Below the pieces are notes generated by a model, which worked only from the letters and a program-made list of their open reading frames with translations, ran no database searches and had not been told where the DNA came from. Both the position numbers and the translations under genes were made by a program. A stretch of 64,000 bases of DNA from Bdellovibrionales bacterium Ga0074139 (lineage in GTDB: Bacteria > Bdellovibrionota > Bdellovibrionia > Bdellovibrionales > Bdellovibrionaceae), in the NCBI GenBank assembly GCA_001464795.1, contig LNEB01000014.1:186001-250000 (forward strand). The letters run 5' to 3'. Within the stretch, counting starts at the first letter, position 1, and the number at the start of each line of letters is the position of its first letter. This document shows positions 1 through 64,000 of this stretch, in pieces.

Positions 1-732
1 GCGTTGCCCCTTAAGACCACAACTTTGAATTAATTGTGCAGCTCTATGGCCGGGAGGATTTATAAAAACTGAACCACAGGATGGCATATCTAAAGGCTGC
101 TTAGAAAGTCGATTTCTATTGGCTTCTTTCACTTTTTTTAAAATTTCAGAATCTTTGTTGGAAGAATATTTGAGCTTTGCTTTAATAATCACACCTGGCT
201 GCCAACCGTTACAATGACGGTATTGCCAATTCAATTCAGAATGTTGAAACTCAACTTCCTCAAAACTATTATCTAGTCTACGTAGCACAGTAAAAGAATG
301 AACAATCTCGCCAAATTCTTTAGGAACAAAAGGCTCTGAGACACCTGCATTCATTACAATCCCGCCACCGACGTCACCAGGTAATCCAGCTAAAAACAAA
401 GCAGCAGGAAGTTGATATTTTAAAAAAACTTTTAATATTTCTGATTTCGCTGTGCCACTGAGACAGTGGATATGAATTTCGTTCTTTTCTTCTAAAACCT
501 GGACTGAAGAAAATTTTCTTAAACTGATTGTAAGTCCACGGATTCCTTTATCTGCGATTAAAACGTTTGTTCCACCGCCCATAAATGTGACAGATAACTT
601 TTGTTTTAATGCCCAAAGCCAAGCTTCTTTTAATTCATCAACATTCGTTGGGAAACATAAATAGTCGGCGCTACCACCGATCAACCAAGAAGTATAAGGC
701 GCCAGTTTAACATTTTCTTTTATTTCAATCAT
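1..732 (-). CDS. murB: UDP-N-acetylenolpyruvoylglucosamine reductase MurB (3' end beyond window)
   Basis: MurB reduces UDP-GlcNAc-enolpyruvate to UDP-MurNAc with NADPH and FAD in the cytoplasm. The 244 visible residues include the FAD-binding GGGTNVLI at 52-59, the GLPGDVGGGIVMNAG segment at 116-130 and the PSCGSVF motif at 217-223, whose Ser221 matches the proton-donating serine of the family. The C-terminal part lies beyond the left edge of the window, so the gene is cut by the window, not broken. The ATG at 732 overlaps the murC stop as ATGA, which fixes the start and suggests translational coupling. It is the last visible gene of the dcw cluster. I am confident in the family. Confidence 0.95.
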   Translation of the reverse strand, partial: MIEIKENVKLAPYTSWLIGGSADYLCFPTNVDELKEAWLWALKQKLSVTFMGGGTNVLIADKGIRGLTISLRKFSSVQVLEEKNEIHIHCLSGTAKSEILKVFLKYQLPAALFLAGLPGDVGGGIVMNAGVSEPFVPKEFGEIVHSFTVLRRLDNSFEEVEFQHSELNWQYRHCNGWQPGVIIKAKLKYSSNKDSEILKKVKEANRNRLSKQPLDMPSCGSVFINPPGHRAAQLIQSCGLKGQR

Positions 733-2090
733 AGTGATTCAAGAACCTGCATGCCAATTTTCCAACCATCACCAGCACCCAAAGTTACAAATACGTCACC
801 TGGTTTTAAAATATTTTTTATATTCTGAGCTAATTGTTCATCTTTTGCTAAATAAATTTTATTAGCATGTTGAACTTCTTCAACTAATCTTTTTGAGTTG
901 ATTCCTTCGATGGAGGTTTCACCTGCTGGATAAATATCAGTTAAGATAATTTGATCACACTGAGAAAAACATTTTGTAAATTCGAACCAACAACTTTCTG
1001 TTCGACTAAAGCGATGGGGTTGAAACATGACAACAATTCTTTGCTCAGGGTATTTTTCTCTGAATCCAGACAAAGTGGCTTTTACTTCTGTTGGATGATG
1101 ACCATAATCATCATAAACCTGAATATTGTTTTTTTCGCCCTTAAACTGAAATCGACGGTCAACACCTCTGAATGACTTAAGACCCTTTTGACAAACATCG
1201 AATGAAATTCCGGCAGTTAATCCTATAATGATTGCAGCTGTTGCATTTAAAGCATTATGTTGTCCTGGCAAATGGCATTCAAAATTTCCAAGAAGCTTTA
1301 AGGATGAATTTTTCTTATCTGAGACGAGCAACTCATAATGACCCTTTTCACCTTTAATTTGATAATCATTATTAGCACCAAATCCATAGGTCACAATTTG
1401 TTTAGGATAATTTTGAAAGGTTTCATTTATAATAGGATCATCACCACAGACTATCACTTGCCCATAAAAAGGTGTTTTCAATGCAAAGTCTAAAAAGGCT
1501 TGTTTCAGATTATCAAAACTTTTGTAATGATCCATGTGATCCGAATCAATATTTGTAATCACAGAAATTTCTGGTGCTAGCTTATGAAAACTTCCATCAC
1601 TTTCATCAGCTTCAGCAATCAGCCACTCGCCTTTACCAAGTACAGCAGTGGAGCCAATATTTTCAAGTCGACCACCGACAACAATTGTAGGATCCAATCC
1701 TGATTCAATAAATAAAGAAGACACAAAACTTGTAGTGGTTGTTTTACCGTGTGTTCCAGCAATGGCTATCCCACGCTTTAGACGCATAATTTCAGCTAAG
1801 GCTTCAGCTCTGGGAATTAATGGAACTCCCTTTGCCCTGGCTGCCATAATTTCAGGATTTTTCATACTGATGGCGCTCGAGTAAACCAAAACATCTGAAT
1901 GCCCGATTTGACTTTCATCATGCCCAATGAAGACTTTGACTCCTAGTTTCTTAAGACGTGTGGTGTTGGCATTTTCTGAAGCATCACTACCTGTGACCTC
2001 TGCACCCATGCGACTAAAAAGTTCAGCTAAGCCACACATTCCTATGCCGCCGATTCCTACAAAATGAAATTTAGAATTTTGAAATCGCAA
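729..2090 (-). CDS. murC: UDP-N-acetylmuramate--L-alanine ligase MurC
   Basis: MurC adds L-Ala to UDP-MurNAc with ATP, the first amino-acid ligation in peptidoglycan synthesis. The 453-residue length is normal for the family. An N-terminal Rossmann motif GIGGIGMCG is at 12-20, the ATP-binding AGTHGKTTTT is at 111-120, the central-domain motif NIDSDHMDHY is near 180-190, and DDYGHHPTEV is near 328. The start codon is TTG, preceded by AAGG of the murG 3' end at a 6-base spacing. No ATG near the N terminus fits the family alignment better. The gap to murG is 3 bp, so both are on the dcw transcript. Confidence 0.97.
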   Translation of the reverse strand: MRFQNSKFHFVGIGGIGMCGLAELFSRMGAEVTGSDASENANTTRLKKLGVKVFIGHDESQIGHSDVLVYSSAISMKNPEIMAARAKGVPLIPRAEALAEIMRLKRGIAIAGTHGKTTTTSFVSSLFIESGLDPTIVVGGRLENIGSTAVLGKGEWLIAEADESDGSFHKLAPEISVITNIDSDHMDHYKSFDNLKQAFLDFALKTPFYGQVIVCGDDPIINETFQNYPKQIVTYGFGANNDYQIKGEKGHYELLVSDKKNSSLKLLGNFECHLPGQHNALNATAAIIIGLTAGISFDVCQKGLKSFRGVDRRFQFKGEKNNIQVYDDYGHHPTEVKATLSGFREKYPEQRIVVMFQPHRFSRTESCWFEFTKCFSQCDQIILTDIYPAGETSIEGINSKRLVEEVQHANKIYLAKDEQLAQNIKNILKPGDVFVTLGAGDGWKIGMQVLESL

Positions 2091-2093
2091 AGT

Positions 2094-3197
2094 TTACCTT
2101 TCGGTCATGAATTCTTTGATCAAAGCCTCTGCCATCGTTTCTGCTGCTCGAGGAGTATGAAAGCGATGAGCTTTTTGCCCCATCACCATTCCTGCTCTGG
2201 GATTATTTCTAATCTTTTCAAGAACTGAAAGCAACTTTTCACCCGTTAACTCATTCTGTCGAATCATGTAAGCCGCATCTTCTGCAACTAAGGCCTGGGC
2301 ATTTTTTGTCTGATGATCATCAGCAGCCCATGGAAGTGGTATAAAAATCGCTGGTTTTCGACAAGCAGAAACTTCAGATACAGAACCCGTACCAGCACGA
2401 CAAATAACCACATCAGCCCACTGTAAATGCTCAGCCATTTCGTTTAAATATTCATAGGGTTGAATAAATGAAAGTCCAGCGTAGGCCTGTTTCACCTCTT
2501 CAAAATCATGAGTTCCAGTTTGATGGCGAATTTCATAATTTGAAAATTCTGTTTTCATTTCGACAAAAGCTTTTTTTAAAATGGTATTAACTGTTCGAGC
2601 TCCTTGGCTTCCACAGAAAATTAAAATGTTAAGTTTCTTATTTTCAATATTTTTTTGTGCGTGTGATAGAGCTTCAATTTCACTACGAATCGGCAAACCC
2701 ACTCTTTGAATTTTTTTAAAACTGAGTAAATACTTTTTAGCATCATCAAAAACCAAAAATATTTTATCTACAAATGGAGAAAGCCATCGATTAGCAAGCC
2801 CTGGATGCGCATTGGGTTCCCATACGGCTGTCCAATGACCCATCAGTGCTGCTGTTAATACAACGGGTCCTGACACGAATCCACCAATTCCCAAAACACA
2901 CTTAGGCTTAATGGTTTTTATTATTTGGTAACAATTCCAAATGGCTTTGGGCATTCCTAGTAATGTTTGAATTTTACTTAAAAGTGAAGAGCCCTTCATA
3001 TTCAGCTTACCAACTTGAATCGTATGAAAGTGAATCTTCTCCTTTGGTACGATCTGAGCTTCCATTCCATCGGCGGTGCCTATCCAGTGAAATTCAGTAC
3101 CTGGATGCATTTTCTCAAAAGCTCTTATGATGGCAATTCCTGGATAAACATGGCCACCGCTTCCTCCACCCGTTAGAATTACTTTATTTGATTTCAT
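2094..3197 (-). CDS. murG: MurG, lipid II-forming GlcNAc transferase
   Basis: MurG transfers GlcNAc from UDP-GlcNAc to lipid I to give lipid II at the inner face of the cytoplasmic membrane. The N-terminal glycine-rich loop TGGGSGGHVYPG at 9-20 is diagnostic. The donor-site region GSQGART is near 197-203, and the C-terminal segment ICRAGTGSVSE near 270 also matches GT28 enzymes. The length of 367 residues is usual. It lies 3 bp after ftsW and 3 bp before murC, the common dcw order ftsW-murG-murC. Nothing is truncated. Confidence 0.97.
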   Translation of the reverse strand: MKSNKVILTGGGSGGHVYPGIAIIRAFEKMHPGTEFHWIGTADGMEAQIVPKEKIHFHTIQVGKLNMKGSSLLSKIQTLLGMPKAIWNCYQIIKTIKPKCVLGIGGFVSGPVVLTAALMGHWTAVWEPNAHPGLANRWLSPFVDKIFLVFDDAKKYLLSFKKIQRVGLPIRSEIEALSHAQKNIENKKLNILIFCGSQGARTVNTILKKAFVEMKTEFSNYEIRHQTGTHDFEEVKQAYAGLSFIQPYEYLNEMAEHLQWADVVICRAGTGSVSEVSACRKPAIFIPLPWAADDHQTKNAQALVAEDAAYMIRQNELTGEKLLSVLEKIRNNPRAGMVMGQKAHRFHTPRAAETMAEALIKEFMTER

Positions 3198-3200
3198 ACT

Positions 3201-4328
3201 TTATGATTCCAATATTTTTGAAATACGAGTGCGACTTTTATCTTTATTTAAAATTTCAGACTCTAATTTTAAAAACAGTCCAAACAGTAAACAACTAGAA
3301 ATCAAAGAGCTTCCACCGTAACTCAAAAATGGCAATGCCATACCTTTGGTTGGCAAAAGTCCCATGGACATCCCAGCATTGATAACTGTCGTAATTCCAA
3401 ACACCAATGCTAGCCCCAAACAACTTGCTTTTAAAAATCGATCATTGGTTTTCATGGCCAACTGAAAACCGCGGTAAACAACAAAGCCAAACAAGCTCAG
3501 AACAATAAAAAGACCTATAAAGCCCATCTCTTCGCCTAAGACTGCTAAAGTAAAATCGGTATGAGCCTCAGGTAAGAAAAAAAGTTTTCCCTGACCTTGC
3601 CCAAGACCTGTACCCCACAGACTACCTGAATGAAAGCTCAGCATACTTTGAATGGCTTGAAAACCCTTCTCTTGCGACTCGGACCAAGGATCAAGAAAGG
3701 CCATAACCCGTGCTTTTCGGTACGGAACAGTCATGACAATAAAATAAAATGCAGGAATCAAAGAAAGAACAGAACCAATGATGATGCTCCAAGGAAGTCC
3801 AAAAATAAATAGCAGTGAAAAGCCCACAGCTGTTAACAATGCAAACGTTCCGAAATCAGGTTGTTTAAGCACCAACAACATGGGTATTAAAATGAAAGCA
3901 GACCAAGTCAAAATTCTTTTGGGGTTCATTTCGTTGGACCTAGCAATTAATGTAGCCATTAATAAAACAAAACCAATTTTTAGAACCTCGGCTGGTTCAA
4001 AGCGAAGTCCAAAAGGAAGTTGTATCCATCTGTGGGCTCCGCCGACTTTGACTCCGATACCACTGACCCAAGTCAACAAAACCAATGCGGAAGATGCCAC
4101 CCAAAGTGTCCAACCCCAATTTCGAATCCATTGAAATGAAACTTGAGTAACAGCATAGACTACGAACAATCCGATGGCTGAAAACAAAAGCTGCTTTTTA
4201 AAAAAGAAGAGTCCATCATTATAGGTTTCAATCGCAAATACATAGCTTGAACTATAAACTTGAACTAACCCAATACCCATAAGCGCAAATAGAGTCAGTA
4301 ATAGGCTCGAGCTTAGGGTTCTGTTCAT
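3201..4328 (-). CDS. ftsW: FtsW, SEDS-family septal peptidoglycan polymerase
   Basis: This is an integral-membrane SEDS glycosyltransferase that polymerises lipid II at the division site with its partner FtsI. The 375 residues contain about ten hydrophobic segments. The SEDS signature segments are present: LPEAHTDFTLAVLGEEMG in the large periplasmic loop and the C-terminal LLPTKGMALPFLSYGG. Its place between murD and murG with ftsI in the same cluster supports FtsW over RodA. The gene is 3 bp from its neighbours on both sides, so no separate promoter is expected. Confidence 0.95.
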   Translation of the reverse strand: MNRTLSSSLLLTLFALMGIGLVQVYSSSYVFAIETYNDGLFFFKKQLLFSAIGLFVVYAVTQVSFQWIRNWGWTLWVASSALVLLTWVSGIGVKVGGAHRWIQLPFGLRFEPAEVLKIGFVLLMATLIARSNEMNPKRILTWSAFILIPMLLVLKQPDFGTFALLTAVGFSLLFIFGLPWSIIIGSVLSLIPAFYFIVMTVPYRKARVMAFLDPWSESQEKGFQAIQSMLSFHSGSLWGTGLGQGQGKLFFLPEAHTDFTLAVLGEEMGFIGLFIVLSLFGFVVYRGFQLAMKTNDRFLKASCLGLALVFGITTVINAGMSMGLLPTKGMALPFLSYGGSSLISSCLLFGLFLKLESEILNKDKSRTRISKILES

Positions 4329-4331
4329 ATA

Positions 4332-4649
4332 TTATTTTGAACCCGTTTTAGCAGGTGCAGCTGAGCCTTCTTTAATCCGGCAACAATAAACAAGTCCTGT
4401 GACATCAGCCGATGTTTTATAATCAGTAATTGTATAAGGCTTATCGAGATCACAACGCTTAGCCATGGAAATATTCAATTCTAGTTCCACTTGACGATGC
4501 TGTTCACCATTGACGAACTCACATGCGAGGCCTGATGAGGCAACAACACGGTCGCGCATTTCTAATTTTTTTGTATTTGAAGAACAACCGGTCACTAACA
4601 GAGTTAACAACCCAACCAAAAGAACAAAAAGACTTCCTTGTCTTTTCAT
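4332..4649 (-). CDS. Small lipoprotein encoded inside the dcw cluster
   Basis: This 105-residue protein has a lipoprotein signal peptide: MKR, a hydrophobic stretch, and a lipobox LVTGC ending at Cys22. After the cysteine come SSNTKK, then about 75 residues with three further cysteines (CEF near 43, CDL near 67, YCCRIKE near 88-92). I do not recognise a family. It sits between murD and ftsW, 21 bp and 3 bp away, and has a TGAGG ribosome-binding site 6 bases before its ATG, so it must be co-expressed with the cluster. A role at the septum or in wall synthesis is inference from position only. Standard dcw clusters carry no gene here. Confidence 0.8.
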   Translation of the reverse strand: MKRQGSLFVLLVGLLTLLVTGCSSNTKKLEMRDRVVASSGLACEFVNGEQHRQVELELNISMAKRCDLDKPYTITDYKTSADVTGLVYCCRIKEGSAAPAKTGSK

Positions 4650-4670
4650 AAATACCTCATTTTTAAAGAA

Positions 4671-6059
4671 TCAATTAAACTTTTTAACTATCTCTTTAAA
4701 ATATTCGCCTCTCTCTTCATAAGAGTCAAACATGTCAAAGCTTGGGCATCCTGGACTTAGTAAAACCGTGTCACCAATCCTCGACTTTTGGTAAGCGATT
4801 AAAACAGCCTCTTCAAATGTTCCAATTAAAAAACACTCACTAAAATCACCTAATTCACGATTAATTCGCTCTTTGGCTTCGCCAACTAGAATCAGAGTTT
4901 TTACTTTTCTTTTAATCATGGCCCTAAGAGGCTCGAAGTTTATGTTAGTTTCCTTACCGCCCATGATTAAAATGATGTTCTCTTCGAATGTATCTAAGGC
5001 TCGAAGGACTGCATGCACATTGGTGGCCTTGGAATCGTTAAAGAAGTTCACTCCGCCGACTTTTCGAACATACTCAATCCGGTGACCTAGACCTTTAAAG
5101 CTATCGATCACTGACTGAATGGCCTCGTGCTTGGCCCCGTGCTCACGAGAAACAAGAATGGCAGCCATGATATTCTCGATGCTGTGACGACCACGCATTT
5201 TGATATCTTTTACGGAATAATGCTCTATTTCTGGACCAGTTCTAACCTTGATGTCAGTTCCAATATTTACAGCTCCACCGATATTCATAATCTGAGGCTC
5301 TAGGGCTTGTTTGCGTGAAAAGTAAAAAATTCTTCCACGTTGAACAGCTGGATCTCTTGCCAACTCTACGACTGCATTATCATCAGCATTTAATATTGAA
5401 GTTGTGGCTTGATTAGTATTTTTAAAGATTTTTCTTTTTGCGTTTACGTAATCTTCCATGGATCTGTAACGATCTAAATGATTTTCAGCTAAATTTGTGA
5501 AAACCACATTCATCGGATTAAATTGATCCACATGTTCAAGCATAAATCCAGAAACTTCTACGATCACCACATTCGCTTTTTCAGGCGCACGAAGATAATC
5601 AGTTAGAGGTTTGTCGTTAGCTCCACCCACCCAAGCTTTAACCCCTGAATGCACTAAGAAAGATTCAATCAGTCTTGCAACTGAAGTCTTACCATTTGTT
5701 CCTGTAATTCCAATCATGGGCTCTTTGATGAATCCTTGAGCAAATTCGAACTCACCCGTGATTTTTGCACCTTGGCTTTTGGCATATTCAAAAATTTTAA
5801 GGTGAGAAGATACCCCAGGAGAAAGAATAACTAAGTCTTGTTGAAGAAACGTCTTAGGTGAATGAGAACCTAATTCAAATTTAATTGGTAATCCATCAAC
5901 GAGTTCTAACTGGGCTGAAAGTTCTGGTTTTGATTTGTGATCAGTCACTGTAACTTGAGCTTGATGCTGGGTCAGGAAATGACAAAGTGAAACACCCGTC
6001 TTACCAAGGCCCACAACTAGAATACGTTTATCTTTTAAATCTGCAAATTCACGAAACAT
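4671..6059 (-). CDS. murD: UDP-N-acetylmuramoyl-L-alanine--D-glutamate ligase MurD
   Basis: MurD adds D-Glu to UDP-MurNAc-L-Ala. The 462-residue protein has the N-terminal Rossmann motif VVGLGKTG at 15-22, the P-loop GITGTNGKTS at 117-126, NLAENHLDRY in the central domain and NDSKATNVHA in the C-terminal half, all in the expected order. The start ATG at 6059 has an AGAGG ribosome-binding site. It lies 31 bp after mraY. Length and motifs are ordinary. Confidence 0.96.
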   Translation of the reverse strand: MFREFADLKDKRILVVGLGKTGVSLCHFLTQHQAQVTVTDHKSKPELSAQLELVDGLPIKFELGSHSPKTFLQQDLVILSPGVSSHLKIFEYAKSQGAKITGEFEFAQGFIKEPMIGITGTNGKTSVARLIESFLVHSGVKAWVGGANDKPLTDYLRAPEKANVVIVEVSGFMLEHVDQFNPMNVVFTNLAENHLDRYRSMEDYVNAKRKIFKNTNQATTSILNADDNAVVELARDPAVQRGRIFYFSRKQALEPQIMNIGGAVNIGTDIKVRTGPEIEHYSVKDIKMRGRHSIENIMAAILVSREHGAKHEAIQSVIDSFKGLGHRIEYVRKVGGVNFFNDSKATNVHAVLRALDTFEENIILIMGGKETNINFEPLRAMIKRKVKTLILVGEAKERINRELGDFSECFLIGTFEEAVLIAYQKSRIGDTVLLSPGCPSFDMFDSYEERGEYFKEIVKKFN

Positions 6060-6090
6060 GTAAACCTCTTTTTTCAGTGAGTATAAAAAA

Positions 6091-7167
6091 TTATCTTAAT
6101 TTTAGTGTAGCTAAACAAAGGACCGCTAATAGTATGGATATGATCCAAAATCTGACGATAATTTTTGTCTCAGTCATACCGCCTAATTCAAAATGATGGT
6201 GTAAAGGAGCCATTTTTAAAATTCTTTTACCCGTCATTTTAAACGAAGCCACTTGGCCAATAACAGAAAGGGCTTCCACAACAAAAACCCCACCCAGTAA
6301 AATCATCAGAAGTTCATTTTTTGTCAAAACAGCCATCATACCAAGAAATCCACCCAGTGATAAACTGCCCACATCACCCATAAAAACTTGCGCTGGATAA
6401 GTATTAAACCAAAGAAAACCTAAGCCCGCTGCCACAATACAAGCCGCAACTGGAGCTAGTTCGCCAGCCCCTATGATGTGGGGAATCTGCAAATACTGAG
6501 CAATGGAAAAATGCCCGACGATGTAAGCAAATAATCCTAATGTCGTTGCTGAAATAATAACAGGAACAATAGCTAATCCATCCAAACCATCGGTTAAATT
6601 AACTGCATTTGCAGTCCCCACTATGACCAAGGCACCGAAGGCGACATAAAAATATCCAAAATCAAAAATTAAATTCTTGAAAAAGGGAATGTGCACTTGT
6701 GTTGTGAACTGATAAAATTCAATCAAAACAAAAAGAGCGACTGACGAAATTAAAAACTCAGCAAGTAAGCGAATTTTTCCTGATAAGCCTTTTGTGTTTT
6801 TTTTGCTCACTTTTAAGTGATCATCAATATAACCAATTAATCCAAATCCCCATGTCACAAGCAGAGTGGTCCAAACAAGGGGATTCGTCATATCAATCCA
6901 CAAAAGCACTGGAATGACTAAGCTAAATAAAATCAGTCCACCGCCCATAGTTGGCGTGCCTGCTTTTTTCTTGTGAGTTTGTGGTCCATCATCACGAATA
7001 GATTGACCAAAATGTTTTTCTTTTAATTTTCGAATGTACTGAGGTCCCCACCACAAACAAATAAAGAATGTTGTGAAGAAAGCTAAAAAACTTCGAAGAG
7101 TGATGTAGCGGAAAACATTAAGAGGAGAAAAACTGTCGGAGAGTTCAAAGAGCCATTGATAAAGCAT
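6091..7167 (-). CDS. mraY: Phospho-MurNAc-pentapeptide transferase MraY
   Basis: MraY couples UDP-MurNAc-pentapeptide to undecaprenyl phosphate to form lipid I. The protein is polytopic with about ten membrane segments. Signature motifs are present: the [17 protein letters not shown] loop, [25 protein letters not shown] and the HHHFELGG histidine loop. I place the start at the ATG at 7167 (358 residues) and not at a TTG two codons upstream, because MLYQWLFEL aligns with the usual MraY N terminus. Neither start has a clear ribosome-binding site. The 61-bp gap to murF is one of the larger gaps inside the cluster and holds nothing I recognise. Confidence 0.95.
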
Positions 7168-7228
7168 TTGCAAATAACTAGCACAAAGTCTTGTTCACAA
7201 TCAAGAAAAAAGTTCTAAATTATTGAAA

Positions 7229-8644
7229 TCACTTCTTTTCTTCGAAATCCAAAGGCTCGCATGCCTCCAACATTCTCTCTAACTTTAAGCCACGTGAAGC
7301 TTTGAAAACTAGAAAATCATTTTTTTGAATATCAGAAGATAGCTTTTGCGCTAACTCGATTTGAAAATCTCTCTCAAGGAAAGTGGGTCCGTTGAAACCA
7401 CTGGCAATAAGACCTTTTCTAAAACTTTCCACATCTTCACCGTAAAAGAATACTTTACTAAATCCAGAGCTTCCGACTTGCTGACCCAATTTTTCATGCA
7501 GCTCTTGTGACAGATCTCCCAATTCCCGCATCTGCCCAAAGACTCCAATTTTTCTAGAGGCCGTGATCGTCTTCACATTTTCTAACAAGGCTTCCATGCT
7601 GTCAGGGTTCGCATTGTAGGCATCAAACAAAGCTGTTGCTTCAGATTTCAGTTTTACTTTTTGATTTCTTCCCCAATGAGATCTGCAATTTTTTAGACCA
7701 GACCAAATTTGTTTTGCAGTAAGCCCTGCGGCCAACGACAAAGCAGCAGCTGCCAATAAATTAGTTAAATTATGCTGACCAAAGATAGGGACAAAAACTT
7801 CTCCGTTAACCCCTTGAATACTTCCTTTGATTTGAAGGCCCTCAAAACTGACAGATACCAGTTCGAACTGCACATCTGCTGATTCTTTTTCAGAAAATGT
7901 CAATGTGGGTCGCTTGGGATTCCTTTGTTTCTCTTGGAGGTACATTTTCTTCGTAAAAGGATTATCAATATTAAAGATGGCCACCGAGCGTGGATTCGAG
8001 TGCAAATAGATTTCCTGTTTTGCTTCAGCAATTTTTTCTTGAGTGCCAAAAAATTCAATATGAGCTCGTCCGACCATTGTGCAAACCACCACATCAGGTT
8101 CAGCAATTCCAACCAGCTGTTGAATCTCACCTTTGTGATTCATACCCATTTCGATCACTGCCACTTCATGTTGAGGCTCTAAATCAATAAGTGAAAAGGG
8201 AACTCCCCAGTGATTGTTAAATGAGCCTTGGCTGTAGTGTACGTTTTTAAATTCTGCCAGAATTTGAGCGGTGAATTCTTTGGTTGAGGTTTTTCCATTC
8301 GATCCTGTTAATGCAAGAATTTGGGCTGTCCTATTTTTTCGTACCCAACGTCCTAAATTTTGTAAGGCATTTAAAGTGTCATCGACTTGGATGACCGTAC
8401 AAAACTTTAAAATATCTTTCTGTGAATCTGGAATATGACTGACAACTAATGCTGCAGCACCTTTTTCCTGAGCTTGTTTCAAAAATTGATGAGCATCAAA
8501 AGCTTCACCTTTTAAAGCAATAAATAATTGTCCAGTTAAATCTTTACGGCTATCAGTACCAACGCTAGAATAAGTGGTCGCAAACTGACTTAGTATTTTT
8601 CCACCAATGGCTTGCTGAATTTGCTGTAAGCTAAAAGGGCTCAT
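7229..8644 (-). CDS. murF: UDP-MurNAc-tripeptide--D-Ala-D-Ala ligase MurF
   Basis: MurF adds D-Ala-D-Ala to complete UDP-MurNAc-pentapeptide. The 471 residues contain ALTGSNGKTSTKE at 111-123 (ATP loop), MGMNHKGEI in the central domain and FDAYNANPDSM in the C-terminal part. The ATG overlaps the murE stop by 4 bp and has AAGGAG upstream inside murE. It is collinear with murE, a very common pair. Confidence 0.96.
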   Translation of the reverse strand: MSPFSLQQIQQAIGGKILSQFATTYSSVGTDSRKDLTGQLFIALKGEAFDAHQFLKQAQEKGAAALVVSHIPDSQKDILKFCTVIQVDDTLNALQNLGRWVRKNRTAQILALTGSNGKTSTKEFTAQILAEFKNVHYSQGSFNNHWGVPFSLIDLEPQHEVAVIEMGMNHKGEIQQLVGIAEPDVVVCTMVGRAHIEFFGTQEKIAEAKQEIYLHSNPRSVAIFNIDNPFTKKMYLQEKQRNPKRPTLTFSEKESADVQFELVSVSFEGLQIKGSIQGVNGEVFVPIFGQHNLTNLLAAAALSLAAGLTAKQIWSGLKNCRSHWGRNQKVKLKSEATALFDAYNANPDSMEALLENVKTITASRKIGVFGQMRELGDLSQELHEKLGQQVGSSGFSKVFFYGEDVESFRKGLIASGFNGPTFLERDFQIELAQKLSSDIQKNDFLVFKASRGLKLERMLEACEPLDFEEKK

Positions 8645-10116
8645 CTTGGGACTCCTTGTAAGACCACATCATAATCACTAAATGGATGCTGAGTATCACC
8701 GATAATTTGATAATTTTCATGGCCTTTGCCAGCAATGATAATAACGTCATTTTCATTAGAATTTTCTAGTGAATAATAAATAGCTTCTTGGCGATCAGAA
8801 ATTTTTTTGTGATTATTTTTGGAAAATCCTTTTTCAATTTGGCTAATGATTTCTTCAGGATTTTCAGTTCTAGGATTATCAGATGTGACGACCACATGAT
8901 CACAGTATTTTTCTGCGATACGAGCCATCATTGGACGTTTTCCAGGGTCTCTGTCACCACCACAGCCAAACACACACCATATTTTAGAATCTTTTTGAAT
9001 CTTATCTTTAGTTTGTTTCACAAGCATCAGTACTTTTTCCAGTGCATCCGGCGTATGGGCATAATCCACATAGACCTGACGTTTTGAAATGGGAACTTTC
9101 TGCAAACGACCCGGAATACCTTTAAATTCCATCGCTTTTTTGATGACTGGCTCAAGATCAACTTGAAAAGATCCCACAGCAGCTAAAGCAGCCACTGTGT
9201 TGTACACATTATGAATTCCTAGAAGTGGAGTTTCCACATCGTATTCACCCATGGGAGTTTTTAGAAGAAACTGTGTCCCTTCCCAGCTAAAATCTTTAAT
9301 ACTCATTTCAAAGTCGCAGTCTTTTTTCCCGTAAGTCCAAATGGCAGTCCTGTCAGAAACTTTTAAACTTCTGCCATAAAAATCATCTGAATTAACGATG
9401 ACCCGAGTTCTGGTTTTTTGACTTTTCCACATGAGATCCGTAAATAATCTTTGTTTAGCTAGATGATAATTCTTCATCGTTTTATGATAATCCAGATGAT
9501 CACGGCTTAAATTTGTAAATATGGCAACGTCATAGTCAACTCCCTCGACGCGCTTCTGATCAAGAGCATGAGAAGAGACCTCCATAACGGTAGCTGCCGC
9601 ACCTGATTTCTGAAAATCATGAAGTCTGTGCTGCAAGGAAATGGGATCAGGTGTAGTGAGATTTGTTTCCCAAATTTTATTTCCTAAATGATGATCAATG
9701 GTTCCCATCACTGCAGTTGGAAAACCTGCACAATTCATAAAATATTCAGTTAAATAAGCCACCGACGTTTTCCCATTGGTCCCCGTGACACCAATCATTT
9801 TCATTTTTTGAGAAGGAAACTGTAAGAATCTTGAGGCCAACATAGAGCAAATTCCTCTTACATCTTGCACTTGCAAAACCAGACCAGAATAATCTTGGGG
9901 AATTTGTTTGGTCTCTGAACAAACAATGGCGATGGCCCCCTTTTTTATGGCATCAGGAATAAAAAGATGCCCATCATGAGAGCTTCCTTTGATAGCAAAA
10001 AAAACGAATCCCTGTTGAACCTGGGAAATATTCAGGGCAAGGCCTAAAACTGGCATAGAGAGTTCATCAGTTGAGGCTTTAAAATTGAAATATTGAAAAA
10101 GCTGTTGCAAGTTCAT
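8641..10116 (-). CDS. murE: UDP-MurNAc-L-Ala-D-Glu--diaminopimelate ligase MurE
   Basis: MurE adds the third amino acid to the stem peptide. From the ATG at 10116 it has 491 residues. The P-loop GVTGTNGKTS is at 109-118, and the C-terminal TSDNPRTENPEEI carries the DNPR signature of meso-diaminopimelate-adding enzymes. A TTG 12 codons upstream is also open, but it would add residues unlike MurE and would overlap the divergent esterase gene. There is no ribosome-binding site. A promoter-like pair (TTGAGT, 16 bp, TACACT) ends 8 bases before the ATG. Because the esterase separates it from ftsI, murE needs its own promoter. Confidence 0.94.
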   Translation of the reverse strand: MNLQQLFQYFNFKASTDELSMPVLGLALNISQVQQGFVFFAIKGSSHDGHLFIPDAIKKGAIAIVCSETKQIPQDYSGLVLQVQDVRGICSMLASRFLQFPSQKMKMIGVTGTNGKTSVAYLTEYFMNCAGFPTAVMGTIDHHLGNKIWETNLTTPDPISLQHRLHDFQKSGAAATVMEVSSHALDQKRVEGVDYDVAIFTNLSRDHLDYHKTMKNYHLAKQRLFTDLMWKSQKTRTRVIVNSDDFYGRSLKVSDRTAIWTYGKKDCDFEMSIKDFSWEGTQFLLKTPMGEYDVETPLLGIHNVYNTVAALAAVGSFQVDLEPVIKKAMEFKGIPGRLQKVPISKRQVYVDYAHTPDALEKVLMLVKQTKDKIQKDSKIWCVFGCGGDRDPGKRPMMARIAEKYCDHVVVTSDNPRTENPEEIISQIEKGFSKNNHKKISDRQEAIYYSLENSNENDVIIIAGKGHENYQIIGDTQHPFSDYDVVLQGVPR

Positions 10117-10132
10117 TCGTGAAAAGTGTAAC
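10105..10132 (+). promoter_or_regulatory. Candidate promoter of the esterase gene
   Basis: TTGCAA (10105-10110) and TGTAAC (10127-10132) are separated by 16 bp and end 9 bases before the esterase ATG. The match to the sigma-70 consensus is moderate (4 of 6 in each box). It lies within the 5' end of murE and its -10 overlaps the murE -10 on the other strand. Confidence 0.35.
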
Positions 10133-10152
10133 ACAACTGATATGAAACTCAA
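10125..10152 (-). promoter_or_regulatory. Candidate promoter of murE
   Basis: On the minus strand TTGAGT (10152-10147), a 16-bp spacer and TACACT (10130-10125) are followed by 8 bases and the murE ATG. Transcription would begin at or within one base of the start codon. This would explain the lack of a ribosome-binding site. Confidence 0.4.
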
Positions 10153-10798
10153 AACATTCGGTCATGTTCAAGATCCCTCTGCTACTTACGTAATTCTCAT
10201 GCACGGCTACGGAGCCGATGCGCAAGACCTTCTTCCCTTATCAGAAGCCATTCCGACGAAAAAAACTTTTAACTACATCTTCCCTGAAGCTCCTTTGTCG
10301 ATTCCACTCGGCCCCCATTGGACGGGTCGAGCTTGGTGGAATATTGATATGGCTCGCTTACAAAATCCCGGACTTGAACACGATATTTCACAAGAAATTC
10401 CTAAGGAACTTGCTACGACTCGCAAGTCTGTTACAGAAATGATTCAAGCTTTGAACGTACCCACAGAACAAATCATTATCGGGGGATTTAGTCAGGGCGG
10501 AATGTGCGCAGTGGATCAGCTGATAATGTCTGGTCATAAGTTTAAAGGCTTAGTTCTGCTTTCCTCTGCCTTGATTAACAAAATTGAGTACAAAGCAAAT
10601 ATTAAAAATATCTCGTCAACTCCTTGTTTTATCAGTCACGGACAACAGGATGCTGTTCTTAAGATTAAATTTTCAGATCAACTACAATCACTACTTAGCA
10701 ATCAGGGCCATCCCGTCGAAAGACATACATTTCAGGGTGGTCACGAAATTCCATTTCCGATTTTAGAAAAACTAGGACAATTTTTAGATAGAATTTAA
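10142..10798 (+). CDS. Alpha/beta-hydrolase carboxylesterase (acyl-protein thioesterase/YpfH-like)
   Basis: This 218-residue serine hydrolase has a complete catalytic triad in family order: Ser117 in GGFSQGG, Asp170 in HGQQDAV and His201 in GGHEIP. HGYGADAQD at 21-29 supplies the oxyanion region. There is no signal peptide, so it is probably cytoplasmic. The closest type is the carboxylesterase/phospholipase group that includes acyl-protein thioesterases; the substrate is unknown. It is on the plus strand between ftsI (2 bp after its stop, convergent) and murE (25 bp between starts, divergent), an odd place for a dcw cluster. No ribosome-binding site is visible. Confidence 0.88.
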   Translation: MKLKTFGHVQDPSATYVILMHGYGADAQDLLPLSEAIPTKKTFNYIFPEAPLSIPLGPHWTGRAWWNIDMARLQNPGLEHDISQEIPKELATTRKSVTEMIQALNVPTEQIIIGGFSQGGMCAVDQLIMSGHKFKGLVLLSSALINKIEYKANIKNISSTPCFISHGQQDAVLKIKFSDQLQSLLSNQGHPVERHTFQGGHEIPFPILEKLGQFLDRI

Positions 10799-10800
10799 TT

Positions 10801-12741
10801 TTATTCTAGATAAATTGTTAAGGTTTCTTCACTGTTCAAATGATCCCCGTAGGCTGGCCAAGTCTGCTTCACATGCCCTTGCCCTAGAGCTTTGATCTTT
10901 ATATTTTTCGATTCTAATTTTTTCATCGCTTCACGCAAACTTAGATGCATCAGATCTGGAACTGTTTCTTGCTCTGTAGAATTGATTTTTTGAATAAAAT
11001 CAGTTGAAGAAATAAGGCGTTGTCTTTTTTCAACTGAAACAGTTTCTAATTTTTTAAAACTGTTAGGTCTATAATCATCTTGTCCTAATAGTGATGGTGA
11101 TAACCCTGCTTTACGAACAGCAAAGCTTGCAATTCGAGAAAACAAAGGGGCTGCTACTTGGCTGGCGTAATAGGCTTTTTTAGGATGATCAACAATGACA
11201 TAGATGACGTACTCGGGCTTATGAGCAGGAATCATCCCAGCAAAACTTGCAATGTAAGCTCCTGGTTCATAACCTCGGCCATTGTGTTTTGCTTTTTGAG
11301 CCGTTCCTGTTTTTCCAGCCACTTGAAAACCAGGCACTCGCGCTGGAACACCTGTAGCACCCTCCTGAGTCACAGCCGTTAACATCATCCTCATCGATTC
11401 TGCTTGTTTCGCATTCATGACTTGGCGAATGATTTCGGGCTCGTGCTTCAACTCTTCACCCGTCTCTAAATTTTTAATTTTATCCACTATGTAGGGTTTT
11501 CTAAGTTTACCGTCATAGGCCAGCGCTGCGTAAGCATTGGCCACCTGTAAAGCTGTGGCTGTCATTCCTTGACCAAATGCAATGGTGGCAGTTTGGTGAT
11601 CACCCCAGGGTAGCGAATGCATAATGCCTCGCACTTCTCCTGGCAAATCAACACCAGTTCTTTCTCCAAACCCAAAAGTAGACAGAGCTTGTCTGACTTC
11701 ATTGGAACCCATTTCCAGTGCAATTTTACTGGTTCCCACATTTGATGAATACGCTAAAATTTCACTGACAGAAATTTTGCCGTGCTTTTGTTTGGAGTCA
11801 GACTCACGAATAGTTCTATTGCCAATTTTCATGCTGCCCATTTCACAATCGTACTTAGAATTGGGTAGCAAGCGTCCATCGGATAGCCATTTTGCAACAA
11901 CGAATGGCTTTATAACTGAGCCTGGTTCAAAAAAATCAGTAACAACTCGGTTTCTTCGTTGATTGGAATCCAAAGAAACACTTGCAATGGCCCTGACTGC
12001 AGAAGTTTTAGCATCAAGGATAATCCCCATGGCACTTTCAGCTTCAAAGTCTTGAATTGTTTTATTCAATTCATTTTCTAATTGATATTGAAGTTCTGAA
12101 TCCACAGTCAGATGAAGCTCATGACCTTCAGGATTTTCTTTGAATAACAATCCTTCTGATACCAACGGACGCCCCCTGGCATCCCTTTTCACTGCTACCT
12201 TTTGAGAATTTCCTTTTAATTCTTTTTCGTAGTAGAGCTCTAAACCTTCTAGGCCTTGACCTTCATTACCTAAAAATCCAATAACTTGATTCATTAGTTT
12301 TTCATTCGGATAAATTCTTTGCCATTCTTCTACAAAATTAAGTCCACGGATTCGATAGGCCTTTATTTTTTCCATGCGACTGGGTTCTATTCTTCTTTGT
12401 ATCCATGTGAATCTTCTTTTTGAATCTTGAATTCTTTTATAGATAAAGTCAGGGCTGACAGATAAATGTTTGGCGATTTTTTTGGCTACTTGTCGTTTAT
12501 TTTTCATAATCGAGGGATCTGCATACAAAGAGTAAGCAGCAGTGCTTAAAGCTAAATCTCGACCATTGTAATCCAGTATGGGGCCACGCCGTGATGGCAA
12601 TGTGACGATAGTTTGAAATTGTCTGGCCTTCAATGTTTTCAGCTTTTCATTGGGCAAAAACTGTAGCCAAGCCGCTCTAAGTACAACGATACTGCCAAGC
12701 AATAAGAGGAAAAAAAAGACAATCAATATTCTAGACTTCAT
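10801..12741 (-). CDS. ftsI: Septal peptidoglycan transpeptidase FtsI (PBP3-type) with PASTA domain
   Basis: FtsI cross-links septal peptidoglycan in the periplasm with FtsW. The 646 residues comprise an N-terminal membrane anchor (about 5-26), a pedestal domain, a transpeptidase domain and a C-terminal PASTA-like segment (about 592-646). The active-site motifs are SVIK at 275-278, SSN at 332-334 and KTG at 477-479. A PASTA tail is uncommon in Proteobacteria of the E. coli type but is known in Gram-positive PBPs and some delta-type lineages. Its ATG overlaps the ftsL stop by 4 bp. Confidence 0.95.
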   Translation of the reverse strand: MKSRILIVFFFLLLLGSIVVLRAAWLQFLPNEKLKTLKARQFQTIVTLPSRRGPILDYNGRDLALSTAAYSLYADPSIMKNKRQVAKKIAKHLSVSPDFIYKRIQDSKRRFTWIQRRIEPSRMEKIKAYRIRGLNFVEEWQRIYPNEKLMNQVIGFLGNEGQGLEGLELYYEKELKGNSQKVAVKRDARGRPLVSEGLLFKENPEGHELHLTVDSELQYQLENELNKTIQDFEAESAMGIILDAKTSAVRAIASVSLDSNQRRNRVVTDFFEPGSVIKPFVVAKWLSDGRLLPNSKYDCEMGSMKIGNRTIRESDSKQKHGKISVSEILAYSSNVGTSKIALEMGSNEVRQALSTFGFGERTGVDLPGEVRGIMHSLPWGDHQTATIAFGQGMTATALQVANAYAALAYDGKLRKPYIVDKIKNLETGEELKHEPEIIRQVMNAKQAESMRMMLTAVTQEGATGVPARVPGFQVAGKTGTAQKAKHNGRGYEPGAYIASFAGMIPAHKPEYVIYVIVDHPKKAYYASQVAAPLFSRIASFAVRKAGLSPSLLGQDDYRPNSFKKLETVSVEKRQRLISSTDFIQKINSTEQETVPDLMHLSLREAMKKLESKNIKIKALGQGHVKQTWPAYGDHLNSEETLTIYLE

Positions 12742-13052
12742 TCGAAAAGCTCTCCCACTTCAGAAGTTTCAACATGATTAGGAAGCATGATAATTTGATG
12801 GGACTCTGCTTTTTTTAAAGTGAACTTCTGAGAAGCCATTTTTTCTAGAAAATAGGGTCTTGTGTTCTGAGCAAGTTGAATCTCTAGTGTCTTTTTTTGC
12901 TCTGCTATTTTTCTAGATTCACTTGAAACTTTTAATAAACTATAGCCTAATCTGCGCTCTTCCATTTGAAAGAAAACGATTGAAAATAGGGATAGAATTA
13001 TAATTCCCACACTGATAACAGGTTTAAACGAATCAACTTTTTCTGAGCTCAT
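12738..13052 (-). CDS. ftsL: Cell-division protein FtsL
   Basis: This 104-residue bitopic protein has one membrane segment (about residues 12-29, PVISVGIIILSLFSIVFF) followed by a coiled-coil stretch rich in E, K, Q and L (about 35-60). That layout, the size and the position between rsmH and ftsI identify FtsL even though sequence conservation is low. It would act in the FtsQLB complex. AAGGAG precedes the ATG by 8 bases. The ftsI start overlaps its stop. Confidence 0.85.
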   Translation of the reverse strand: MSSEKVDSFKPVISVGIIILSLFSIVFFQMEERRLGYSLLKVSSESRKIAEQKKTLEIQLAQNTRPYFLEKMASQKFTLKKAESHQIIMLPNHVETSEVGELFE

Positions 13053-13080
13053 CCTTGAACTCTCCTTTTAAATAAAAGCT

Positions 13081-14007
13081 TTAATGCCTTTCAAAAACTC
13101 TCAACTTCGCACTTCTTGAGCGAACATTTGAGAGCTGTTCTTCACGCTCGGCAACAATAACTTTTTTGTTAACGGGCTGACCTAGATCTGAATTCTTAAA
13201 AATGTTCTTAACAATACGGTCTTCTAAAGAGTGAAAAGTAAGAACAGCTAATCGACCTTTTGGATTTAAAGCTTTCATAATCTCGGGCAAAGTTTGCGAT
13301 AAAACTTCTAGCTCTTGATTAACTGCTAGTCTGAGTCCTTGAAAATACAAAGTAGCTGGGTGAAAGCCTTTTTTTCTCCAGCCTTCAACACGCTCGATGA
13401 GTTGAGCCAACTGTAGTGTTGTTTTATAAGGTGCTATTTTACGGTCATTAACAATTGCACGAACCACTCTGTAAGGACTACGAACTTCTCCTAAATTTTG
13501 AAAAATTTGAATAAGCTCTTCTTCAGAAGATTCATTGATAATCATTTCCGCAGTTGCTCCGGTTGTCGTATTCATTCGCATGTCCAGTGGTCCATCACCA
13601 TAAAAACTAAATCCACGGTGAGACTGATCGAGTTGTGGCGAACTCACACCTAAATCCAGTAACATGATATCAAATTTCCCCCACTTTTCAGAGGAAAACT
13701 GTGAAAAATTTGCATGCTGGACTAAAAGACAGCCCGACTGGACTTCAGTCGAGAATTTTTGTTTAGCAAATTCAACTGCATCAAGATCTTGATCAAAAAC
13801 AACGGCTTTAAAATTTGGAATTAAATTTTTTAAAGCTTGGTAATGTCCGCCTCTTCCAAATGTGCCATCAAAATAGCGAATTTCAGAGGAGTTACCATGC
13901 AACAAAATATTGTTTTCCTCGGGCCATAAAAGGCCCGTTACTGGTTTAAGTAAAACAGGAATATGATCCTGGAAGATTAAATTTGAAAGAAGTTCATCAC
14001 GACTCAT
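13081..14007 (-). CDS. rsmH: 16S rRNA m4C1402 methyltransferase RsmH
   Basis: RsmH (MraW) N4-methylates C1402 of 16S rRNA using SAM. The 308 residues include the SAM loop DGTFGRGGH at 47-55, LDLGVSSPQLD, the DMRMN motif and FHSLEDRIVK near the C terminus. Its N-terminal HIPVLL is typical. It is the first gene of the cluster here; the usual upstream mraZ is missing and is replaced by a divergent zinc-ribbon gene. The ATG has no ribosome-binding site, and a good promoter lies only 11 bases upstream. Confidence 0.96.
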   Translation of the reverse strand: MSRDELLSNLIFQDHIPVLLKPVTGLLWPEENNILLHGNSSEIRYFDGTFGRGGHYQALKNLIPNFKAVVFDQDLDAVEFAKQKFSTEVQSGCLLVQHANFSQFSSEKWGKFDIMLLDLGVSSPQLDQSHRGFSFYGDGPLDMRMNTTTGATAEMIINESSEEELIQIFQNLGEVRSPYRVVRAIVNDRKIAPYKTTLQLAQLIERVEGWRKKGFHPATLYFQGLRLAVNQELEVLSQTLPEIMKALNPKGRLAVLTFHSLEDRIVKNIFKNSDLGQPVNKKVIVAEREEQLSNVRSRSAKLRVFERH

Positions 14008-14018
14008 GGTTGTTGGTG

Positions 14019-14047
14019 AAGATAGGGATTATTTCATTGAGCGTCAA
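14019..14047 (-). promoter_or_regulatory. Promoter of rsmH and the dcw cluster
   Basis: On the minus strand TTGACG (14047-14042), a 17-bp spacer and TATCTT (14024-14019) form one of the best sigma-70-like promoters in the window. The -10 ends 11 bases before the rsmH ATG, so the leader would be about 4-5 bases long. Confidence 0.55.
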
Positions 14048-14065
14048 TGGAGTTTACATTAACCT
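14037..14065 (+). promoter_or_regulatory. Candidate divergent promoter of the zinc-ribbon gene
   Basis: TTGAGC (14037-14042), a 17-bp spacer and TAACCT (14060-14065) lie 7 bases before the ATG. The -10 match is weak. The box overlaps the rsmH promoter on the other strand, so the two would compete for RNA polymerase. Confidence 0.3.
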
Positions 14066-14072
14066 GATAGTG

Positions 14073-14930
14073 ATGAATATCAATTGTCCCAAGTGTGGGT
14101 TCACTCAGCCTCAAGACCAATACTGCGCCAAGTGTGGTATCGATATTACGACCTTCAAAGCTCCTCCCCAACCAATGCTTAAACAATTAATGTCCAGTTT
14201 GCTTGTTCAGTTGATGCTGGTCTTCTTCATCGGTGGATCGGCTGTCTTTTGGGTGCAGCAGAATTCATTAAAAAAGACAAAAGCTCGTATTGAATTTCTA
14301 AAAGGTACAAGCCTTCAAGTGCAGTCAGCGGCTGGACGAAACCAGTTCGAACAGCAACAACAATCACAAGTGGAGACCCCCTCCGAAGTCACGGATTTAA
14401 GCTCCCGTGGATTTCTTGCTACAAGCTCTGAACCTGAACAGAAAGTAAAACAGGAAGTCACAGTGTTTTATTTGCAGGTTCCAGAGGCCACTTTAAACCT
14501 TTGGTTACAAGAAGAAGTCATAACACGATTTGAATCATCGGATCAGTTGCTCATGGGATATGTTCAAGATCTAAGCAAAATTTTAGCGAACACCCAGTAT
14601 CAAGTAAAAGTTCTAAAATCAGAAAATTTTCCTCTTGCTGCAGAACAAATTTATGCTTCTCAGCTCTCATTTCCCCAAAAGCAACAAGAGGGAGAAATCA
14701 GAAATTTAGCTTCTCAAATGGATGTCAACGCCTATGCTACTTTAGATTCGATCAGCGAAGACTCAATTCGGGGCCAACTCGAGGTCAGCTTAGACCAACA
14801 GAACTCATTTCCCATTCAGTTTGAAATGGGAAAATCCTCTGCAGTTGTTTTAACGGGTTTTTCTAAGCTCAAAGGCATTGAAAAATCTCCCGATTCTGAA
14901 CTGATGGTTGTCTTCAGCTTAAAAAAATGA
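14073..14930 (+). CDS. Zinc-ribbon, single-pass membrane protein of unknown function
   Basis: From the ATG at 14073 the protein has 285 residues. It begins with a zinc ribbon with ligands Cys5, Cys8, Cys18 and Cys21 (CPKC, then CAKC). A proline-containing link and one membrane helix follow (about 37-60), then a Gln-rich coil and a soluble domain of about 170 residues on the far side of the membrane. An upstream in-frame ATG at 13983 would overlap rsmH and put 30 unrelated residues before the ribbon, so I reject it. The family is not recognised. It is divergent from the dcw cluster in the place where mraZ often sits, but it does not resemble MraZ. Confidence 0.75.
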   Translation: MNINCPKCGFTQPQDQYCAKCGIDITTFKAPPQPMLKQLMSSLLVQLMLVFFIGGSAVFWVQQNSLKKTKARIEFLKGTSLQVQSAAGRNQFEQQQQSQVETPSEVTDLSSRGFLATSSEPEQKVKQEVTVFYLQVPEATLNLWLQEEVITRFESSDQLLMGYVQDLSKILANTQYQVKVLKSENFPLAAEQIYASQLSFPQKQQEGEIRNLASQMDVNAYATLDSISEDSIRGQLEVSLDQQNSFPIQFEMGKSSAVVLTGFSKLKGIEKSPDSELMVVFSLKK

Positions 14931-14966
14931 TCTGACACTTGCACAATCCAAGTTCGGAGCTCCAAT

Positions 14967-15743
14967 ATGTTTCAAAAGCATTTTTACGGTCAGCAAGTTC
15001 AATTATTAAGCAGCCCTTTTTTGAATGGAATTCTTGCTAAACTCTGTTCTCCCCAGACTTTTCAACCTGAAATTAATCGTCTCGTGCAGCTACTGTATAC
15101 TCATTTAATTTCAACTGTAATTGATCAAGAGTTCGAAAAAGAAAAAGTCCACATTCCAACCCGAATGACAGCTTCCCATCCACAATCCTTATTATCCACA
15201 GAACGAATCAAATCGGATCAAAGTGTGGTTTGTGTTAATTTAGCCCGAGCTGGAACCTACCCTTCTCACGTATGCTATGACTTTTTGCACGAGGCCATCC
15301 CCCAATCACAAATTCGCCAGGATCATATTTTTGCCTCACGACTGGTTTCTGCCGAGCAGGAAATTAGCGGAGCCGCTTTAAGCGGTTACAAAATTGGGGG
15401 TGGAATTGATAATGCCTTTGTTTTGTTCCCTGATCCCATGGGCGCCACAGGAACCACAATCATCTCGTGCTTGGACCATTACAAGAAACACGTAAAAGGG
15501 AGTCCTAAAAAGTTTATAGCTTTGCACTTAATTGTAACTCCAGAGTACTTAACCAAAGTCACAACAAGTCATCCCGATATCAGTGTTTATGCCCTCCGAG
15601 TTGATCGTGGACTTTCCTCTGCAAAAGCCCTAGATTCGATACCAGGCGAGTTCTGGAACGAAGAAAAGGGACTCAACCAAAATGGTTACATCGTACCCGG
15701 TGGCGGCGGATTTGGTGAAATCATGAATAACTCATTTGTGTAA
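14967..15743 (+). CDS. Uracil phosphoribosyltransferase-like protein (divergent Upp)
   Basis: The fold is type I phosphoribosyltransferase. The PRPP-binding motif reads FPDPMGATGTT (about 150-160), which corresponds to DPMLATGGS of Upp. The C-terminal LNQNGYIVPGGGGFGEIMNN corresponds to the uracil-binding GYIVPGLGDAGDR region. At 258 residues it is about 50 longer than typical Upp, mostly at the N terminus. UMP salvage from uracil and PRPP is the probable role, in keeping with hpt 9 bp downstream. The altered motifs leave the base specificity uncertain. GGAG lies 6-7 bases before the ATG. Confidence 0.8.
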   Translation: MFQKHFYGQQVQLLSSPFLNGILAKLCSPQTFQPEINRLVQLLYTHLISTVIDQEFEKEKVHIPTRMTASHPQSLLSTERIKSDQSVVCVNLARAGTYPSHVCYDFLHEAIPQSQIRQDHIFASRLVSAEQEISGAALSGYKIGGGIDNAFVLFPDPMGATGTTIISCLDHYKKHVKGSPKKFIALHLIVTPEYLTKVTTSHPDISVYALRVDRGLSSAKALDSIPGEFWNEEKGLNQNGYIVPGGGGFGEIMNNSFV

Positions 15744-15752
15744 AGGCTTAAT

Positions 15753-16283
15753 ATGAATCCAAATCTTTCAATCAAACCTTATCTAACAGAAGAACAAATT
15801 GAAAAAAAAGTGGCTGAAATTGGCCAAGCCTTAACAGATAAATTTAAAAAGAAACAAGTGATCGCAATTTGTGTTCTTAAAGGCTCTTTTATGTTTTATT
15901 CTGATTTGATCAGACAAATTGATGCTGATATTTCCTGCGAATTTTTTGGTGTTTCCAGTTATCACGGAAATACCTCTTCTGGTGAAGTCAAAGTGACATT
16001 GGATTTATCAAGACCCATCGAAGGTAAGCATGTACTGTTGATTGAAGACATTATGGATACTGGCATCACTATGAACTATTTAAAAAATTCATTACTTTCT
16101 AGAATGCCAGCCAGCTTAACAACAGTGGCCCTGTTAGAAAAGCCTGCCGCCTTAAAAGTTCCATGCAAATTGGACCATGTGGGTTTTCAAATCAGTAACG
16201 AATTTGTCGTAGGCTACGGCTTGGACTATGAAGGTTACTACCGCAATTTACCATTCATAGGCCAAGTCCAAAATTTCCAATAA
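15753..16283 (+). CDS. hpt: Hypoxanthine phosphoribosyltransferase
   Basis: Hpt salvages hypoxanthine, and often guanine, to the nucleotide using PRPP. The 176-residue protein has the PRPP motif VLLIEDIMDTGITM near 92-105, the early LKGSFMF segment and the C-terminal FVVGYGLDYEGYYRNLP motif that contacts the purine. Length and motifs are standard. It follows the Upp-like gene with a 9-bp gap and an AAGG ribosome-binding site, so the two form a base-salvage pair. Confidence 0.94.
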   Translation: MNPNLSIKPYLTEEQIEKKVAEIGQALTDKFKKKQVIAICVLKGSFMFYSDLIRQIDADISCEFFGVSSYHGNTSSGEVKVTLDLSRPIEGKHVLLIEDIMDTGITMNYLKNSLLSRMPASLTTVALLEKPAALKVPCKLDHVGFQISNEFVVGYGLDYEGYYRNLPFIGQVQNFQ

Positions 16284-16988
16284 TTACTGATTCACCTCTA
16301 TAAGTATCAGGTCAGAGATTTCACTTTGACCGGTTACTTGAATTTTCATTCCATCCATGATGGCCATAGAATCACCTTTATTTAAAACATGATCATTCAC
16401 TTTTACAGATCCGGATCCAACGTGAAACCAAGTTTTCTTACCGTCTTGAGGTTGGTATTGAATTTCTTTGTTTTTTTCTAGCAAACTGGCATAGACCCAA
16501 GTTTTTTGGATGATCTTAAGACTTCCGTTGGTCTCATCTGGTGAAATGATCAGTCTTAATTGATTCAGCTTTTCATTTCGATCGAACAGTTTTTGAGCAT
16601 AGCGAGGTTCAATTCTGAGCTGACCTGGTAAAACCCAAATTTGCAAAAGCTCGACACTTTCAGTTTTGCTTGGATTGTATTCACTGTGCATAACACCCGT
16701 ACCAGCACTCATAATTTGAACTTCGCCCGCTTTAATTTGTTCTTTGTTTCCCATAGAGTCTTTGTGCTCAAGAACTCCACTTAATATATAAGTGAATATC
16801 TCCATATCCTTGTGCTTATGCATTCCAAATCCCGAATCAGGAGCCACGATATCTTGATTGATAACTCTGAGGGTGCCGAACTGAATAAATTCAGGATCAT
16901 AATAGGAGCCAAATGAGAATGTATGGAAAGAATCGAGCCATTCATTTTGAAATCGCCCGCGCTGTTCAGATTTTCTTAGTTGTAACAT
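16284..16988 (-). CDS. Pirin-family cupin (YhhW/quercetinase-like)
   Basis: This 234-residue bicupin has pirin metal ligands His57, His59, His101 and Glu103 (MHKHKDMEIF and GVMHSEY). The N-terminal SFHTFSFGSYYDPE is typical of YhhW-type pirins. Such proteins can oxidise quercetin in vitro, and their natural substrate is usually unclear. It lies 15 bp downstream of a DoxX gene, and a LysR gene is divergent; this trio often relates to quinone or electrophile stress. Its stop abuts that of hpt (convergent, no gap). Confidence 0.9.
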   Translation of the reverse strand: MLQLRKSEQRGRFQNEWLDSFHTFSFGSYYDPEFIQFGTLRVINQDIVAPDSGFGMHKHKDMEIFTYILSGVLEHKDSMGNKEQIKAGEVQIMSAGTGVMHSEYNPSKTESVELLQIWVLPGQLRIEPRYAQKLFDRNEKLNQLRLIISPDETNGSLKIIQKTWVYASLLEKNKEIQYQPQDGKKTWFHVGSGSVKVNDHVLNKGDSMAIMDGMKIQVTGQSEISDLILIEVNQ

Positions 16989-17003
16989 GATAAACCTCTT
17001 TTT

Positions 17004-17384
17004 TTAATTTTTCATAGCTAGCATGGGTTTGAATTTATCAAAGTAAAAATACCCAAGTGCTATGTGGATAACCGCTAGTACTAATCCCACTGGTAAACCT
17101 GAAGGATCTAAAAATGCATGCATCGCAATAATATTTAACGTGATCGGAGCTAAAATAACCAGTGCAAGTGGCGTAAATAAATTAAGCAGTAACAGGGCAC
17201 CACCTATGATTTCTGTTATTTTAATAAACTGAAACATATAGCCAGACATGTAAATAGCTGTGGTTAATTTTGTCATTTCCTCAGACGAGGGTGGCTGTGG
17301 AATGAACTGTAAGAAAAAGTTCAAACCAAAAATAAAATAGATAAGACCCAAAATAACTCGAGAACCTGTTTTTGCATACTTCAT
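17004..17384 (-). CDS. DoxX-family membrane protein
   Basis: This 126-residue protein has four membrane segments and the DoxX pattern: an N-terminal RVILGLIYFIFGLNFF, then IKITEIIGGALLLLN and a C-terminal helix pair. The molecular function is unknown; relatives are linked with thiol or quinone redox stress. AGGAG precedes the ATG at 17384. It is the first gene of a doxX-pirin pair, divergent from the LysR gene and probably its target. Confidence 0.85.
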   Translation of the reverse strand: MKYAKTGSRVILGLIYFIFGLNFFLQFIPQPPSSEEMTKLTTAIYMSGYMFQFIKITEIIGGALLLLNLFTPLALVILAPITLNIIAMHAFLDPSGLPVGLVLAVIHIALGYFYFDKFKPMLAMKN

Positions 17385-17453
17385 ACTAAAACTCCTATGT
17401 TAGTGAATCAAGATTAGCGAAAATAATGATCAAAAAAAACAATAATTATTATA

Positions 17454-17482
17454 TTAACATGATCTAAATAATAGATTATTAT
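17454..17482 (+). promoter_or_regulatory. Promoter of the lysR gene (leaderless type)
   Basis: TTAACA (17454-17459), a 17-bp spacer and TATTAT (17477-17482) each match the sigma-70 consensus at 5 of 6. Only 6 bases separate the -10 from the ATG at 17489, so the predicted first transcribed base is the A of the start codon. No ribosome-binding site is present. Confidence 0.6.
17462..17476. promoter_or_regulatory. LysR-type operator (ATC-N9-GAT)
   Basis: The 15-bp interrupted palindrome ATCTAAATAATAGAT has 5-bp perfect arms and fits the LysR box pattern T-N11-A. It fills the spacer between the lysR -35 and -10, so binding there would repress lysR. It is 78 bp upstream of doxX and could also serve the divergent doxX-pirin pair. 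Confidence 0.55.
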
Positions 17483-17488
17483 AAAACC

Positions 17489-18310
17489 ATGGAAATTCAT
17501 CAAATTGAGTGCATTTTAGCTGTCATTGAAACAGGAAGCTTTCGCTCTGCTGCAGAAAAACTTAATAAATCGCAATCAGCCGTTTCCACTGCCATCAAAA
17601 ACTTAGAAGAAGAATTAGGTCTGACTCTGTTTGATCGAACACAGTATCGCCCCAGTTTAACAGCTCAAGGGCAGAATTTATGGCCCCAGCTAGTTGCATT
17701 TTATCAACAAATGGGAACTTTAAAAAAACAAGCCTATTTCATGAAGCAAGGCTATGAACCTAAAGTCACTATAGCTGTTAGTGCTCTTTGGCCTGAAAAA
17801 AATCTTTCCTCATTTGTGACTCAGTTTAATGAAAAATTTCCGTTTACCGAACTTATTATTAAGCAAGAAATTTTAAGTGCTGATGAGATTCTTAAATCTG
17901 GAGAGGCTGACATTGCCATCAGCAAAGTTTTTGATGAATCCGATGAGTTTGAAAAAAGAAATATAAGTTCGTTTTCCATGGTGACAGTTGCTACTACAAA
18001 AATACCAACCCATCAGTTAGCCCAACACAGGCAAATTGTTTTAAAAAGCAGTTCTAAGCGAAAAGCGGGTATAGAGCCCGGTCAACCTCAAATAGGGGTT
18101 TACAGTTTATCATTGAAAAAACATTTAATTATAAGTGGTGTGGGATGGGGTAATTTACCGGATCATATGATCAAGGACGAAATAAAAGCTAAAAAACTTT
18201 TTGTAGTGAAACCTGATGTTCATCACGTTCCCATCCAGTTAGCATGGCAGAAAAAGAAAAATTTGGGACCATGCTTGAAGTTTATCATCTCTACTTTTGA
18301 GAACCTTTAG
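17489..18310 (+). CDS. LysR-family transcriptional regulator
   Basis: The 273-residue protein has the N-terminal winged helix-turn-helix (residues 1-60; SFRSAAEKLNKSQSAVSTAI) and a LysR effector-binding domain (about 90-270). The N-terminal MEIHQIECILAVIETGSF is characteristic. The effector is unknown. It is divergent from doxX-pirin with a 104-bp intergenic region that holds a LysR-box-like palindrome. The 3' end overlaps the convergent secreted-protein gene by 20 bp. Confidence 0.92.
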   Translation: MEIHQIECILAVIETGSFRSAAEKLNKSQSAVSTAIKNLEEELGLTLFDRTQYRPSLTAQGQNLWPQLVAFYQQMGTLKKQAYFMKQGYEPKVTIAVSALWPEKNLSSFVTQFNEKFPFTELIIKQEILSADEILKSGEADIAISKVFDESDEFEKRNISSFSMVTVATTKIPTHQLAQHRQIVLKSSSKRKAGIEPGQPQIGVYSLSLKKHLIISGVGWGNLPDHMIKDEIKAKKLFVVKPDVHHVPIQLAWQKKKNLGPCLKFIISTFENL

Positions 18311-19478
18311 GTTCATCAATTGTTAAATTATCGGATAAGCTGACTCTCTCTTGGTACAAAAACTGCAATTTTTCTCGGGCCACACTGCAAGTTTTTTCCA
18401 CGTCTAATTTCATTTTAGAATTTTTTTGAATTTTTGAATTCCTAGATAGCAACTCTGGTTCACACAAAGAATAAAATTGACCCCGATATTGATCAAACAA
18501 ATTGGAACCTTCAAGCGTAGCTAACTCGACTGCCACTTTCGTGGTTGAAAAGGATCTTATTTGACAGGTTTTTGTAATACTGGAATCAAAGCCTACACAT
18601 AAAGGAAGGGCTTCAGAGGCGCAATCTTTCAAAGAGTGACAACCATTGGGTAACTTCAATCCAAAAAGCAAAGGCTGGCAAAGAAACTGACCTTCTTGGC
18701 ATTGCATCTTTTTTCGGTCAACTCCTGGTATTTGAAAATCCTCAGGTAATTGAGTGGGACCTCGGCATCGGTCTGTGCTGATAATCCAGCCAGCAAATAA
18801 ACAAAGGGGCTCTGCTCTATAAGCTTCTGCTGCAAGAATCTCTGATTTTTTAAAATCAGATTTTAATTTTTCATTTTCCAAGGCCTTTGCTTTTTGATTT
18901 CTTTCTTGTCTTTCCAATCGTCTTTGTTTGATCACAGAACGAGAAGGTAATTTATAATTTTCCATCCATTCTTTGTGTCTAGCCTCTGCAATTTTTAGCT
19001 CTTGCTCACGGATCACTTTTTCTTTGTTTTCCTTATCTAGTCTTTTTTGTGTTTCACTTTGGATCCATGCTGTATTTTCTTTTTTCGTTTTTTCATTGGC
19101 ATGGTAAGTATTAAATCCATTCCAAATTTTATGGGCTTTTCGGTAGTCATCATTGTTTCTTTGGTCCGTTGGTGTCGTGATCGCTATTTGCCGGTATTTC
19201 GCATACTGTTCTTCAGTCATTTGAATTTTATCTAAATATTTCATTAGATACATATCAGTTTCATCAATACTGGCTGAAAATCGACTCTGTTGATATTCAT
19301 TCGCCATGTAATCAGAGGCCTCACTCATTTCCACAATTATTTTTTGCACTTCGATAAAGTAGGAGATTTGCTCTTTCTCAGTCAGCTTTTTTAGATCCTC
19401 TGATGATAGAAAATAGGGGGTCTCAGCGAATACGCTGCTCGTGAAAATCAAAAATGCAGTAATCAAGAAAATTTTCAT
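18291..19478 (-). CDS. Secreted cysteine-rich protein of unknown function
   Basis: From the ATG at 19478 the protein has 395 residues with a clear Sec signal peptide (MKIFLITAFLIFTSSVFA, cleavage before ETP). The first half is charged and helical with a long K/E/R-rich stretch (about 145-215) that looks like coiled coil. The second half holds about ten cysteines, in pairs such as CQEGQFLCQP and GCHSLKDC, and is probably disulfide-bonded. No family is recognised. An alternative start 8 codons upstream would spoil the signal peptide. It is monocistronic and convergent with lysR. Confidence 0.7.
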   Translation of the reverse strand: MKIFLITAFLIFTSSVFAETPYFLSSEDLKKLTEKEQISYFIEVQKIIVEMSEASDYMANEYQQSRFSASIDETDMYLMKYLDKIQMTEEQYAKYRQIAITTPTDQRNNDDYRKAHKIWNGFNTYHANEKTKKENTAWIQSETQKRLDKENKEKVIREQELKIAEARHKEWMENYKLPSRSVIKQRRLERQERNQKAKALENEKLKSDFKKSEILAAEAYRAEPLCLFAGWIISTDRCRGPTQLPEDFQIPGVDRKKMQCQEGQFLCQPLLFGLKLPNGCHSLKDCASEALPLCVGFDSSITKTCQIRSFSTTKVAVELATLEGSNLFDQYRGQFYSLCEPELLSRNSKIQKNSKMKLDVEKTCSVAREKLQFLYQERVSLSDNLTIDEPKGSQK

Positions 19479-19529
19479 AACTTCATTTCGACATAGACTC
19501 ACAATGTCTAAAGTCTTTTTTCACGCTAG

Positions 19530-19549
19530 AACTGGATTTTCGTCCAGTT
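19530..19549. repeat. Inverted repeat between divergent genes
   Basis: AACTGGA and TCCAGTT are perfect 7-bp arms around a 6-base loop (TTTTCG). It lies between the divergent secreted-protein and thyA genes, so it is not a terminator for either. It could be an operator or a leader structure. Confidence 0.4.
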
Positions 19550-19583
19550 AGGACCTCGACGCGCTCTACCCGTAGTGTTCATT

Positions 19584-19597
19584 TGTTGAATTCAACA
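19584..19597. promoter_or_regulatory. 14-bp perfect palindrome over the thyA -35
   Basis: TGTTGAATTCAACA is a perfect palindrome that includes the TTGAAT -35 box of thyA. It could bind a dimeric repressor. It does not fit the NrdR or LexA boxes I know. Confidence 0.4.
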
Positions 19598-19613
19598 CTT
19601 AATATCAGATAAT
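19586..19613 (+). promoter_or_regulatory. Promoter of thyA-folA
   Basis: TTGAAT (19586-19591), a 16-bp spacer and GATAAT (19608-19613) are followed by a leader of about 18 bases that carries a GGGGG ribosome-binding site before the thyA ATG. Confidence 0.5.
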
Positions 19614-19637
19614 TATGAAAATCATTTGGGGGCCTTC

Positions 19638-20432
19638 ATGCAGCAATATCACGAACTACTTAACCGTGTCCTTACGACAGGAACAAAAAAATCAGATCGC
19701 ACAGGCGTCGGCACTTATAGTGTTTTTGGTCATCAAATGCGCTTTGACCTAAGCGATGGTTTCCCCTTAGTTACGACGAAAAAACTTCATACACGGTCTA
19801 TTTTTCATGAACTCCTTTGGTTTTTAAAAGGTGATACTAACATTCAGTATTTAAAAGATAACAAAGTGACCATTTGGGATGAATGGGCGGATGAAAAGGG
19901 AGATCTAGGCCCCGTTTATGGTAAGCAGTGGCGTGCTTGGGAAGCTGCTGACGGAAGGCGAATCGATCAGATTTCTAAAGTCATAGAACAAATTAAAAAA
20001 AACCCAGATTCTCGGCGCCATCTTGTAGTGGCTTTTAACCCTGGTGAAGTGGATCAAATGGCACTTCCCCCCTGCCATGCTTTTTTCCAATTTTACGTGG
20101 CCAATGGAAAATTATCCTGTCAACTTTATCAGCGTAGTGCTGATGTGTTTTTAGGTGTTCCCTTCAACATCGCAAGTTACGCTTTATTGATTCATATGGT
20201 GGCGCAGGTTTGTGATTTGCAACCGGGTGAATTTATTCACACCCTAGGTGATGCACACCTTTACACCAATCACATTGAACAAAGCCAATTGCAATTAACT
20301 CGCACGCCCCGGCCATTGCCACAAATAAAACTCAACCCACTTGTGAAAAATATTTTTGAATTCACTTATGAAGACATCGAGATCCTTGGTTACGATCCCC
20401 ATCCTACAATTAAAGCCGAGATCGCCGTATGA
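19638..20432 (+). CDS. thyA: Thymidylate synthase ThyA
   Basis: ThyA makes dTMP from dUMP with methylene-tetrahydrofolate. From the ATG at 19638 it is 264 residues, the same as the E. coli enzyme. The catalytic cysteine is Cys146 in [12 protein letters not shown], and [12 protein letters not shown] and the [13 protein letters not shown] segment match the dUMP site. A TTG 4 codons upstream is open, but the ATG has GGGGG at the right distance. It overlaps folA by 4 bp; the two enzymes share the folate cycle because ThyA yields dihydrofolate. Confidence 0.97.
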
Positions 20433-20923
20433 TATTAAGCCACATCGTAGCCGTAGATAAAAACTGGGCCATTGGGAAAGATAATAAACTTCCCTGGCAC
20501 TTACCTGAGGATCTGAAGTTTTTCAAAGAAACGACTTCCGGAAAAATTATGATTATGGGACGAAAAACTTTTGATTCACTGGGAAGACTACTTCCAGGGC
20601 GTATGCACATTGTAATTTCCCGCACTCCCATTGCTTCCAGCAATCAAAATTTGCAATATGTCTCATCATTGGAAGCTGCTGTCGAATTGGCAAAATCGAT
20701 GATACCAAAATGGCCCAGTGAGGTCTTTATTATGGGCGGAGGAGAAATTTATCGTCAGTCATTAAATATAATCGATCGCCTTTATTTAACCCAAATCGAC
20801 AAAATCGTAGACGGTGATACCTTCTATTCCCCACCATCATTTGATTTATTCAACTTGGAAAGTCAAAATCACTTTAATACGACCGAAAGTTTTACGATTT
20901 CTAGGTACTGTAGAAAAGTTTAA
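20429..20923 (+). CDS. folA: Dihydrofolate reductase
   Basis: FolA regenerates tetrahydrofolate from the dihydrofolate left by ThyA. The 164 residues show the N-terminal [22 protein letters not shown], where the acidic residue corresponding to Asp27 is Asp28, then [12 protein letters not shown] and the C-terminal [10 protein letters not shown]. The length is typical. The ATGA overlap with thyA points to translational coupling. Confidence 0.96.
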
Positions 20924-20972
20924 CGCTTTTAGTTTTTCTACATTTTCTTTCGAAATCTCCGACAATAAACAT

Positions 20973-21278
20973 ATGAATTCAGAAAGATATGAAACAAAAG
21001 AAATCGCCCACATTGAAGTTTATGGTCGCCACCGTGGAACAATGGTTGCAAAACTAAGAAACATATCTGTTACCGGCGCTTTTTTTGAAATGTCTCAATC
21101 TGATTATGTACCAAAACAAGGTGATATGCTGTGTGTGACGATTCACCTGGGGTCACTCAAAAAATCCCATGTTATTCATGCACAAGTGGTCTGGAATCGC
21201 GGATTGGGCTTTGGTGCTCAGTTCATGCCTAAAGAAGAAATCGTGACCCGAATGATTTCCAGCAAAATGAACGCCTAA
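20973..21278 (+). CDS. PilZ-domain protein (short)
   Basis: From the ATG at 20973 the protein has 102 residues and consists almost only of a PilZ-like domain. The second c-di-GMP motif is clear (NISVTGAFFE for [D/N]xSxxG). The upstream RxxxR motif is weak (RYETK), so c-di-GMP binding is uncertain. An in-frame ATG at 20814 lies inside folA and would add 53 unlikely residues. There is no ribosome-binding site, and GACAAT lies 6 bases before the ATG, which suggests a leaderless mRNA. Confidence 0.8.
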   Translation: MNSERYETKEIAHIEVYGRHRGTMVAKLRNISVTGAFFEMSQSDYVPKQGDMLCVTIHLGSLKKSHVIHAQVVWNRGLGFGAQFMPKEEIVTRMISSKMNA

Positions 21279-21372
21279 TCTCTTACCTTAAGTCCAGTTT
21301 CAATTTGAAACCAGTGACCATAGCAATCTCAAAATGATCAACTGATAGGCATCTTCTGCCAGGAGGGCCGAT

Positions 21373-22587
21373 ATGTCAGTGAAATGGATTTTACCCCTGT
21401 TTTCATTTTTGTTTGTTTTAGGTTCAACTAAAATTGCCACATCTGGCTCATCTGAAATGATGACTCTAAAAATTGCAGCAAAAAATAGCTTCGAGAGAAC
21501 TTTGGTTTCCAACACAGGTGCTTCAATTGAATTCGTAAAAGATAACTACATTATCGTTAGGGCTTTATTAGAGGAAAAAACGGCCATAGAAAAGCTAGGA
21601 CTTAAAGTTGAAGTCGAATCAAGCTTATCAAATCTTCAGTTTCCATCCAAAGACTCTGAATATCATGACTACACAGAACTTGTGCAAAAACTTCGTCAGA
21701 TGAATCAAAAATTTCCCAACTACACGAGCTTAAAATCAATTGGCAGAACTATTGAGGGCCGTGAAATTTGGGCTTTAGTCATTAGAACAAATCCCTCTAC
21801 AAGTGTATTACCACAGGCTGTTTTTATGGGTGGACACCATGCCAGAGAGCATCTATCCGTTGACACTCCCCTTCGATTAGCTGACTGGGTTTTAGAAAGT
21901 TATGCATCTGAAGATGCGCGTATTATGGCCTTACTCGATGAGCGTGAAATTCACATTATTCCTGCTGTTAATCCTGATGGATTGGAATTTGATATATCAG
22001 ATGATCAATATAAAACATGGAGAAAAAACAGAAGAAGAAATTCTGATGGCACTTACGGTGTGGATTTAAATCGAAACTATAGTTACAAATGGGGCACAGG
22101 GGGATCGAGTTCGAATCCTAGGTCTGATACATTTAAAGGACCTACACCATTTAGTGAGCCTGAAACTCAAGCCATACAAAGTTATGTTAAATCATTAACG
22201 AATGCGAAAATTCTTTTATCATTCCATACTTTTTCAAAACTAATTCTTTACCCATGGGGTCATACAAATGATCGCATAAATAAGGATAAAGATCTTCAAG
22301 TCTATCAAAAGATGGCGGAAAAAATGTCCACTTGGAATGATTATCGCCCCATGCAATCCTCTGGCCTTTACATTGCCAGCGGTGACACAACGGATTGGGC
22401 TTACGGAGAGCTAGGAATCTTTTCCTTCACTTTTGAATTAGATCCTAAAGAGCAATGGGAAGGTGGATTTTATCCTGGAGATGAAATTATTCAAAGCGTT
22501 GTTGATAAAAATAAAGAGCCATTTTTATTCCTTCTTGATTACGCTGATGACCCTTACAGAGTTCTTAACTTTGGCATTGGCCGATAA
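21373..22587 (+). CDS. Secreted zinc carboxypeptidase (M14, carboxypeptidase T-like)
   Basis: This 404-residue metallopeptidase has a signal peptide (about 1-20) and a pro-segment to about residue 95, then an M14 domain. Zinc ligands are His156, Glu159 (HHAREH) and His285 (SFHTF); the catalytic base is Glu355 in FTFEL; PDGLEF and DLNRNY bind substrate. The GDTTDW segment where specificity is set resembles carboxypeptidase T more than A or B, which suggests broad preference; that is inference. A secreted peptidase of this type would suit digestion of prey protein. AGGAGG is 6 bases before the ATG. Confidence 0.92.
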   Translation: MSVKWILPLFSFLFVLGSTKIATSGSSEMMTLKIAAKNSFERTLVSNTGASIEFVKDNYIIVRALLEEKTAIEKLGLKVEVESSLSNLQFPSKDSEYHDYTELVQKLRQMNQKFPNYTSLKSIGRTIEGREIWALVIRTNPSTSVLPQAVFMGGHHAREHLSVDTPLRLADWVLESYASEDARIMALLDEREIHIIPAVNPDGLEFDISDDQYKTWRKNRRRNSDGTYGVDLNRNYSYKWGTGGSSSNPRSDTFKGPTPFSEPETQAIQSYVKSLTNAKILLSFHTFSKLILYPWGHTNDRINKDKDLQVYQKMAEKMSTWNDYRPMQSSGLYIASGDTTDWAYGELGIFSFTFELDPKEQWEGGFYPGDEIIQSVVDKNKEPFLFLLDYADDPYRVLNFGIGR

Positions 22588-22691
22588 TTAAAATAAATTA
22601 ACTGTTGCCTATCAGCTTCACTTCATTCAAGAGCGAGTTGAAGTGATAATTAGCTGCGATTAAACTTCACAGAAATAGAAATTCAAGGCAT

Positions 22692-22713
22692 AGTCAAAAA
22701 TGACTCATATAAC
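22692..22713 (+). promoter_or_regulatory. Candidate TetR autoregulatory operator and -10
   Basis: AGTCA-AAAA-TGACT (22692-22705) is a perfect inverted repeat directly before TATAAC (22708-22713), a likely -10 of the tetR gene. No good -35 is visible. A dimer bound here would block the promoter. Confidence 0.35.
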
Positions 22714-22730
22714 ATTTCAAGAAGGAAGGT

Positions 22731-23393
22731 ATGAGCATGAACGCAAATACGTTGGGTGTGAACATGACAACAGATACCAGTAGTAAAACAAAAAAGTCGA
22801 AGACAATGCTTCAACTTAAAGCTCCAACTCAGGAAAGATCACGACAGACTGTGTCTACTATTCTTGAGGCCTGTGAACGCATTATGGTTCGCGAGGGTTT
22901 CTACGGAGTCACAACTGATAAAATTGCAAAAGAAGCTGGTGTCAGCATTGGTTCACTTTATCAATTTTTTGGGAATAAAGAATCAGTCGTTTCTGCTTTA
23001 ATCCATGAACTTATTCGCCGCGACAGTGTCTATTTCCAAGAACGAATTACTACGATTCATCAAATACCTGAGGATCAAAGAATTCATTTCTTGATTCAAT
23101 TGGGCCTTGAAATATATTCGACTCAAAAAGATTTACGACAAAAAATCCAAGGGATTTATCAGTATCTAGTTGATCAGGCAGAGTTCAGAAAAATCATATC
23201 CGTTTATACCGATTCTTTTGCTGCACACATTCAACCTAAGAACAACCGTGAGGCACGAATGATGGCAAAACTAACAGTTTCGGCCTTTATTGGACTTATG
23301 GAACAGGTTGTTTTAGAAAATCCGAACTTCATGCAAGACCAAAAGTTAGTTGATGAAATTAAACGAATGTTTTTAGACTATCTTTGTAAGTAA
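22731..23393 (+). CDS. TetR-family transcriptional regulator
   Basis: The 220-residue protein has a basic N-terminal extension (1-33), then the TetR helix-turn-helix (about 35-80; TDKIAKEAGVSIGSLYQFF is the recognition region), then an all-helical ligand domain. The ligand is unknown. AAGGAAGG precedes the first ATG, which sets the start. No obvious target sits next to it: the downstream neighbour dacB is convergent with a 16-bp overlap and the upstream neighbour is the carboxypeptidase. A small palindrome in the promoter suggests autorepression. Confidence 0.9.
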   Translation: MSMNANTLGVNMTTDTSSKTKKSKTMLQLKAPTQERSRQTVSTILEACERIMVREGFYGVTTDKIAKEAGVSIGSLYQFFGNKESVVSALIHELIRRDSVYFQERITTIHQIPEDQRIHFLIQLGLEIYSTQKDLRQKIQGIYQYLVDQAEFRKIISVYTDSFAAHIQPKNNREARMMAKLTVSAFIGLMEQVVLENPNFMQDQKLVDEIKRMFLDYLCK

Positions 23394-24790
23394 TGTTTTT
23401 CTAAAATTTCATCCATCACTTCTCTGGCTAGACTGGCATCACCTGGCCCATTGTAGATAAAGACAAACGCAGATGAACTTTGCTGATGATCAATGTATCC
23501 TGCCAAGCTTGTAACACCATTAAGTAGCCCTGTTTTGGCCCTTACTTTACGAAGCATTTGTTTATCTTTGAATCTTTTCTTAAGAGTGCCATCAACTCCA
23601 CCTATTGGTAACGAACTTAACATTTCTGGTTGAGTAGAAAAATTATGCTTGTGGTAATCAAGTATCTTCCACAGTGCAAATGTTGAGATTCGGTTTTCTC
23701 GTGTTAAACCAGAGGGATTTATAATTTTAAATTCATCATTACTAAGTCCTAATGATTTAAGGTGTTGCCTGACGACTTCAATGCCTTCTGACATTTTTCC
23801 CTGTGAAGACTTCGTTAAAGCCAATTGCTTCGTTAGCATTTCTGCCACGTAATTATTAGAGAACTTATTCATATCAGCTAAAATCAATTCGGCAGGTTTG
23901 CTTTCTGATTCTGCTAATACCGTATGATTAGAAGAAGCCACACCAGTTTTAATGTTGCCTTTAACTACAATCCCTCTTTGAGCCAGAAAAGATTTTAAAT
24001 TGTGTCCTGACCACAAATCAGGATGATTAATATTAGCAAAAACAACATGCTCTTTGATATTTTTTCCGATTTTTCCTCTGACAGTGAATATTTCTTTTTT
24101 TGCAGAACTATCCCATCTGCGGTCCACATCGATTGACAATGCCGAACCTGAAACAGTTTTAACTTGGTTGATAAGGGTGTAATAATCTGACTCTGGATCT
24201 AAAATAACTTTTGCTGACGCATTTTCTGTTGGGCGAATGTAGACGTTCAGTGAGTTCCAATTAAAAGACATGGCACCCACAGGAGCATCGTAAGCCCGGT
24301 CGACCCTGACACTTTCACGTGATGAATCAAAACGAACAGAATCAAACAACGAATCATCCACAACAACCGAGCCTTCGATCACTTTGATACCTGTCCTTGC
24401 AAATTGATTGGCAAGAAACCACATATTTTCTGACACAAAGGAAGGGTCACCGCCACCCACGAGATACAAATCTCCTTTTAAAACTTGTCCTTCAATTTTT
24501 GCAGGGCTTGATAAGCGAGTTTTAAATTTTGTACCTGGTGGTAAAAATTCAAGAACTGCAGAAGCTGTCATGAGTTTTGTTATCGATGCAGGAAGCATCA
24601 TTTGATCTGAGCGATGACTAAGAATGGGCTTTGCTTCGTCATTGGCCCAATAAAATGAAAAGTGATCGGGATTCATTTTTTTTGCCTTAATCAGGCTTAA
24701 AGACCAGTCACTGGAAGCATGGGCTTGGTCGATAAAAAGCTGAGATAATACGATCACGGACCAGATAGAAATAATTTGAATGAGTCTCAC
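23378..24790 (-). CDS. dacB: D-alanyl-D-alanine carboxypeptidase/endopeptidase (PBP4, S13)
   Basis: DacB-type enzymes trim or cleave cross-linked peptidoglycan peptides in the periplasm. The 470-residue protein has a signal peptide (about 1-25) and S13 motifs: SITK at 69-72 (catalytic Ser69), SNNYVAEML near 311 and AKTGLLNG near 418. In predatory Bdellovibrio, DacB-like enzymes act on prey wall as well as self wall; whether this one does cannot be told from sequence. The 3' end overlaps tetR by 16 bp. The divergent lspA-like gene starts 36 bp away. Confidence 0.93.
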   Translation of the reverse strand: MRLIQIISIWSVIVLSQLFIDQAHASSDWSLSLIKAKKMNPDHFSFYWANDEAKPILSHRSDQMMLPASITKLMTASAVLEFLPPGTKFKTRLSSPAKIEGQVLKGDLYLVGGGDPSFVSENMWFLANQFARTGIKVIEGSVVVDDSLFDSVRFDSSRESVRVDRAYDAPVGAMSFNWNSLNVYIRPTENASAKVILDPESDYYTLINQVKTVSGSALSIDVDRRWDSSAKKEIFTVRGKIGKNIKEHVVFANINHPDLWSGHNLKSFLAQRGIVVKGNIKTGVASSNHTVLAESESKPAELILADMNKFSNNYVAEMLTKQLALTKSSQGKMSEGIEVVRQHLKSLGLSNDEFKIINPSGLTRENRISTFALWKILDYHKHNFSTQPEMLSSLPIGGVDGTLKKRFKDKQMLRKVRAKTGLLNGVTSLAGYIDHQQSSSAFVFIYNGPGDASLAREVMDEILEKHYLQR

Positions 24791-24825
24791 TAGCCATACC
24801 TTTCAAAAAGAATTAACCTCAAACG

Positions 24826-25785
24826 ATGAGCATGAACCGAAAATTATGGTTTCAGGTGTACATACCTGTCCCTTTACTTATTCTGTTAGATTCATGGAGT
24901 AAAAGTCTAGCGCTACATTACTCTCATGGACAAGAAGGACCCTTCGGTCATTTCTATTTAATTTTTAATCATGGTGCCATGCTTGGTTTATTTTCAGAAT
25001 TACCCCCCACATTAAGAATTGTTTCACTTTCAACCTTTGGCGCTTTAATTGTGGGAGTTTATTTTTTATTTCAATACCTGATTCCTGGAACACACATGAA
25101 ATTGCGTGTGGGCTTGTCAATTTTATTGGGTGGAATTCTAGGAAATGTTTGGGACCGCATCCGTTACGGGGCCATCATTGATTTTCTAAAATTTAACGTG
25201 AATACCTACGTGAGTCCTATTTTTAATATTGCCGACGTCACACAATGGGTGGGCTACGGAGTCATCGTTTATTTTTTTGCACGCGAAGGTCAATCCTTGT
25301 GGCCAGAAAAAAATTCTCGCAAATCTTTTATGGTCAATGCTCCTTTTCAAAAGCGCTTTAGTTTATTCTTAGCCTTTATTTCTTTGATTCTAACCGGAAT
25401 CTTTGTCGTTTTTTGCTACACTTACTTAAGGGTCACTTTACAAGAATTGACTGCCGCTAATAATCAAATCGTACAAAAATTTGTTAGACCCTTTGCTATA
25501 TTAATTTTAGCATTGGGTTTTGGCTTTTCATTGTTAATTTATATCCTTGGGGGATTGTTTTCACACCGCATAGCAGGACCCATTTATGCTTTTGAAAGAT
25601 TCTTGAGGGAAACCATGAAAGGTCAAAAATCGTCGTTTCGTGTCAGACAAAGTGATGAGTTCAAACATTTAGAACCACTGGCCATTGAAATTTCTGAAAA
25701 GTTTAGCTCTCTGACTGAATCGGCTCTGCTTCAGACAAATGCTGAAGATAAAACCGCTTTTTTGTCGAATCCAGAAGACAAATAG
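24826..25785 (+). CDS. lspA: Lipoprotein signal peptidase LspA fused to a HAMP-like module
   Basis: Residues 1-155 are a complete LspA: Asn48 in FNHGAMLG, catalytic Asp119 in RYGAIIDF and Asp137 in FNIADV, with four membrane segments. LspA cuts prolipoprotein signal peptides. Instead of stopping near residue 165 the protein continues with two more membrane helices (about 178-200 and 222-245) and a HAMP-like linker (about 246-298; RIAGPIYAFERFL and DEFKHLEPLAIEIS). No kinase, cyclase or chemotaxis domain follows. The reading frame is unbroken, so this is a true fusion. The 3' end overlaps the convergent exonuclease by 83 bp. Confidence 0.85.
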   Translation: MSMNRKLWFQVYIPVPLLILLDSWSKSLALHYSHGQEGPFGHFYLIFNHGAMLGLFSELPPTLRIVSLSTFGALIVGVYFLFQYLIPGTHMKLRVGLSILLGGILGNVWDRIRYGAIIDFLKFNVNTYVSPIFNIADVTQWVGYGVIVYFFAREGQSLWPEKNSRKSFMVNAPFQKRFSLFLAFISLILTGIFVVFCYTYLRVTLQELTAANNQIVQKFVRPFAILILALGFGFSLLIYILGGLFSHRIAGPIYAFERFLRETMKGQKSSFRVRQSDEFKHLEPLAIEISEKFSSLTESALLQTNAEDKTAFLSNPEDK

Positions 25786-26539
25786 CTGACAAATAATCTC
25801 CGTCTGGATTTCTAACTATCCCCAATGGAAAAATAGGCCGCATCTTGTTAGCATGGGAGCCTTTATTATAAAGAATGTTCAGTTTCTTTTTTAACTCTAA
25901 CGCTTCTACAATAGCTTGATGAGCCAATGACTTTGGAAACTTCAGACTGTAATAAGGCCATTCGATTTTCTTTTCTTGAAGATCTAGAACCGTTTGGATT
26001 GATGCATCCTCTGGTAATTGCTTCAAGCAGTGAAGTCCCACTTCTAAGCAAGCTTTCGCATCATCCGAGGCTCTGTGAGCCGTTCCACCATCAATTTTTA
26101 GATACTGAACAAGTGTTTGCAGTTTGTGGTTGATCGTTCCTTTAATCAACTTACGTGATATCAAGCTTGTACAAAAGACAGGCGTATGGGGAAGCTGGAG
26201 TCCATGCTTTTCATAACTGTAGCAAATAAATCCCATATCAAATGGTGCATGATGGGCCATAACAATGGAGTCTTTCATAAAATCAGAGATTTTATTGATG
26301 ACCGATTCCATTGGCGGACAACTTTCGACCATTTCATTGGTAATGCCGTGAATTTTAATTACAAAGTCACCCATAGGAAAACGTGGCTTAATTAAAATTT
26401 GCAATTGATCTACGATTTGACCTTGAAACCATTTTACGGCACCAAATTCTACGATTTCACTGCCAACTGGGTAGGCTCCCGTTGTTTCAGTATCAAATGC
26501 TACCAGTGGAAAATCTGCCCAAGGTCGAGTCCTGTCCAT
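25703..26539 (-). CDS. DnaQ-like DEDDh 3'-5' exonuclease
   Basis: The N-terminal 175 residues are an exonuclease domain of the Pol III epsilon type: FDTETTG (Asp16, Glu18), AHHAPFDMGF and HRASDDAKACLEV give the D-E-D-h-D residues. The remaining 100 residues are a separate domain with SHANKMRPIFPLG and an NPDGDYLSA segment that I cannot assign. The protein is too long to be a bare epsilon subunit, and a role in repair or RNA trimming is equally possible. The gene stands alone. Confidence 0.85.
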   Translation of the reverse strand: MDRTRPWADFPLVAFDTETTGAYPVGSEIVEFGAVKWFQGQIVDQLQILIKPRFPMGDFVIKIHGITNEMVESCPPMESVINKISDFMKDSIVMAHHAPFDMGFICYSYEKHGLQLPHTPVFCTSLISRKLIKGTINHKLQTLVQYLKIDGGTAHRASDDAKACLEVGLHCLKQLPEDASIQTVLDLQEKKIEWPYYSLKFPKSLAHQAIVEALELKKKLNILYNKGSHANKMRPIFPLGIVRNPDGDYLSAICLLDSTKKRFYLQHLSEAEPIQSES

Positions 26540-26596
26540 ACCTCTTTATTGTTTTTATTGCGGTATTAAGTCAAATTAAATGCAGAGGCTCACCCA

Positions 26597-27286
26597 ATGA
26601 AATTAATTTTCGCTATTTTATTTTTGTATCTAAGCACAGCATTTTCTCAGGATAGCAGTGGCTCACAATCAAAACCAACTTTTCGAATGAATGGTAAAGC
26701 CAACCTGACATCTAATTATGTTGAAAAGGGCCTAACACAAACGGCTGGTGACCCTGGCTTGCAGGCTGATTTTTGGTTTAATTTTGGCTCACAGTTTCGA
26801 ATGGGATTATGGGCAGCCAACGTCAATTACGAAAATAACGCTGGAACTCATTTTTGGCTCAAGTTAAATGCTGATATTCGAGTGGATTTTACAAACACCA
26901 GCAACCTGATTATTAAGTACTCTGATAACCATTACTTCAAATCTAACAATCGAGATGGAAACACAATTGGTGTACATCTTGATTTCTCTGGTTACAAAGT
27001 TCTTTATGAAATTGATAACAACTGGCAAGGGACTCGGGCCGCTGCCACTTACGCTGGGCTAGGAAAAGATTTTCCCATTTGGACCAACTGGATTTGGGCC
27101 AATCAATTTGGTTATACAATTCCTGAAGCAGACGGCGTGAAAGCCTTTTTTGATATTCGCTCTGGATTGGGAAAAAAATTAAAAGATATTTTTACTATGG
27201 CCACACTCACCTACACGAATGCAACAGGTTCCTTTAAGGAACAGGGCGAACTTGCTGCTTTTGTAAATGTGAGTGTTGAATATTAA
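26597..27286 (+). CDS. TorF-family outer-membrane beta-barrel protein
   Basis: The 229-residue protein has a signal peptide ([17 protein letters not shown]) and alternating aromatic strands to a C-terminal Tyr, typical of outer-membrane barrels. The early segment [18 protein letters not shown] matches the SNYxxRGxSQT start of the TorF putative porin family. The transported solute is unknown. GAGG precedes the ATG. The 3' end overlaps the convergent motB stop by 4 bp. Confidence 0.8.
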
Positions 27287-28176
27287 TTCGAATTCTTTTC
27301 TTGGCTTTTCTTTTTTCGTGTCACTTGATCGATATAGTCTTCGTAAACTTGAGAATCCGCTTTTGCTCCACCAAAAAGATCTTCAATTTTTCTAGTTTCA
27401 GATCCATCCGATTTGATTGGCTTTTGTTTAATACTGATCTTAACAAAGCCTATCAATTTATCAGGATCCACTTCGCCTTTTTTATCTTTCACATTGATAC
27501 GACCAATGACATCAGTGGTAGTATGTTCTAGACCAGATTTGACTTTGTTCTTCACTAGATCCAGTCTTTGCTTTGCAATTCGGTCAGCCTCTACAGCTGA
27601 ACTGTTGGGAACTGTTTGATTGAACATGGCTGACGTAATATAAATTTCAGCATCTTGAAGACCTGCTGTAATTCCTTTTAACTTAGTCATTATACCAATA
27701 AATTCAGGAGTTGGTATGGAAGTGCCTCTTAAAAAAAGCATCGTATCAGGAATATCAAAATCAAAACCTTCAGGATTCACCTGAACATTTTTTGCCATAT
27801 CCCCTAGTTGATCAGCCAATGTGGAAACAATGACCTTGGCAGAACCCATATCTAAAATATTGGGTGTTGTATCGATGGGCTCTAAAAAGCTTTGAAAAGC
27901 TTTAAGTGGCTCATTTAATAAATCGAGAAAAAGTTTTTCTAAAGTAAGCTCCACGCCATAGTTAGCAAAATTGTATTCAATCACTGACGGCGTAGAAAAA
28001 TAATCAGCGATGGCTTTTTTAGTGTCATCACTTTGTCCTAAAAGCCACATCACAAGGAAAAACGCCATCATGGCTGTCATGAAGTCAGCCAATGCCACTT
28101 TCCACGATCCACCGTGGTGACCACCGCCGACGACGGTGATTTTTTTTATGACTATAATGGGTTTCTCTTTTGCCAC
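27283..28176 (-). CDS. motB: Flagellar stator protein MotB with degenerate OmpA-like domain
   Basis: MotB anchors the stator to peptidoglycan and carries the proton-binding residue. The N terminus has [20 protein letters not shown], where Asp31 corresponds to the proton-accepting aspartate, followed by the WLLGQSDD plug region. The C-terminal half is placed like an OmpA domain, but the GHTD signature is not present; the aligned segment reads [11 protein letters not shown], and only the later QRLDLV resembles the SxxRA helix. It lies 20 bp after motA, as expected. The 297-residue length is normal. Confidence 0.9.
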
Positions 28177-28196
28177 TTTCAGTGTCTCACTTTCAA

Positions 28197-29063
28197 TTAA
28201 GCTGCTTTTTTAATGTTCTTTGTCGCTGCATCAAGTTCATCAAATGTCGGACGCTCTTCTGGCATCACTGACCTTCTTGCATACTCGACACATACCAACG
28301 GAGGAGCCCCTCTTTGCAATGCCACAAGTGCTTGTCTGATGGCTTCCAAGTATCGGCCTTCTTCTTCAATATCGGCTGCCATTTTAGTTGCTGCGGGACC
28401 AATCAAACCGTAAGCTCCGAAAACCCCTAACATTGTTCCCACAAGTGCTGACGCCACTGAAGCTCCAATTTTTTCCACACCTGCAGTCAGATATCCCATG
28501 GTTTTGATAATGCCCAAAACCGCGGCCACGATTCCTAGTCCTGGAAATCCATCCGCTACAGCTTGAATCGCATGTTGAGCTTGATGTTCTTCTGCATGAA
28601 TCGCTTTCATATCATTTGATAATAAATCATCCACATCATAGGGACTCAGTTCGGCTGACAAAGTAATTTTCATCGTGTCACAAAGGAAGTGCACAGCATG
28701 ATGATTCTTCATAAATCCAGGGTAAGCTTTAAAAATTTCAGAATTTTCAGGCTTTTCAATGTGCTTCTCTAAACCTTGAGGTCCTTCTTTTCTAAAAACT
28801 TGGAAAAGTTGAAACAGAAGCTGTAGAAGCTCTAGATAGTCGGCTTTTTGTGGTCCTTTTTTCGTTAAAGATTTAATACTTAACGAAAAACCCATTTTGA
28901 TAATCTTCATGGGGTTTGCGATGATATAACCACCCAGGGCCGATCCCCCGATAATCATCAGTTCCAGAGGAGCTGCCTTAATGATGATCGACATATTTCC
29001 GCCGGCGATCAAAAATCCACCAAACACCATGAAAAATACGACTATAATACCAACAAATCCCAT
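28197..29063 (-). CDS. motA: Flagellar stator protein MotA
   Basis: The 288-residue protein has four membrane segments and the long cytoplasmic loop of proteobacterial MotA. It includes [18 protein letters not shown] and the C-terminal helix [16 protein letters not shown], where the conserved prolines lie. It pairs with motB downstream. The ATG at 29063 has GAGG 5 bases upstream. A sigma-28-like -10 is 17 bp upstream of the start, which fits FliA control. Confidence 0.95.
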
Positions 29064-29079
29064 TTGTACCTCAGAGGTT

Positions 29080-29106
29080 TTATCGGTGATCAGATGTAGA
29101 ATATTG
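29080..29106 (-). promoter_or_regulatory. Sigma-28 (FliA)-like promoter of motAB
   Basis: On the minus strand ACCGATAA (29087-29080) matches the sigma-28 -10 GCCGATAA at 7 of 8. Eleven bases upstream is CAATATTC (29106-29099), which matches TAAAGTTT at only 4 of 8. The position, just before motA, supports the call. Confidence 0.45.
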
Positions 29107-29143
29107 AGCCAGTCTAGGCTTCCACATAAAAGATCTAGGCCCT

Positions 29144-29175
29144 AGTCGAGGTTTTTTGATTCTCATGCCTCGACT
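29144..29175. repeat. Inverted repeat upstream of dsbD
   Basis: AGTCGAGG (29144-29151) and CCTCGACT (29168-29175) are perfect 8-bp arms 16 bp apart, 22 bp before the dsbD start and 81 bp before motA. It could be an operator of two half-sites. Confidence 0.4.
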
Positions 29176-29196
29176 TGAGTGCTAAAATATGTATCT

Positions 29197-30783
29197 ATGC
29201 GTTCATTTTTTTGTCTTTTGATACTTTTCTTTTCCATCTCACTGGGAGCTCAGATTGATGAGTCTGACCCGCTAACTGTTGAAACCCAAATGGTTCCTTT
29301 TGAATTAAAACCCTTTCAACCCGCTAAGCTTATTCTTCGTTTAAAATTACCAAATAATTATCATGCCTATGCTGATCAGTTTGCGGTTCGTATCGATGAA
29401 AACAGCGGGTTTCAATTGGGCGAGTGGAGCGTGGGACCTTTGAAAACTTGGTTTGATAAGTTTTCAAAAAAAGATCGACAAGGCATCAGTGGTCAAGCGG
29501 AAATGGTAGCAGAACTTATTGCACCAGAAAATCCAAAATCAAAAACTCTTAATTTCGAGATCGATTATCAAGCCTGTAGTGATACTTTTTGCTTGTTTCC
29601 TCAAACCAAAAAGCTATCTGTTGAATTTGGCACCCGAGAGCTGAACAATATGTCCTCATCTAATGAGGTGATGGGTTGGGATCTTCAAGAGCTCTTTCAA
29701 AAAAGTTTAAAGGAAAGCCTTTGGATGGCTCTCCTTTTTGCATTTGTTGCTGGATTTCTAACAAGTTTATCTCCCTGTGTTTATCCAATGATTCCCATTA
29801 CTTTAGCTGTACTCTCAAGAGGCTCAGAAAAAAGAGGCAAACTTTCTCAGCTTAGATTTTCTATTTTTTATGTGCTTGGCATTGCCACGACCTTTTCAGT
29901 TCTTGGATTAGCAGCTGCTCAATTTGGCTTTTTATTTGGCTCTCTTCTGAATGAAACTTGGATTCTGGCCTTAATTTCCGGCGTGCTCTTTCTGATGGGC
30001 ATAAGCCTTTTAGGATTCTTTGATATTCAACCACCTGCCATTTTGATGAAGATTGCCTCCTCAAAAAATGCAGGGGGCTTACAAGGTGCTTTCATTTCAG
30101 GATTATTTTTTGGTGTGGTCGCAAGTCCTTGTGTGGGTCCCATACTGGTCGCCATTCTGGCATGGGTCAGCTCTACACAAAATCCTGGATTAGGTTTCAT
30201 TTTACTTTTTACTTATGCTTTAGGCTTAGGGGTTTTATTTATATTGCTTGGACTTTTCTCCCAGTCCCTTCCAAAATCGGGTCGCTGGATGGAATATGTG
30301 AAAAAAGCCATGGGCTTACTTGTAATCGCCGTCAGCCTTTATTACGGTCAACTTCTATGGCAGCAAGTTCGCAGCACATCGGCTCCGCAATTTAACGAGT
30401 CCGAACTTAATAATTCTGCCCTGCCATGGAAGAAACTCACTTCTGATTCCATACAGCAAGCCAAGGGCAAGCCCATCATGATTGATTTCTGGGCCCTTTG
30501 GTGTGCCGCTTGCCACGAGCTCGAACAGAACACTTTTAGTGATCCAGAAGTTCAAAAGGCACTACAGGGCTATGAATTATTTAAATACGATGCAACTCAA
30601 GTCACTCCAGAGACGAAAAAATGGTTGGAAAAATTTTCCATTCGAGGCCTTCCTGCCATCATCTTTTACTCTGAAAATGGGGTATGGCTTGAGAATTTAA
30701 CCTTAAACGAGTATGAATCACCAGAGCGATTTCTCGCTCGTTTGAAAAAGGTTAAAGAATATGACTCTCGTTCGCCTCAATAA
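29197..30783 (+). CDS. dsbD: Thiol:disulfide interchange protein DsbD
   Basis: DsbD moves electrons from cytoplasmic thioredoxin to periplasmic reductases. All three parts are present in 528 residues: a signal peptide, an N-terminal periplasmic domain with the cysteine pair in YQACSDTFCLF, a central eight-helix domain with LSPCVYP and ASPCVGP, and a C-terminal thioredoxin domain with WCAAC. I start at the ATG at 29197, which gives a clean signal peptide; a GTG six codons upstream is open. A TAAAAT box 8 bases before the ATG suggests a leaderless mRNA. The 3' end overlaps the next gene by 23 bp. Confidence 0.94.
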   Translation: MRSFFCLLILFFSISLGAQIDESDPLTVETQMVPFELKPFQPAKLILRLKLPNNYHAYADQFAVRIDENSGFQLGEWSVGPLKTWFDKFSKKDRQGISGQAEMVAELIAPENPKSKTLNFEIDYQACSDTFCLFPQTKKLSVEFGTRELNNMSSSNEVMGWDLQELFQKSLKESLWMALLFAFVAGFLTSLSPCVYPMIPITLAVLSRGSEKRGKLSQLRFSIFYVLGIATTFSVLGLAAAQFGFLFGSLLNETWILALISGVLFLMGISLLGFFDIQPPAILMKIASSKNAGGLQGAFISGLFFGVVASPCVGPILVAILAWVSSTQNPGLGFILLFTYALGLGVLFILLGLFSQSLPKSGRWMEYVKKAMGLLVIAVSLYYGQLLWQQVRSTSAPQFNESELNNSALPWKKLTSDSIQQAKGKPIMIDFWALWCAACHELEQNTFSDPEVQKALQGYELFKYDATQVTPETKKWLEKFSIRGLPAIIFYSENGVWLENLTLNEYESPERFLARLKKVKEYDSRSPQ

Positions 30784-31651
30784 AGCCCTCTCTGAAGCTG
30801 GAATTACAAGTCGCCGAAAAGCAGATCGCTTGATCGAACAAGGCCTTGTGCAAGTCAATGGTAAGAAAGTTTTCGAGCTTGGAATTCGCGTTAATCCTAA
30901 CAAGGATAAAATTGTAGTTGAAGGCAACCCTGTCACTTTTTTCTATAAAAAAATCTATGTCATGTTTCATAAACCAAAAGGTGTTTTAACTACATTAAGT
31001 GATCCTGAAGGTCGCCCCACCGTTGGTGAATATTTTAACAACTACCCTGTTCGATTGTTTCCTGTTGGTCGCCTGGACTGGGAATCAGAAGGCTTATTAC
31101 TCATGACCAACGATGGTGATTTTGCCAATTCTGTCATGCATCCTAAAAAAGAAATTACGAAGTCTTATTTAGTTAAAGTGAATGGAAAACCAGAAAAAAA
31201 AGATTTGGATAAATTAATTTCTGGTGTGCCAATTGTGGGTGGAAAAGCCAAAGCTGTTTTCATTGAAAAAGTGAAGCGCCCAGAAACATCTGATCAGTAC
31301 GACTGGTTCAAGGTTGTGATTACTGAAGGTAAAAATCGCCAAATTCGCCAGATGTTTGCAAAAATTGATATGGACGTCATGAAGCTTCAGCGGATCGCTG
31401 TAGGTCGACTTAAAATCGGCAATCTGCCCCGTGGTGAATGGACAGAACTTTCCGAGAATCAAATTCAGAAAATTTATCAACCTGATCTTCCAGAAGACGT
31501 TTTAGAGAAAAAGACCGTTCTTGCTAAAAAAGTGGTGCCTGTGGAAAAGGCCAAAACAAAGCTTTCCAAGTCTCAACTTGCTAGACAAAAGTCTGAAAAG
31601 AAGTTTGAAATCCATAAAAAGAAGATTCAAAAAACAGTCTTAGGAAACTAA
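30761..31651 (+). CDS. RluB/RsuA-family pseudouridine synthase with lysine-rich tail
   Basis: The 296-residue protein has an N-terminal S4 RNA-binding domain (1-60) and a catalytic domain with GRLDWESEGLL, in which Asp106 is the catalytic aspartate, and NRQIRQMF. This is the RluB/RluE/RsuA group, so the target is a uridine in 23S or 16S rRNA; RluB (23S U2605) is most likely by length. About 45 C-terminal residues are rich in Lys and Ala. The start overlaps dsbD by 23 bp and the stop overlaps the next ATG (TAATG). Confidence 0.92.
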   Translation: MTLVRLNKALSEAGITSRRKADRLIEQGLVQVNGKKVFELGIRVNPNKDKIVVEGNPVTFFYKKIYVMFHKPKGVLTTLSDPEGRPTVGEYFNNYPVRLFPVGRLDWESEGLLLMTNDGDFANSVMHPKKEITKSYLVKVNGKPEKKDLDKLISGVPIVGGKAKAVFIEKVKRPETSDQYDWFKVVITEGKNRQIRQMFAKIDMDVMKLQRIAVGRLKIGNLPRGEWTELSENQIQKIYQPDLPEDVLEKKTVLAKKVVPVEKAKTKLSKSQLARQKSEKKFEIHKKKIQKTVLGN

Positions 31652-32040
31652 TGAACCCTGCCGATAAGATCGGTATGGGTCTATTTTTATCTTTATTATT
31701 AGCGCAAATTACTTGGTCACAACAAATCGTTGATGTCAGAAGAAACATCACTCTTTCTGATTCTGATCCTGTTTATAAAGATTTTTATATTAATTCGAGT
31801 TCAGCATCTCAATTTAAAAAAGGGCAAATCTTAACTGCCCATAGAAAAATCATGGTCCGTGATTCTACAGGGTCCACACAAATTGGTGAAATGCGAGTCC
31901 CTGTTGGAGAGTTGAAAGTCATATCTGTTTTTGAAAAGGTTACAGTTGCCAGAGAGGTAAAACTCTTTGATCGACAAGATCTGCCTATGTTAGAACAAAC
32001 TGCTATTATGACTGGCGATGATGTCGAGATCAAAAAATAG
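31651..32040 (+). CDS. Small secreted protein of unknown function
   Basis: This 129-residue protein has an N-terminal hydrophobic segment (MGLFLSLLLAQITWSQ) that is probably a signal peptide, then a short beta-rich domain (KKGQILTAHRKIMVRD and a second VISVFEKVTVAREV repeat-like strand pair). It resembles small FlgT- or SH3-like surface domains, but I cannot name a family. The ATG overlaps the synthase stop by one base and prmA starts 15 bp later, so it is part of this operon. Confidence 0.65.
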   Translation: MNPADKIGMGLFLSLLLAQITWSQQIVDVRRNITLSDSDPVYKDFYINSSSASQFKKGQILTAHRKIMVRDSTGSTQIGEMRVPVGELKVISVFEKVTVAREVKLFDRQDLPMLEQTAIMTGDDVEIKK

Positions 32041-32055
32041 CACCTAGGTTCTAAA

Positions 32056-32955
32056 ATGAATTCATACTTTCGCGTACGCTTTCACAGTCTCTCAGAGATC
32101 AATGAAGATATATTAACGACTCTCAGTCTTGATTTTGGTGCTACCGGAGTTTCCGAAGTTCTAGAATTCAGCCAACCCAACCTCACTTTTGAAGCCCGAG
32201 TAACAAAAAGACGATCGCATGATGTGGATGTTTATTTTCCAGAAAAACCCAGCCTGGAATTTTTTGCCGCCGTTAAAAATTTAGATCCGCAAATTTCTTG
32301 GTCCACTTTTGAAGAGCCCCATCAAGATTGGCTCGAGGAATGGAAAAAAGGTTTTGTGGCTTTTCCGCTGACTTCTCAAGTTTGGGTGGTTCCCTCATGG
32401 CTTGAAAAACCAGCCGAAGCCAAGATGCAAATTTTAATAGATCCCGGTATGGCGTTCGGTACGGGCACTCATGCGACGACAAAAATGGCAGCGCATTTTA
32501 TTTCTAAATTTGCAGAAAAGTATCCAGAAATAACCCAGACTGCTAGCATGATTGACGTAGGAACAGGCACTGGAATTCTAGCGATGTTAGCAAAGTTAAT
32601 GGGCTTTGATAAGGTCGTGGGAATCGATGTGGACCCCGAGTCTCGCCGAGTTTCCAGAGACAACATAAAATTAAATAATCTGGAGAGCATACAAATCACT
32701 GAACAATTGATAGATGAAGTCAGGGAAACCTATGATGTGGTCATGGCCAACATCATCGATGGAATACTTGTGCAAATCCGTGATGATCTATTAAAAGCTT
32801 TAAAACCCAATGGACACCTCTTTGTGACAGGAATCCTTGTCGAGCGGGAATCTTATTTTTTTGCTGATTTTATTGAAAAGGGAAACCTACAAGTTGTTCG
32901 TCGCCTGGAAAATGACGAATGGATAGGATTCTGGCTAAAAAGGAATACTCATTGA
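32056..32955 (+). CDS. prmA: Ribosomal protein L11 methyltransferase PrmA
   Basis: PrmA trimethylates ribosomal protein L11 with SAM. The 299 residues have the N-terminal substrate-recognition region, then LIDPGMAFGTGTHATT, the SAM loop IDVGTGTGILAM and VMANIIDGIL (the NIxxxxL motif). The length is usual. It overlaps rsmE by 4 bp (TTGA), and both are ribosome-modifying methyltransferases. Confidence 0.93.
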   Translation: MNSYFRVRFHSLSEINEDILTTLSLDFGATGVSEVLEFSQPNLTFEARVTKRRSHDVDVYFPEKPSLEFFAAVKNLDPQISWSTFEEPHQDWLEEWKKGFVAFPLTSQVWVVPSWLEKPAEAKMQILIDPGMAFGTGTHATTKMAAHFISKFAEKYPEITQTASMIDVGTGTGILAMLAKLMGFDKVVGIDVDPESRRVSRDNIKLNNLESIQITEQLIDEVRETYDVVMANIIDGILVQIRDDLLKALKPNGHLFVTGILVERESYFFADFIEKGNLQVVRRLENDEWIGFWLKRNTH

Positions 32956-33707
32956 GACGCTTCTGGGTAGAACCGCAAGATATCATAGGACCCAACATTC
33001 TGTTACAGGGTGAAGTTTTCCATCACGTGATTGATGTTTGCAGGCAAGACATTGGTTCAAAATTCGAATTGATATCTGAAGGCTTTGCTTATTTTGTTAA
33101 GATAATTGCGATTTCAAAAAAAGGTGCCACCGCAGAAATTCTTGAAAAAAGAGAAATTCAAAAATTACCACTCCCCCACATTAAGCTCGCGATTTGTGTG
33201 CCCAAATTTCCTGTCCTGGAAAGCATTATTGAAAAAGCGGTTGAAATGGGAGTTTCTGAAATTCAGCTGCTAAGTTCTCAATACAGCTTTATTAAAAATG
33301 CAGAAAAGATTTCAGATAACAAATGGGAGCGATGGCTAAAAATTATCAAGTCAGCCACTCAGCAGTGTGGACGAGGCGATTTGATGAAATTACATCCTCC
33401 GATGGCACTTCTCACTTGGTCACAAAGATTGAACCAAAATCCCAAGACCATGTGTCTATTTGGTTATGAGGGTGATCAAGGTGTTGTAGAAATCAAACCC
33501 CACCTAAAATCTCTAGGCTCTCGGTCTTTGGATGAAGCCTGGATCTTAGTCGGTGGGGAAGGTGGATTTTCTCATCAAGAAGTCGATGCTCTTGGTCAAC
33601 AGGGTTGCCAAGCTGTCACATTGGGAGCTCAAGTTTTAAGGGTTGAAACAGCTTGCATCGCTATGACCAGCATCTTAAAGTATGAATTGGATTTGATGAG
33701 GGGATAG
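32952..33707 (+). CDS. rsmE: 16S rRNA m3U1498 methyltransferase RsmE
   Basis: RsmE methylates N3 of U1498. From the TTG at 32952 (251 residues) the protein starts with MRRFWVEPQD, the usual RsmE N terminus, and AGGA lies 8 bases upstream. The longer ATG at 32919 would add 11 residues inside prmA. The SPOUT knot is visible as LVGGEGGFSHQEVD and LGAQVLRVETA near the C terminus. The TTG overlaps the prmA stop. Confidence 0.92.
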   Translation: MRRFWVEPQDIIGPNILLQGEVFHHVIDVCRQDIGSKFELISEGFAYFVKIIAISKKGATAEILEKREIQKLPLPHIKLAICVPKFPVLESIIEKAVEMGVSEIQLLSSQYSFIKNAEKISDNKWERWLKIIKSATQQCGRGDLMKLHPPMALLTWSQRLNQNPKTMCLFGYEGDQGVVEIKPHLKSLGSRSLDEAWILVGGEGGFSHQEVDALGQQGCQAVTLGAQVLRVETACIAMTSILKYELDLMRG

Positions 33708-33709
33708 TC

Positions 33710-34408
33710 ATGAAATTAGATCAAGATTTTCCAGATGATTTTCAGTTTAAACCTTTAACAGAAGGTCTAGGTTTTCATCCAAAGAAACAAGAAGAAGTCG
33801 TACGAAAAGTCTCTACGCCCATCTTAGAACCGAAAATAAAAGCCTCTCTGCTTGAAACTCCCCTTCCTCGCCCTAAAACAAATCCAAAATCCATACAGCC
33901 CTCTGCTCAGCAACAGACTGTGGATGGTTTACTAAAATCACTGCAAGATAAAAATAAGTCTTTAAAATTTCAGGATAAATCTAAAACTCAGTCACCTTAC
34001 GTTCATGCCTTTCCCAATTTATCAGCAGGCTTACTTGACTGGCTTTTAATCACATCCATCAGTCTTCTATATTTAATGCTTGTGACATTAACTCTCAAAA
34101 TGGATTTGATAAAACTTTTATCCCAAGGGGGATCTGGGGTTATTGCCTCAACAGCCGGAATATTTTTAGCTGTGGGTTTTATTTACTATGTAAGCCAAAG
34201 AATTTTTATTGGCTACACTCTTGGTGAATGGGCCTATGAGCAAAGACTGGGCCTTCCTGAAGAATTTAAAAATGGCTATTCATTCAAAGTCTTACTCAGA
34301 CAATTACTTTTGTTTGCAACGGGTGTGATAGTACTTCCACTTCTCAGTTGGGCTTTTCAACACGATATCGCTGGCATTTCTGGCCTAAGTGTTTACCGTC
34401 GTCGATAA
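33710..34408 (+). CDS. RDD-family membrane protein with a conserved N-terminal peptide
   Basis: The 232-residue protein begins with a soluble tail of about 100 residues rich in Pro, Lys and Ser. That tail holds the motif [15 protein letters not shown] at 12-26. An RDD-like domain with three membrane segments follows ([30 protein letters not shown] and [14 protein letters not shown]). Function is unknown. The compact motif in a disordered tail looks like a docking site, which is inference. It lies 2 bp after rsmE and overlaps the next gene as TAATG. Confidence 0.75.
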
Positions 34409-34878
34409 TGGGCCAATTCAGTCATCTCGATAATATTAAACAGATCTTATCCAATCAGCGGGAGCAAAAAAAAATTGTTTTCACCAATGGGTGCTTTGAT
34501 CTTTTGCATGTGGGACACGTTAGGTACCTTCAAGAGGCGAAAAAGCAGGGCGATATTTTAGTCGTTGCCCTCAATTCTGATGAAAGTGTTAAAAAGCTAA
34601 AGGGTCCTAGTCGCCCGGTTCAATCAGAACAAGACCGGGCAGAAATTTTAGCAGCATTAGCTTGTGTGGATTATACTTTTATTTTTAACGAACAAACTCC
34701 AGAAAAAGTAATTAAAGAATTGAAACCTAACATATTGGTTAAAGGTGGAGACTGGAAAGTTTCTCAAATTGTAGGCTCTGACTTTGTTCAATCCTACGGT
34801 GGACAAGTGCTTTCTTTGAATTTTGTAGATGGTAAATCGACGACCAAAATTATTGAAAAAACTAAAGTCGATAAGTAA
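34408..34878 (+). CDS. Heptose-1-phosphate nucleotidyltransferase (HldE C-terminal/RfaE2 type)
   Basis: From the ATG at 34408 (156 residues) this is a single cytidylyltransferase-like domain. It contains the [15 protein letters not shown] motif with HxGH, and VKGGDW near the C terminus. RfaE2 activates heptose 1-phosphate for lipopolysaccharide core synthesis. In E. coli it is fused to a kinase; here it stands alone, as in many bacteria. The upstream ATG at 34348 lies within the RDD gene. The 3' end overlaps a convergent gene by 17 bp. Confidence 0.88.
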
Positions 34879-35569
34879 TTAAAATCGTATTATGAAACTT
34901 CTTTACCCAGTCACTTTGGGCCGATAAAGTCCACCGACCCAATTCATAACTGAATCTGAAGACTTGATGGGAATAGCGCCGACCAATCCCAAAAGTTGTA
35001 GTGCCTCCACCTTGCAAAACTTGTGGCTGAAAGGTTGAAGTAAGACGCAGATCACCTGTTGAAGCATAAATTTGCATACTATTAAATTGATAACTAGCGG
35101 CCACTTGAGTTCCATATAAATTAACTCCTAGTAAGGACTTTAAATTTATACTGGATCCATGGATCAAAGTGTACAGCTTCACGTCATTCCATTTTGCAAA
35201 GGACCATCTGGCAAAGCCACCTGACTGTTGAATCCTGTTCTGATCAGAAATGAAAGAAGTGGCCACACCAAGATCTACGTCAAAGGGAATTTGCAAACCA
35301 AAATGAAACAACTGTGTTTGTAGTGGGGTTCGACTGGTACCATTGCCAAGCTTTGCAATATCTTGTGTTTCCAAGTAGCTCGTGGAAGCTGATAAATAAG
35401 AGTTCAGTTTATTTTCCACATTTTGAAAATCAGGTGTTTTCACAACAAAACCCACAGCGAAACGATCCAGAATTATTTTTGCATCACTTTGAGTTATATT
35501 TGTTGGGATATTAAATGCTGCGTAGGCATTACAGGCTGAAAATAAAAAAACTAAAGTAAGCAAACTCAT
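34862..35569 (-). CDS. Secreted, probably outer-membrane beta-barrel protein
   Basis: The 235-residue protein has a signal peptide (about 1-18). Cleavage after AYA is likely; FSAC is a poor lipobox. The rest is rich in short alternating strands with aromatic residues and ends in TYRL, which suggests a beta barrel. I do not recognise a family. It is 11 bp downstream of the coiled-coil membrane protein and is probably expressed with it. Confidence 0.6.
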
Positions 35570-35580
35570 CAGAGCTCAAG

Positions 35581-36693
35581 TTAAGCAGGAGTTATAGAAG
35601 TCTGCAACTGTGAAAGCATCCCTTGAGCCCACTGTGTAAGACCCGAGCTTGGATTTGATACTAACCATTGTAAAGTGGGCACTAGTCTTCTGTAATTACT
35701 TAAGCTTTGATTAGAATTACCACGATTGATACGCACTGGTTGATTATTGGCTGTGTTAGCTGATTTCAACTTTTCAACACCCTTCGAGATCACATCAGCA
35801 GCTACAGTTTTAAGTTCTGTTTCAACAGATCGTAAAACCTGCTCGAGAACTGGAAGTGCTTGGGGGCGAGCGTAGTTGTAAATATATTCTGATAAAATTG
35901 TCTGACCTTCAGCGCTAATTCGGGACTTGTACTGGTTGGCAAGCTTGAAACTCTCGAGGCTAGTTGCAGCGGTTAAAATCCAAGCACCTAAGGTTTTCTT
36001 ATTTTCAGCATTATCTTTCATTAATAATTCAGCGACTTCGTTGTAGCTCGCCAAGTCCACTTCACCTTTTTGAAAGGCCTCTGCAAATAAAGCAGCGTTT
36101 TCACGTGTGGGTTGAGACAGAATCAAGCTCTTCCATTGGTCAGCAGTTAAAGAATCTTCTTTTTCCTCGTCATTATTAGTTTGGCTGTTATCTGCATTTA
36201 AGTTTGCATTCTTTCGAGCAGCGAAACCATTGGCCTGATCAAGTGAATTTTCTAGGTTTGATAAGTTCTCAAGTTCTTTTCTTAAAAGTTCACGACGATA
36301 CCTTTCAGACTCTTGCACAACACGGATTCGAAACTCACGCTGCTGAGCCTGCTTCTGCAAGTATTGACGACGGTATTCATCATTTCTCTTTTTTTCTGCT
36401 TCAGTCATTTTTTTATCAACGGCTGCTTGAGTGGCCTTTTTTGGATCTGCTTTTTTATCAGCTAGCTTTGGTTTTTTTGCTGAATCTGAATTTTCTACGA
36501 TACGAATGACATTTCTATCATCCAAAGAAAAAGAGGCAAAAAACTCCTTAACAGGTCTTGGCATATTGACGGTGAAAATTTCTTGGATCTTTTGATCAAA
36601 GTCAGCAGAGTTATTGGGCTTAAAAATAACAAAAGCACCAAACAGGATTACAGCCATGAGCCCTATAATTGTGTTTAAGTACGATCTTTCCAT
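35581..36693 (-). CDS. Membrane-anchored coiled-coil protein of unknown function
   Basis: From the ATG at 36693 the protein has 370 residues: one membrane segment (NTIIGLMAVILFGAFVIF), a linker to about 85, a strongly charged helical region (about 95-150) likely to be coiled coil, an acidic Asn/Asp/Glu stretch, and a helical C-terminal half. No family is recognised. AGAGGT is the ribosome-binding site, and it is the 3' arm of a perfect 8-bp hairpin. A sigma-54-like sequence lies just upstream. The next gene, a secreted barrel, begins 11 bp downstream. Confidence 0.7.
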   Translation of the reverse strand: MERSYLNTIIGLMAVILFGAFVIFKPNNSADFDQKIQEIFTVNMPRPVKEFFASFSLDDRNVIRIVENSDSAKKPKLADKKADPKKATQAAVDKKMTEAEKKRNDEYRRQYLQKQAQQREFRIRVVQESERYRRELLRKELENLSNLENSLDQANGFAARKNANLNADNSQTNNDEEKEDSLTADQWKSLILSQPTRENAALFAEAFQKGEVDLASYNEVAELLMKDNAENKKTLGAWILTAATSLESFKLANQYKSRISAEGQTILSEYIYNYARPQALPVLEQVLRSVETELKTVAADVISKGVEKLKSANTANNQPVRINRGNSNQSLSNYRRLVPTLQWLVSNPSSGLTQWAQGMLSQLQTSITPA

Positions 36694-36695
36694 AA

Positions 36696-36718
36696 GCACC
36701 TCTAACAACTAGAGGTGC
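36696..36718 (-). promoter_or_regulatory. Hairpin that includes the ribosome-binding site
   Basis: GCACCTCT (36718-36711) and AGAGGTGC (36703-36696) are perfect 8-bp arms around a 7-base loop. The 3' arm contains the AGAGG ribosome-binding site 4 bases before the start codon. In a read-through mRNA the site would be paired. Confidence 0.6.
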
Positions 36719-36732
36719 AGAGATAATGCCAA
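36716..36732 (-). promoter_or_regulatory. Sigma-54-like (-24/-12) promoter
   Basis: The minus-strand 17-mer TTGGCATTATCTCTGCA has GG (36730-36729) and GC (36718-36717) 10 bases apart, as sigma-54 promoters require, and the TTGGCA and TGCA ends are intact. The predicted first transcribed base is about 36705, in the hairpin loop. Confidence 0.45.
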
Positions 36733-36838
36733 TTTGGCCTTTCTCAGAGTGAAATTACAGGCTAACCAGCTTCATTTAATATCGTAATGAGACCCCATGA
36801 CATTTTAGGCCTCAACGGTCTTTGATTTTAACAGTGTC

Positions 36839-36855
36839 TCAGAATGAGATTCTGA
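36839..36855 (-). terminator. Hairpin directly after the RlmI-like gene stop
   Basis: TCAGAAT and ATTCTGA are perfect 7-bp arms around a 3-base loop, and the structure begins on the base after the TAG stop. There is no T-run after it, so a Rho-independent terminator is uncertain; it may stabilise the 3' end. Confidence 0.4.
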
Positions 36856-38142
36856 CTACAGACCCACTTGGTAAGTATTCATTTTTAAATACTGCCCTTC
36901 TGGAAATTCAGGCCTGGCTGTGTGATCCCAAGCATTGCCTCCGCGCAGTAGTAAATAGCCAGGCTGGCCTGCTCGAATGAAACCCTTTAAAACGGATTGA
37001 TCAAAAGCGTCTTTTGAAACAAGCCCCGAGCATGAACACGAAACTAAGAAAGCCCCTTTTTTAAGTCTTTTGATGGATTCAGTATTCAACCTGATGTAAG
37101 CGGATAATCCTTTTTCTAAATCTTTTGAGGATTTAACAAATGCAGGTGGATCACAAATAACAACGTCATAACTGTTTTCAGGCAGTGGCCAGTCATTCAG
37201 GGCATCTTGCTTCACAGCATTCACACTGCTTGCACCCTTGGCATTCATTTTAGCAAACTTTAAAGCTGTTTCAGAAATATCAATCATGTCGATTTCCACT
37301 TCGATATTATGATCTTGTCCCCATTTGGCAATTTGTGCTGACCAATGTCCGACATAGCAACAAACATCCAGAACTCTGATTTTCTTAGCTGTATTTTGTT
37401 TAGATAAAAAATTAAGAAAAGTCGAAATATTCAAATTTTGATCTAAAAATAAACCAGTTTTTTGACCTTGATACAGATCACAGTTAAGGACTAATGGTTC
37501 TGATCGATTATAAGAATTCACTAAAACAGGAACATTAGACCATTCAATCTCTTTAACAGTTTGAACAAAGCGAGCTTCTTCTTTGCGAAGACCCTCGTGT
37601 TCACGAACACGAACATCATTTCTAAAGATGATCGCTGTTCTTTCATTATCAAATGAACAAAGTTTTTGCTCAAAAGCTTTTTGAATCAATCTTCTAAAGA
37701 TTTCAGGATTTTTTCTTAAAATAGAATCCATGCCAGCTGTTAAAATTTGAATGGCTAAAGCTTGAGCATTAAGATCTGGATGCAAGCGGTACACGTCTAT
37801 GACAAGACCTGGAAGACCATCGCCTTCACCAAAGCAAAGCCTAAAGCTATTTGTAAATCCAAGTTCCTGCTTTCGTTTCCAAGATTTTAAAAGTTTATAC
37901 AGTACAAATTCTTCGGTCGTAGGGTGTCCTGACTCCAAACCAAAACTGAGAGCACGAAATGAAACCTTACTTTCAAGATTTCCATATCCACGCGCTAAAA
38001 CTTCGCCTTTTTCTGACTGAAGCTCGACAGCTGCCCCAGGATAAGGAAGAATTGGGGCTCTTTTTAATTCATCTCGGTAGACCCAAGGGTGCTTTAATTT
38101 TACTTTGTATTGGCTTTCGCTTTTGACAGTCCAGATGGTCAC
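36856..38142 (-). CDS. RlmI-like 23S rRNA methyltransferase
   Basis: This 428-residue protein has an N-terminal PUA-like domain (about 1-90) and a class I SAM methyltransferase domain. VLDVCCYVGHWSAQ is the SAM loop, VVICDPPAFVKSS the catalytic motif and LVSCSCSGLV the following strand. The family includes RlmI (m5C1962 of 23S rRNA). The PUA-like domain supports an RNA target, but the exact base is not certain. The ATG overlaps the upstream gene by 4 bp. Confidence 0.88.
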   Translation of the reverse strand: MTIWTVKSESQYKVKLKHPWVYRDELKRAPILPYPGAAVELQSEKGEVLARGYGNLESKVSFRALSFGLESGHPTTEEFVLYKLLKSWKRKQELGFTNSFRLCFGEGDGLPGLVIDVYRLHPDLNAQALAIQILTAGMDSILRKNPEIFRRLIQKAFEQKLCSFDNERTAIIFRNDVRVREHEGLRKEEARFVQTVKEIEWSNVPVLVNSYNRSEPLVLNCDLYQGQKTGLFLDQNLNISTFLNFLSKQNTAKKIRVLDVCCYVGHWSAQIAKWGQDHNIEVEIDMIDISETALKFAKMNAKGASSVNAVKQDALNDWPLPENSYDVVICDPPAFVKSSKDLEKGLSAYIRLNTESIKRLKKGAFLVSCSCSGLVSKDAFDQSVLKGFIRAGQPGYLLLRGGNAWDHTARPEFPEGQYLKMNTYQVGL

Positions 38143-39140
38143 TTTTTACCTGCTTGCTTGATTTTAAAATCATAAAATAAAAATTGAGTAGAAACTTGCG
38201 AATCAAAATTATTATCTTCTAAAATAACTAATATTTGCTTGTCTTCGCTTTCCTTTAAAATAGCCAGACCCTCCCAATTTCCTGCGATATCTCCAGTCAA
38301 TTGCAGAAGCTTTGTTTTTTTAAATTCTTGACCCAATTTTTCAACAACATAAAGATCAGCTTCAATCAGTCTTGAGGATTTTTTTAATGAGACATATCTT
38401 TCTAAAACTAGAAACTGATTGTCAGCGATCCACAAGGCATCACTAATTCCTCGAAAAACCTCAAAAGAATTTTCTAATGGCTTTTCTCTGGAGATTTGAA
38501 ATCTTTGTGGCAACACTTTCAAATTCTCTAAATCATATTCAAGAATTTCAATCGCAGAATTTGATGACTGAAACAACGAACCTTCTGAAAAAAGCCATAA
38601 TTTCTTTTCGTCCGCAGAGACAGTTAAAGCTTCAAAAGCGCTATTATTTTGTAAACCTTTTGTTTGAAGCCCAATGGTTTCAGCAATAAAATCTTCGGGA
38701 AGTGCTAGGCTATCACCCCATTTGGCCGTGCTTTCCCAAAATTTAACAAATGGAAGAATTCTGGGTTTTTGATTCAAATCTCCTTCAGAGCTGATCAACC
38801 ATTTTCCATTTTTAAAAATATAGAAAGCTTCTAGATCCAGAATTTTTGAATTTTTATGAGTATCGACTTGAATGCTTTTGTTAAGAGTAAAAAAAGACGT
38901 CCAATCTTTTTTATCAATTTGGTAATTAAAAACTAATATTCGTGCACCACCATTTCGACCACGGTCATCGGTGACTGTAAAAAGTTGGTTGTCTTTAAAC
39001 TGCAAATGAGAAAGTCCACCCACCAACTGGTTTTCAAACTTGAGCTTTGAACTGAGTTCTTGCTTTCCTAAATACTTAAGCTCGACCTGTGCAAAACTAA
39101 AAGAGGCTAAGAAGAAAAAGAGGCCAAAAACTTTCATCAC
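38139..39140 (-). CDS. Secreted phytase/esterase-like beta-propeller protein
   Basis: The 333-residue protein has a signal peptide (MMKVFGLFFFLASFSFA). The remainder matches the esterase-like phytase domain type by GGLSHLQF, TVTDDRG, NSAFEALTVS and NWEGLAIL segments, which recur in propeller blades. Substrate and function are unknown. It overlaps the RlmI-like gene by 4 bp and folD by 4 bp, so it belongs to the folD transcript. Confidence 0.75.
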   Translation of the reverse strand: MMKVFGLFFFLASFSFAQVELKYLGKQELSSKLKFENQLVGGLSHLQFKDNQLFTVTDDRGRNGGARILVFNYQIDKKDWTSFFTLNKSIQVDTHKNSKILDLEAFYIFKNGKWLISSEGDLNQKPRILPFVKFWESTAKWGDSLALPEDFIAETIGLQTKGLQNNSAFEALTVSADEKKLWLFSEGSLFQSSNSAIEILEYDLENLKVLPQRFQISREKPLENSFEVFRGISDALWIADNQFLVLERYVSLKKSSRLIEADLYVVEKLGQEFKKTKLLQLTGDIAGNWEGLAILKESEDKQILVILEDNNFDSQVSTQFLFYDFKIKQAGKK

Positions 39141-40000
39141 ACTTTCATCCGGTCATGAGCTAAAGTTAAGGTGTTTTTTAATAACATTGCAATTGTCATT
39201 GGACCCACACCGCCTGGAACCGGTGAAGCAGCACTGACATGTTTTTCTAAACCCTCAGATTTCACATCACCGACAATTTTCTGGTTGGAATCTCGGTGGA
39301 TTCCGACATCAATGACAATCGATCCTTTTTTAAAATGACTAACATTTAAAAACTCAGGTTTTCCTGCAGCTACAACAACCAAATCTGCATTTCTAACATG
39401 AGAATATAAATCTTTAGTTTTTGTATGGCACACTGTAACTGTAGCGCCTGCATTCAGGAGCAATAAGGCCATGGGTTTTCCAACTATCGTGCTTCGCCCG
39501 ATAACCACCGCATCCATACCTTGAACCTGAATCTTATAAAAATCTAAAAGTTCCATCACCCCTGCCGGAGTGCAGGCCACTGCCTTTGCATTATTTAAAC
39601 ATAAGGCCCCCAATGCTTGACTGGAAAAGCCATCCACATCCTTTTCAAAGGGGATAAGTTCATTAATTCGTGCCGAGTTCAAATGCTTGGGTATTGGCAT
39701 TTGTACTAAAATCCCATCCACATGGGATTCTTGTGCCAATTGAAGAACCAGGCTTTCAACTTCCGTTTGAGTGGTTGTTGAGGATAAACGATGGACACGA
39801 GACTCGATTCCTATCTGCGCAGCTGCTTTTTCTTTGTGACCCACATAAATCTGACTGGCTGGATCCTGACCGACGATGACCACATGTAGGCTGGGGGTGC
39901 GGCCATAGAGCTTTTTAAACTCAGCTACACCAACCGATAAGGACTTTTTTAGTTCACTTGAGACAAATTTACCGTCTAATAATTGAAAGGATGGGGGCAT
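39137..40000 (-). CDS. folD: Bifunctional methylenetetrahydrofolate dehydrogenase/cyclohydrolase FolD
   Basis: FolD interconverts methylene-, methenyl- and formyl-tetrahydrofolate. From the ATG at 40000 (287 residues) it shows YVGHKEKAA with the catalytic lysine, GILVQMPIP, DVDGFS, VIGRSTIVGKPMA and PVPGGVGPMT, all standard. A GTG five codons upstream is open, but GAGG is correctly placed for the ATG. It starts a minus-strand run; the H1-like gene is divergent. Confidence 0.95.
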   Translation of the reverse strand: MPPSFQLLDGKFVSSELKKSLSVGVAEFKKLYGRTPSLHVVIVGQDPASQIYVGHKEKAAAQIGIESRVHRLSSTTTQTEVESLVLQLAQESHVDGILVQMPIPKHLNSARINELIPFEKDVDGFSSQALGALCLNNAKAVACTPAGVMELLDFYKIQVQGMDAVVIGRSTIVGKPMALLLLNAGATVTVCHTKTKDLYSHVRNADLVVVAAGKPEFLNVSHFKKGSIVIDVGIHRDSNQKIVGDVKSEGLEKHVSAASPVPGGVGPMTIAMLLKNTLTLAHDRMKV

Positions 40001-40067
40001 CTTGAACCTCACCACAGATATAGCTTTTTATTGAAGAATTTCAAACTCTTAACTTAAAAAAGAAATC

Positions 40068-40097
40068 TTGACCCTAGCCAGGCAGTTGACCTAATGT
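40068..40097 (+). promoter_or_regulatory. Candidate promoter of the H1-like gene
   Basis: TTGACC (40068-40073), an 18-bp spacer and TAATGT (40092-40097) lie 24 bp before the ATG, with an AGGAGG ribosome-binding site between. Confidence 0.35.
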
Positions 40098-40121
40098 CCC
40101 AAATTCTAAGCAGGAGGATTT

Positions 40122-40598
40122 ATGTCAGAAAAAGTAAAACTCTCAAAAGATGGTGCACAGATTGATTTTATTCAGTCCGATAGCTTACCCACATCAGTTA
40201 AAAAGTTCCGACAATCTCCCGAAATCGAAGGTTTTTATCGCTTCATTTTCGAAAACGATTTGCAAAAGGAAGCTTACGAAATCCTAAATAAGATTATTGA
40301 AGATCGCAAAATGAAAAAAGCCCTGATGAAAAAAGAAGCCAAAGAAGCGGCGAAATTAGAAAAAATTAAAGTCGCTCCTGTTGCAGAGAAAAAAGTAAAA
40401 GCAGCTGCAAAAGTAGAATCTAAAACTGCAGTAAAAGAAAAAGTAGCTTCACCTGCTAAAGTAGTACCAGCAGCTAAAAAAGTGGCTCCTGCTAAACCAG
40501 TTAAAGTGGCTGCTAAAGTAGTTGCAAAGCCAGCTGCGAAAGCAAAAAATGTAAAAGCAAAAGCTGTTCCTGCCAAAAAAACTCCTAAGAAAAAGTAA
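40122..40598 (+). CDS. Histone H1-like protein with Lys/Ala-rich tail
   Basis: The 158-residue protein has an N-terminal domain of about 65 residues (predicted helices with SPEIEGFYRFIFENDLQKE) and a C-terminal tail of about 90 residues made almost only of Lys, Ala, Val and Pro. The tail resembles eukaryotic H1, chlamydial Hc1/Hc2 and AlgP. Such tails bind DNA or RNA non-specifically. The N-terminal domain is not one I can name. A strong ribosome-binding site suggests high expression. A hairpin follows the stop. Confidence 0.8.
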   Translation: MSEKVKLSKDGAQIDFIQSDSLPTSVKKFRQSPEIEGFYRFIFENDLQKEAYEILNKIIEDRKMKKALMKKEAKEAAKLEKIKVAPVAEKKVKAAAKVESKTAVKEKVASPAKVVPAAKKVAPAKPVKVAAKVVAKPAAKAKNVKAKAVPAKKTPKKK

Positions 40599-40613
40599 CC
40601 CGTCCGAACCCAG

Positions 40614-40630
40614 GGGCCGAAATTCGGCCC
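40614..40630 (+). terminator. Terminator-like hairpin after the H1-like gene
   Basis: GGGCCGA and TCGGCCC are perfect 7-bp GC-rich arms with a 3-base loop, 16 bases after the stop. A T5 run is 13 bases farther, so termination is plausible but not textbook. Confidence 0.5.
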
Positions 40631-40698
40631 TCATGCCTACCTCTTTTTAAGAATACATCACATATGAATTGCATCCTCCCCTCAACAACGGAGGAAAC

Positions 40699-40944
40699 AT
40701 GCAATTAATAAAAAATAAAAAAGGTCAAAGTCTAATAGAATATCTTGTGCTGATCTGCCTGGTAGGTGTGGGTTCTATGGCTGTAGTACGAGTAGTTGGA
40801 AAAAATGTTCGTGTCCAATTTGCCAATGTCGCACGGTCTTTGGGTGGTGAAGACGGAAAGTTTGCCGCTGAAAAAGTGGAACAAAAAGATTATGCAAAAA
40901 AAGATTTTTCTGACTTCATGGAAGGCTCTAATACAGCCAAATGA
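40699..40944 (+). CDS. Flp-type pilin
   Basis: From the ATG at 40699 the protein has 81 residues. Its N terminus has the prepilin cleavage motif KKGQSLIEYL with the glutamate at +5, then a hydrophobic helix (VLICLVGVGSMAVVRVV). This is the Flp pilin pattern, though it is longer at the C terminus than many Flp pilins. GGAGG lies 7 bases before the ATG; the upstream ATG at 40669 lacks one. The next gene overlaps as ATGA. It is probably the major subunit of a Tad-type pilus. Confidence 0.85.
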   Translation: MQLIKNKKGQSLIEYLVLICLVGVGSMAVVRVVGKNVRVQFANVARSLGGEDGKFAAEKVEQKDYAKKDFSDFMEGSNTAK

Positions 40945-41282
40945 TCAGTCAGAAAAAAGGCCAAGCTAGCATTGAAGCTGCTTTGGTATTACCCATTTTG
41001 GTTGCATTCATCGGTTTGATTTTTTTGTTTTTTGCTAGCACTCGAAGTTACTTCTGGGCTCAGTATCAACTTCATGAAGCCATTATTTGCTTGCAGGATC
41101 AGACTCAATTTCGATGCAAAACACAGTTAAAATCAAAATTTAATAAAAGTTTAACTTTTTGGAAAGCTGAAAGAATTCAGCTTTTCGAAGGTAATTCCTT
41201 TAGATCTGGCAAGATGCATCTATCGTTTCGCTTCATTCAATCGATAAATCTGGAAATAGAAAAAAGGATTTACAATGAATAA
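40941..41282 (+). CDS. TadE-like prepilin-type protein
   Basis: The 113-residue protein begins with a prepilin-like motif KKGQASIEAALVLPILVAF and one membrane helix, then a short soluble domain. TadE/TadF pseudopilins have this layout (A-x-x-E-x-A-x-x-x-P). It overlaps the Flp gene by 4 bp and the next gene by 8 bp. The exact name, TadE or TadF, cannot be set from sequence. Confidence 0.75.
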   Translation: MISQKKGQASIEAALVLPILVAFIGLIFLFFASTRSYFWAQYQLHEAIICLQDQTQFRCKTQLKSKFNKSLTFWKAERIQLFEGNSFRSGKMHLSFRFIQSINLEIEKRIYNE

Positions 41283-41982
41283 CAAAGGCTTTGTACTAGC
41301 ATGGCTGTCAATCTTATTAGTGGTATTAATTGGTGCCCTTTCATCCATGAGTTCACTATTGATTATTCAGTGGAATAAACAAAAACAAATCAATTTTTGT
41401 AGAAGTGAATTAAAAAGAGTTCAGCAATTTGTGTCAGCTCAGGCTCATGTTTTACTAAGTTTAAATCCAACAGCTATGCAACTAAGAATTGAATTAGCAC
41501 TCGTAGAAAAGCAAATACTAGTCGCTTTAGCAGCAGGCCAACTTCCTTTGGTCAAAGCTCTTAAATTAAAACGTTTATCGATCCGGTTAAAACAGCGAAA
41601 ATTAGATCAATATCAAAATTCGATAATAAAAATAACTCACTCCAAATCAAAACTCATGCTGAGGTCCTTACATACTGAATTAAAAACTCGATTAGATCAA
41701 AGTCATCGATTATTAGGACAATGGGGTAAAGGCACAAATTATTTAGCCCACGTTCCAGCCTCACGTTTTGCTTTTAAACCTAATGACCGAGCGCTGGCAC
41801 CTATCTATTCGCCCTACAAATCATTCGAATCCAGTCAATCCATGGCTTTCAGTTGGATTGAATATTATCAATGGAGCTCTTGGCAAAAAATGTTCACATT
41901 TCCAAATCAGATTAAATCTCAATGTCGTTTAAGTTTAAAGGAGGGAACATGGTTACCCATTGTTCAAAGGGACAGGCTTTGA
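41275..41982 (+). CDS. Prepilin-like protein with long helical domain
   Basis: The 235-residue protein starts with NNKGFVLAWLSILLVVLIGA, a short polar leader and one hydrophobic helix that could be processed after the Gly. A long, basic helical region (about 45-145) and a C-terminal aromatic-rich part follow. No family is recognised. It overlaps the TadE-like gene by 8 bp and the next prepilin-like gene by 34 bp. A minor pilin or TadG-like function is inferred from position. Confidence 0.6.
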   Translation: MNNKGFVLAWLSILLVVLIGALSSMSSLLIIQWNKQKQINFCRSELKRVQQFVSAQAHVLLSLNPTAMQLRIELALVEKQILVALAAGQLPLVKALKLKRLSIRLKQRKLDQYQNSIIKITHSKSKLMLRSLHTELKTRLDQSHRLLGQWGKGTNYLAHVPASRFAFKPNDRALAPIYSPYKSFESSQSMAFSWIEYYQWSSWQKMFTFPNQIKSQCRLSLKEGTWLPIVQRDRL

Positions 41983-42125
41983 TTGAAGCTATTTTCTCTT
42001 TTACTTTGCTGCTTTTAATTTGGCTTGCTGCCAATCAATCCCTATCGACCTATCAATCCTCACAAAAAAAAATGGAGAAACATTATGGAAGTGAAACAAA
42101 AGTTAAAAGAGTTCGCACAAAATGA
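41949..42125 (+). CDS. Short TadE-like prepilin
   Basis: From the ATG at 41949 the protein has 58 residues: SKGQALIEAIFSFTLLLLIW (the same GQxxIE motif as its neighbours), one helix and a short basic tail. GGAGGG lies 4-5 bases before the ATG. It overlaps the gene before it (out of frame, 34 bp) and the CpaB-like gene after it (41 bp). It is short but the motif, the ribosome-binding site and position support it. Confidence 0.6.
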   Translation: MVTHCSKGQALIEAIFSFTLLLLIWLAANQSLSTYQSSQKKMEKHYGSETKVKRVRTK

Positions 42126-42579
42126 AAAAATTCGCTTTACGTTTATTTTTCTTATTCTTGGAGTGATTTCCTATTTATGGTCCTTTCAATCAAAGGTTGT
42201 GGAAACTCCTGCTGCTATCGAAGATCATAAAGAGCTTGATGAAATGATCCCCGAAGGGTTTGCTTTACTACCGGTGGAGCTTACAAATAAAGAAGCTTTA
42301 ACAGCCTTAATTGGTGAAACTGCCTTTGTGGATCTCTACACACTCAATCCTCAAAATTTAAGTCCTCATAAAAAAATTGCTGTGCGTATGAAGTTAATAA
42401 AATCCCCGAAGAATCCAGATCAATTGGCCATTATTATTCAAGAATCTAGAACCCTGGATATTCTAAAATATCCAGGACCCTATTTCGCAACAATTCAGAA
42501 TCGAAAAAATACAAAATCTGAAATTGTGCCCACCTATTCAAAAAGTGAAACGACAATTCAATATTCGGAGGAATTATGA
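42085..42579 (+). CDS. CpaB/RcpC-like pilus assembly protein (short)
   Basis: From the ATG at 42085 the 164-residue protein has one membrane segment near 20-38 and a periplasmic part with MIPEGFALLPVELTNKEAL and FVDLYTLNP, which resembles the SAF and downstream strands of CpaB/RcpC. It is shorter than usual CpaB (about 250-300). GGAG precedes the ATG. CpaB is an expected partner of the CpaC secretin encoded at 47807. I regard the family as likely, not proven. Confidence 0.5.
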   Translation: MEVKQKLKEFAQNEKIRFTFIFLILGVISYLWSFQSKVVETPAAIEDHKELDEMIPEGFALLPVELTNKEALTALIGETAFVDLYTLNPQNLSPHKKIAVRMKLIKSPKNPDQLAIIIQESRTLDILKYPGPYFATIQNRKNTKSEIVPTYSKSETTIQYSEEL

Positions 42580-43211
42580 TTCTATCTTTAATCTTATCAT
42601 TTGCATTAGCTGAAACTCCCTCTGAACTTTCAAGGCAAGGCTTGCGTTCGGAAGTTCTCACATCAGCAGATGATTACTTGAATGCACGTCTATCAAGTGA
42701 ACAGTTTTATGAATTAATTAATAAATGGAACGAAGCTGGTTGGTCTTTAGAGGAAAAATCTATTATTCTTGATACATTACAAAAAAGTATTGATCCTTCA
42801 TCAAAAAAACAATTTTGGTTGTGTAATTTAAAGCCTGAAGATTTCTGTGAAACAAAAAAATACTTCTCAAATATAAAATGGCCCGAGTACTTAGCTGATT
42901 ACGACACTCTTATTTTTGCAGGACAAGCCTATCCTAAATTCCAATGGAACAGTTTAATTCTGAATGGGAAAAATCACTACGTTTTTGTCTCAAAAAAATT
43001 TGCAGCCATAGAAGTCTATGGGGAAGCCAACGAGCTAAAAATGCCTGCTCAACCAGAACTGATTTCACATAAAAAAGAGTCAGAAGAAATTCCAAGCTTC
43101 TACCAGAAACATAAAAAGAAAATCTGGTGGACTGTGGGTGGAGTTTTGATTGCCACTGGGTTATTTTCTTTAGCAGGAAAAAAGTTAGTTATCACCCATA
43201 TGGGTTTTTAA
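42576..43211 (+). CDS. Secreted protein with C-terminal membrane anchor
   Basis: The 211-residue protein has a signal peptide (MILSLILSFALA, cleavage before ETP) and a C-terminal membrane helix (about 181-205) after a KHKKK stretch. Between them is a soluble domain of about 160 residues with tryptophans and a single cysteine pair. No family is recognised. It overlaps the CpaB-like gene by 4 bp, so it belongs to the pilus block, and overlaps the convergent amidohydrolase by 20 bp. Confidence 0.6.
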   Translation: MILSLILSFALAETPSELSRQGLRSEVLTSADDYLNARLSSEQFYELINKWNEAGWSLEEKSIILDTLQKSIDPSSKKQFWLCNLKPEDFCETKKYFSNIKWPEYLADYDTLIFAGQAYPKFQWNSLILNGKNHYVFVSKKFAAIEVYGEANELKMPAQPELISHKKESEEIPSFYQKHKKKIWWTVGGVLIATGLFSLAGKKLVITHMGF

Positions 43212-44502
43212 AGCTGATGGTTTTGATTTCATCATCGATAATTACTGTTTCAGCAGATTCTGAATCCTGATAGGGGTAAGTATGATAGTTGATGACAGGA
43301 TGCTGTGGTTTAAAAATTTTCTTTTTATCAGCTAAATCCACAGCTTTTAAGTTAGATAAGAAGCTAGAGGGCTCGATGGGGCTATCGCTTCCAAAGGAAA
43401 ATGCTATTTTTGATTTTTCTAAAGATCGCCAAGGGAAGGCGTGATCGTACAATTTTGGTAGCTTAGTTTCTAACCAAGCTGAATCCGAAAACCAATGACA
43501 AGGTTGTAAATGACAACGCACATGCAAAGACTTCATCATTTGTATTGTTTCTGGTCTTAATATTTCCACGTGTTCCAAGTGCAATCGACCTTGAGTTCCC
43601 TTCGCATAGACTTTTCTAGCCGTATCCACAATTTGGTGGGTGCACTCGTCACCGATCGAGTGCAATGCGATTTCCAAGCCATGGGACCAAATTTTTTCCA
43701 TGCAATAAGCAATATCTTCGGTGGACCAATTCATCTGCCCAGATTGATCCTGCCCCGAATAAGGCTGAGAAATAAAAGCCGTGTGTGATCCTAATGATCC
43801 GTCAACAAAAAGCTTAACGCCTCGAAGTTTCATCATGGAATTTTCATCTTTTTTGCAGTCAAGTGCCGCTTCTATCACTTTTTCTAAACTGGTAACTGAC
43901 TCACAAACAAACCAATGCTCAACATGCAAAAAAAGTTGACCTTCTTTCAACAACTGCTGATTCATTTTCCACTGATCCAAGCTTGAGGTCATATCTCGGA
44001 TGTGTGTAAATCCATTTCGATTAAAATGCTGAGCTGCTATCAAGAGTTGTTGCCTTTTCTGGTCAGCAGAAAACTCTGGAAGTTGATAAAGAGCTTCGAT
44101 GTGAGCTTTTTCTTTTAAATGACCAGTGGGCCAACCCGAATCATCAACCACGATATCGGCACGGTTAAGATTGGGAAGCCAAAGCCCTAGCTTCTTAAGT
44201 CCTGCTGTATTCACCCAACTTGAATGTCCATCGTTTCGGGACAAAAAAACAGGTTGCTGTGAAAATTTTGAATCTAAAAAATTCCTGTGAATGATGAAAT
44301 TTTTAGGCCAAAAAGATTCATCCCAACCGAATCCTACAACCCAGTCACCGCGAAAATAATGAGGTAATAATTTTTCCTGCAAAATTTCTAGAGGATCTTT
44401 GATTTTTTTTAAATTCCAAGATTGTAAAACCTGACCGGTGTACATCCAGTGAACATGACTATCGTAAAGATTTGAAATTTTATGTTCACCAGAAAAAAAC
44501 AT
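43192..44502 (-). CDS. YtcJ-like amidohydrolase lacking the outer beta domain
   Basis: The 436-residue protein has the metal and substrate motifs of the YtcJ group: DSHVHW (HxH) at about 14-19, VKLFVDGSLGSHTA, ALHSIGD, HLEHVEIL and FGSDSPIEP. YtcJ proteins are usually about 540 residues with a beta-sandwich formed from both ends; here only 13 residues precede the HxH and the C terminus is short. All active-site residues remain. Substrate is unknown. AAGGGG precedes the ATG. It splits the two pilus-gene blocks on the opposite strand. Confidence 0.85.
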   Translation of the reverse strand: MFFSGEHKISNLYDSHVHWMYTGQVLQSWNLKKIKDPLEILQEKLLPHYFRGDWVVGFGWDESFWPKNFIIHRNFLDSKFSQQPVFLSRNDGHSSWVNTAGLKKLGLWLPNLNRADIVVDDSGWPTGHLKEKAHIEALYQLPEFSADQKRQQLLIAAQHFNRNGFTHIRDMTSSLDQWKMNQQLLKEGQLFLHVEHWFVCESVTSLEKVIEAALDCKKDENSMMKLRGVKLFVDGSLGSHTAFISQPYSGQDQSGQMNWSTEDIAYCMEKIWSHGLEIALHSIGDECTHQIVDTARKVYAKGTQGRLHLEHVEILRPETIQMMKSLHVRCHLQPCHWFSDSAWLETKLPKLYDHAFPWRSLEKSKIAFSFGSDSPIEPSSFLSNLKAVDLADKKKIFKPQHPVINYHTYPYQDSESAETVIIDDEIKTISFKNPYG

Positions 44503-44552
44503 GCCCCTTTTTTCGCAAAAAGAGGCACAAATAGCAATTGAATCTCTAGGTA

Positions 44553-46505
44553 TTAACGAGATGGACTGGAAATAGTTCCAGGAGCACTTGGCACACCACC
44601 CGGCAAAGTAGTTGGGTTACAACTTAATCCTACACAACCTGAATTTCCGCCGCTGAATCCCTGCTGCTGACCGGGGTTAAATAAGTAAGAGTTGCCTCCG
44701 TTGTAATTCACTCCAGCACCAATAGTCGCACCTACGCCTATGTTAAATCCACCTCCGCCACCTATGCCGATAGATCCACCACCAACACCAAAAGAACCTG
44801 GAGCATTTTGACCAAACATAGTGCTGCCTGATGATTGAACTTGTTGAATCCGCAAATACAAAGATTGAAGCTCCATATTTAATGAAGACAATTGTTGAGC
44901 CTTACGAGTTTCATTTTGAATATACTGATTGTACTGAGCCACTTGAGCTTGCTGCTGTTGTAACTGCATTTGCATCATTTGCTGCTGCATTTGTAATTGC
45001 CCCAGGTAATCAGCTCCGCCACCTGGAAATCCTCCAGGAAATCCGCCGCCACCTGGAAATCCACCAGGGAATCCGCCGCCACCTGGAAATCCACCAGGGA
45101 ATCCGCCGCCACCTGGAAATCCTCCAGGGAATCCGCCGCCACCTGGAAATCCACCAGGGAATCCGCCGCCACCTGGAAATCCTCCAGGAAATCCACCTAA
45201 ATTTATTCCAGCGTTAGCACCCACTCCAAATCCCATATTATTACCAAACGGATTATTGTTACCGCTGATACCCCAGGGTGAAAATCCTGCGTTGAACTGT
45301 CCACCAGCAAAAGGATTTCCATGCATATTTTGTGGCATGCCCCAAAGGTTTCCACCAGGTCCATTGTGACCTCTGTTATAAATGGAACCAGAACCATAAG
45401 GACCTGATAAACCTAAATGTCCATTTGCATTTCCACCACCAGCAGCACTTGATCCACAACCAAATGCACCTTGCCCGGTTCCACCACCAAGAGCCCCATA
45501 AAGGCCATTGACGATGTACGGAAATCCATAACCAATCGAAGAATAATTTTGAGTTGGGAATCCTTGAGCAGAATTGTATTCAGCGATCATTTTTGTTTGT
45601 CTTTGGCCTAAATAAATTCCTAGTAAACCCATTCCAAGATTGGCACCCACATTGGCCCAATCAGGCTCACGCTTATAAGCTTGTCTTCGTTGGAAATCAC
45701 AACCAACGCAGTAGTCACCTTCAGTTTCACCGTCGTAGATTCCATCTTTAAGATCTTTTTGAAATTGTCTTGATGCTAAACGATAAGCTTTTTTCAATCG
45801 ATCACGTTCAGCTTCCAGTCTTGCGATTTCGTTCACAACTGAAGCTCTGCGAAGAACGGCTTTTTTATAAAACTCCATATCGTTCACGCAGGCTTCTTCA
45901 TCATCAGGGTGAAGTTTTGTAGCCGGAGCTGTGACCACTGCTGACATGGAAATACACGCGCCACGTGAATTAATAATTCTACCTTTTGGATCACAAACTT
46001 GATTCCAAGCAGATGCACGAAATGCAGTTAACTTTTCTGGCACAACTTGTGAGTCAGGTGACTTTGCAGCTAAACGTATGGCAGATCTTGCTGTATCATC
46101 TTTAGTAGGTTCGGTTTTCGCGCTTCCATCCACAGGTTGATCATCGTTACCAGTCCAAGCATTACATGATCTTCCGCTGATTAAATGAGAACGAATGTCA
46201 GTCACAGCAGCATCAATTAAAAAGACTCTTAGTTTTCTTTCACGTGTACGAATTTCTCCGTTGAGACCCTCTTTGCCATTGAGCTCTGCTTTGAAAGCTT
46301 TCAATTGTTCAGCAACGCTTTCGGATTCGTCTTTAATTTCTTCCATCTCATCGCTTTGACTAATTCCACCCGAACCAGCACGTACGTCAATTGGACAAGA
46401 TTGCATTCCACCCCATTGTCCAGAGCCCCATTGGGAGGCAAAACTGAAATTTTGGACAGAAAAAATCATCAAAAAAGCGATCCATCCGTGAGATATTACT
46501 GGCAT
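44553..46505 (-). CDS. Large secreted Gly-rich protein with decapeptide repeats
   Basis: From the ATG at 46505 the protein has 650 residues with a signal peptide ending SFASQ. The first 300 residues are charged, partly helical and contain several cysteines (RSCNAW, DYCVGCDF). The middle is rich in Gly, Asn and Phe. It contains six tandem copies of a 10-residue GGFPGGFPGG unit, then a Gln/Met-rich helical patch and a Gly-rich tail. It is probably a surface or matrix protein. GAGGAG precedes the ATG; an upstream start at 46571 would mask the signal peptide. No family is recognised. Confidence 0.75.
   Translation of the reverse strand: MPVISHGWIAFLMIFSVQNFSFASQWGSGQWGGMQSCPIDVRAGSGGISQSDEMEEIKDESESVAEQLKAFKAELNGKEGLNGEIRTRERKLRVFLIDAAVTDIRSHLISGRSCNAWTGNDDQPVDGSAKTEPTKDDTARSAIRLAAKSPDSQVVPEKLTAFRASAWNQVCDPKGRIINSRGACISMSAVVTAPATKLHPDDEEACVNDMEFYKKAVLRRASVVNEIARLEAERDRLKKAYRLASRQFQKDLKDGIYDGETEGDYCVGCDFQRRQAYKREPDWANVGANLGMGLLGIYLGQRQTKMIAEYNSAQGFPTQNYSSIGYGFPYIVNGLYGALGGGTGQGAFGCGSSAAGGGNANGHLGLSGPYGSGSIYNRGHNGPGGNLWGMPQNMHGNPFAGGQFNAGFSPWGISGNNNPFGNNMGFGVGANAGINLGGFPGGFPGGGGFPGGFPGGGGFPGGFPGGGGFPGGFPGGGGFPGGFPGGGGFPGGFPGGGADYLGQLQMQQQMMQMQLQQQQAQVAQYNQYIQNETRKAQQLSSLNMELQSLYLRIQQVQSSGSTMFGQNAPGSFGVGGGSIGIGGGGGFNIGVGATIGAGVNYNGGNSYLFNPGQQQGFSGGNSGCVGLSCNPTTLPGGVPSAPGTISSPSR
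45021..45200. repeat. 30-bp tandem repeats (6 copies) in a coding region
   Basis: Six 30-bp units run from 45021 to 45200, nearly identical except for one or two third-base changes. The last copy is degenerate at its end. They encode the GGFPGGFPGG decapeptides. The unit length is a multiple of 3, so copy-number changes keep the frame. Confidence 0.9.
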
Positions 46506-46578
46506 ATTGATCTCCTCAAAAAACTTGTTTCCAATCGCTTTATCGTCATATTGAGACAGAAACTTGACCACAAAACCT

Positions 46579-46608
46579 TTGCCTGATGCTTTAATTCAGT
46601 CCTAAACT
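46579..46608 (+). promoter_or_regulatory. Candidate promoter of the receiver-kinase gene
   Basis: TTGCCT (46579-46584), an 18-bp spacer and TAAACT (46603-46608) end 9 bases before the ATG, so the leader would be about 3 bases. No ribosome-binding site is present. Confidence 0.35.
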
Positions 46609-46617
46609 ACTCTTTAT

Positions 46618-47730
46618 ATGATGAATCATACGATTTTGTGTGTCGATGACGAAATTGACAACGTAGACGCTCTAGAACGACTTTTCCGCAAGAAATACAA
46701 GGTGTTAAAGGCCACTTCAGGGGCCCAAGCACTGACAATTCTTGACCAAAATCCCGGCCAGATATCAGTCATTTTAACGGACCAAAGGATGCCTCAGATG
46801 ACAGGGGCTGAAATGTTAGAAAAGTCGATAAAATCTGCACCAAAGGCCAGTCGTCTTTTGTTAACGGGTTATACGGACCTTGAGTCCGTTGTTGAGGCTG
46901 TTAACAAAGGCCAAATTCATCGCTACCTGACAAAACCATGGGACCCCATCGATCTGCAGCAAACAGTTGATCAAGCCGTTGAAAAATTTGAGCTTGGTCA
47001 GGCCTTAGAGAAAAAAAATCAGGAACTTGAGCAAGCTTTAAAAGAACTGAAAACCCTTGATCAATCGAAAACTCAATTCATGCTTTTAATTAATCATGAA
47101 CTTAAAACACCGCTGACCTCGATTATTAGTTTTTTAGAACTTCTTAAAGAAAGTTCCTTATCAGAGGAGCAAATTCTTTTTGTGCAAAGAATTTCAAAAA
47201 GCACAGACCGACTAAGAATGCTAATTGAAGATGTTTTACTCATTATGCGCTGTGAAACAAATCAAATTCGGATACAAAACGTGGACGTTCGATTGGCCCA
47301 TGTGGCTCAAGAAATCCCAAAAAATCTTCAAGAACTTTTAATCAAAAAACAGCAAAAAATTACTTTAAATTTAGAAGTCGAACAATTAAATGTCGACTCC
47401 TTTGTAATTCATGAAATATTCAATCGACTTATACAAAATGCCAATAAGTTTGGGGCTGAAAAATCAGTCATAGAAATCTCAGCTAAAAATCAAAACAATG
47501 ACACCTTAATTGAAATCAAAAACCGTGGTTCTCAGTTTGATATGAATAAAGTACAAAAATTAAGTCAGCCCTTCTTTCTTGATGAAAGCGTCATGCATCA
47601 CTCGACTGGAACAGGGTTAGGTTTAAGCATTTGTCAGTCCTTACTAAAATTGTACAATTCAGAGCTTCATTTTGAAAATTCTGATAACAATGAAGCCATT
47701 GTCCGATTTCTGATGAAAAATCCGAGCTAA
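46618..47730 (+). CDS. Receiver-histidine kinase hybrid
   Basis: The 370-residue cytoplasmic protein has an N-terminal receiver domain (1-120; phospho-acceptor Asp in ILTDQRMP at about 57, Lys in YLTKPWD), a coiled-coil linker (about 125-155), a HisKA domain with NHELKTPLTS (the phosphorylated His is the H) and an HATPase domain with NANKFG and GTGLGLSICQ. The order receiver-then-kinase is less common than the reverse. There is no sensor domain, so it is likely to be driven by a partner. It lies beside the secretin gene of the pilus system. Confidence 0.93.
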   Translation: MMNHTILCVDDEIDNVDALERLFRKKYKVLKATSGAQALTILDQNPGQISVILTDQRMPQMTGAEMLEKSIKSAPKASRLLLTGYTDLESVVEAVNKGQIHRYLTKPWDPIDLQQTVDQAVEKFELGQALEKKNQELEQALKELKTLDQSKTQFMLLINHELKTPLTSIISFLELLKESSLSEEQILFVQRISKSTDRLRMLIEDVLLIMRCETNQIRIQNVDVRLAHVAQEIPKNLQELLIKKQQKITLNLEVEQLNVDSFVIHEIFNRLIQNANKFGAEKSVIEISAKNQNNDTLIEIKNRGSQFDMNKVQKLSQPFFLDESVMHHSTGTGLGLSICQSLLKLYNSELHFENSDNNEAIVRFLMKNPS

Positions 47731-47757
47731 TTGTTTCGATTTTCGGAATCTGAATGA

Positions 47758-47776
47758 AACCGCAGGACCTGTGGTT
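47758..47776. promoter_or_regulatory. 19-bp interrupted palindrome upstream of the secretin gene
   Basis: AACCGCAGG-A-CCTGTGGTT has 9-bp arms with one G-T mismatch. It lies between the receiver-kinase stop and the secretin start, 30 bp before the latter. It could be an operator of the pilus genes. Confidence 0.4.
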
Positions 47777-47806
47777 CAACCTTAAGCTTTGCATTAAGTA
47801 AAGTTT

Positions 47807-49048
47807 ATGAAAATCATTCTATCATTATTCTTTTTTACGTCTCTATCAAAAGCCTTTGTTATACAAGTGGGTGAAACTTTGGCATTTCCATCAAGCCCAT
47901 CATCGGTATGGGCTGAAAAAAATAATTGCCTGACTGTCACATCCACATCCAATTCGACCAAAATCACTGGAAACAAAAAATGTGCAGTAAAAGTTAAGAT
48001 CAATAATCAAATTAAAAAAATTCAAGTGATTACTGTCTCACAAAAAAATCTCTTTGAAAAAATCAGTCAGCTGGCCAAAAAAACTCCTGGTCTTAAAGTA
48101 AAAATTGAAAATGCACAGGTTGAAGTACAGGGTTTCATTTACAAATGGGACACTTGGAAAAAACTGCGGGATTTAGCTGAAGATGAAGAAAGTTTTGTAG
48201 TTAAATCTGTATTGTCAGAAGAGTTATCCAATCAATTTCAAAATTATATTAATGAAGAGTTGCAAGCTCAGGGTTTACTCAGTTTGAATGTTACACTGAA
48301 GCCAAGTTTAATGATTTCCATCAGCCCTCAGCAACAGTATCAATCACGATATCAAAATTACTTTGAAAAGCTAGGCATACCCGTCACGATTGCAAAGGAA
48401 AGCCTATCGGCTGAACCCACAATTCAAGTTAGGATTCGTATTCTTGAAGTTTCTAAATCTAGCTCTTTGAAATTTGGAGTTCGGTGGCCTGATGAAGCCA
48501 CTTTTCAGGTTTTACCAAAAGCGGTCATCAACAGCGAAACTCTGCAAGGTCAAATTATGGCCCTTGAAAGTACAGGGGAAGCGCGCACATTAGCGAGTCC
48601 AACTTTAATTTGTAAAAGTGGAAAAGAAGCCGATTTTTTTGCTGGAGGAGAATACCCCATCAAGCTCACTGGATTTAAAGAACAAATTCAGTGGATCAAA
48701 TACGGTGTGGGTCTTAAAATTAAACCCTTAGCTGATAGTTCCGGTCGTATGAGTCTTACAATCGAAACAGAAATTTCTAATTTATCAGCTTTTGTGGATA
48801 ATATACCAACGGTTGAAACCAGTCGTGTTTCCAGTCACTTCGATATTTCGAAAAGCCAAGTCATTGCATTATCTGGAATTTTGCGTGATCAAAATTCCAG
48901 TGGCCATGAAGGAGTTCCCTTCTTAAAACATATTCCTATTTTAGGATCTCTATTTAGCAGTAAAAAATATATTTCAAAGCAATCTGAACTGATTATTTTA
49001 GTTGAACCTCAGTTAATGAACTCAAACACCAATATGGCAAGGCACTAA
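47807..49048 (+). CDS. Secretin-type pilus protein (CpaC/RcpA-like)
   Basis: The 413-residue protein has a signal peptide (MKIILSLFFFTSLSKAFV) and an N-terminal region of about 80 residues with the pattern of secretin-associated N domains. The C-terminal secretin core is clear: RIRILEVSKSSSLKFGV, LASPTLICKSGKEADFFAGGEYP, VSSHFDISKSQVIALSGIL and VPFLKHIPILGSLF. It would form the outer-membrane channel of a Tad pilus. CpaF follows 2 bp later. Confidence 0.88.
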   Translation: MKIILSLFFFTSLSKAFVIQVGETLAFPSSPSSVWAEKNNCLTVTSTSNSTKITGNKKCAVKVKINNQIKKIQVITVSQKNLFEKISQLAKKTPGLKVKIENAQVEVQGFIYKWDTWKKLRDLAEDEESFVVKSVLSEELSNQFQNYINEELQAQGLLSLNVTLKPSLMISISPQQQYQSRYQNYFEKLGIPVTIAKESLSAEPTIQVRIRILEVSKSSSLKFGVRWPDEATFQVLPKAVINSETLQGQIMALESTGEARTLASPTLICKSGKEADFFAGGEYPIKLTGFKEQIQWIKYGVGLKIKPLADSSGRMSLTIETEISNLSAFVDNIPTVETSRVSSHFDISKSQVIALSGILRDQNSSGHEGVPFLKHIPILGSLFSSKKYISKQSELIILVEPQLMNSNTNMARH

Positions 49049-49050
49049 AT

Positions 49051-50163
49051 ATGCTTAAAAGTGCTTATTTATCTATATGCCAAGAGATCGAAAAATCCTT
49101 TGGCTCTGATCTTTTGGCAAGTGCATCGGATTCCCATGTCAATCAGTACCGTGCGCTGATTGAATCTCAAGTATTAAAACTTGATCCCAATATTCAAAGA
49201 AGAATTAAGGATGAATTTTTTAATTTAGGACCACTTGAATTACTAATTGGGGATTCTTCGATCAGCGAAATTTTAGTCAATTGTCCTAATTCTATTTGGT
49301 TTGAAAAAGAAGGTCGATTACAAAAACATGATGATCAATTCTTATCTGATATTAGCTACGACAATATCATTGAAAAGTTGGGACAACTAGCAGGCAAGCA
49401 CCTGACACTCGATCGCCCTTATATTGAAGGCCACTTTGATGGTATGCGACTTTCTATTTTAAGTTCAGAAATTACGAATGGATATTCAATCATTTCCATT
49501 CGTAAACATCCAAAAAATCCATGGGTCTTAAAAAAACTAGTAGAAAACAAATGGTGTGACTATCAAACAAGTGAGATTTTAAAAGCATTAGTATTGACTG
49601 GAGACAATTTTGTAATCATTGGTGAAACAGGCTCTGGTAAAACATCAGTGGTCAATGCTTTACTGAATGAAATTCCAGAAACAGAGCGTGCTGTTGTTAT
49701 CGAAGACAGTTCAGAGGTTCATTTACCCAATTCTGCATCAGTGAAACTTTTAACTCGGGATGCTGTTCAAGATCTTTCGTTGATCGATCAGCAGTCTCTT
49801 TTGAAAAGGGCTTTAAGACTTCGACCCGATAGACTTGTTATGGGAGAAATTCGAGGCGAAGAATCAAAGGATTTCTTGATGCTTCTTGCAACTGGGCATC
49901 GGGGCTGCTTTGCCACACTACACGCAAAAAATCCCAGTGAAGCTTTAATCAGGCTTGAAATGCTGATCCAGTTAGGTGCACCACAATGGAATTTGGGTGC
50001 CATTCGTAGGCTTATTTTTTTGAGCTTACAATACATTTTAGTTACAGAACGCACCCCTGAAGGCAGGCGTGCGTTTAAAGGACTTTACAAACTCAGTTCA
50101 CTGGAAGAATCAGGCATTACACTTGATTCAATGACTTCTTTTGGTATTTCTTTGGGCACTTGA
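49051..50163 (+). CDS. Pilus secretion ATPase CpaF/TadA
   Basis: The 370-residue protein is a type IV/Tad secretion ATPase. It has the N-terminal domain EFFNLGPLELLIGDSSISEI, Walker A GETGSGKTS at about 190-198, an Asp-box with VVIEDSSEVHL, Walker B region LVMGEIRGEE and the His-box GHRGCFATLHAKNP. It is somewhat short for CpaF (about 450). TadB/TadC and CpaE are not encoded next to it. The 3' end overlaps a convergent small gene by 79 bp. Confidence 0.9.
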   Translation: MLKSAYLSICQEIEKSFGSDLLASASDSHVNQYRALIESQVLKLDPNIQRRIKDEFFNLGPLELLIGDSSISEILVNCPNSIWFEKEGRLQKHDDQFLSDISYDNIIEKLGQLAGKHLTLDRPYIEGHFDGMRLSILSSEITNGYSIISIRKHPKNPWVLKKLVENKWCDYQTSEILKALVLTGDNFVIIGETGSGKTSVVNALLNEIPETERAVVIEDSSEVHLPNSASVKLLTRDAVQDLSLIDQQSLLKRALRLRPDRLVMGEIRGEESKDFLMLLATGHRGCFATLHAKNPSEALIRLEMLIQLGAPQWNLGAIRRLIFLSLQYILVTERTPEGRRAFKGLYKLSSLEESGITLDSMTSFGISLGT

Positions 50164-50405
50164 TCACCTAAGAAAAACTTTTCTGACATTTCTTTTATTT
50201 TTTGAGCTTTAATTTGTGCGACAGGTTTATTGTATTGAGCATTCATTGAATCCACTAAATCTTCAGAGAAGCTGACTCGGTCGATGATAGGTTCATAGAT
50301 TGGTCTGCCAAGACTTGGAGCCCCTGGACGTCCAGGTTGTGCTCTTGAAGAATCATAGGACTGAGTTCGAGCACTCGGCGCTAAAATTTTACTGATCTTT
50401 TCCAT
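50085..50405 (-). CDS. Small protein resembling anti-sigma factor FlgM
   Basis: The 106-residue protein has a disordered, Ser/Pro/Arg-rich N-terminal 35 residues, then a segment with VSFSEDLVDSM and VAQIKAQKIKEMSEKFFLG. From memory, the E. coli/Salmonella FlgM C-terminal region has VTLSDAQAKLM and VSDINMERVEALKTAIRNG in the same order and spacing class, with V, I, K/R, V/I, L/M and G conserved. FlgM inhibits FliA, which is encoded at 53690 here. An AGGAGG ribosome-binding site fixes the ATG at 50405. The gene could be unrelated; I rate the FlgM idea as plausible only. Confidence 0.6.
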   Translation of the reverse strand: MEKISKILAPSARTQSYDSSRAQPGRPGAPSLGRPIYEPIIDRVSFSEDLVDSMNAQYNKPVAQIKAQKIKEMSEKFFLGDQVPKEIPKEVIESSVMPDSSSELSL

Positions 50406-50466
50406 CCACACCTCCTGTGTGATTTGTCGAGCTCATCTTGAACTCTACAAACACTTCTCGGAGGAA

Positions 50467-50497
50467 ACTTGTCTCAGCTTGAGAATCTGAAACAAGT
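50467..50497 (-). terminator. Hairpin downstream of aspS
   Basis: On the minus strand ACTTGTTTCAG and CTGAGACAAGT form an 11-bp stem with one G-U pair and a 9-base loop, 9 bases after the aspS stop. A short TTT follows. It probably ends most aspS transcripts before the small downstream gene. Confidence 0.5.
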
Positions 50498-50505
50498 TCT
50501 GGACG

Positions 50506-52332
50506 TTAGTTCTGGTTTTTTTTCATTTCTTCAATATGCTTTTCAGCTTGCGGGCTGAGCTTCAAACCCACCTCGACCAATTGATCCCGGTGAACTTCAC
50601 TTGGACAATCAGACATTAAGCAAGTGGCTTTGGCCGTTTTTGGAAATGCGATCACTTCACGAATGGCATCTGTTTCACACAGCAACATGACTAAACGATC
50701 CAGACCCCAAGCAATACCACCATGTGGAGGAGTGCCATATTTTAAAGCGTCTAAAAAGAAACCAAATTTATTTTGTGTCTCTTCTGCTGACATCCCTAAA
50801 ACTTTAAACATCGCCTGTTGAATTTCATTTTGATAAATTCGAATACTACCGCCACCAATTTCATAACCGTTACAAACAAGATCGTAAGCTTTGGCAAGCA
50901 TGGATCCGTAATTTTTTTCATTTTGCGTTACAAGATCTTGGAAAGCATCATCTTTGGGTGATGTGAACGGATGGTGCCTTGCCACCCAACGCTTATCATC
51001 TGGTGAGTACTCAAGCAGTGGAAAATCCACAACCCATAAAAATTTAAAATCAGAAGCTTTTGTCAATTGTAGTTCACGACCAATATGTAAACGAAGTGTA
51101 TTCAAAGTTGCACACATGACTTCGTAATCATCAGCGATAATAAGTGCTGCATCACCAAGGCTTGCACCACACTTTTGCAAAATTTCTTGTAACTTTTCAT
51201 TACTAAAAAATTTGGATACGGCTGAGGTAATTCCGGTTTGATCCCATTTGATCCAAACAAGGCCCTTGGCCCCTGCTTTTTTTGCCATATCAGTGAGTTT
51301 ATCTAGCTGGGCTCGGGAAAGAGATCCACCTTTGGGATAAGTAATTCCACGGATTTTACCACCTCGTGCAATGGTATCATCAAAAACTTTAAAGCCTGAG
51401 TTCTGACAGATACTTTCCAAATCTTGAATTTCAAGACCAAAGCGCGTGTCAGGTTTATCAGATCCGTAGCGATCCATGGCTTGCTGATAGGTCATGCGTG
51501 GTATTTCACCTACCTCAAGACCTTTGATATTTTTCCAAATCGTACGCAACAAATTTTCATTTACTTTAATGATGTCTTCCACATCAATAAAACTCATTTC
51601 AATATCGATCTGAGAAAATTCAGGTTGTCGGTCAGCCCTTAAGTCTTCATCACGAAAGCATCTGGCTATTTGAAAATAACGGTCATAGCCGCCAATCATT
51701 AATAACTGCTTTAAAGTTTGTGGAGACTGTGGAAGGGCATAAAATGTTCCTGGGTTGACACGCGAAGGGACAAGATAATCTCTGGCACCTTCTGGAGTGC
51801 TTTTATAAAGAATGGGTGTTTCCACTTCCAAAAATTGATTTTCGCTTAAAAATTTTCTGACCAATTGCAAAACCTGATGGCGCAACATCAAGCTTTTTTG
51901 CAATACCGGAGAGCGTAAATCTAAATACCTATATTTTAATCTTAGCATTTCATTCACTTGTGCATCATCAATTTGAAAAGGAGGCACCGCTGATTCACTT
52001 AAAATTTCACAGCGAGAAACTTCGACTTCTACGTGACCTGTCTTAATTTTGTTATTAATCATCCCATCAGGTCTTGCGCGAACGATTCCCTCGAGAGCTA
52101 TGACATACTCTGAGCGAAGATCTTTCGCTGATGTGTTTTGTTCTAGTTTAGGGTCTATTACCACCTGCACAAGGCCTTCACGGTCTCTGAGATCGATAAA
52201 TACAAGTGAGCCGTGATCTCGGCGTGTGTTGACCCATCCCATTAGGATTACTTTTTGTCCTACGAGAGAGTTGTTTATATTTCCACAGTAGTGGGTTCTT
52301 TTGAGGTCTTTTACAAATTTTTGTGAGGCCAT
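50506..52332 (-). CDS. aspS: Aspartyl-tRNA synthetase
   Basis: AspRS charges tRNA-Asp. The 608-residue length is that of bacterial AspRS with a GAD insertion domain. The N-terminal OB-fold includes [20 protein letters not shown]. Class II motif 2 is [18 protein letters not shown] and motif 3 is [14 protein letters not shown]. The C-terminal ends are ordinary. Whether it is discriminating or also charges tRNA-Asn cannot be told by eye. It has 71 bp between its start and the divergent PHA-system gene. Confidence 0.96.
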
Positions 52333-52403
52333 GCGCGTTAGGCTCTCACAGCTTGAAAGTCATGTCAAAAACCTCTATTTATGAGGTCCTATAGGAAGTG
52401 CTT

Positions 52404-52709
52404 ATGTCAAAGTTTACAGTCGACCATACAGTTCAACATTCTACCGACAAAACTTTTGAAACCATTCAAAAGGTTTTAAGCGCAGGCGAAGATTTAAAAA
52501 AATTCGATCCTAAAATCGAATGCCATTTCAATAGCTCGACTAAATCTTGCCAGATCAAGGGTTCTCAGTTCAAAGCTGACCTGAAAGTCATATCTGCGGG
52601 TGAAGGTTCAAAGATTGAGGTTGAAGTTGATCTGCCCTTTTTACTCATGCCCTTCAAAGGGAAAATTTCTGAATCTTTAACGAAAATGTTTAAAAAGCAC
52701 CTCGGCTAA
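52404..52709 (+). CDS. Polyhydroxyalkanoate-system family protein
   Basis: From the ATG at 52404 (101 residues) the protein matches the PHA granule-associated family by FTVDHTVQHSTDKTFETI, FHFNSSTK-like strand pattern, LPFLLMPFKGKI and the C-terminal MFKKHL. Members have a small alpha/beta fold of unclear role. AGGAAG precedes the ATG. It lies 3 bp before rpoH, so the two share a transcript. Confidence 0.75.
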   Translation: MSKFTVDHTVQHSTDKTFETIQKVLSAGEDLKKFDPKIECHFNSSTKSCQIKGSQFKADLKVISAGEGSKIEVEVDLPFLLMPFKGKISESLTKMFKKHLG

Positions 52710-52712
52710 AGT

Positions 52713-53693
52713 ATGGCCAAGAAGACCCCTAAAAAAACTAAAAAGGAAGATCAGGCTCGCTCGGTAACAGCCACTGTGGTAACCGACTCTCCGAATGTCG
52801 AGGACCTTGATTCCTTCGATGCAGATCCAATTGAAATAAAAGCTCTAGTCCCATCAACCGAAAGCGGACTCGTCAGCCGAGACCCTTTGGTGACTTACTT
52901 GAATGAAATTCGGCGCTACCAGCTTCTCACTCGAGAGCAAGAATTTGATCTTGCGAAAAAATATTATGAAACAAAGGATCCTGCCGCTGCTCAAGAACTA
53001 ATAAAATCCAATCTTCGCTTTGTTGTAAAAGTGGCCGCCGAATACTCAAGGTTTGGGGCCAAGATGATCGATCTGATCCAAGAAGGTAATGTGGGACTTA
53101 TGCATGCGGTGAAAGAATTCAATCCGCATAAAGGCGCACGGCTAATCACTTACGCCGTGTGGTGGATCCGTGGTTATATTCAAGAATACATGATGAAACA
53201 ATTCTCCATGGTAAAAATTGGAACCACACCCAATCAGCGAAAACTTTTTTATCAGCTTCAAAAACAAAAAGAAGAACTTGAAAAAATGGGTTACGAAGGC
53301 GTGCTAGCATTAAGTGAAAAATTAGGCATTCCTGTTGATGAAATTGAAATCATGCAAAACAGATTGAACTTTCGCGATGTCAGTCTTGATAAACCTTTAG
53401 ATGCCAATGGCGATTTAACATTACAAGATGTTCAACGGCGTGTTGATGAAAAACCAGTTGATGAAAAATTAGCAGAAAATGAAATGCTTGAAATGTTAAA
53501 ATCTAAAATTGATGAAATACGTCCACATTTAAATGAAAAAGAAAAAATTATCCTAGAAGAACGACTTCTCAATGATGAACCTCTGACCCTTCAAGAAATT
53601 GGTGAAAAATATAAAATAACCCGTGAAGCTGTCAGGCAGGCGGAAGTGCGCCTCATGAAAAAAATCAAAGAGCGCATGGGAGTTCAGGACTAG
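52713..53693 (+). CDS. rpoH: Heat-shock-type sigma factor RpoH
   Basis: The 326-residue sigma-70-family protein has region 2 (NLRFVVKVAAEYSRFGAKM and ITYAVWWIRGYIQEYM) and the RpoH box (NQRKLFYQLQKQK, compared with QRKLFFNLRR in E. coli). Region 4 contains LTLQEIGEKYKITREAVRQ, a helix-turn-helix. There is an N-terminal Lys/Thr-rich extension of about 45 residues. It should direct transcription of heat-shock genes. It overlaps convergent fliA by 4 bp, so both sigma genes share their 3' ends. Confidence 0.9.
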   Translation: MAKKTPKKTKKEDQARSVTATVVTDSPNVEDLDSFDADPIEIKALVPSTESGLVSRDPLVTYLNEIRRYQLLTREQEFDLAKKYYETKDPAAAQELIKSNLRFVVKVAAEYSRFGAKMIDLIQEGNVGLMHAVKEFNPHKGARLITYAVWWIRGYIQEYMMKQFSMVKIGTTPNQRKLFYQLQKQKEELEKMGYEGVLALSEKLGIPVDEIEIMQNRLNFRDVSLDKPLDANGDLTLQDVQRRVDEKPVDEKLAENEMLEMLKSKIDEIRPHLNEKEKIILEERLLNDEPLTLQEIGEKYKITREAVRQAEVRLMKKIKERMGVQD

Positions 53694-54475
53694 GCCATTT
53701 CGACTTCGCTAGTCCCAAGGCTTGCTTGTAATTTTGCACGCAATCGTTGCACGGCTTGAGCATGCAACTGGGACACTCGGGATTCAGTGACTCTTAAAAC
53801 CTGGCCAATTTCTTTTAAGTTAAGATCTTCATAATAATAAAGTGATAGAACTAATCTTTGCCGCTCGGGTAGTTCTTCAATCGCTTTCGCCACGATATCT
53901 TTAATCACTTTCACATTCAGCTGATTAAGTGGATTAAAAGATTTCGAGCCTTCCAAAAGATTCATAATGGATCTTTTATCACTGGTATCAAAAGTTTGCT
54001 GATCATCAATGGATAGTAACGAAACCGGACGCACTTGATGAACTAAATCATGGAATTCATCCATTGTTATATCTAAAGCTTTTGCCACTTCTTCGTCAGT
54101 GGGTGAACGACCTAGATCTTGCTCGAGATTGACCATTGTTTTATCTAGAACTTTGGCTTTATCACGGATCGAACGGGGAACCCAGTCCTGAGAACGAAGT
54201 TCATCTAGGATAGCACCACGAACTCGAAATTCTGCATAGGTTTTAAATTTGTTATCTCTTGAAGAATCATACTTTTCAATGGCATCCATCAAACCGATAA
54301 CACCTGCAGAAATAAGATCATCTAATTCGATGTTAGACGGTAAGCGAACAGCGATTTTCTGTGCGATAAATTTAATAAGTGGAGAGTATTCTCGAATCAG
54401 ATCATCTTTTTGTTTCGATGTCATTTTACGAGGATCTTCTTTGTATTTCTTAAGCAATGCAGACTGTTTTGACAT
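53690..54475 (-). CDS. fliA: Flagellar sigma factor FliA (sigma-28)
   Basis: FliA drives late flagellar genes. From the ATG at 54475 (261 residues) it has the sigma-28 landmarks: REYSPLIKFIAQKIAVRLP, the region-2 IELDDLISAGVIGLMDAIEKYD, RVRGAILDELRSQDWVPRS and the region-4 LNLKEIGQVLRVTESRVSQ. GGGAAG precedes this ATG; the TTG six codons upstream is less likely. It has its own promoter-like sequence in the 71-bp gap after flhG. Motor genes motAB, with a sigma-28-like -10, are a likely target. Confidence 0.95.
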   Translation of the reverse strand: MSKQSALLKKYKEDPRKMTSKQKDDLIREYSPLIKFIAQKIAVRLPSNIELDDLISAGVIGLMDAIEKYDSSRDNKFKTYAEFRVRGAILDELRSQDWVPRSIRDKAKVLDKTMVNLEQDLGRSPTDEEVAKALDITMDEFHDLVHQVRPVSLLSIDDQQTFDTSDKRSIMNLLEGSKSFNPLNQLNVKVIKDIVAKAIEELPERQRLVLSLYYYEDLNLKEIGQVLRVTESRVSQLHAQAVQRLRAKLQASLGTSEVEMA

Positions 54476-54505
54476 TGTACTTCCCTGTTTCAATCCAACT
54501 ACTTC

Positions 54506-54534
54506 AGTTTAGATGCAGCTAACGTTTTTAACAA
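54506..54534 (-). promoter_or_regulatory. Candidate promoter of fliA
   Basis: On the minus strand TTGTTA (54534-54529), a 17-bp spacer and TAAACT (54511-54506) lie 30 bp before the fliA ATG. It would allow fliA to be expressed apart from the long flagellar transcript. Confidence 0.4.
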
Positions 54535-54546
54535 AGTCCTGATTCA

Positions 54547-55362
54547 CTAAGCTGTTCCAACGACCTGTTCCCAGAACATTTGAAGGCCTGGGTTTGGCTC
54601 AATTCGAGACAATTTTTGTAACATTTCATTGGCCACTTGCTGAGTTGCTTTAGTGCTTACGGTTGCAGACTCTTGGCGCATGAATAACTTCTGCTGTTGG
54701 CTGGCCTTTTTAATTGTAGCATCAAAAGGCACAGAACCTTGATATTCTAGCATGACCGATAAAAAACGATCACATACATCCTGAAATCTTAAAAACAATT
54801 GGCGGCCTTCGATGTCATCTCGGACTTGATTACAAATAATTGAAAATCGAGTGCGCTTATAAGTTTGATGCAATATTTTAATGAGTGCGTAGGAATCTGC
54901 AATCGATGAAGGATCTGGTGTTAAAATCACATTGATCTCATCAGTTGAGGCATTCAAGTGCAAAACATGATCAGAAATACCTGGTGCTGTATCAATTAAA
55001 ACAATATCAAACCGGTGAGGAAGTTCTGAAAGTGATTCAAGCATGGATTTTCGTTCTAATGCTGACATTTGGTTATAATCAGTGACACCTGATCCACCTG
55101 AAATCAGATAAATATTGGGATAAAGTTCAGTTAAAATATCATTAATGGATTTTTCACCTTTTAAAACTTCACTGAGGTGGCCTTTGGCTTTAACCCCAAA
55201 AAAGATATCCACGTTGGCCATTCCAAAATCACCATCAAAGATCAAAATCTTTTGACCGGCCTGTGCAAATGTTAAAGCCAAATTCGCTGTTAGTGTTGTT
55301 TTACCAACTCCACCTTTACCCGATGTAATGCTGATCGTTCGGGTGTGCTTTCCAGATATCAT
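54547..55362 (-). CDS. flhG: Flagellar number regulator FlhG (FleN/YlxH, MinD-like ATPase)
   Basis: FlhG is a MinD-like ATPase that limits flagellar number with FlhF. The 271 residues begin with a deviant Walker A SGKGGVGKTTLTANLAL (14-30), then FDGDFGMANVDIFFG (the switch I-like region) and the Walker B region VLIDTAPGISDHVL. It overlaps flhF by 4 bp. Bdellovibrio has one sheathed polar flagellum, which fits FlhFG control. Confidence 0.93.
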   Translation of the reverse strand: MISGKHTRTISITSGKGGVGKTTLTANLALTFAQAGQKILIFDGDFGMANVDIFFGVKAKGHLSEVLKGEKSINDILTELYPNIYLISGGSGVTDYNQMSALERKSMLESLSELPHRFDIVLIDTAPGISDHVLHLNASTDEINVILTPDPSSIADSYALIKILHQTYKRTRFSIICNQVRDDIEGRQLFLRFQDVCDRFLSVMLEYQGSVPFDATIKKASQQQKLFMRQESATVSTKATQQVANEMLQKLSRIEPNPGLQMFWEQVVGTA

Positions 55363-56663
55363 ACTGAGCCCCTCATAAATTCTTCGCTGTTTCGATTAGT
55401 GATGTGAAAAATGAGATCTAAAACTCGCTCTCGAGTGGCCATTTCGAAATCATCTGGCATCCGGACCCCTAGACCAAAACTATGCAGTGGCAAAGCAAGC
55501 TCGAGCATCAGACTGTAAATTGATCCGAAGTGCTGTCTTTCATCCAAATGAGTGACTATCAAATCATCACAGTTAAAGACTTCGGCTCTGTTGATCAAAT
55601 CAAACATTTTCTCTCTTGGAAAAGCAGCTGATAGAACCAAGTGATGACGTTGATTGTGATTTTTAGGGCCAATGATTTTTTGGCAGTATTCGGCTTCTTT
55701 ACGCAGTTGGATCGCGGGGCCGGGTGAATCGACAAAAACATGATCCACCGAATCCAAATGCACTGAAATATCTTTCCAGTCCTGAGCTGATCTTAGAACT
55801 GCAAAAGGTGCATTTAATATCTGAGCATAAATTTTAAGTTGTTCCGTGGCCCCTACTTTTAATGTGTCCATGGTCACCAAAGCAATTTTTTTGCCTCGAG
55901 TTCGCATCAGTTGGGCCGCTAACTTCACAATGGTCGTTGTCTTACCCACTCCAGGAGGGCCCCAGAAAACATGCACTTTTTTATCAAGTCCGTCAGTAGC
56001 AATTAAGCTTTGATCCATGATGGCCCTAGCGATCCAACCTTCGATCATGCCTTTATCTTGAAGTCTTGAAACAGGTAAGGACTCTTGAGCCTTAAGAACT
56101 AGCTTCTGTGCATCCAGTGGATTCATCCCCTCATCACACAACTTCAAGTACATATTTTGTAATTCATGGCTTTTAAACTGCTGAGCCGCTGCAACACCTT
56201 GGGGCATGCTTTGAAATTGATTAATCATCTTTTTCAGAACCATGATTTCACTGTGCAAGGAAGAGTACTCTTCGGTTGAAGCTGTCTGCTGACTTTGCTG
56301 TTGAGCCACTTGCTCTTTCACCATAGAGTCAATTTCAATGTAGCGTTGAGCTGTAACGGGTCTTGGTTTCGTTTTCTCAACTTGGTTTTGAACCATTTTT
56401 TCAATTAATTCTTTTTGTTGCCTAGCAGGTGAAGCTTGAAATCTGGCTTTGTCTTTATCGATCAATTTTGATTCGGTGAATTGTTTTTTTCTTAATGTTA
56501 CTTCTGAAACAGCAGCCGTGATTTCCACGCTGCCTTCCCCTGCAATGCCGAATCCTTTTTTATTATCACGAGCAGATAAAATAACCGCATCAGGACCGAG
56601 ATCTTTTTTAACCATCTCAAGAGCTTCTTTCATTGATCTAGCTTCATACTTTTTAACCTGCAT
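55359..56663 (-). CDS. flhF: Flagellar SRP-type GTPase FlhF with atypical G motifs
   Basis: FlhF places the flagellum at the pole. From the ATG at 56663 (434 residues) it has a B domain (1-150, Gln-rich around 120), a helical N domain and a G domain with FWGPPGVGKTTT, DTLKVGATEQL, VFVDSPGP and VTHLDERQHFG. The usual G3 DTAGR reads DSPGP and the G4 TKLD reads THLD. GGAG precedes this ATG. The gene overlaps flhA by 11 bp. Confidence 0.92.
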   Translation of the reverse strand: MQVKKYEARSMKEALEMVKKDLGPDAVILSARDNKKGFGIAGEGSVEITAAVSEVTLRKKQFTESKLIDKDKARFQASPARQQKELIEKMVQNQVEKTKPRPVTAQRYIEIDSMVKEQVAQQQSQQTASTEEYSSLHSEIMVLKKMINQFQSMPQGVAAAQQFKSHELQNMYLKLCDEGMNPLDAQKLVLKAQESLPVSRLQDKGMIEGWIARAIMDQSLIATDGLDKKVHVFWGPPGVGKTTTIVKLAAQLMRTRGKKIALVTMDTLKVGATEQLKIYAQILNAPFAVLRSAQDWKDISVHLDSVDHVFVDSPGPAIQLRKEAEYCQKIIGPKNHNQRHHLVLSAAFPREKMFDLINRAEVFNCDDLIVTHLDERQHFGSIYSLMLELALPLHSFGLGVRMPDDFEMATRERVLDLIFHITNRNSEEFMRGSV

Positions 56664-58749
56664 ACTTGATCTCCACTGTTGCAACAGACTTTACGTTTGC
56701 ATTTGATGACAACTCATTATGAGAAAGCACGATGAGTTGTGGAATAAAACGAGTGATTAATTTTGCTAAATGTCTTCGCGCGGTCGGACTTGTTAACAGA
56801 ATCGGTTGACCTGCGATTTCAGGATGACTTTCCACAGTAACAGCCACTTCATTGATCAGCTCGTGGGCTGTATTGGGGTCCATGACCAATTGCACACCCT
56901 GCTCTGTTTGCAGTAATGAATTGGCAATCAATTCTTCCACTCTTGAAGCCAAAGTCATGACAGGAATTTGGCCTTCAGTTGTGTACTTGGTGGTAATGGC
57001 ACGGTTAAGATTTTTTCTGACTGCTTCAATCAGCAAATCAATATCTTTTGTCTTTGTCGCTTCATCAGCCAAGGATTCAAAAATAGTTAGCATGTCTCGG
57101 ATGGAAATATGCTCTTTTAATAAACCTTGTAGCACACGTACGACAGCCCCCAAATTTAACAGATCAGGAATAAGTTCTTCGACAACCTTGGGATGAGTCT
57201 TCTTGAAGTTCTCGACAAGCTGTGAAACTTCCTGACGACCGAGTAATTCATGGGCATGAGTTCTAACGATTTCTGTTAAATGAGTCGCCATGACTGTGGG
57301 TAGATCCACAACTGTGTAGCCAGCCATCTCGGCATCTTCCTTTTTATGCGGAGAAATCCACAAAGCATCCAATCCAAAAGCAGGCTCTTTGGTTGGAATT
57401 CCATCAATGCGCTGACTGATATTTCCTGGATCCATGGCAAGTACGGAATCAGGACGTAAAGTTCCACCACCCACACGGTTACCTTTGATCATCAGGCGGT
57501 ACTCTCCTGGGGCCAATTGCAGATTATCTCTGATATGAATGGATGGAACAATGATTCCAAGATCCAGCGCAAATTGTTTTCTAATGCTGACAATTCTTTC
57601 TAATAAATCACCAGACTTATCGGATTCCACAATGTTGATAAGACCGTAACCCACTTCAAGCTCCACCATATCCAGTGGAAGCATGCTTTCGATATTTTCT
57701 TTTTTAGGTCCTAAAGTGGCCTGCTCTGATTTACGCTTTTCTTCGTCTTCTTCTTCTTTTTTATAGCGATCCATGGTCCATGCGATTCCACCCATGAAAA
57801 TGGCTAAAGCAAAAAACGGAAATTTGGGTAGCCCTGGCACTAATCCTAGTATTCCCATCACAGCACCAGAGACATAAACGGCTTTGGTCGACAAAAACAA
57901 CTGACCTGTGACTTCAGTTCCCATGTTACTGTCACCGGAAGAACTTCTTGTGACAATAATACCAGCGGCAGTTGAAATAATAAGAGCTGGAATTTGAGAA
58001 ACCAGTCCATCACCGATAGTCAGCATTGTGTAGTACTCAGCGGCTGTAGCGAAATCCAAACCCTTTTGTAAAACACCGATCAGAAGTCCACCCACCACAT
58101 TGACTATCATAATGATAATACCAGCGATGGCATCACCTCTTACAAACTTGCTGGCACCATCCATGGCTCCATAAAAATCAGCTTCTTTTTCGATTTCTTT
58201 TCTTCTTTTTCTGGCAGCATCTTCAGAAATCAGTCCTGCATTCATGTCAGCATCGATAGCCATTTGCTTACCTGGCATAGCATCTAAAGTGAATCGTGCA
58301 GCAACCTCTGCGACCCGGCCCGAACCTTTGGTGATAACGATGAAATTGATAATGATTAAAATAATAAAGACAATAAAACCGATGACGTAGTTATCACCGA
58401 CAACAAAGTTACCAAAAGCTGAAATCACCTGTCCGGCTGATTCAATACCTTCGTGGCCGTGGGAAAGAATTTGTCTAGTTGTGGCCACATTTAATGAAAG
58501 CCTGAATAAAGTAGTTAATAAAATGAGTGAGGGAAATGATGTGAAATCAAGAACTCGACGCGTGTAAATGGAAACAAGTAAAATTAAAATTCCAAGTGCC
58601 AAGGAAATTGTTAATGCTAAATCTAAAAGAATGGCTGGTAATGGGATGACCATCACTGACAAAACACCTAAAATCGCTATTGCAATTAAAAGATCAGTGT
58701 TCTTTGTGTACTTTTCAAATCTTTTTAGAAATTGAAATAATGCATCCAT
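56653..58749 (-). CDS. flhA: Flagellar export gate protein FlhA
   Basis: FlhA is the export-gate component of the flagellar type III system. The 698-residue protein has eight membrane helices in its first half, the FHIPEP-type motif RFTLDAMPGKQMAIDADMNA (about 150-170) and a large cytosolic half with the four C-terminal subdomains. Its length matches the family. The ATG overlaps the flhB stop by one base. Confidence 0.96.
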   Translation of the reverse strand: MDALFQFLKRFEKYTKNTDLLIAIAILGVLSVMVIPLPAILLDLALTISLALGILILLVSIYTRRVLDFTSFPSLILLTTLFRLSLNVATTRQILSHGHEGIESAGQVISAFGNFVVGDNYVIGFIVFIILIIINFIVITKGSGRVAEVAARFTLDAMPGKQMAIDADMNAGLISEDAARKRRKEIEKEADFYGAMDGASKFVRGDAIAGIIIMIVNVVGGLLIGVLQKGLDFATAAEYYTMLTIGDGLVSQIPALIISTAAGIIVTRSSSGDSNMGTEVTGQLFLSTKAVYVSGAVMGILGLVPGLPKFPFFALAIFMGGIAWTMDRYKKEEEDEEKRKSEQATLGPKKENIESMLPLDMVELEVGYGLINIVESDKSGDLLERIVSIRKQFALDLGIIVPSIHIRDNLQLAPGEYRLMIKGNRVGGGTLRPDSVLAMDPGNISQRIDGIPTKEPAFGLDALWISPHKKEDAEMAGYTVVDLPTVMATHLTEIVRTHAHELLGRQEVSQLVENFKKTHPKVVEELIPDLLNLGAVVRVLQGLLKEHISIRDMLTIFESLADEATKTKDIDLLIEAVRKNLNRAITTKYTTEGQIPVMTLASRVEELIANSLLQTEQGVQLVMDPNTAHELINEVAVTVESHPEIAGQPILLTSPTARRHLAKLITRFIPQLIVLSHNELSSNANVKSVATVEIKYAG

Positions 58750-59813
58750 TAACGTCTCACTTTCTTCTTCAATTTATAGACGTAGCTTAGGACCTCGGCT
58801 ACAGCGACAAAAAGTTCACGAGGAATCACTTGCTTCAACTTCATTGTTTTATAAATCGTTCGTGCAAGAGGTTTATTTTCAACAATGGGAATATTATGCT
58901 CTCTGGCTAATTCCTTAATTTTTTCTGCTAAAAAATCAGCCCCTTTAGCAATCAGTTGGGGTGCTGGTAAATTATCCCCGTATTTAAGAACCACAGCAAT
59001 ATGAGTTGGATTTGTGATAACAACATCGGCCTTAGAAACATCTTCCATCATTCTTCGATTGGACATTTCACGCTGAAGACGGCGAATGCGGGCTTTGATC
59101 ATGGGATCACCCTCTCGCTGCTTATGCTCTTCTTTGACTTCTTGTTTTGTCATCATCATTTGTTGCTCGAGGTCCCAACGCTGATAAAGATAATCTAGGC
59201 CTGCAATTCCGGCCATAATCATTCCAATCACAAAAAACATTTTTACTGTTAGCTGCCCTAAATAAACGAGCTGCTCTTCTAAAGAATAGCTTACAAGATA
59301 GGGAATTTTTTGAACTTCTGATTTCAAAATTAGATAAACAACTAAACCAATAAATAAAATTTTGAAAAAGGATTTAACACCTTCCATAACCATGCGAAGA
59401 GAGAAGATTCTTTTAAGCCCTGCTATGGGATCAATTTTTTCAAATTTCGGACTTATTGCATCTTCAACTGATAAAAACCCAATTTGTGCAACAGAGGACA
59501 ATACACCTAAAAAAACTGCCGCACCAAGAATAGGTGTTAATATAACAGCCAACTTGAAACCTGCCATTTGCACGGCTTCAGCATGACTTCCCTCTCGAAT
59601 GGCTTGAATCATATCTAGCCCGAATGCGAATTGAAAAAGCTCGATAATGTGGGATGAGGCATACCGACTAATAATATAAATTGAACCTGAAGCCGCTAGA
59701 AAAAAGAGAGCTGATGAAAACTCTTTACTGTGGGCCACTTGACCCCGTTTGCGGTACTCTTCCCGCCTGGTGTCTGTTGCTTCTTCTGTTTTTTCACCCT
59801 GATCTTCAGACAT
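58749..59813 (-). CDS. flhB: Flagellar export switch protein FlhB
   Basis: FlhB sets substrate specificity by self-cleavage. The 354-residue protein has four membrane helices and a cytoplasmic domain with the autocleavage motif NPTHIAVVLKYG (Asn-Pro) at about 265-276. The N-terminal EDQGEKTEEATDTRREEYRKRG is typical. It overlaps fliR and flhA by one base each. Confidence 0.96.
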   Translation of the reverse strand: MSEDQGEKTEEATDTRREEYRKRGQVAHSKEFSSALFFLAASGSIYIISRYASSHIIELFQFAFGLDMIQAIREGSHAEAVQMAGFKLAVILTPILGAAVFLGVLSSVAQIGFLSVEDAISPKFEKIDPIAGLKRIFSLRMVMEGVKSFFKILFIGLVVYLILKSEVQKIPYLVSYSLEEQLVYLGQLTVKMFFVIGMIMAGIAGLDYLYQRWDLEQQMMMTKQEVKEEHKQREGDPMIKARIRRLQREMSNRRMMEDVSKADVVITNPTHIAVVLKYGDNLPAPQLIAKGADFLAEKIKELAREHNIPIVENKPLARTIYKTMKLKQVIPRELFVAVAEVLSYVYKLKKKVRR

Positions 59814-60592
59814 TACAAAGTCCTCATCATTTTAAAGAGTTCTGTAGATGTAGAATCAATCAAAAGATTCATTTCATGGGACATAAGTGGAATGGAAATA
59901 ATAATAACAAAAAGACCGATCATGATTGTAACGGGAAATGATGTAACCAAAACATTAATTTGAGGAACGGCTCGTCCAATAATCGACATTGCAATATTAA
60001 CAATAATTAAAGTGATAACAATCGGAGCTGCCATTTTAATCATAACAACAAAAATTTTCTGAAATCCGACAGCTACCTCTGCAAGTCCACCAAAATTCAA
60101 AGTATCCTTAGCCAAGGGAACTATTTGAAAAGACTCCATCAATGCAGTTACGAACAAATGGTGTCCATTCAAGCTTAAAAATACCACCATTCCAAACAGC
60201 GAATAAAATTGCTCGATCACTTGTCCACTTTGTCCTGAAAAAGGATTATAAACTTGAGCCGAGCTAAGTCCCAGTGAAGTTGATATTAATTCTCCAGCCA
60301 TTGAGAGAGCAAAAAAGAAGAATCGTGTCATGTAGCCTAAAAATAAACCGATACTGACTTCTTTTAGAGCGTAGGTGATAAGATTAGCCGAAACCATGGT
60401 CGTATCACTATTGGCAACATTTGCGATGGGAAACATGACAAAGGCAATAACAACAGAAAATAAAATTTTAACAGGAGTACTGACAGAGGGTGAACTGAAA
60501 AATGCAGAGGACATAACAAAGCTCAACATTCGAAGCCAAATAAGCCCGAATAATATAACATTCGCTTCAGTAAATATGTGCCCTGCTAGCAA
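59813..60592 (-). CDS. fliR: Flagellar export protein FliR
   Basis: The 259-residue membrane protein has six hydrophobic segments. The N-terminal IWLRMLSFVMSSAFFSSPSV and the central segment VQVYNPFSGQS-like (SAQVYNPFSGQSGQVIEQF) are family signatures. Together with FliP and FliQ it builds the export gate core. It overlaps flhB by one base and lies 2 bp after fliQ. Confidence 0.95.
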   Translation of the reverse strand: MLAGHIFTEANVILFGLIWLRMLSFVMSSAFFSSPSVSTPVKILFSVVIAFVMFPIANVANSDTTMVSANLITYALKEVSIGLFLGYMTRFFFFALSMAGELISTSLGLSSAQVYNPFSGQSGQVIEQFYSLFGMVVFLSLNGHHLFVTALMESFQIVPLAKDTLNFGGLAEVAVGFQKIFVVMIKMAAPIVITLIIVNIAMSIIGRAVPQINVLVTSFPVTIMIGLFVIIISIPLMSHEMNLLIDSTSTELFKMMRTL

Positions 60593-60594
60593 AC

Positions 60595-60867
60595 TTACTC
60601 CCTGACCATCGTTGATAAACTTTCAAATAATCCCACTGTGTATTGAGTCATCACATCCAGCATCCATGGACCGGCAATGACGATCACTAATCCAATAAAA
60701 ATAATTTTTGGAACAAATGTCAGCGTGGCCTCATTGATTTGCGTTAAAGCTTGGAAAATGGAAACAGCTAAACCGATGATCAGTGTTCCCAAAAGCATGG
60801 GAGCTGCGATAATGGCAGTTGTTTTCATAGCGTCTTGACTTAATTTGAGTACAAGTTCTTCAGTCAT
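60595..60867 (-). CDS. fliQ: Flagellar export protein FliQ
   Basis: The 90-residue protein has two membrane helices (TAIIAAPMLLGTLIIGLAVS and IIFIGLVIVIAGPWML) and TQINEATLTFVPK between them, the FliQ signature. The length is exactly typical. It lies between fliP and fliR. Confidence 0.96.
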   Translation of the reverse strand: MTEELVLKLSQDAMKTTAIIAAPMLLGTLIIGLAVSIFQALTQINEATLTFVPKIIFIGLVIVIAGPWMLDVMTQYTVGLFESLSTMVRE

Positions 60868-60876
60868 TTTTTTTCC

Positions 60877-61620
60877 TTATCCAAAGCTTTTGACCATTGA
60901 GCCCACTAATAAACCCCAGCCATCAACCAAAACAAATAGCATCACTTTAAGAGGCAGAGAGATCACAACCGGTGGAAGCATCATCATACCCATCGCCATC
61001 AGTACACTTGAAGCCACGATATCGATAACGAGGAAGGGAAGAAAAATAATGAATCCAATTTGAAAAGCTGTTTTAAGTTCAGAAAGGATGAAAGCAGGAA
61101 CAAGTACTAATGTAGGCACATCAGCACGGGTCTTTGGGTTTTCTACTTTAGCAAGTCTTACAAATAATGAAAGATCGGATTCGCGAGTTTGATCAAACAT
61201 GAACTTTCTAAGGGGTGAAAGTGATGCCGTGATAGCTTGATCCTGTGGCAAAGTTCCTGCCATATAGGGTTGAAGTCCCTTTTCATTAATTTCCTTAAAA
61301 GCGGGACCCATAATGAAAAGTGTTAAAAATAAGCTTAAGCCCACAAGAATTTGATTGGGTGGAAGTTGCGGCATACCCACAGCTTGTCTTAAAAAAGAAA
61401 ATACTATGACGATTCTGGTAAAGCTCGTCATCATGATCAGAATCGCTGGAGCCAAGGTAAGAACCGTCATCATCAGAATCAACCGAATAGCACTAACAAC
61501 TTCAGTTGGATTATCAGTTGTTTTGAATCCAAGATTCATCGTAGGTAAAGTCATTTGAGCCTGAGCCCAAGAGCTTACAAAAAAGGTTAATAATAAAATT
61601 AAGATGGCTTTTGTTTTCAC
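60877..61620 (-). CDS. fliP: Flagellar export protein FliP
   Basis: FliP has a signal peptide (1-21, ending SWAQAQ), then SFTRIVIVFSFLRQAVGMPQLPPNQ, a strong family motif, and PAFILSELKTAFQIGF and MMLPPVVISLPLK near the C terminus. It forms the FliPQR export gate. The 247-residue length is normal. It overlaps fliO by 4 bp. Confidence 0.96.
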   Translation of the reverse strand: MKTKAILILLLTFFVSSWAQAQMTLPTMNLGFKTTDNPTEVVSAIRLILMMTVLTLAPAILIMMTSFTRIVIVFSFLRQAVGMPQLPPNQILVGLSLFLTLFIMGPAFKEINEKGLQPYMAGTLPQDQAITASLSPLRKFMFDQTRESDLSLFVRLAKVENPKTRADVPTLVLVPAFILSELKTAFQIGFIIFLPFLVIDIVASSVLMAMGMMMLPPVVISLPLKVMLFVLVDGWGLLVGSMVKSFG

Positions 61621-62135
61621 AAATCTTTACCTGTCCCCTTAAGCTTTAGACTCACGAGATCCTTAATATGGCGAATCGAAAACTCTTCATTGTTAGAAGA
61701 CTGGACCTTTTCTGATTCTTGTAATGTTTTCTCAAAGTTAGCAGGTGACTGATCAGGAATTTCATCATCTAAAAGAGACAGTGATTTAATTAAGTTGATG
61801 GAATTATCGGTCACACCAATAAGGATGGATTCACCTGCCACTCGAACGATTGCTAAACTTTTTTTAGGCCCTAAATAATGCTGGGTTAAAACTTTGATTT
61901 GAGTCTGTCCTGATAAACCAGGCTTGCCGTATTTTTTAGTTAAAAAATAGGCAACACCTGAAATAACAGCCAGCAATCCGATCAGAATAATAATTCGATT
62001 GGTGGCTGATTCAGCAGAAGCGGCTGCTTTAGGCTGACTAATATTAACTGGAATGGACTCTTCTGAAGGAACTTCAGTCGAAAAACCAAGAACCGGCATA
62101 AAACTGAATAATAAAATTAAAGTCCACTTTTTCAT
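61617..62135 (-). CDS. fliO: Flagellar assembly protein FliO
   Basis: FliO helps to stabilise FliP during export-gate assembly. The 172-residue protein has a signal peptide-like start, one membrane segment (about 46-64) and a cytoplasmic tail with KVLTQHYLGPKKSLAIVRV and SILIGVTD, the short FliO core. Conservation outside this core is low. Its place before fliP is conclusive. Confidence 0.88.
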   Translation of the reverse strand: MKKWTLILLFSFMPVLGFSTEVPSEESIPVNISQPKAAASAESATNRIIILIGLLAVISGVAYFLTKKYGKPGLSGQTQIKVLTQHYLGPKKSLAIVRVAGESILIGVTDNSINLIKSLSLLDDEIPDQSPANFEKTLQESEKVQSSNNEEFSIRHIKDLVSLKLKGTGKDL

Positions 62136-62145
62136 TTCAAAACTC

Positions 62146-62523
62146 CTACTTTAAAGATTCAACGCGCTCTGTGGGAGAAATAATATCTGTCAGACGCACA
62201 CCGAACTTTTCGTTCACGACAACAGCTTCACCTTTTGCAATCAGCTTATCGTTAACGTAAACCTCCATGGGTTCTCCAGCTAGTTTGCTGAGCTCGACAA
62301 CACTTCCTTGAGTGAGATTAAGAAGCTCATTCACTGGCATTTTCGTTCGACCAAGCTCGACAGTCACCCGCAGCGGGATATCCAAAATCAAAGCTAAATT
62401 GCGATCTTTTGCTGTGCCCAGAGAACTACTCATAGCTTCGGCTGCCTTTGAAGGAGCTTTTTCCATGGCAGCCGCTTCTTCAGCTAACTTGTCCGCGAGA
62501 TTGTCTAGTGAGTCTTCTGACAT
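62146..62523 (-). CDS. fliN: Flagellar motor switch protein FliN
   Basis: FliN forms part of the C ring with FliM. The 125-residue protein has an acidic, Ala-rich N-terminal tail (1-45) and a SpoA domain, recognised by LDIPLRVTVELGRTKMPV, LTQGSVVELSKLAGEP and KFGVRLTDII. It is 15 bp from fliM and 10 bp from fliO. The length is ordinary. Confidence 0.95.
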   Translation of the reverse strand: MSEDSLDNLADKLAEEAAAMEKAPSKAAEAMSSSLGTAKDRNLALILDIPLRVTVELGRTKMPVNELLNLTQGSVVELSKLAGEPMEVYVNDKLIAKGEAVVVNEKFGVRLTDIISPTERVESLK

Positions 62524-62538
62524 AATTCCTCCAAAACT

Positions 62539-63543
62539 TTACTTTTCAATGGGACGTGTGATTTGCACAGCCACAGTTCCATGGTGGTTTCCATAATAGC
62601 CCTTAAACTTTTTTACACTTTCGATTTGAATATCAAGTTCACCAGTTGCATCTTGCGTAAGAGGAATGACATCACCGTTTTTTAATTCCATGAGATCACT
62701 CAGGCGAATTTCTGTTTCACCTAAATTGACTTTGATATCTAAGGATGTATCCAGAAGCTGTTCTTTAATAATTGCAGTCCACAATTTTTTATCTGTTTGA
62801 TCAGACTCAATTTGAAAACCTGAAGAAAGTTTTTGCTTGATGGGCTCGATTGTTGCGTAGGGAACGACCATGGAAATGGTGCCAGTTGCATTTTCTAATT
62901 CCACGTCAAAAGTTGATGCAATGACCACATCTGTTGGCGGGACGATACCAACAAACTGAGGATTTTGTTCTGTTCTAACAAAAGAGCATCCTATTTTTTC
63001 CACAGATGCCCAGGCTTGCTCGAGGTCACTGATGGCAAGTTCAACTACTTTTCTAACGATAGAAAGTTCGATGGGTGTAAATTCTTTTCCATCAATTTTA
63101 GTAAAAGGTCTTTCGGCTCCACCGAAAAAACTATCCACAAGTGCATAGGCCAGTTTGGACTCGATCACCATTAAAGCGGATCCACGTAAATTAACAAATC
63201 TAAGAACTGACATACATGTGGGCATCGGCAAAGTATTGATGAACTCACCGAATTTTAAGAATTCAGTGCTTGTTAAGGAAATGGAAGCTATTTTTCTGAG
63301 TGAAGAAGAAAGTGATACCCGAAAAGCTCGCATGAATTTTTCATAAATAACTTCAAGCTGTGGAAGTCTTCCACGAATAATTCGGTCTTGGCTTGTGAGA
63401 TCATAGGAAACCACTTTTTTATCATCAACTTTTACACTTCCATTATTAGCAGCACCACCACCATTGTCGGCGGTGGAAACATCACCGTCAGAAACAGCGG
63501 CTAAAAGTGCATCAACTTCGCTTTGTGATAAAACTTGATTCAT
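62539..63543 (-). CDS. fliM: Flagellar motor switch protein FliM
   Basis: FliM binds CheY-P and switches rotation. The N terminus, LSQSEVDALLAAV (5-17), is the CheY-binding motif. A Gly-rich, Asn-rich link follows (20-34), then the middle domain with TSQDRIIRGRLPQLEVIYEK-like strands and a C-terminal SpoA domain. The 334-residue length is typical. It is 9 bp after fliL. Confidence 0.96.
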   Translation of the reverse strand: MNQVLSQSEVDALLAAVSDGDVSTADNGGGAANNGSVKVDDKKVVSYDLTSQDRIIRGRLPQLEVIYEKFMRAFRVSLSSSLRKIASISLTSTEFLKFGEFINTLPMPTCMSVLRFVNLRGSALMVIESKLAYALVDSFFGGAERPFTKIDGKEFTPIELSIVRKVVELAISDLEQAWASVEKIGCSFVRTEQNPQFVGIVPPTDVVIASTFDVELENATGTISMVVPYATIEPIKQKLSSGFQIESDQTDKKLWTAIIKEQLLDTSLDIKVNLGETEIRLSDLMELKNGDVIPLTQDATGELDIQIESVKKFKGYYGNHHGTVAVQITRPIEK

Positions 63544-63552
63544 ATTTAACCC

Positions 63553-64000
63553 CTAGTTGTAGATAAACTCTGTAAAGAAAACGTTTGAGATTTTTCCAGT
63601 GGTTAAAAATGAATTGATACGGTCACGGATTTCACTTCTTAAATCATCTTTACCATCGCGAGAGGAGACCTCATCAAAAGTCTTAGATGATAGAATGATG
63701 ATGATAACATCACGGATTTGTGCTTTACGTTGCTCAATTTCACCAGCGACTTTAGACTCTTCAGATGTGTCTTTGAGTTCGAATTCCATGTTCACTTTTG
63801 CAATTCGTCGTCCTTTAGAACCTGCTAAATTAATAATGAAGGTCTCCATCGGAATGATTTTCCCGACAAAGGATTTTGGTGCTGCATTTTCAGCATCAGT
63901 GGTGGCTTTTTCACCCGCAATCACTTGATCAACTGTGGGTCTAGCTGCTTCTTTCTTTTTTCCTAAATAGAGAAAGGCTCCGACGGCTGCAACAACAACC
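63553..64000 (-). CDS. fliL: Flagellar basal-body protein FliL (5' end beyond window)
   Basis: FliL is a membrane protein next to the stators. The frame is open to the right edge; residues before the first internal GTG (63924) include a hydrophobic VVAAVGAFLYLGKKKE, which is the end of the membrane segment. The GTG is therefore not the start. The periplasmic part has ETFIINLAGSKGRRIAKVNMEFEL, and the C terminus NVFFTEFIYN is typical of FliL. Confidence 0.93.
   Translation of the reverse strand, partial: VVVAAVGAFLYLGKKKEAARPTVDQVIAGEKATTDAENAAPKSFVGKIIPMETFIINLAGSKGRRIAKVNMEFELKDTSEESKVAGEIEQRKAQIRDVIIIILSSKTFDEVSSRDGKDDLRSEIRDRINSFLTTGKISNVFFTEFIYN

What the first reader, a model, noticed from the sequence alone, without database searches (positions are those of the whole stretch)
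24826..25785. LspA signal peptidase fused to a two-helix HAMP-like module
Seen directly: catalytic residues Asp119 and Asp137, and Asn48, lie in a normal LspA core, and the same frame continues with two further membrane helices and a HAMP-like linker, but no output domain. Known: LspA is normally about 160 residues with four helices. Inference: the extra module may link lipoprotein processing to a membrane signal, or may dimerise the enzyme. I have not seen this combination described.
Basis: partly seen in the sequence, partly recalled or inferred. Interest (0 to 1): 0.65.

Follow-up and report, generated by a model that had tools for sequence, protein, structure and literature searches.

The report
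Second LspA peptidase with HAMP tail
Predatory-type bacteria of the Bdellovibrio group carry a second copy of the enzyme that trims lipoproteins, permanently joined to a two-helix HAMP signalling module, and it may process a special class of lipoproteins with an unusual cutting site.

Summary
ORF 24826-25785(+) is an intact LspA (signal peptidase II) core joined in frame to two more predicted membrane helices and a HAMP domain, with nothing after it. It is not an assembly error: the fusion is present in 57 of 60 genomes searched (own plus close relatives) and in 53 of 54 sampled genomes of the order. It also occurs patchily elsewhere in the phylum. All 14 LspA signature positions are kept. The catalytic Asp119 and Asp137 are invariant in 58 sequences. 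The window's genome also has a normal ileS-linked lspA. Fused and unfused LspAs are split by one well-supported tree branch.

What it does is not shown. The best lead is new. Outside the order, the gene touching lspA-HAMP encodes, in 16 of 35 loci, a predicted lipoprotein with an atypical lipobox ([FYL]-[NQT]-[NQH]-C). Proteins with the same box (FQNC) number at least 12 in the window's genome; none was found in three fusion-less genomes from other families. One in-order genome has the box but no detected fusion, a counter-example. In the order the gene sometimes follows a REC-GGDEF gene and a solute-binding lipoprotein gene.

I propose a dimeric second signal peptidase II for this lipobox class.

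The parts
24826..25785 (+). LspA-HAMP fusion gene, 319 aa; conserved start is probably Met3 at 24832
24826..25302 (+). LspA (SPase II, peptidase A8) core, residues 1-159; D22 K26 N48 G50 G103 N107 D110 R111 I117 D119 F133 N134 A136 D137
   Evidence: Pfam E 9e-23; Foldseek/VIA to LspA 5dir, 6ryo, 6ryp, Z about 15; signature list from PMC6952399
25180..25182 (+). catalytic Asp119
   Evidence: invariant in 58 sequences
25234..25236 (+). catalytic Asp137
   Evidence: invariant in 58 sequences
25303..25350 (+). conserved cytoplasmic linker, residues 160-175 (P160, R165, N171, FQ175); the N..FQ motif recurs in a stand-alone module
25339..25449 (+). helix TM5, residues 172-208
   Evidence: AF2 models
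25462..25617 (+). helix TM6 running into HAMP AS1 (SHRIAGP), residues 213-264
   Evidence: AF2 models; profile match to TM2-HAMP
25618..25668 (+). HAMP connector, residues 265-281, with R274/D277/F279 motif (HAMP 'DE' position)
25669..25764 (+). HAMP AS2 helix, residues 282-313; no output domain follows
23378..24790 (-). dacB / PBP4 (Peptidase_S13), divergent conserved neighbour (67 of 81 loci)
25703..26539 (-). DnaQ-like exonuclease (RNase_T), convergent conserved neighbour (64 of 81 loci); overlaps the fusion's 3' end by 83 bp

Best explanation
It is a second, catalytically intact lipoprotein signal peptidase (SPase II) whose C-terminus is a two-helix HAMP module. Shown: LspA core with the full active site, HAMP-like tail, deep conservation, and a separate canonical LspA in the genomes checked. 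Inferred: the HAMP tail pairs two LspA domains in the membrane as a parallel dimer and sets their activity or partner choice. Inferred: the enzyme's main substrates are lipoproteins with an atypical lipobox [FYL]-[NQT]-[NQH]-C (FQNC in Bdellovibrionales, YN[QH]C in a related family), in which Asn, Gln or His replaces the usual Gly/Ala/Ser before the lipidated Cys. The housekeeping LspA would serve the ordinary lipobox.
For: Core and active site. Distinct subfamily: the NCBIfam lspA equivalog cut-off (73.95 bits) is passed by canonical LspAs (134.9 and 129.3) and failed by all four fused proteins tested (57.8, 44.1, 43.8, 65.3); one branch (99/93) separates fused from unfused copies. HAMP. Substrate lead: in 35 fused loci outside the order, 16 of 33 same-strand directly adjacent ORFs have the atypical box, against 1 of 143 non-adjacent ORFs. 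The linked proteins are of at least four unrelated kinds (a cytochrome-like YNQC protein, a DUF4331 protein, a beta-propeller and an unknown). Four 200-264 kb samples gave no atypical box in 784 ORFs, and -1 Asn in only 1 of 22 boxes. The window genome has at least 12 N-terminal FQNC proteins among 28 FQNC matches examined, and G007 has 5 of 28; fusion-less genomes of other families have 0 of 30, 0 of 20 and 0 of 7.
Against: G057, a 98% complete MAG of the order with no detected LspA-HAMP, still has 12 FQNC proteins; its dnaQ lies on a 4.6 kb contig with a different neighbour, so both true loss and an assembly gap remain open. Within the order the FQNC genes are not beside lspA-HAMP. 19 of 35 outside loci have no adjacent atypical box. 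Adjacency counts are inflated by shared ancestry (11 of the 16 are one orthologous operon). Crude FQNC counts do not cleanly follow fusion presence outside the order. Lipoboxes were called by a simple rule, not a trained predictor, and no biochemistry exists.
Confidence: 0.45

Rival explanations
1. A signalling device: LspA-HAMP reports lipoprotein traffic or occupancy through its HAMP to a partner, namely the REC-GGDEF diguanylate cyclase encoded directly upstream in some lineages, so lipoprotein maturation is tied to c-di-GMP.
For: REC-GGDEF gene within 2.7 kb upstream, same strand, in 14 of 75 loci and usually within about 80 bp; an SBP_bac_5 lipoprotein gene in 24; an ordered trio with overlapping or closely spaced genes in 6. 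The pattern needs at least 7 changes on the tree, so it is spread over separate branches. HAMP domains normally transmit signals. One homologue (L209) carries an AhpC/TSA domain after the HAMP.
Against: Most loci, including the window, Bdellovibrio bacteriovorus and the outside-order loci checked, lack the REC-GGDEF neighbour. No output domain in cis. GGDEF proteins are common, so neighbourhood alone is weak.
Confidence: 0.2
2. A redundant second LspA with ordinary substrate range; the HAMP tail is only a dimerising or stabilising appendage.
For: All signature residues kept; canonical lspA present in parallel; FQNC proteins exist in G057, where the fusion was not found.
Against: Deep, near-universal retention of the fused copy across the order beside canonical LspA argues for separate jobs; nonrandom adjacency to atypical-lipobox genes; fused cores form their own branch and fail the lspA equivalog cut-off.
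Confidence: 0.25
3. Pseudo-enzyme scaffold or sensor that only binds prolipoproteins and does not cut them.
For: Fusion with a signalling-type module.
Against: Both catalytic aspartates and the other active-site residues tested are invariant in 58 diverse members.
Confidence: 0.06
4. Assembly or annotation artefact joining two genes.
For: None found.
Against: Same frame without stops in 57 of 60 genomes, including single-contig ones; conserved linker residues.
Confidence: 0.01

Closest known systems
LspA / signal peptidase II (peptidase family A8; PF01252, TIGR00077; PDB 5dir, 6ryo, 6ryp, 9emz)
   Same: Fold, four-helix core, catalytic Asp dyad and all 14 signature positions (Ile for Val at one)
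   Different: Two extra helices plus HAMP; scores below the NCBIfam lspA equivalog cut-off; second copy not next to ileS
HAMP domain of sensor kinases and chemoreceptors (PF00672; PDB 3zrw, 4i5s, 4cq4, NarQ 5iji)
   Same: TM helix continuing into AS1, proline, connector with D/E, AS2; structural and profile match
   Different: Below Pfam detection; no kinase, cyclase or MCP output; periplasmic hairpin too short for a sensor domain
Stand-alone two-helix HAMP-like proteins of the same genomes (e.g. L066:2965-3408)
   Same: F-Q motif before TM1, SHRIAGP after TM2, about 150 aa, 25% identity to the module; weak hits to WalK and HAMP models
   Different: Not fused to LspA; function unknown
Multiple LspA copies in Myxococcus xanthus (from own knowledge, not tested)
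   Same: A predator with several LspA paralogues
   Different: Not known to me to carry a HAMP fusion; not compared here

Membership tests
LspA / signal peptidase II | Match to the A8 family profile over the core | tested here: met
   PF01252 81.5 bits, cut-off 25
LspA / signal peptidase II | Catalytic Asp dyad and conserved D/K/N/G/N/D/R/V/F/N/A residues | tested here: met
   14 of 14 positions (Ile for Val116) against the list of PMC6952399
LspA / signal peptidase II | LspA fold | tested here: met
   Z about 15 to 6ryp, 6ryo, 5dir
LspA / signal peptidase II | Cleaves lipidated prolipoproteins before Cys, inhibited by globomycin | not testable with these tools
   needs an assay
lspA equivalog (TIGR00077, housekeeping) | Score above curated cut-off 73.95 | tested here: not met
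   57.8 bits in the window protein; 44.1, 43.8 and 65.3 in three relatives; canonical copies 134.9 and 129.3
lspA equivalog (TIGR00077, housekeeping) | About 160 aa, next to ileS | tested here: not met
   319 aa, beside dacB; the ileS-linked copy is another gene
HAMP domain | Pfam PF00672 above cut-off | tested here: not met
   no hit at E 1 for the fused module; one stand-alone homologue at E 0.12
HAMP domain | TM2-AS1-connector-AS2 layout and profile similarity | tested here: met
   AF2 layout; hhalign probability 87.5%, reversed control 2.3%
HAMP domain | HAMP fold in structure comparison | tested here: inconclusive
   3zrw Z 7.2 and 4i5s Z 7.1 at 2.7-2.8 A, but helical bundles give middling Z easily
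HAMP domain | Parallel four-helix dimer that transmits a signal | not testable with these tools
   no multimer prediction or assay

The most novel reading that the evidence does not exclude
A dedicated lipoprotein-maturation system: a HAMP-bearing second signal peptidase II paired with its own lipobox code ([FYL][NQT][NQH]C, 'FQNC'), analogous to dedicated sortase or exosortase/substrate pairs, so that one bacterium runs two parallel lipoprotein-processing lines, one of them possibly regulated through HAMP and c-di-GMP.
Probability: 0.4. Interest if true: 0.8.

Novelty: new variant of a known kind. Interest (0 to 1): 0.62.

Why it matters
Lipoprotein maturation is generally pictured as one unregulated assembly line with one LspA. 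A second LspA with a signalling module, retained across a whole order that includes the predator Bdellovibrio, and genetically tied elsewhere to lipoproteins with a different cutting site, would mean that processing can be split by substrate class and perhaps switched. It gives a direct test in Bdellovibrio bacteriovorus, where the gene is present, and a marker (FQNC) for lipoproteins that the usual lipobox rules may miss.

Tried and rejected
Assembly error: rejected. Pfam and PDB sequence searches with the C-terminal module gave only chance-level hits. Foldseek with the isolated module gave nothing significant; only the VIA re-alignment showed HAMP chains. A single-sequence search of genome contigs found nothing; the alignment search worked. 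Literature: no paper on an LspA-HAMP protein or on FQNC in Bdellovibrio in the held library. Idea that FQNC is common to all genomes of the phylum: rejected (0 of 57 matches N-terminal in three other-family genomes without the fusion). Idea that crude FQNC DNA counts alone track the fusion across the phylum: not clean.

Full report
Observation. The ORF at 24826-25785(+) encodes 319 aa. Residues 17-150 are a Peptidase_A8/LspA core (E 9e-23). The predicted structure of the whole protein matches solved LspA structures (6ryp, 6ryo, 5dir; Z about 15, 139-155 residues). The 14 highly conserved LspA positions listed in PMC6952399 are all present, with Ile for one Val: D22, K26, N48, G50, G103, N107, D110, R111, I117, D119, F133, N134, A136, D137. 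In 58 fused homologues the catalytic D119 and D137 and also D22, K26, N48, N107, D110, R111 and N134 are invariant.

The extra module. Residues 172-208 and 213-264 are long helices that can span the membrane; residues 265-281 form a connector and 282-313 a third helix. This is the layout TM - TM/AS1 - connector - AS2 of a HAMP module. Pfam HAMP does not reach even E 1 on the fused modules. A profile comparison with 30 bona fide TM-HAMP segments taken from six genomes aligns end to end with probability 87.5% (P 3.6e-6), while the reversed profile gives 2.3%. The isolated C-terminal model realigns with HAMP structures: WalK model 9a5d Z 8.9, HAMP-DHp 3zrw Z 7.2 at 2.7 A over 62 residues, 4i5s Z 7.1 at 2.8 A over 66, Af1503 Z 6.7, NarQ Z 5.3. 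These Z values are modest for helical proteins, so I treat HAMP as well supported, not proven. Stand-alone proteins of about 150 aa with the same F-Q / SHRIAGP signature exist in these genomes, and one of them hits WalK (E 6e-6) and, weakly, the HAMP model. No output domain follows in the window.

Not an artefact, and a second copy. The fusion is found in 57 of 60 genomes of the own genus, family and order. The three misses are G001 (67% complete), G015 (81% complete, contig ending inside the neighbouring dnaQ) and G057 (98% complete). In the wider sample 53 of 54 in-order genomes have it; the exception, G210, is a 1.2 Mb genome. About 30 of 138 other genomes of the phylum also carry fused copies, some of them two. 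Named carriers include Bdellovibrio bacteriovorus and Bdellovibrio sp. qaytius. The window's genome also has a 178-aa canonical LspA directly after ileS, 31% identical to the fused core. A tree of 57 fused and 31 unfused cores separates the two by one branch, support 99/93, in 98% of bootstrap trees. Canonical copies pass the NCBIfam lspA equivalog cut-off; the four fused proteins tested fail it.

Neighbourhood inside the order. Of 81 loci, 67 have dacB/PBP4 divergent and 64 a DnaQ-like exonuclease convergent; motB and motA follow in 39 and 34. In HD100 the housekeeping dacB is bd3244 (PMC3276566), so the HD100 copy of LspA-HAMP may lie beside it; I did not look this up. In part of the order a REC-GGDEF gene (14 of 75 loci with enough upstream sequence) and an SBP_bac_5 lipoprotein gene (24) lie upstream on the same strand; six have both, with overlapping or closely spaced ends. 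The window lacks both.

Neighbourhood outside the order: the lead. In one family the operon reads Tat-exported protein, cytochrome-like protein, lspA-HAMP, TPR protein. The cytochrome-like protein begins with a signal peptide ending in Y-[NT]-[QH]-C or F-N-H-C in all 11 members. In three other families the touching gene begins with L-Q-N-C or F-Q-N-C (L209, L229, L230, L232, L238), and these proteins are unrelated to each other by Pfam apart from the three orthologues L229/L230/L232. With one fixed rule, 16 of 33 directly adjacent same-strand ORFs have such a box, against 1 of 143 other ORFs in the same loci. The Fisher value of 9e-13 overstates independence, since there are about four independent protein types. 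Random stretches of four genomes gave none in 784 ORFs, and Gly, Ala or Ser precede the Cys in 16 of 22 candidate boxes there.

The same box in the window's genome. FQNC codons occur 30 times in G000. Of 28 examined, 12 are N-terminal after a hydrophobic stretch, in proteins of several unrelated families, some with PA14-like or cytochrome-like similarity. G007 (a relative in the same family) has 5 of 28. Fusion-less genomes of other families have 0 of 30, 0 of 20 and 0 of 7. The counter-example is G057: no fusion detected, yet 12 of 26. Its dnaQ sits on a 4.6 kb contig beside another gene, so loss and assembly gap are both possible.

Mechanism. Shown: an intact aspartyl-peptidase site in a conserved LspA-HAMP protein that coexists with normal LspA. 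Established knowledge: HAMP domains form parallel dimers and relay conformational change; LspA cuts before a lipidated Cys that usually follows Gly, Ala or Ser. Inferred: LspA-HAMP works as a dimeric SPase II whose HAMP part sets activity or partners, and its preferred substrates carry the [FYL][NQT][NQH]C box. The signalling reading (REC-GGDEF partner) is a rival that could also be true together with it. I rate the substrate claim near even odds.

Novelty. No description was found in the held literature; the library is incomplete. The protein is a new variant of LspA, not a new fold or chemistry.

Noticed in passing
window 25703-25785: The convergent DnaQ-like gene overlaps the 3' end of lspA-HAMP by 83 bp; the last 24 residues of LspA-HAMP are not conserved.
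   Followed up: partly
L209:2431-3888 (-): LspA-HAMP protein of 485 aa with an AhpC/TSA redoxin domain after the HAMP: one lineage does have a C-terminal domain.
   Followed up: partly
L228:1858-3822 (-): LspA-HAMP ORF runs on in frame into an outer-membrane-like protein with its own signal-like stretch; a real fusion or a lost stop, not resolved.
   Followed up: no
L066:2965-3408, L065:2971-3615, L272:1455-1944: Stand-alone two-helix HAMP-like proteins of unknown function in the same genomes.
   Followed up: partly
L071, L247, L249: A third LspA type (GAFL.MG motif, about 160-175 aa) in some genomes, separate from both the ileS-type and the HAMP type in the tree.
   Followed up: partly
L188, L193, L198, L202, L206 (G014:C22): One 1838-aa ORF carries at least ten HAMP domains in tandem.
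   Followed up: no
L211, L212, L213, L214, L215 and relatives: Conserved operon of a Tat-exported protein with no Pfam match, a cytochrome-like lipoprotein, LspA-HAMP and a TPR protein.
   Followed up: partly
L104, L121, L135, L144, L146, L148: SBP_bac_5 lipoprotein - REC-GGDEF - LspA-HAMP gene trio with overlapping or closely spaced ends.
   Followed up: yes
L091 (CALQIT020000013.1): A contig labelled Streptomyces griseus MAG clearly belongs with Bdellovibrionales.
   Followed up: no

Follow-up and report, generated by a model that had tools for sequence, protein, structure and literature searches.

A sigma-54-like promoter set within a hairpin over the ribosome-binding site, and its probable role in silencing read-through transcripts in Bdellovibrionales

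Genes with sigma-54 promoters are thought to be off unless their activator fires, and read-through from a neighbouring gene would bypass that control. How such a leak might be closed is the question raised by a gene on the minus strand (35581–36693) of a 64,000 nt stretch of DNA, here called the window, from Bdellovibrionales bacterium Ga0074139. The gene begins with an ATG at 36693–36691 and encodes 370 aa without a Pfam match (open reading frame, profile search and alignment). The alignment shows a hydrophobic N-terminal segment, a conserved EMPRP motif, a charged linker and a conserved C-terminal region, and the product is probably an envelope protein because of its hydrophobic N-terminus; two of the 24 aligned members of the ortholog family matched HEAT repeats. 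Of the 66 family genomes, 64 have an ortholog, as do 114 of the 140 genomes of the order. The upstream gene, 162 bases away on the same strand (36856–38142), encodes an RlmI-like methyltransferase (PUA_3 and SAM methyltransferase domain matches) and is a possible source of read-through. A scan of the minus strand between the two genes gave no terminator-like site. Downstream, after a gap of 11 nt, a 235 aa gene without a Pfam match (34862–35569, minus strand) likely belongs to the same operon; the start of its product resembles a signal peptide.

The preliminary description had noted a minus-strand GG and GC ten bases apart, and these lie exactly where claimed, at 36730–36729 and 36718–36717. 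They belong to a sigma-54-like promoter, TGGCATTATCTCTGCA (TGGCAT-TATCTC-TGCA; 36716–36731, minus strand), identified by its sequence, by comparable sites before orthologs and by the presence of rpoN. Counting both strands, the window has the bare pattern GG-N10-GC 256 times and TGGCAY-N6-TGCW just once; the site carries this TGGCAY/TGCW context around its −24 and −12 elements, at the ten-base spacing. That it is a sigma-54 promoter is nearly certain, judged from sequence. With the C of the GC taken as −12, the transcription start is predicted 12 nt downstream, at 36705 on the minus strand. This agrees with the earlier placement of the first base in a hairpin loop.

The hairpin consists of a perfect 8 bp inverted repeat (36718–36696, minus strand), which runs from the −12 GC to a point just short of the ATG. 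Its 5′ arm, GCACCTCT (36711–36718), overlaps the −12 element, its loop (36704–36710) is 7 nt long, and its 3′ arm, AGAGGTGC (36696–36703), holds the Shine-Dalgarno sequence AGAGG (36703–36699), which lies entirely within the stem. The structure was identified from the inverted repeat and by folding, and the arms match those described previously; the predicted fold adds a ninth, A-U pair to the stem and reduces the loop to 5 nt. An RNA that includes both arms has a minimum free energy (MFE) of −15.2 kcal/mol, compared with −3.6 kcal/mol for one starting at 36705, and the predicted cost of opening the Shine-Dalgarno sequence of this leader is 12.7 kcal/mol in the read-through form compared with 1.9 kcal/mol in the sigma-54 form. 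The comparison of the two transcript forms proposed earlier therefore favours the claim. Of 25 gene starts in the window, with a mean fold of −2.6, this leader is the most stable at −14.9, and the window contains four perfect 8 bp repeats with loops of 3–8 nt and at least four G+C per arm, compared with one, two and two in three shuffles. Window statistics were rejected as sufficient proof, as each element singly could be due to chance; it is conservation among relatives that makes the feature more than chance.

In the proposed mechanism, the −12 element of an enhancer-dependent sigma-54 promoter would also form the beginning of the hairpin's 5′ arm. RNA from the sigma-54 start, at about 36705, would begin in the loop without the 5′ arm, leaving the ribosome-binding site exposed and translated. 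RNA reading through from the co-directional upstream gene would have both arms, fold, hide the ribosome-binding site and be translated poorly. Both the occurrence of read-through and the repression of its translation are inferred from the sequence; if they hold, the hairpin would insulate the gene at the level of translation, so that expression would depend on the sigma-54 activator.

The −24/−12 elements, whose conservation in close relatives had been named as a check, proved to be widespread. Sites scoring at least 11 precede 60 of 63 family orthologs, as against 5.7% of shuffled upstream sequences, and sites scoring at least 13 precede 45 of the 63, as against 0.16% of shuffles; they mostly lie 38–47 nt upstream of the start codon. 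The genome carries one rpoN gene (PF04552 match, E 8.6e-64) and 17 PF00158 matches to sigma-54 activators, 14 of them strong. The 63 orthologs come from 64 matching family genomes after G073 (contig end) was left out. For the later comparisons, three genomes without a site (G012, G017 and G018) were dropped, together with G005, which was counted among the 60 with a site and has a doubtful start, leaving 59. Outside the family, 50 genomes had a match, of which 42 were examined (one, G104, was cut off and seven were not fetched), and 25 of the 42 passed a filter for site, Shine-Dalgarno sequence and spacing. No frequency of the site is claimed for these genomes because the choice of start there favoured starts with a site.

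Three enhancer-like palindromes lie further upstream on the minus strand. The first (36836–36850) has one mismatch to GTCTCANNNTGAGAC and is conserved upstream of orthologs; the other two (36779–36793 and 36741–36755), recognised by sequence, are degenerate, with three mismatches each, and are weak singly. Palindromes with at most two mismatches, no more than 220 nt upstream of the sigma-54 site, were found in 43 of 59 family genomes, compared with 0.85% of shuffles. Their distances are helically phased (p 0.0005, 33 distinct genus-position pairs), with a best period of 10.0 on these pairs and of 11.4 on all 51 positions. Conserved and phased palindromes fit an activator-dependent promoter.

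The same type of palindrome is frequent genome-wide. With at most one mismatch, GTCTCA-N3-TGAGAC occurs 34, 88, 31, 95 and 35 times in five family genomes and its reversed control 4, 7, 5, 7 and 1 times, making it about 6 to 35 times commoner than the control (G000, G007, G006, G014 and G003). It probably marks, on sequence grounds, a large regulon of one activator or of another dimeric regulator. To find the cognate activator, the DNA up to 1.5 kb from each of the 14 strong activator genes was scanned for palindromes with no more than one mismatch, and none was found. Three more sigma-54 sites of G000 have a palindrome close upstream (L194, G000:C11:43404; L195, G000:C3:158574; L196, G000:C13:142128) and likely belong to the same regulon; the genes that follow them encode small or exported-looking proteins.

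When family leaders were folded from the −12 region to the ATG, 31 of 59 had an MFE with p ≤ 0.05 against shuffles. Arms, loops and register vary, and genus g6 alone includes the arm pairs TCTTAC/GTAAGA, TCTTGAT/ATCAAGA and GCTCTTAT/ATAGGAGC. Stable folds could also arise with no selection on a hairpin, if the pyrimidine-rich TGCTCTT that follows the −12 element pairs by coincidence with the purine-rich Shine-Dalgarno AAGAGG. Pairing was separated from shared motifs by joining the 5′ halves of leaders to the 3′ halves of other genera. Such chimeras of unrelated halves already reach a mean of about −5.8 kcal/mol, as coincidence would have it, but own halves pair better, at −8.0 kcal/mol (genus-level p 0.009–0.02, 16 genera), and they also beat chimeras over all 84 leaders from 34 genera (p 0.002–0.003). 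Chimeras within a genus, where shared ancestry can inflate the result, gave p values of 0.0002 or less in g6 (20 distinct leaders) and 0.01–0.02 in g3 (12 leaders); the covariation seen by this test was non-significant in g5 (p about 0.2, six leaders). In G000 and G007, certain other sigma-54 leaders do fold well, in keeping with coincidence, and the other strict sigma-54 sites of these two genomes gave no common hairpin pattern (30 of 84 sites). Against it, genomes with a divergent upstream gene share both motifs, GC content and spacing, yet their leaders pair more weakly. Motif coincidence is therefore unlikely, and these comparisons of leader sequences indicate that selection likely acts on the hairpin.

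The geometry of the pairing is also relevant to the silencing of read-through. Family hairpins with p ≤ 0.1 comprise 364 base pairs, of which 343 link a base ahead of the predicted +1 to one located at it or beyond; a transcript from the sigma-54 start would therefore be unable to form these 343. Opening the Shine-Dalgarno sequence is predicted to cost on average 3.7 kcal/mol more in the long form of the family leaders, compared with 1.7 kcal/mol more with foreign upstream sequences, and the difference was greater with the own than with a swapped upstream in 42 of 59. Stems cover at least three of the six Shine-Dalgarno bases in 23 of the 31 significant family hairpins, and fewer in most hairpins of g6. 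In this Bdellovibrio-like genus most stems only border the Shine-Dalgarno sequence, reaching two or three of its six bases, which makes the strength of silencing there less certain, though a stem ending at this point might conceivably impede the ribosome all the same. For G043, the long form is predicted to be no costlier to open, and in both G043 and G046 the costs of the two forms differ little or in the wrong direction.

If the hairpin serves to silence read-through, only genomes whose upstream gene is transcribed towards the ortholog should need it. The share of genomes with a significant hairpin was 31 of 51 where the upstream gene is co-directional and 5 of 33 where it is divergent (Fisher 3e-5; MWU 1.5e-4). 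A stratified permutation gave p 0.006, and at genus level p was 0.047 with the shuffle p and 0.012 with the MFE. Within the family taken separately, 30 of the 50 co-directional genomes had such a hairpin, as did 1 of the 9 divergent ones (Fisher 0.008); among the non-family genomes, hairpins were present in 4 of 24 divergent genomes and in the one co-directional genome. For the long form, the cost of opening the Shine-Dalgarno sequence is 6.65 kcal/mol in co-directional genomes, as against 3.41 kcal/mol in divergent ones (p 1.8e-6). This last comparison covers 82 of the 84 leaders, two having a Shine-Dalgarno sequence before the predicted +1, and uses labels set by the fixed rule described below. 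Neither GC content nor leader length differs between the two groups. Within genus g1, the co-directional G000 and G001 have the hairpin and the divergent G002 does not.

Orientation was assigned by a fixed rule, taking conserved frames first and then length. Family genomes had first been judged by eye, with the hairpin values already known, and the rule returned the same 9 and 50. One genome outside the family, G083, was moved by hand from the co-directional to the divergent group because the sole frame on the same strand seemed spurious, a change that counts against the silencing reading and that was left out of the opening-cost comparison; the counts before it were 32 of 52 co-directional and 4 of 32 divergent. 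The link with orientation is what silencing of read-through predicts, and it is partly confounded with phylogeny, as 24 of the 25 non-family genomes are divergent. There are exceptions on both sides: G060, G119, G124, G082 and G083 are divergent and have a hairpin, and 20 co-directional family genomes miss p ≤ 0.05, with G009, G015, G052, G070, G072 and G079 clearly lacking one.

The neighbours themselves differ between groups. In most family genomes the upstream gene is a same-strand CxxCxxCC gene (zinc- or iron-chelating domain; e.g., L200 in G007), and outside the family it is usually a conserved gene of about 310 codons in divergent orientation, which in the one example scanned (L250, G119) encodes a MeaB-like GTPase. 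At L047 (G042), a frame between the CxxCxxCC gene and the ortholog makes the neighbour divergent, and the leader is the same as that of G007; we take this frame to resemble a REP-associated tyrosine transposase.

The inverted repeat around −3 might instead be a DNA operator, bound by a dimeric repressor and overlapping the promoter. Its arms are palindromic as DNA too, and the centre of the dyad is roughly constant near +1, both of which speak for an operator. An operator would not track the orientation of the upstream gene, however, and within a single genus (e.g., G046, G043, G048 and G054) the arms vary in sequence and length, the loop in length and the pairing in register; this variation disfavours a shared operator and leaves the explanation very unlikely. 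There is less still to recommend an RNA thermometer or similar on-transcript switch, in which RNA from a constitutive upstream start would be controlled by melting of the hairpin, for although the stem covers the Shine-Dalgarno sequence and a weak sigma-70-like match lies at 36831–36802, the promoter scan that found it gave four matches against 4.0 in shuffles, and a conserved sigma-54 site overlaps the 5′ arm.

Silencing of read-through by a hairpin that contains the promoter is accordingly the reading we prefer, and on the comparative sequence evidence the mechanism as a whole is probably correct. The earlier proposal that translation depends on the promoter used is largely supported by the conservation, the fold comparison and the orientation link. 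A wider view is that self-excluding promoter hairpins are selected as translational insulators, are gained or lost with the orientation of the neighbour, and perhaps occur at many activator-only promoters; the arguments for and against this seem to us evenly balanced. If true, genome context would, through rearrangement, shape the structure of 5′ leaders. The locus suggests that a leak into a sigma-54 gene can be closed at translation by an element that the proper promoter automatically omits, and the link with neighbour orientation offers a comparative-genomic test for translational insulators at any class of tightly regulated promoter.

In its −24 GG and −12 GC ten bases apart, and in its upstream palindromes, the promoter resembles ordinary enhancer-dependent sigma-54 promoters, the definition of which, to our knowledge, includes no hairpin around +1. 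A related case is the transposase of IS10 and IS50, whose ribosome-binding site is masked on RNA that comes in from beyond the element but not on RNA made from its own promoter; these are transposons with sigma-70 promoters, unlike the window gene with its sigma-54 promoter. The literature searched yielded no report of a promoter-in-hairpin arrangement at a sigma-54 promoter and no study of a Bdellovibrio RpoN or sigma-54 activator regulon, and a paper on attack-phase transcription start sites of Bdellovibrio does not mention RpoN in its main text (PMC3627812).

The closest parallels are in phages. The late promoter of T4 gene e lies in the DNA encoding the 5′ strand of a structure that sequesters the ribosome-binding site; the early transcripts, which are long, undergo about 100-fold repression, and the late ones are without the 5′ strand (PMC3014915). 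For I-TevI, concealment of the ribosome-binding site is confined to RNAs initiated at upstream promoters, and the late start omits sequence that the structure requires, with I-TevII, I-TevIII, segB and Aeh1 mobE grouped under the same type of control (PMC2988022). The window locus is like both in having promoter elements in the 5′ strand, a predicted +1 beyond it and the ribosome-binding site in the 3′ strand. It differs from gene e, a phage lysis gene read with the late sigma factor gp55, in being a chromosomal gene with an enhancer-dependent sigma-54 promoter, where the hairpin would protect against read-through from a neighbour, and from I-TevI, which belongs to mobile endonuclease genes of phages without a sigma-54 promoter, in its location on a bacterial chromosome. 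The logic of the proposed arrangement is that already known from T4 gene e and I-TevI.
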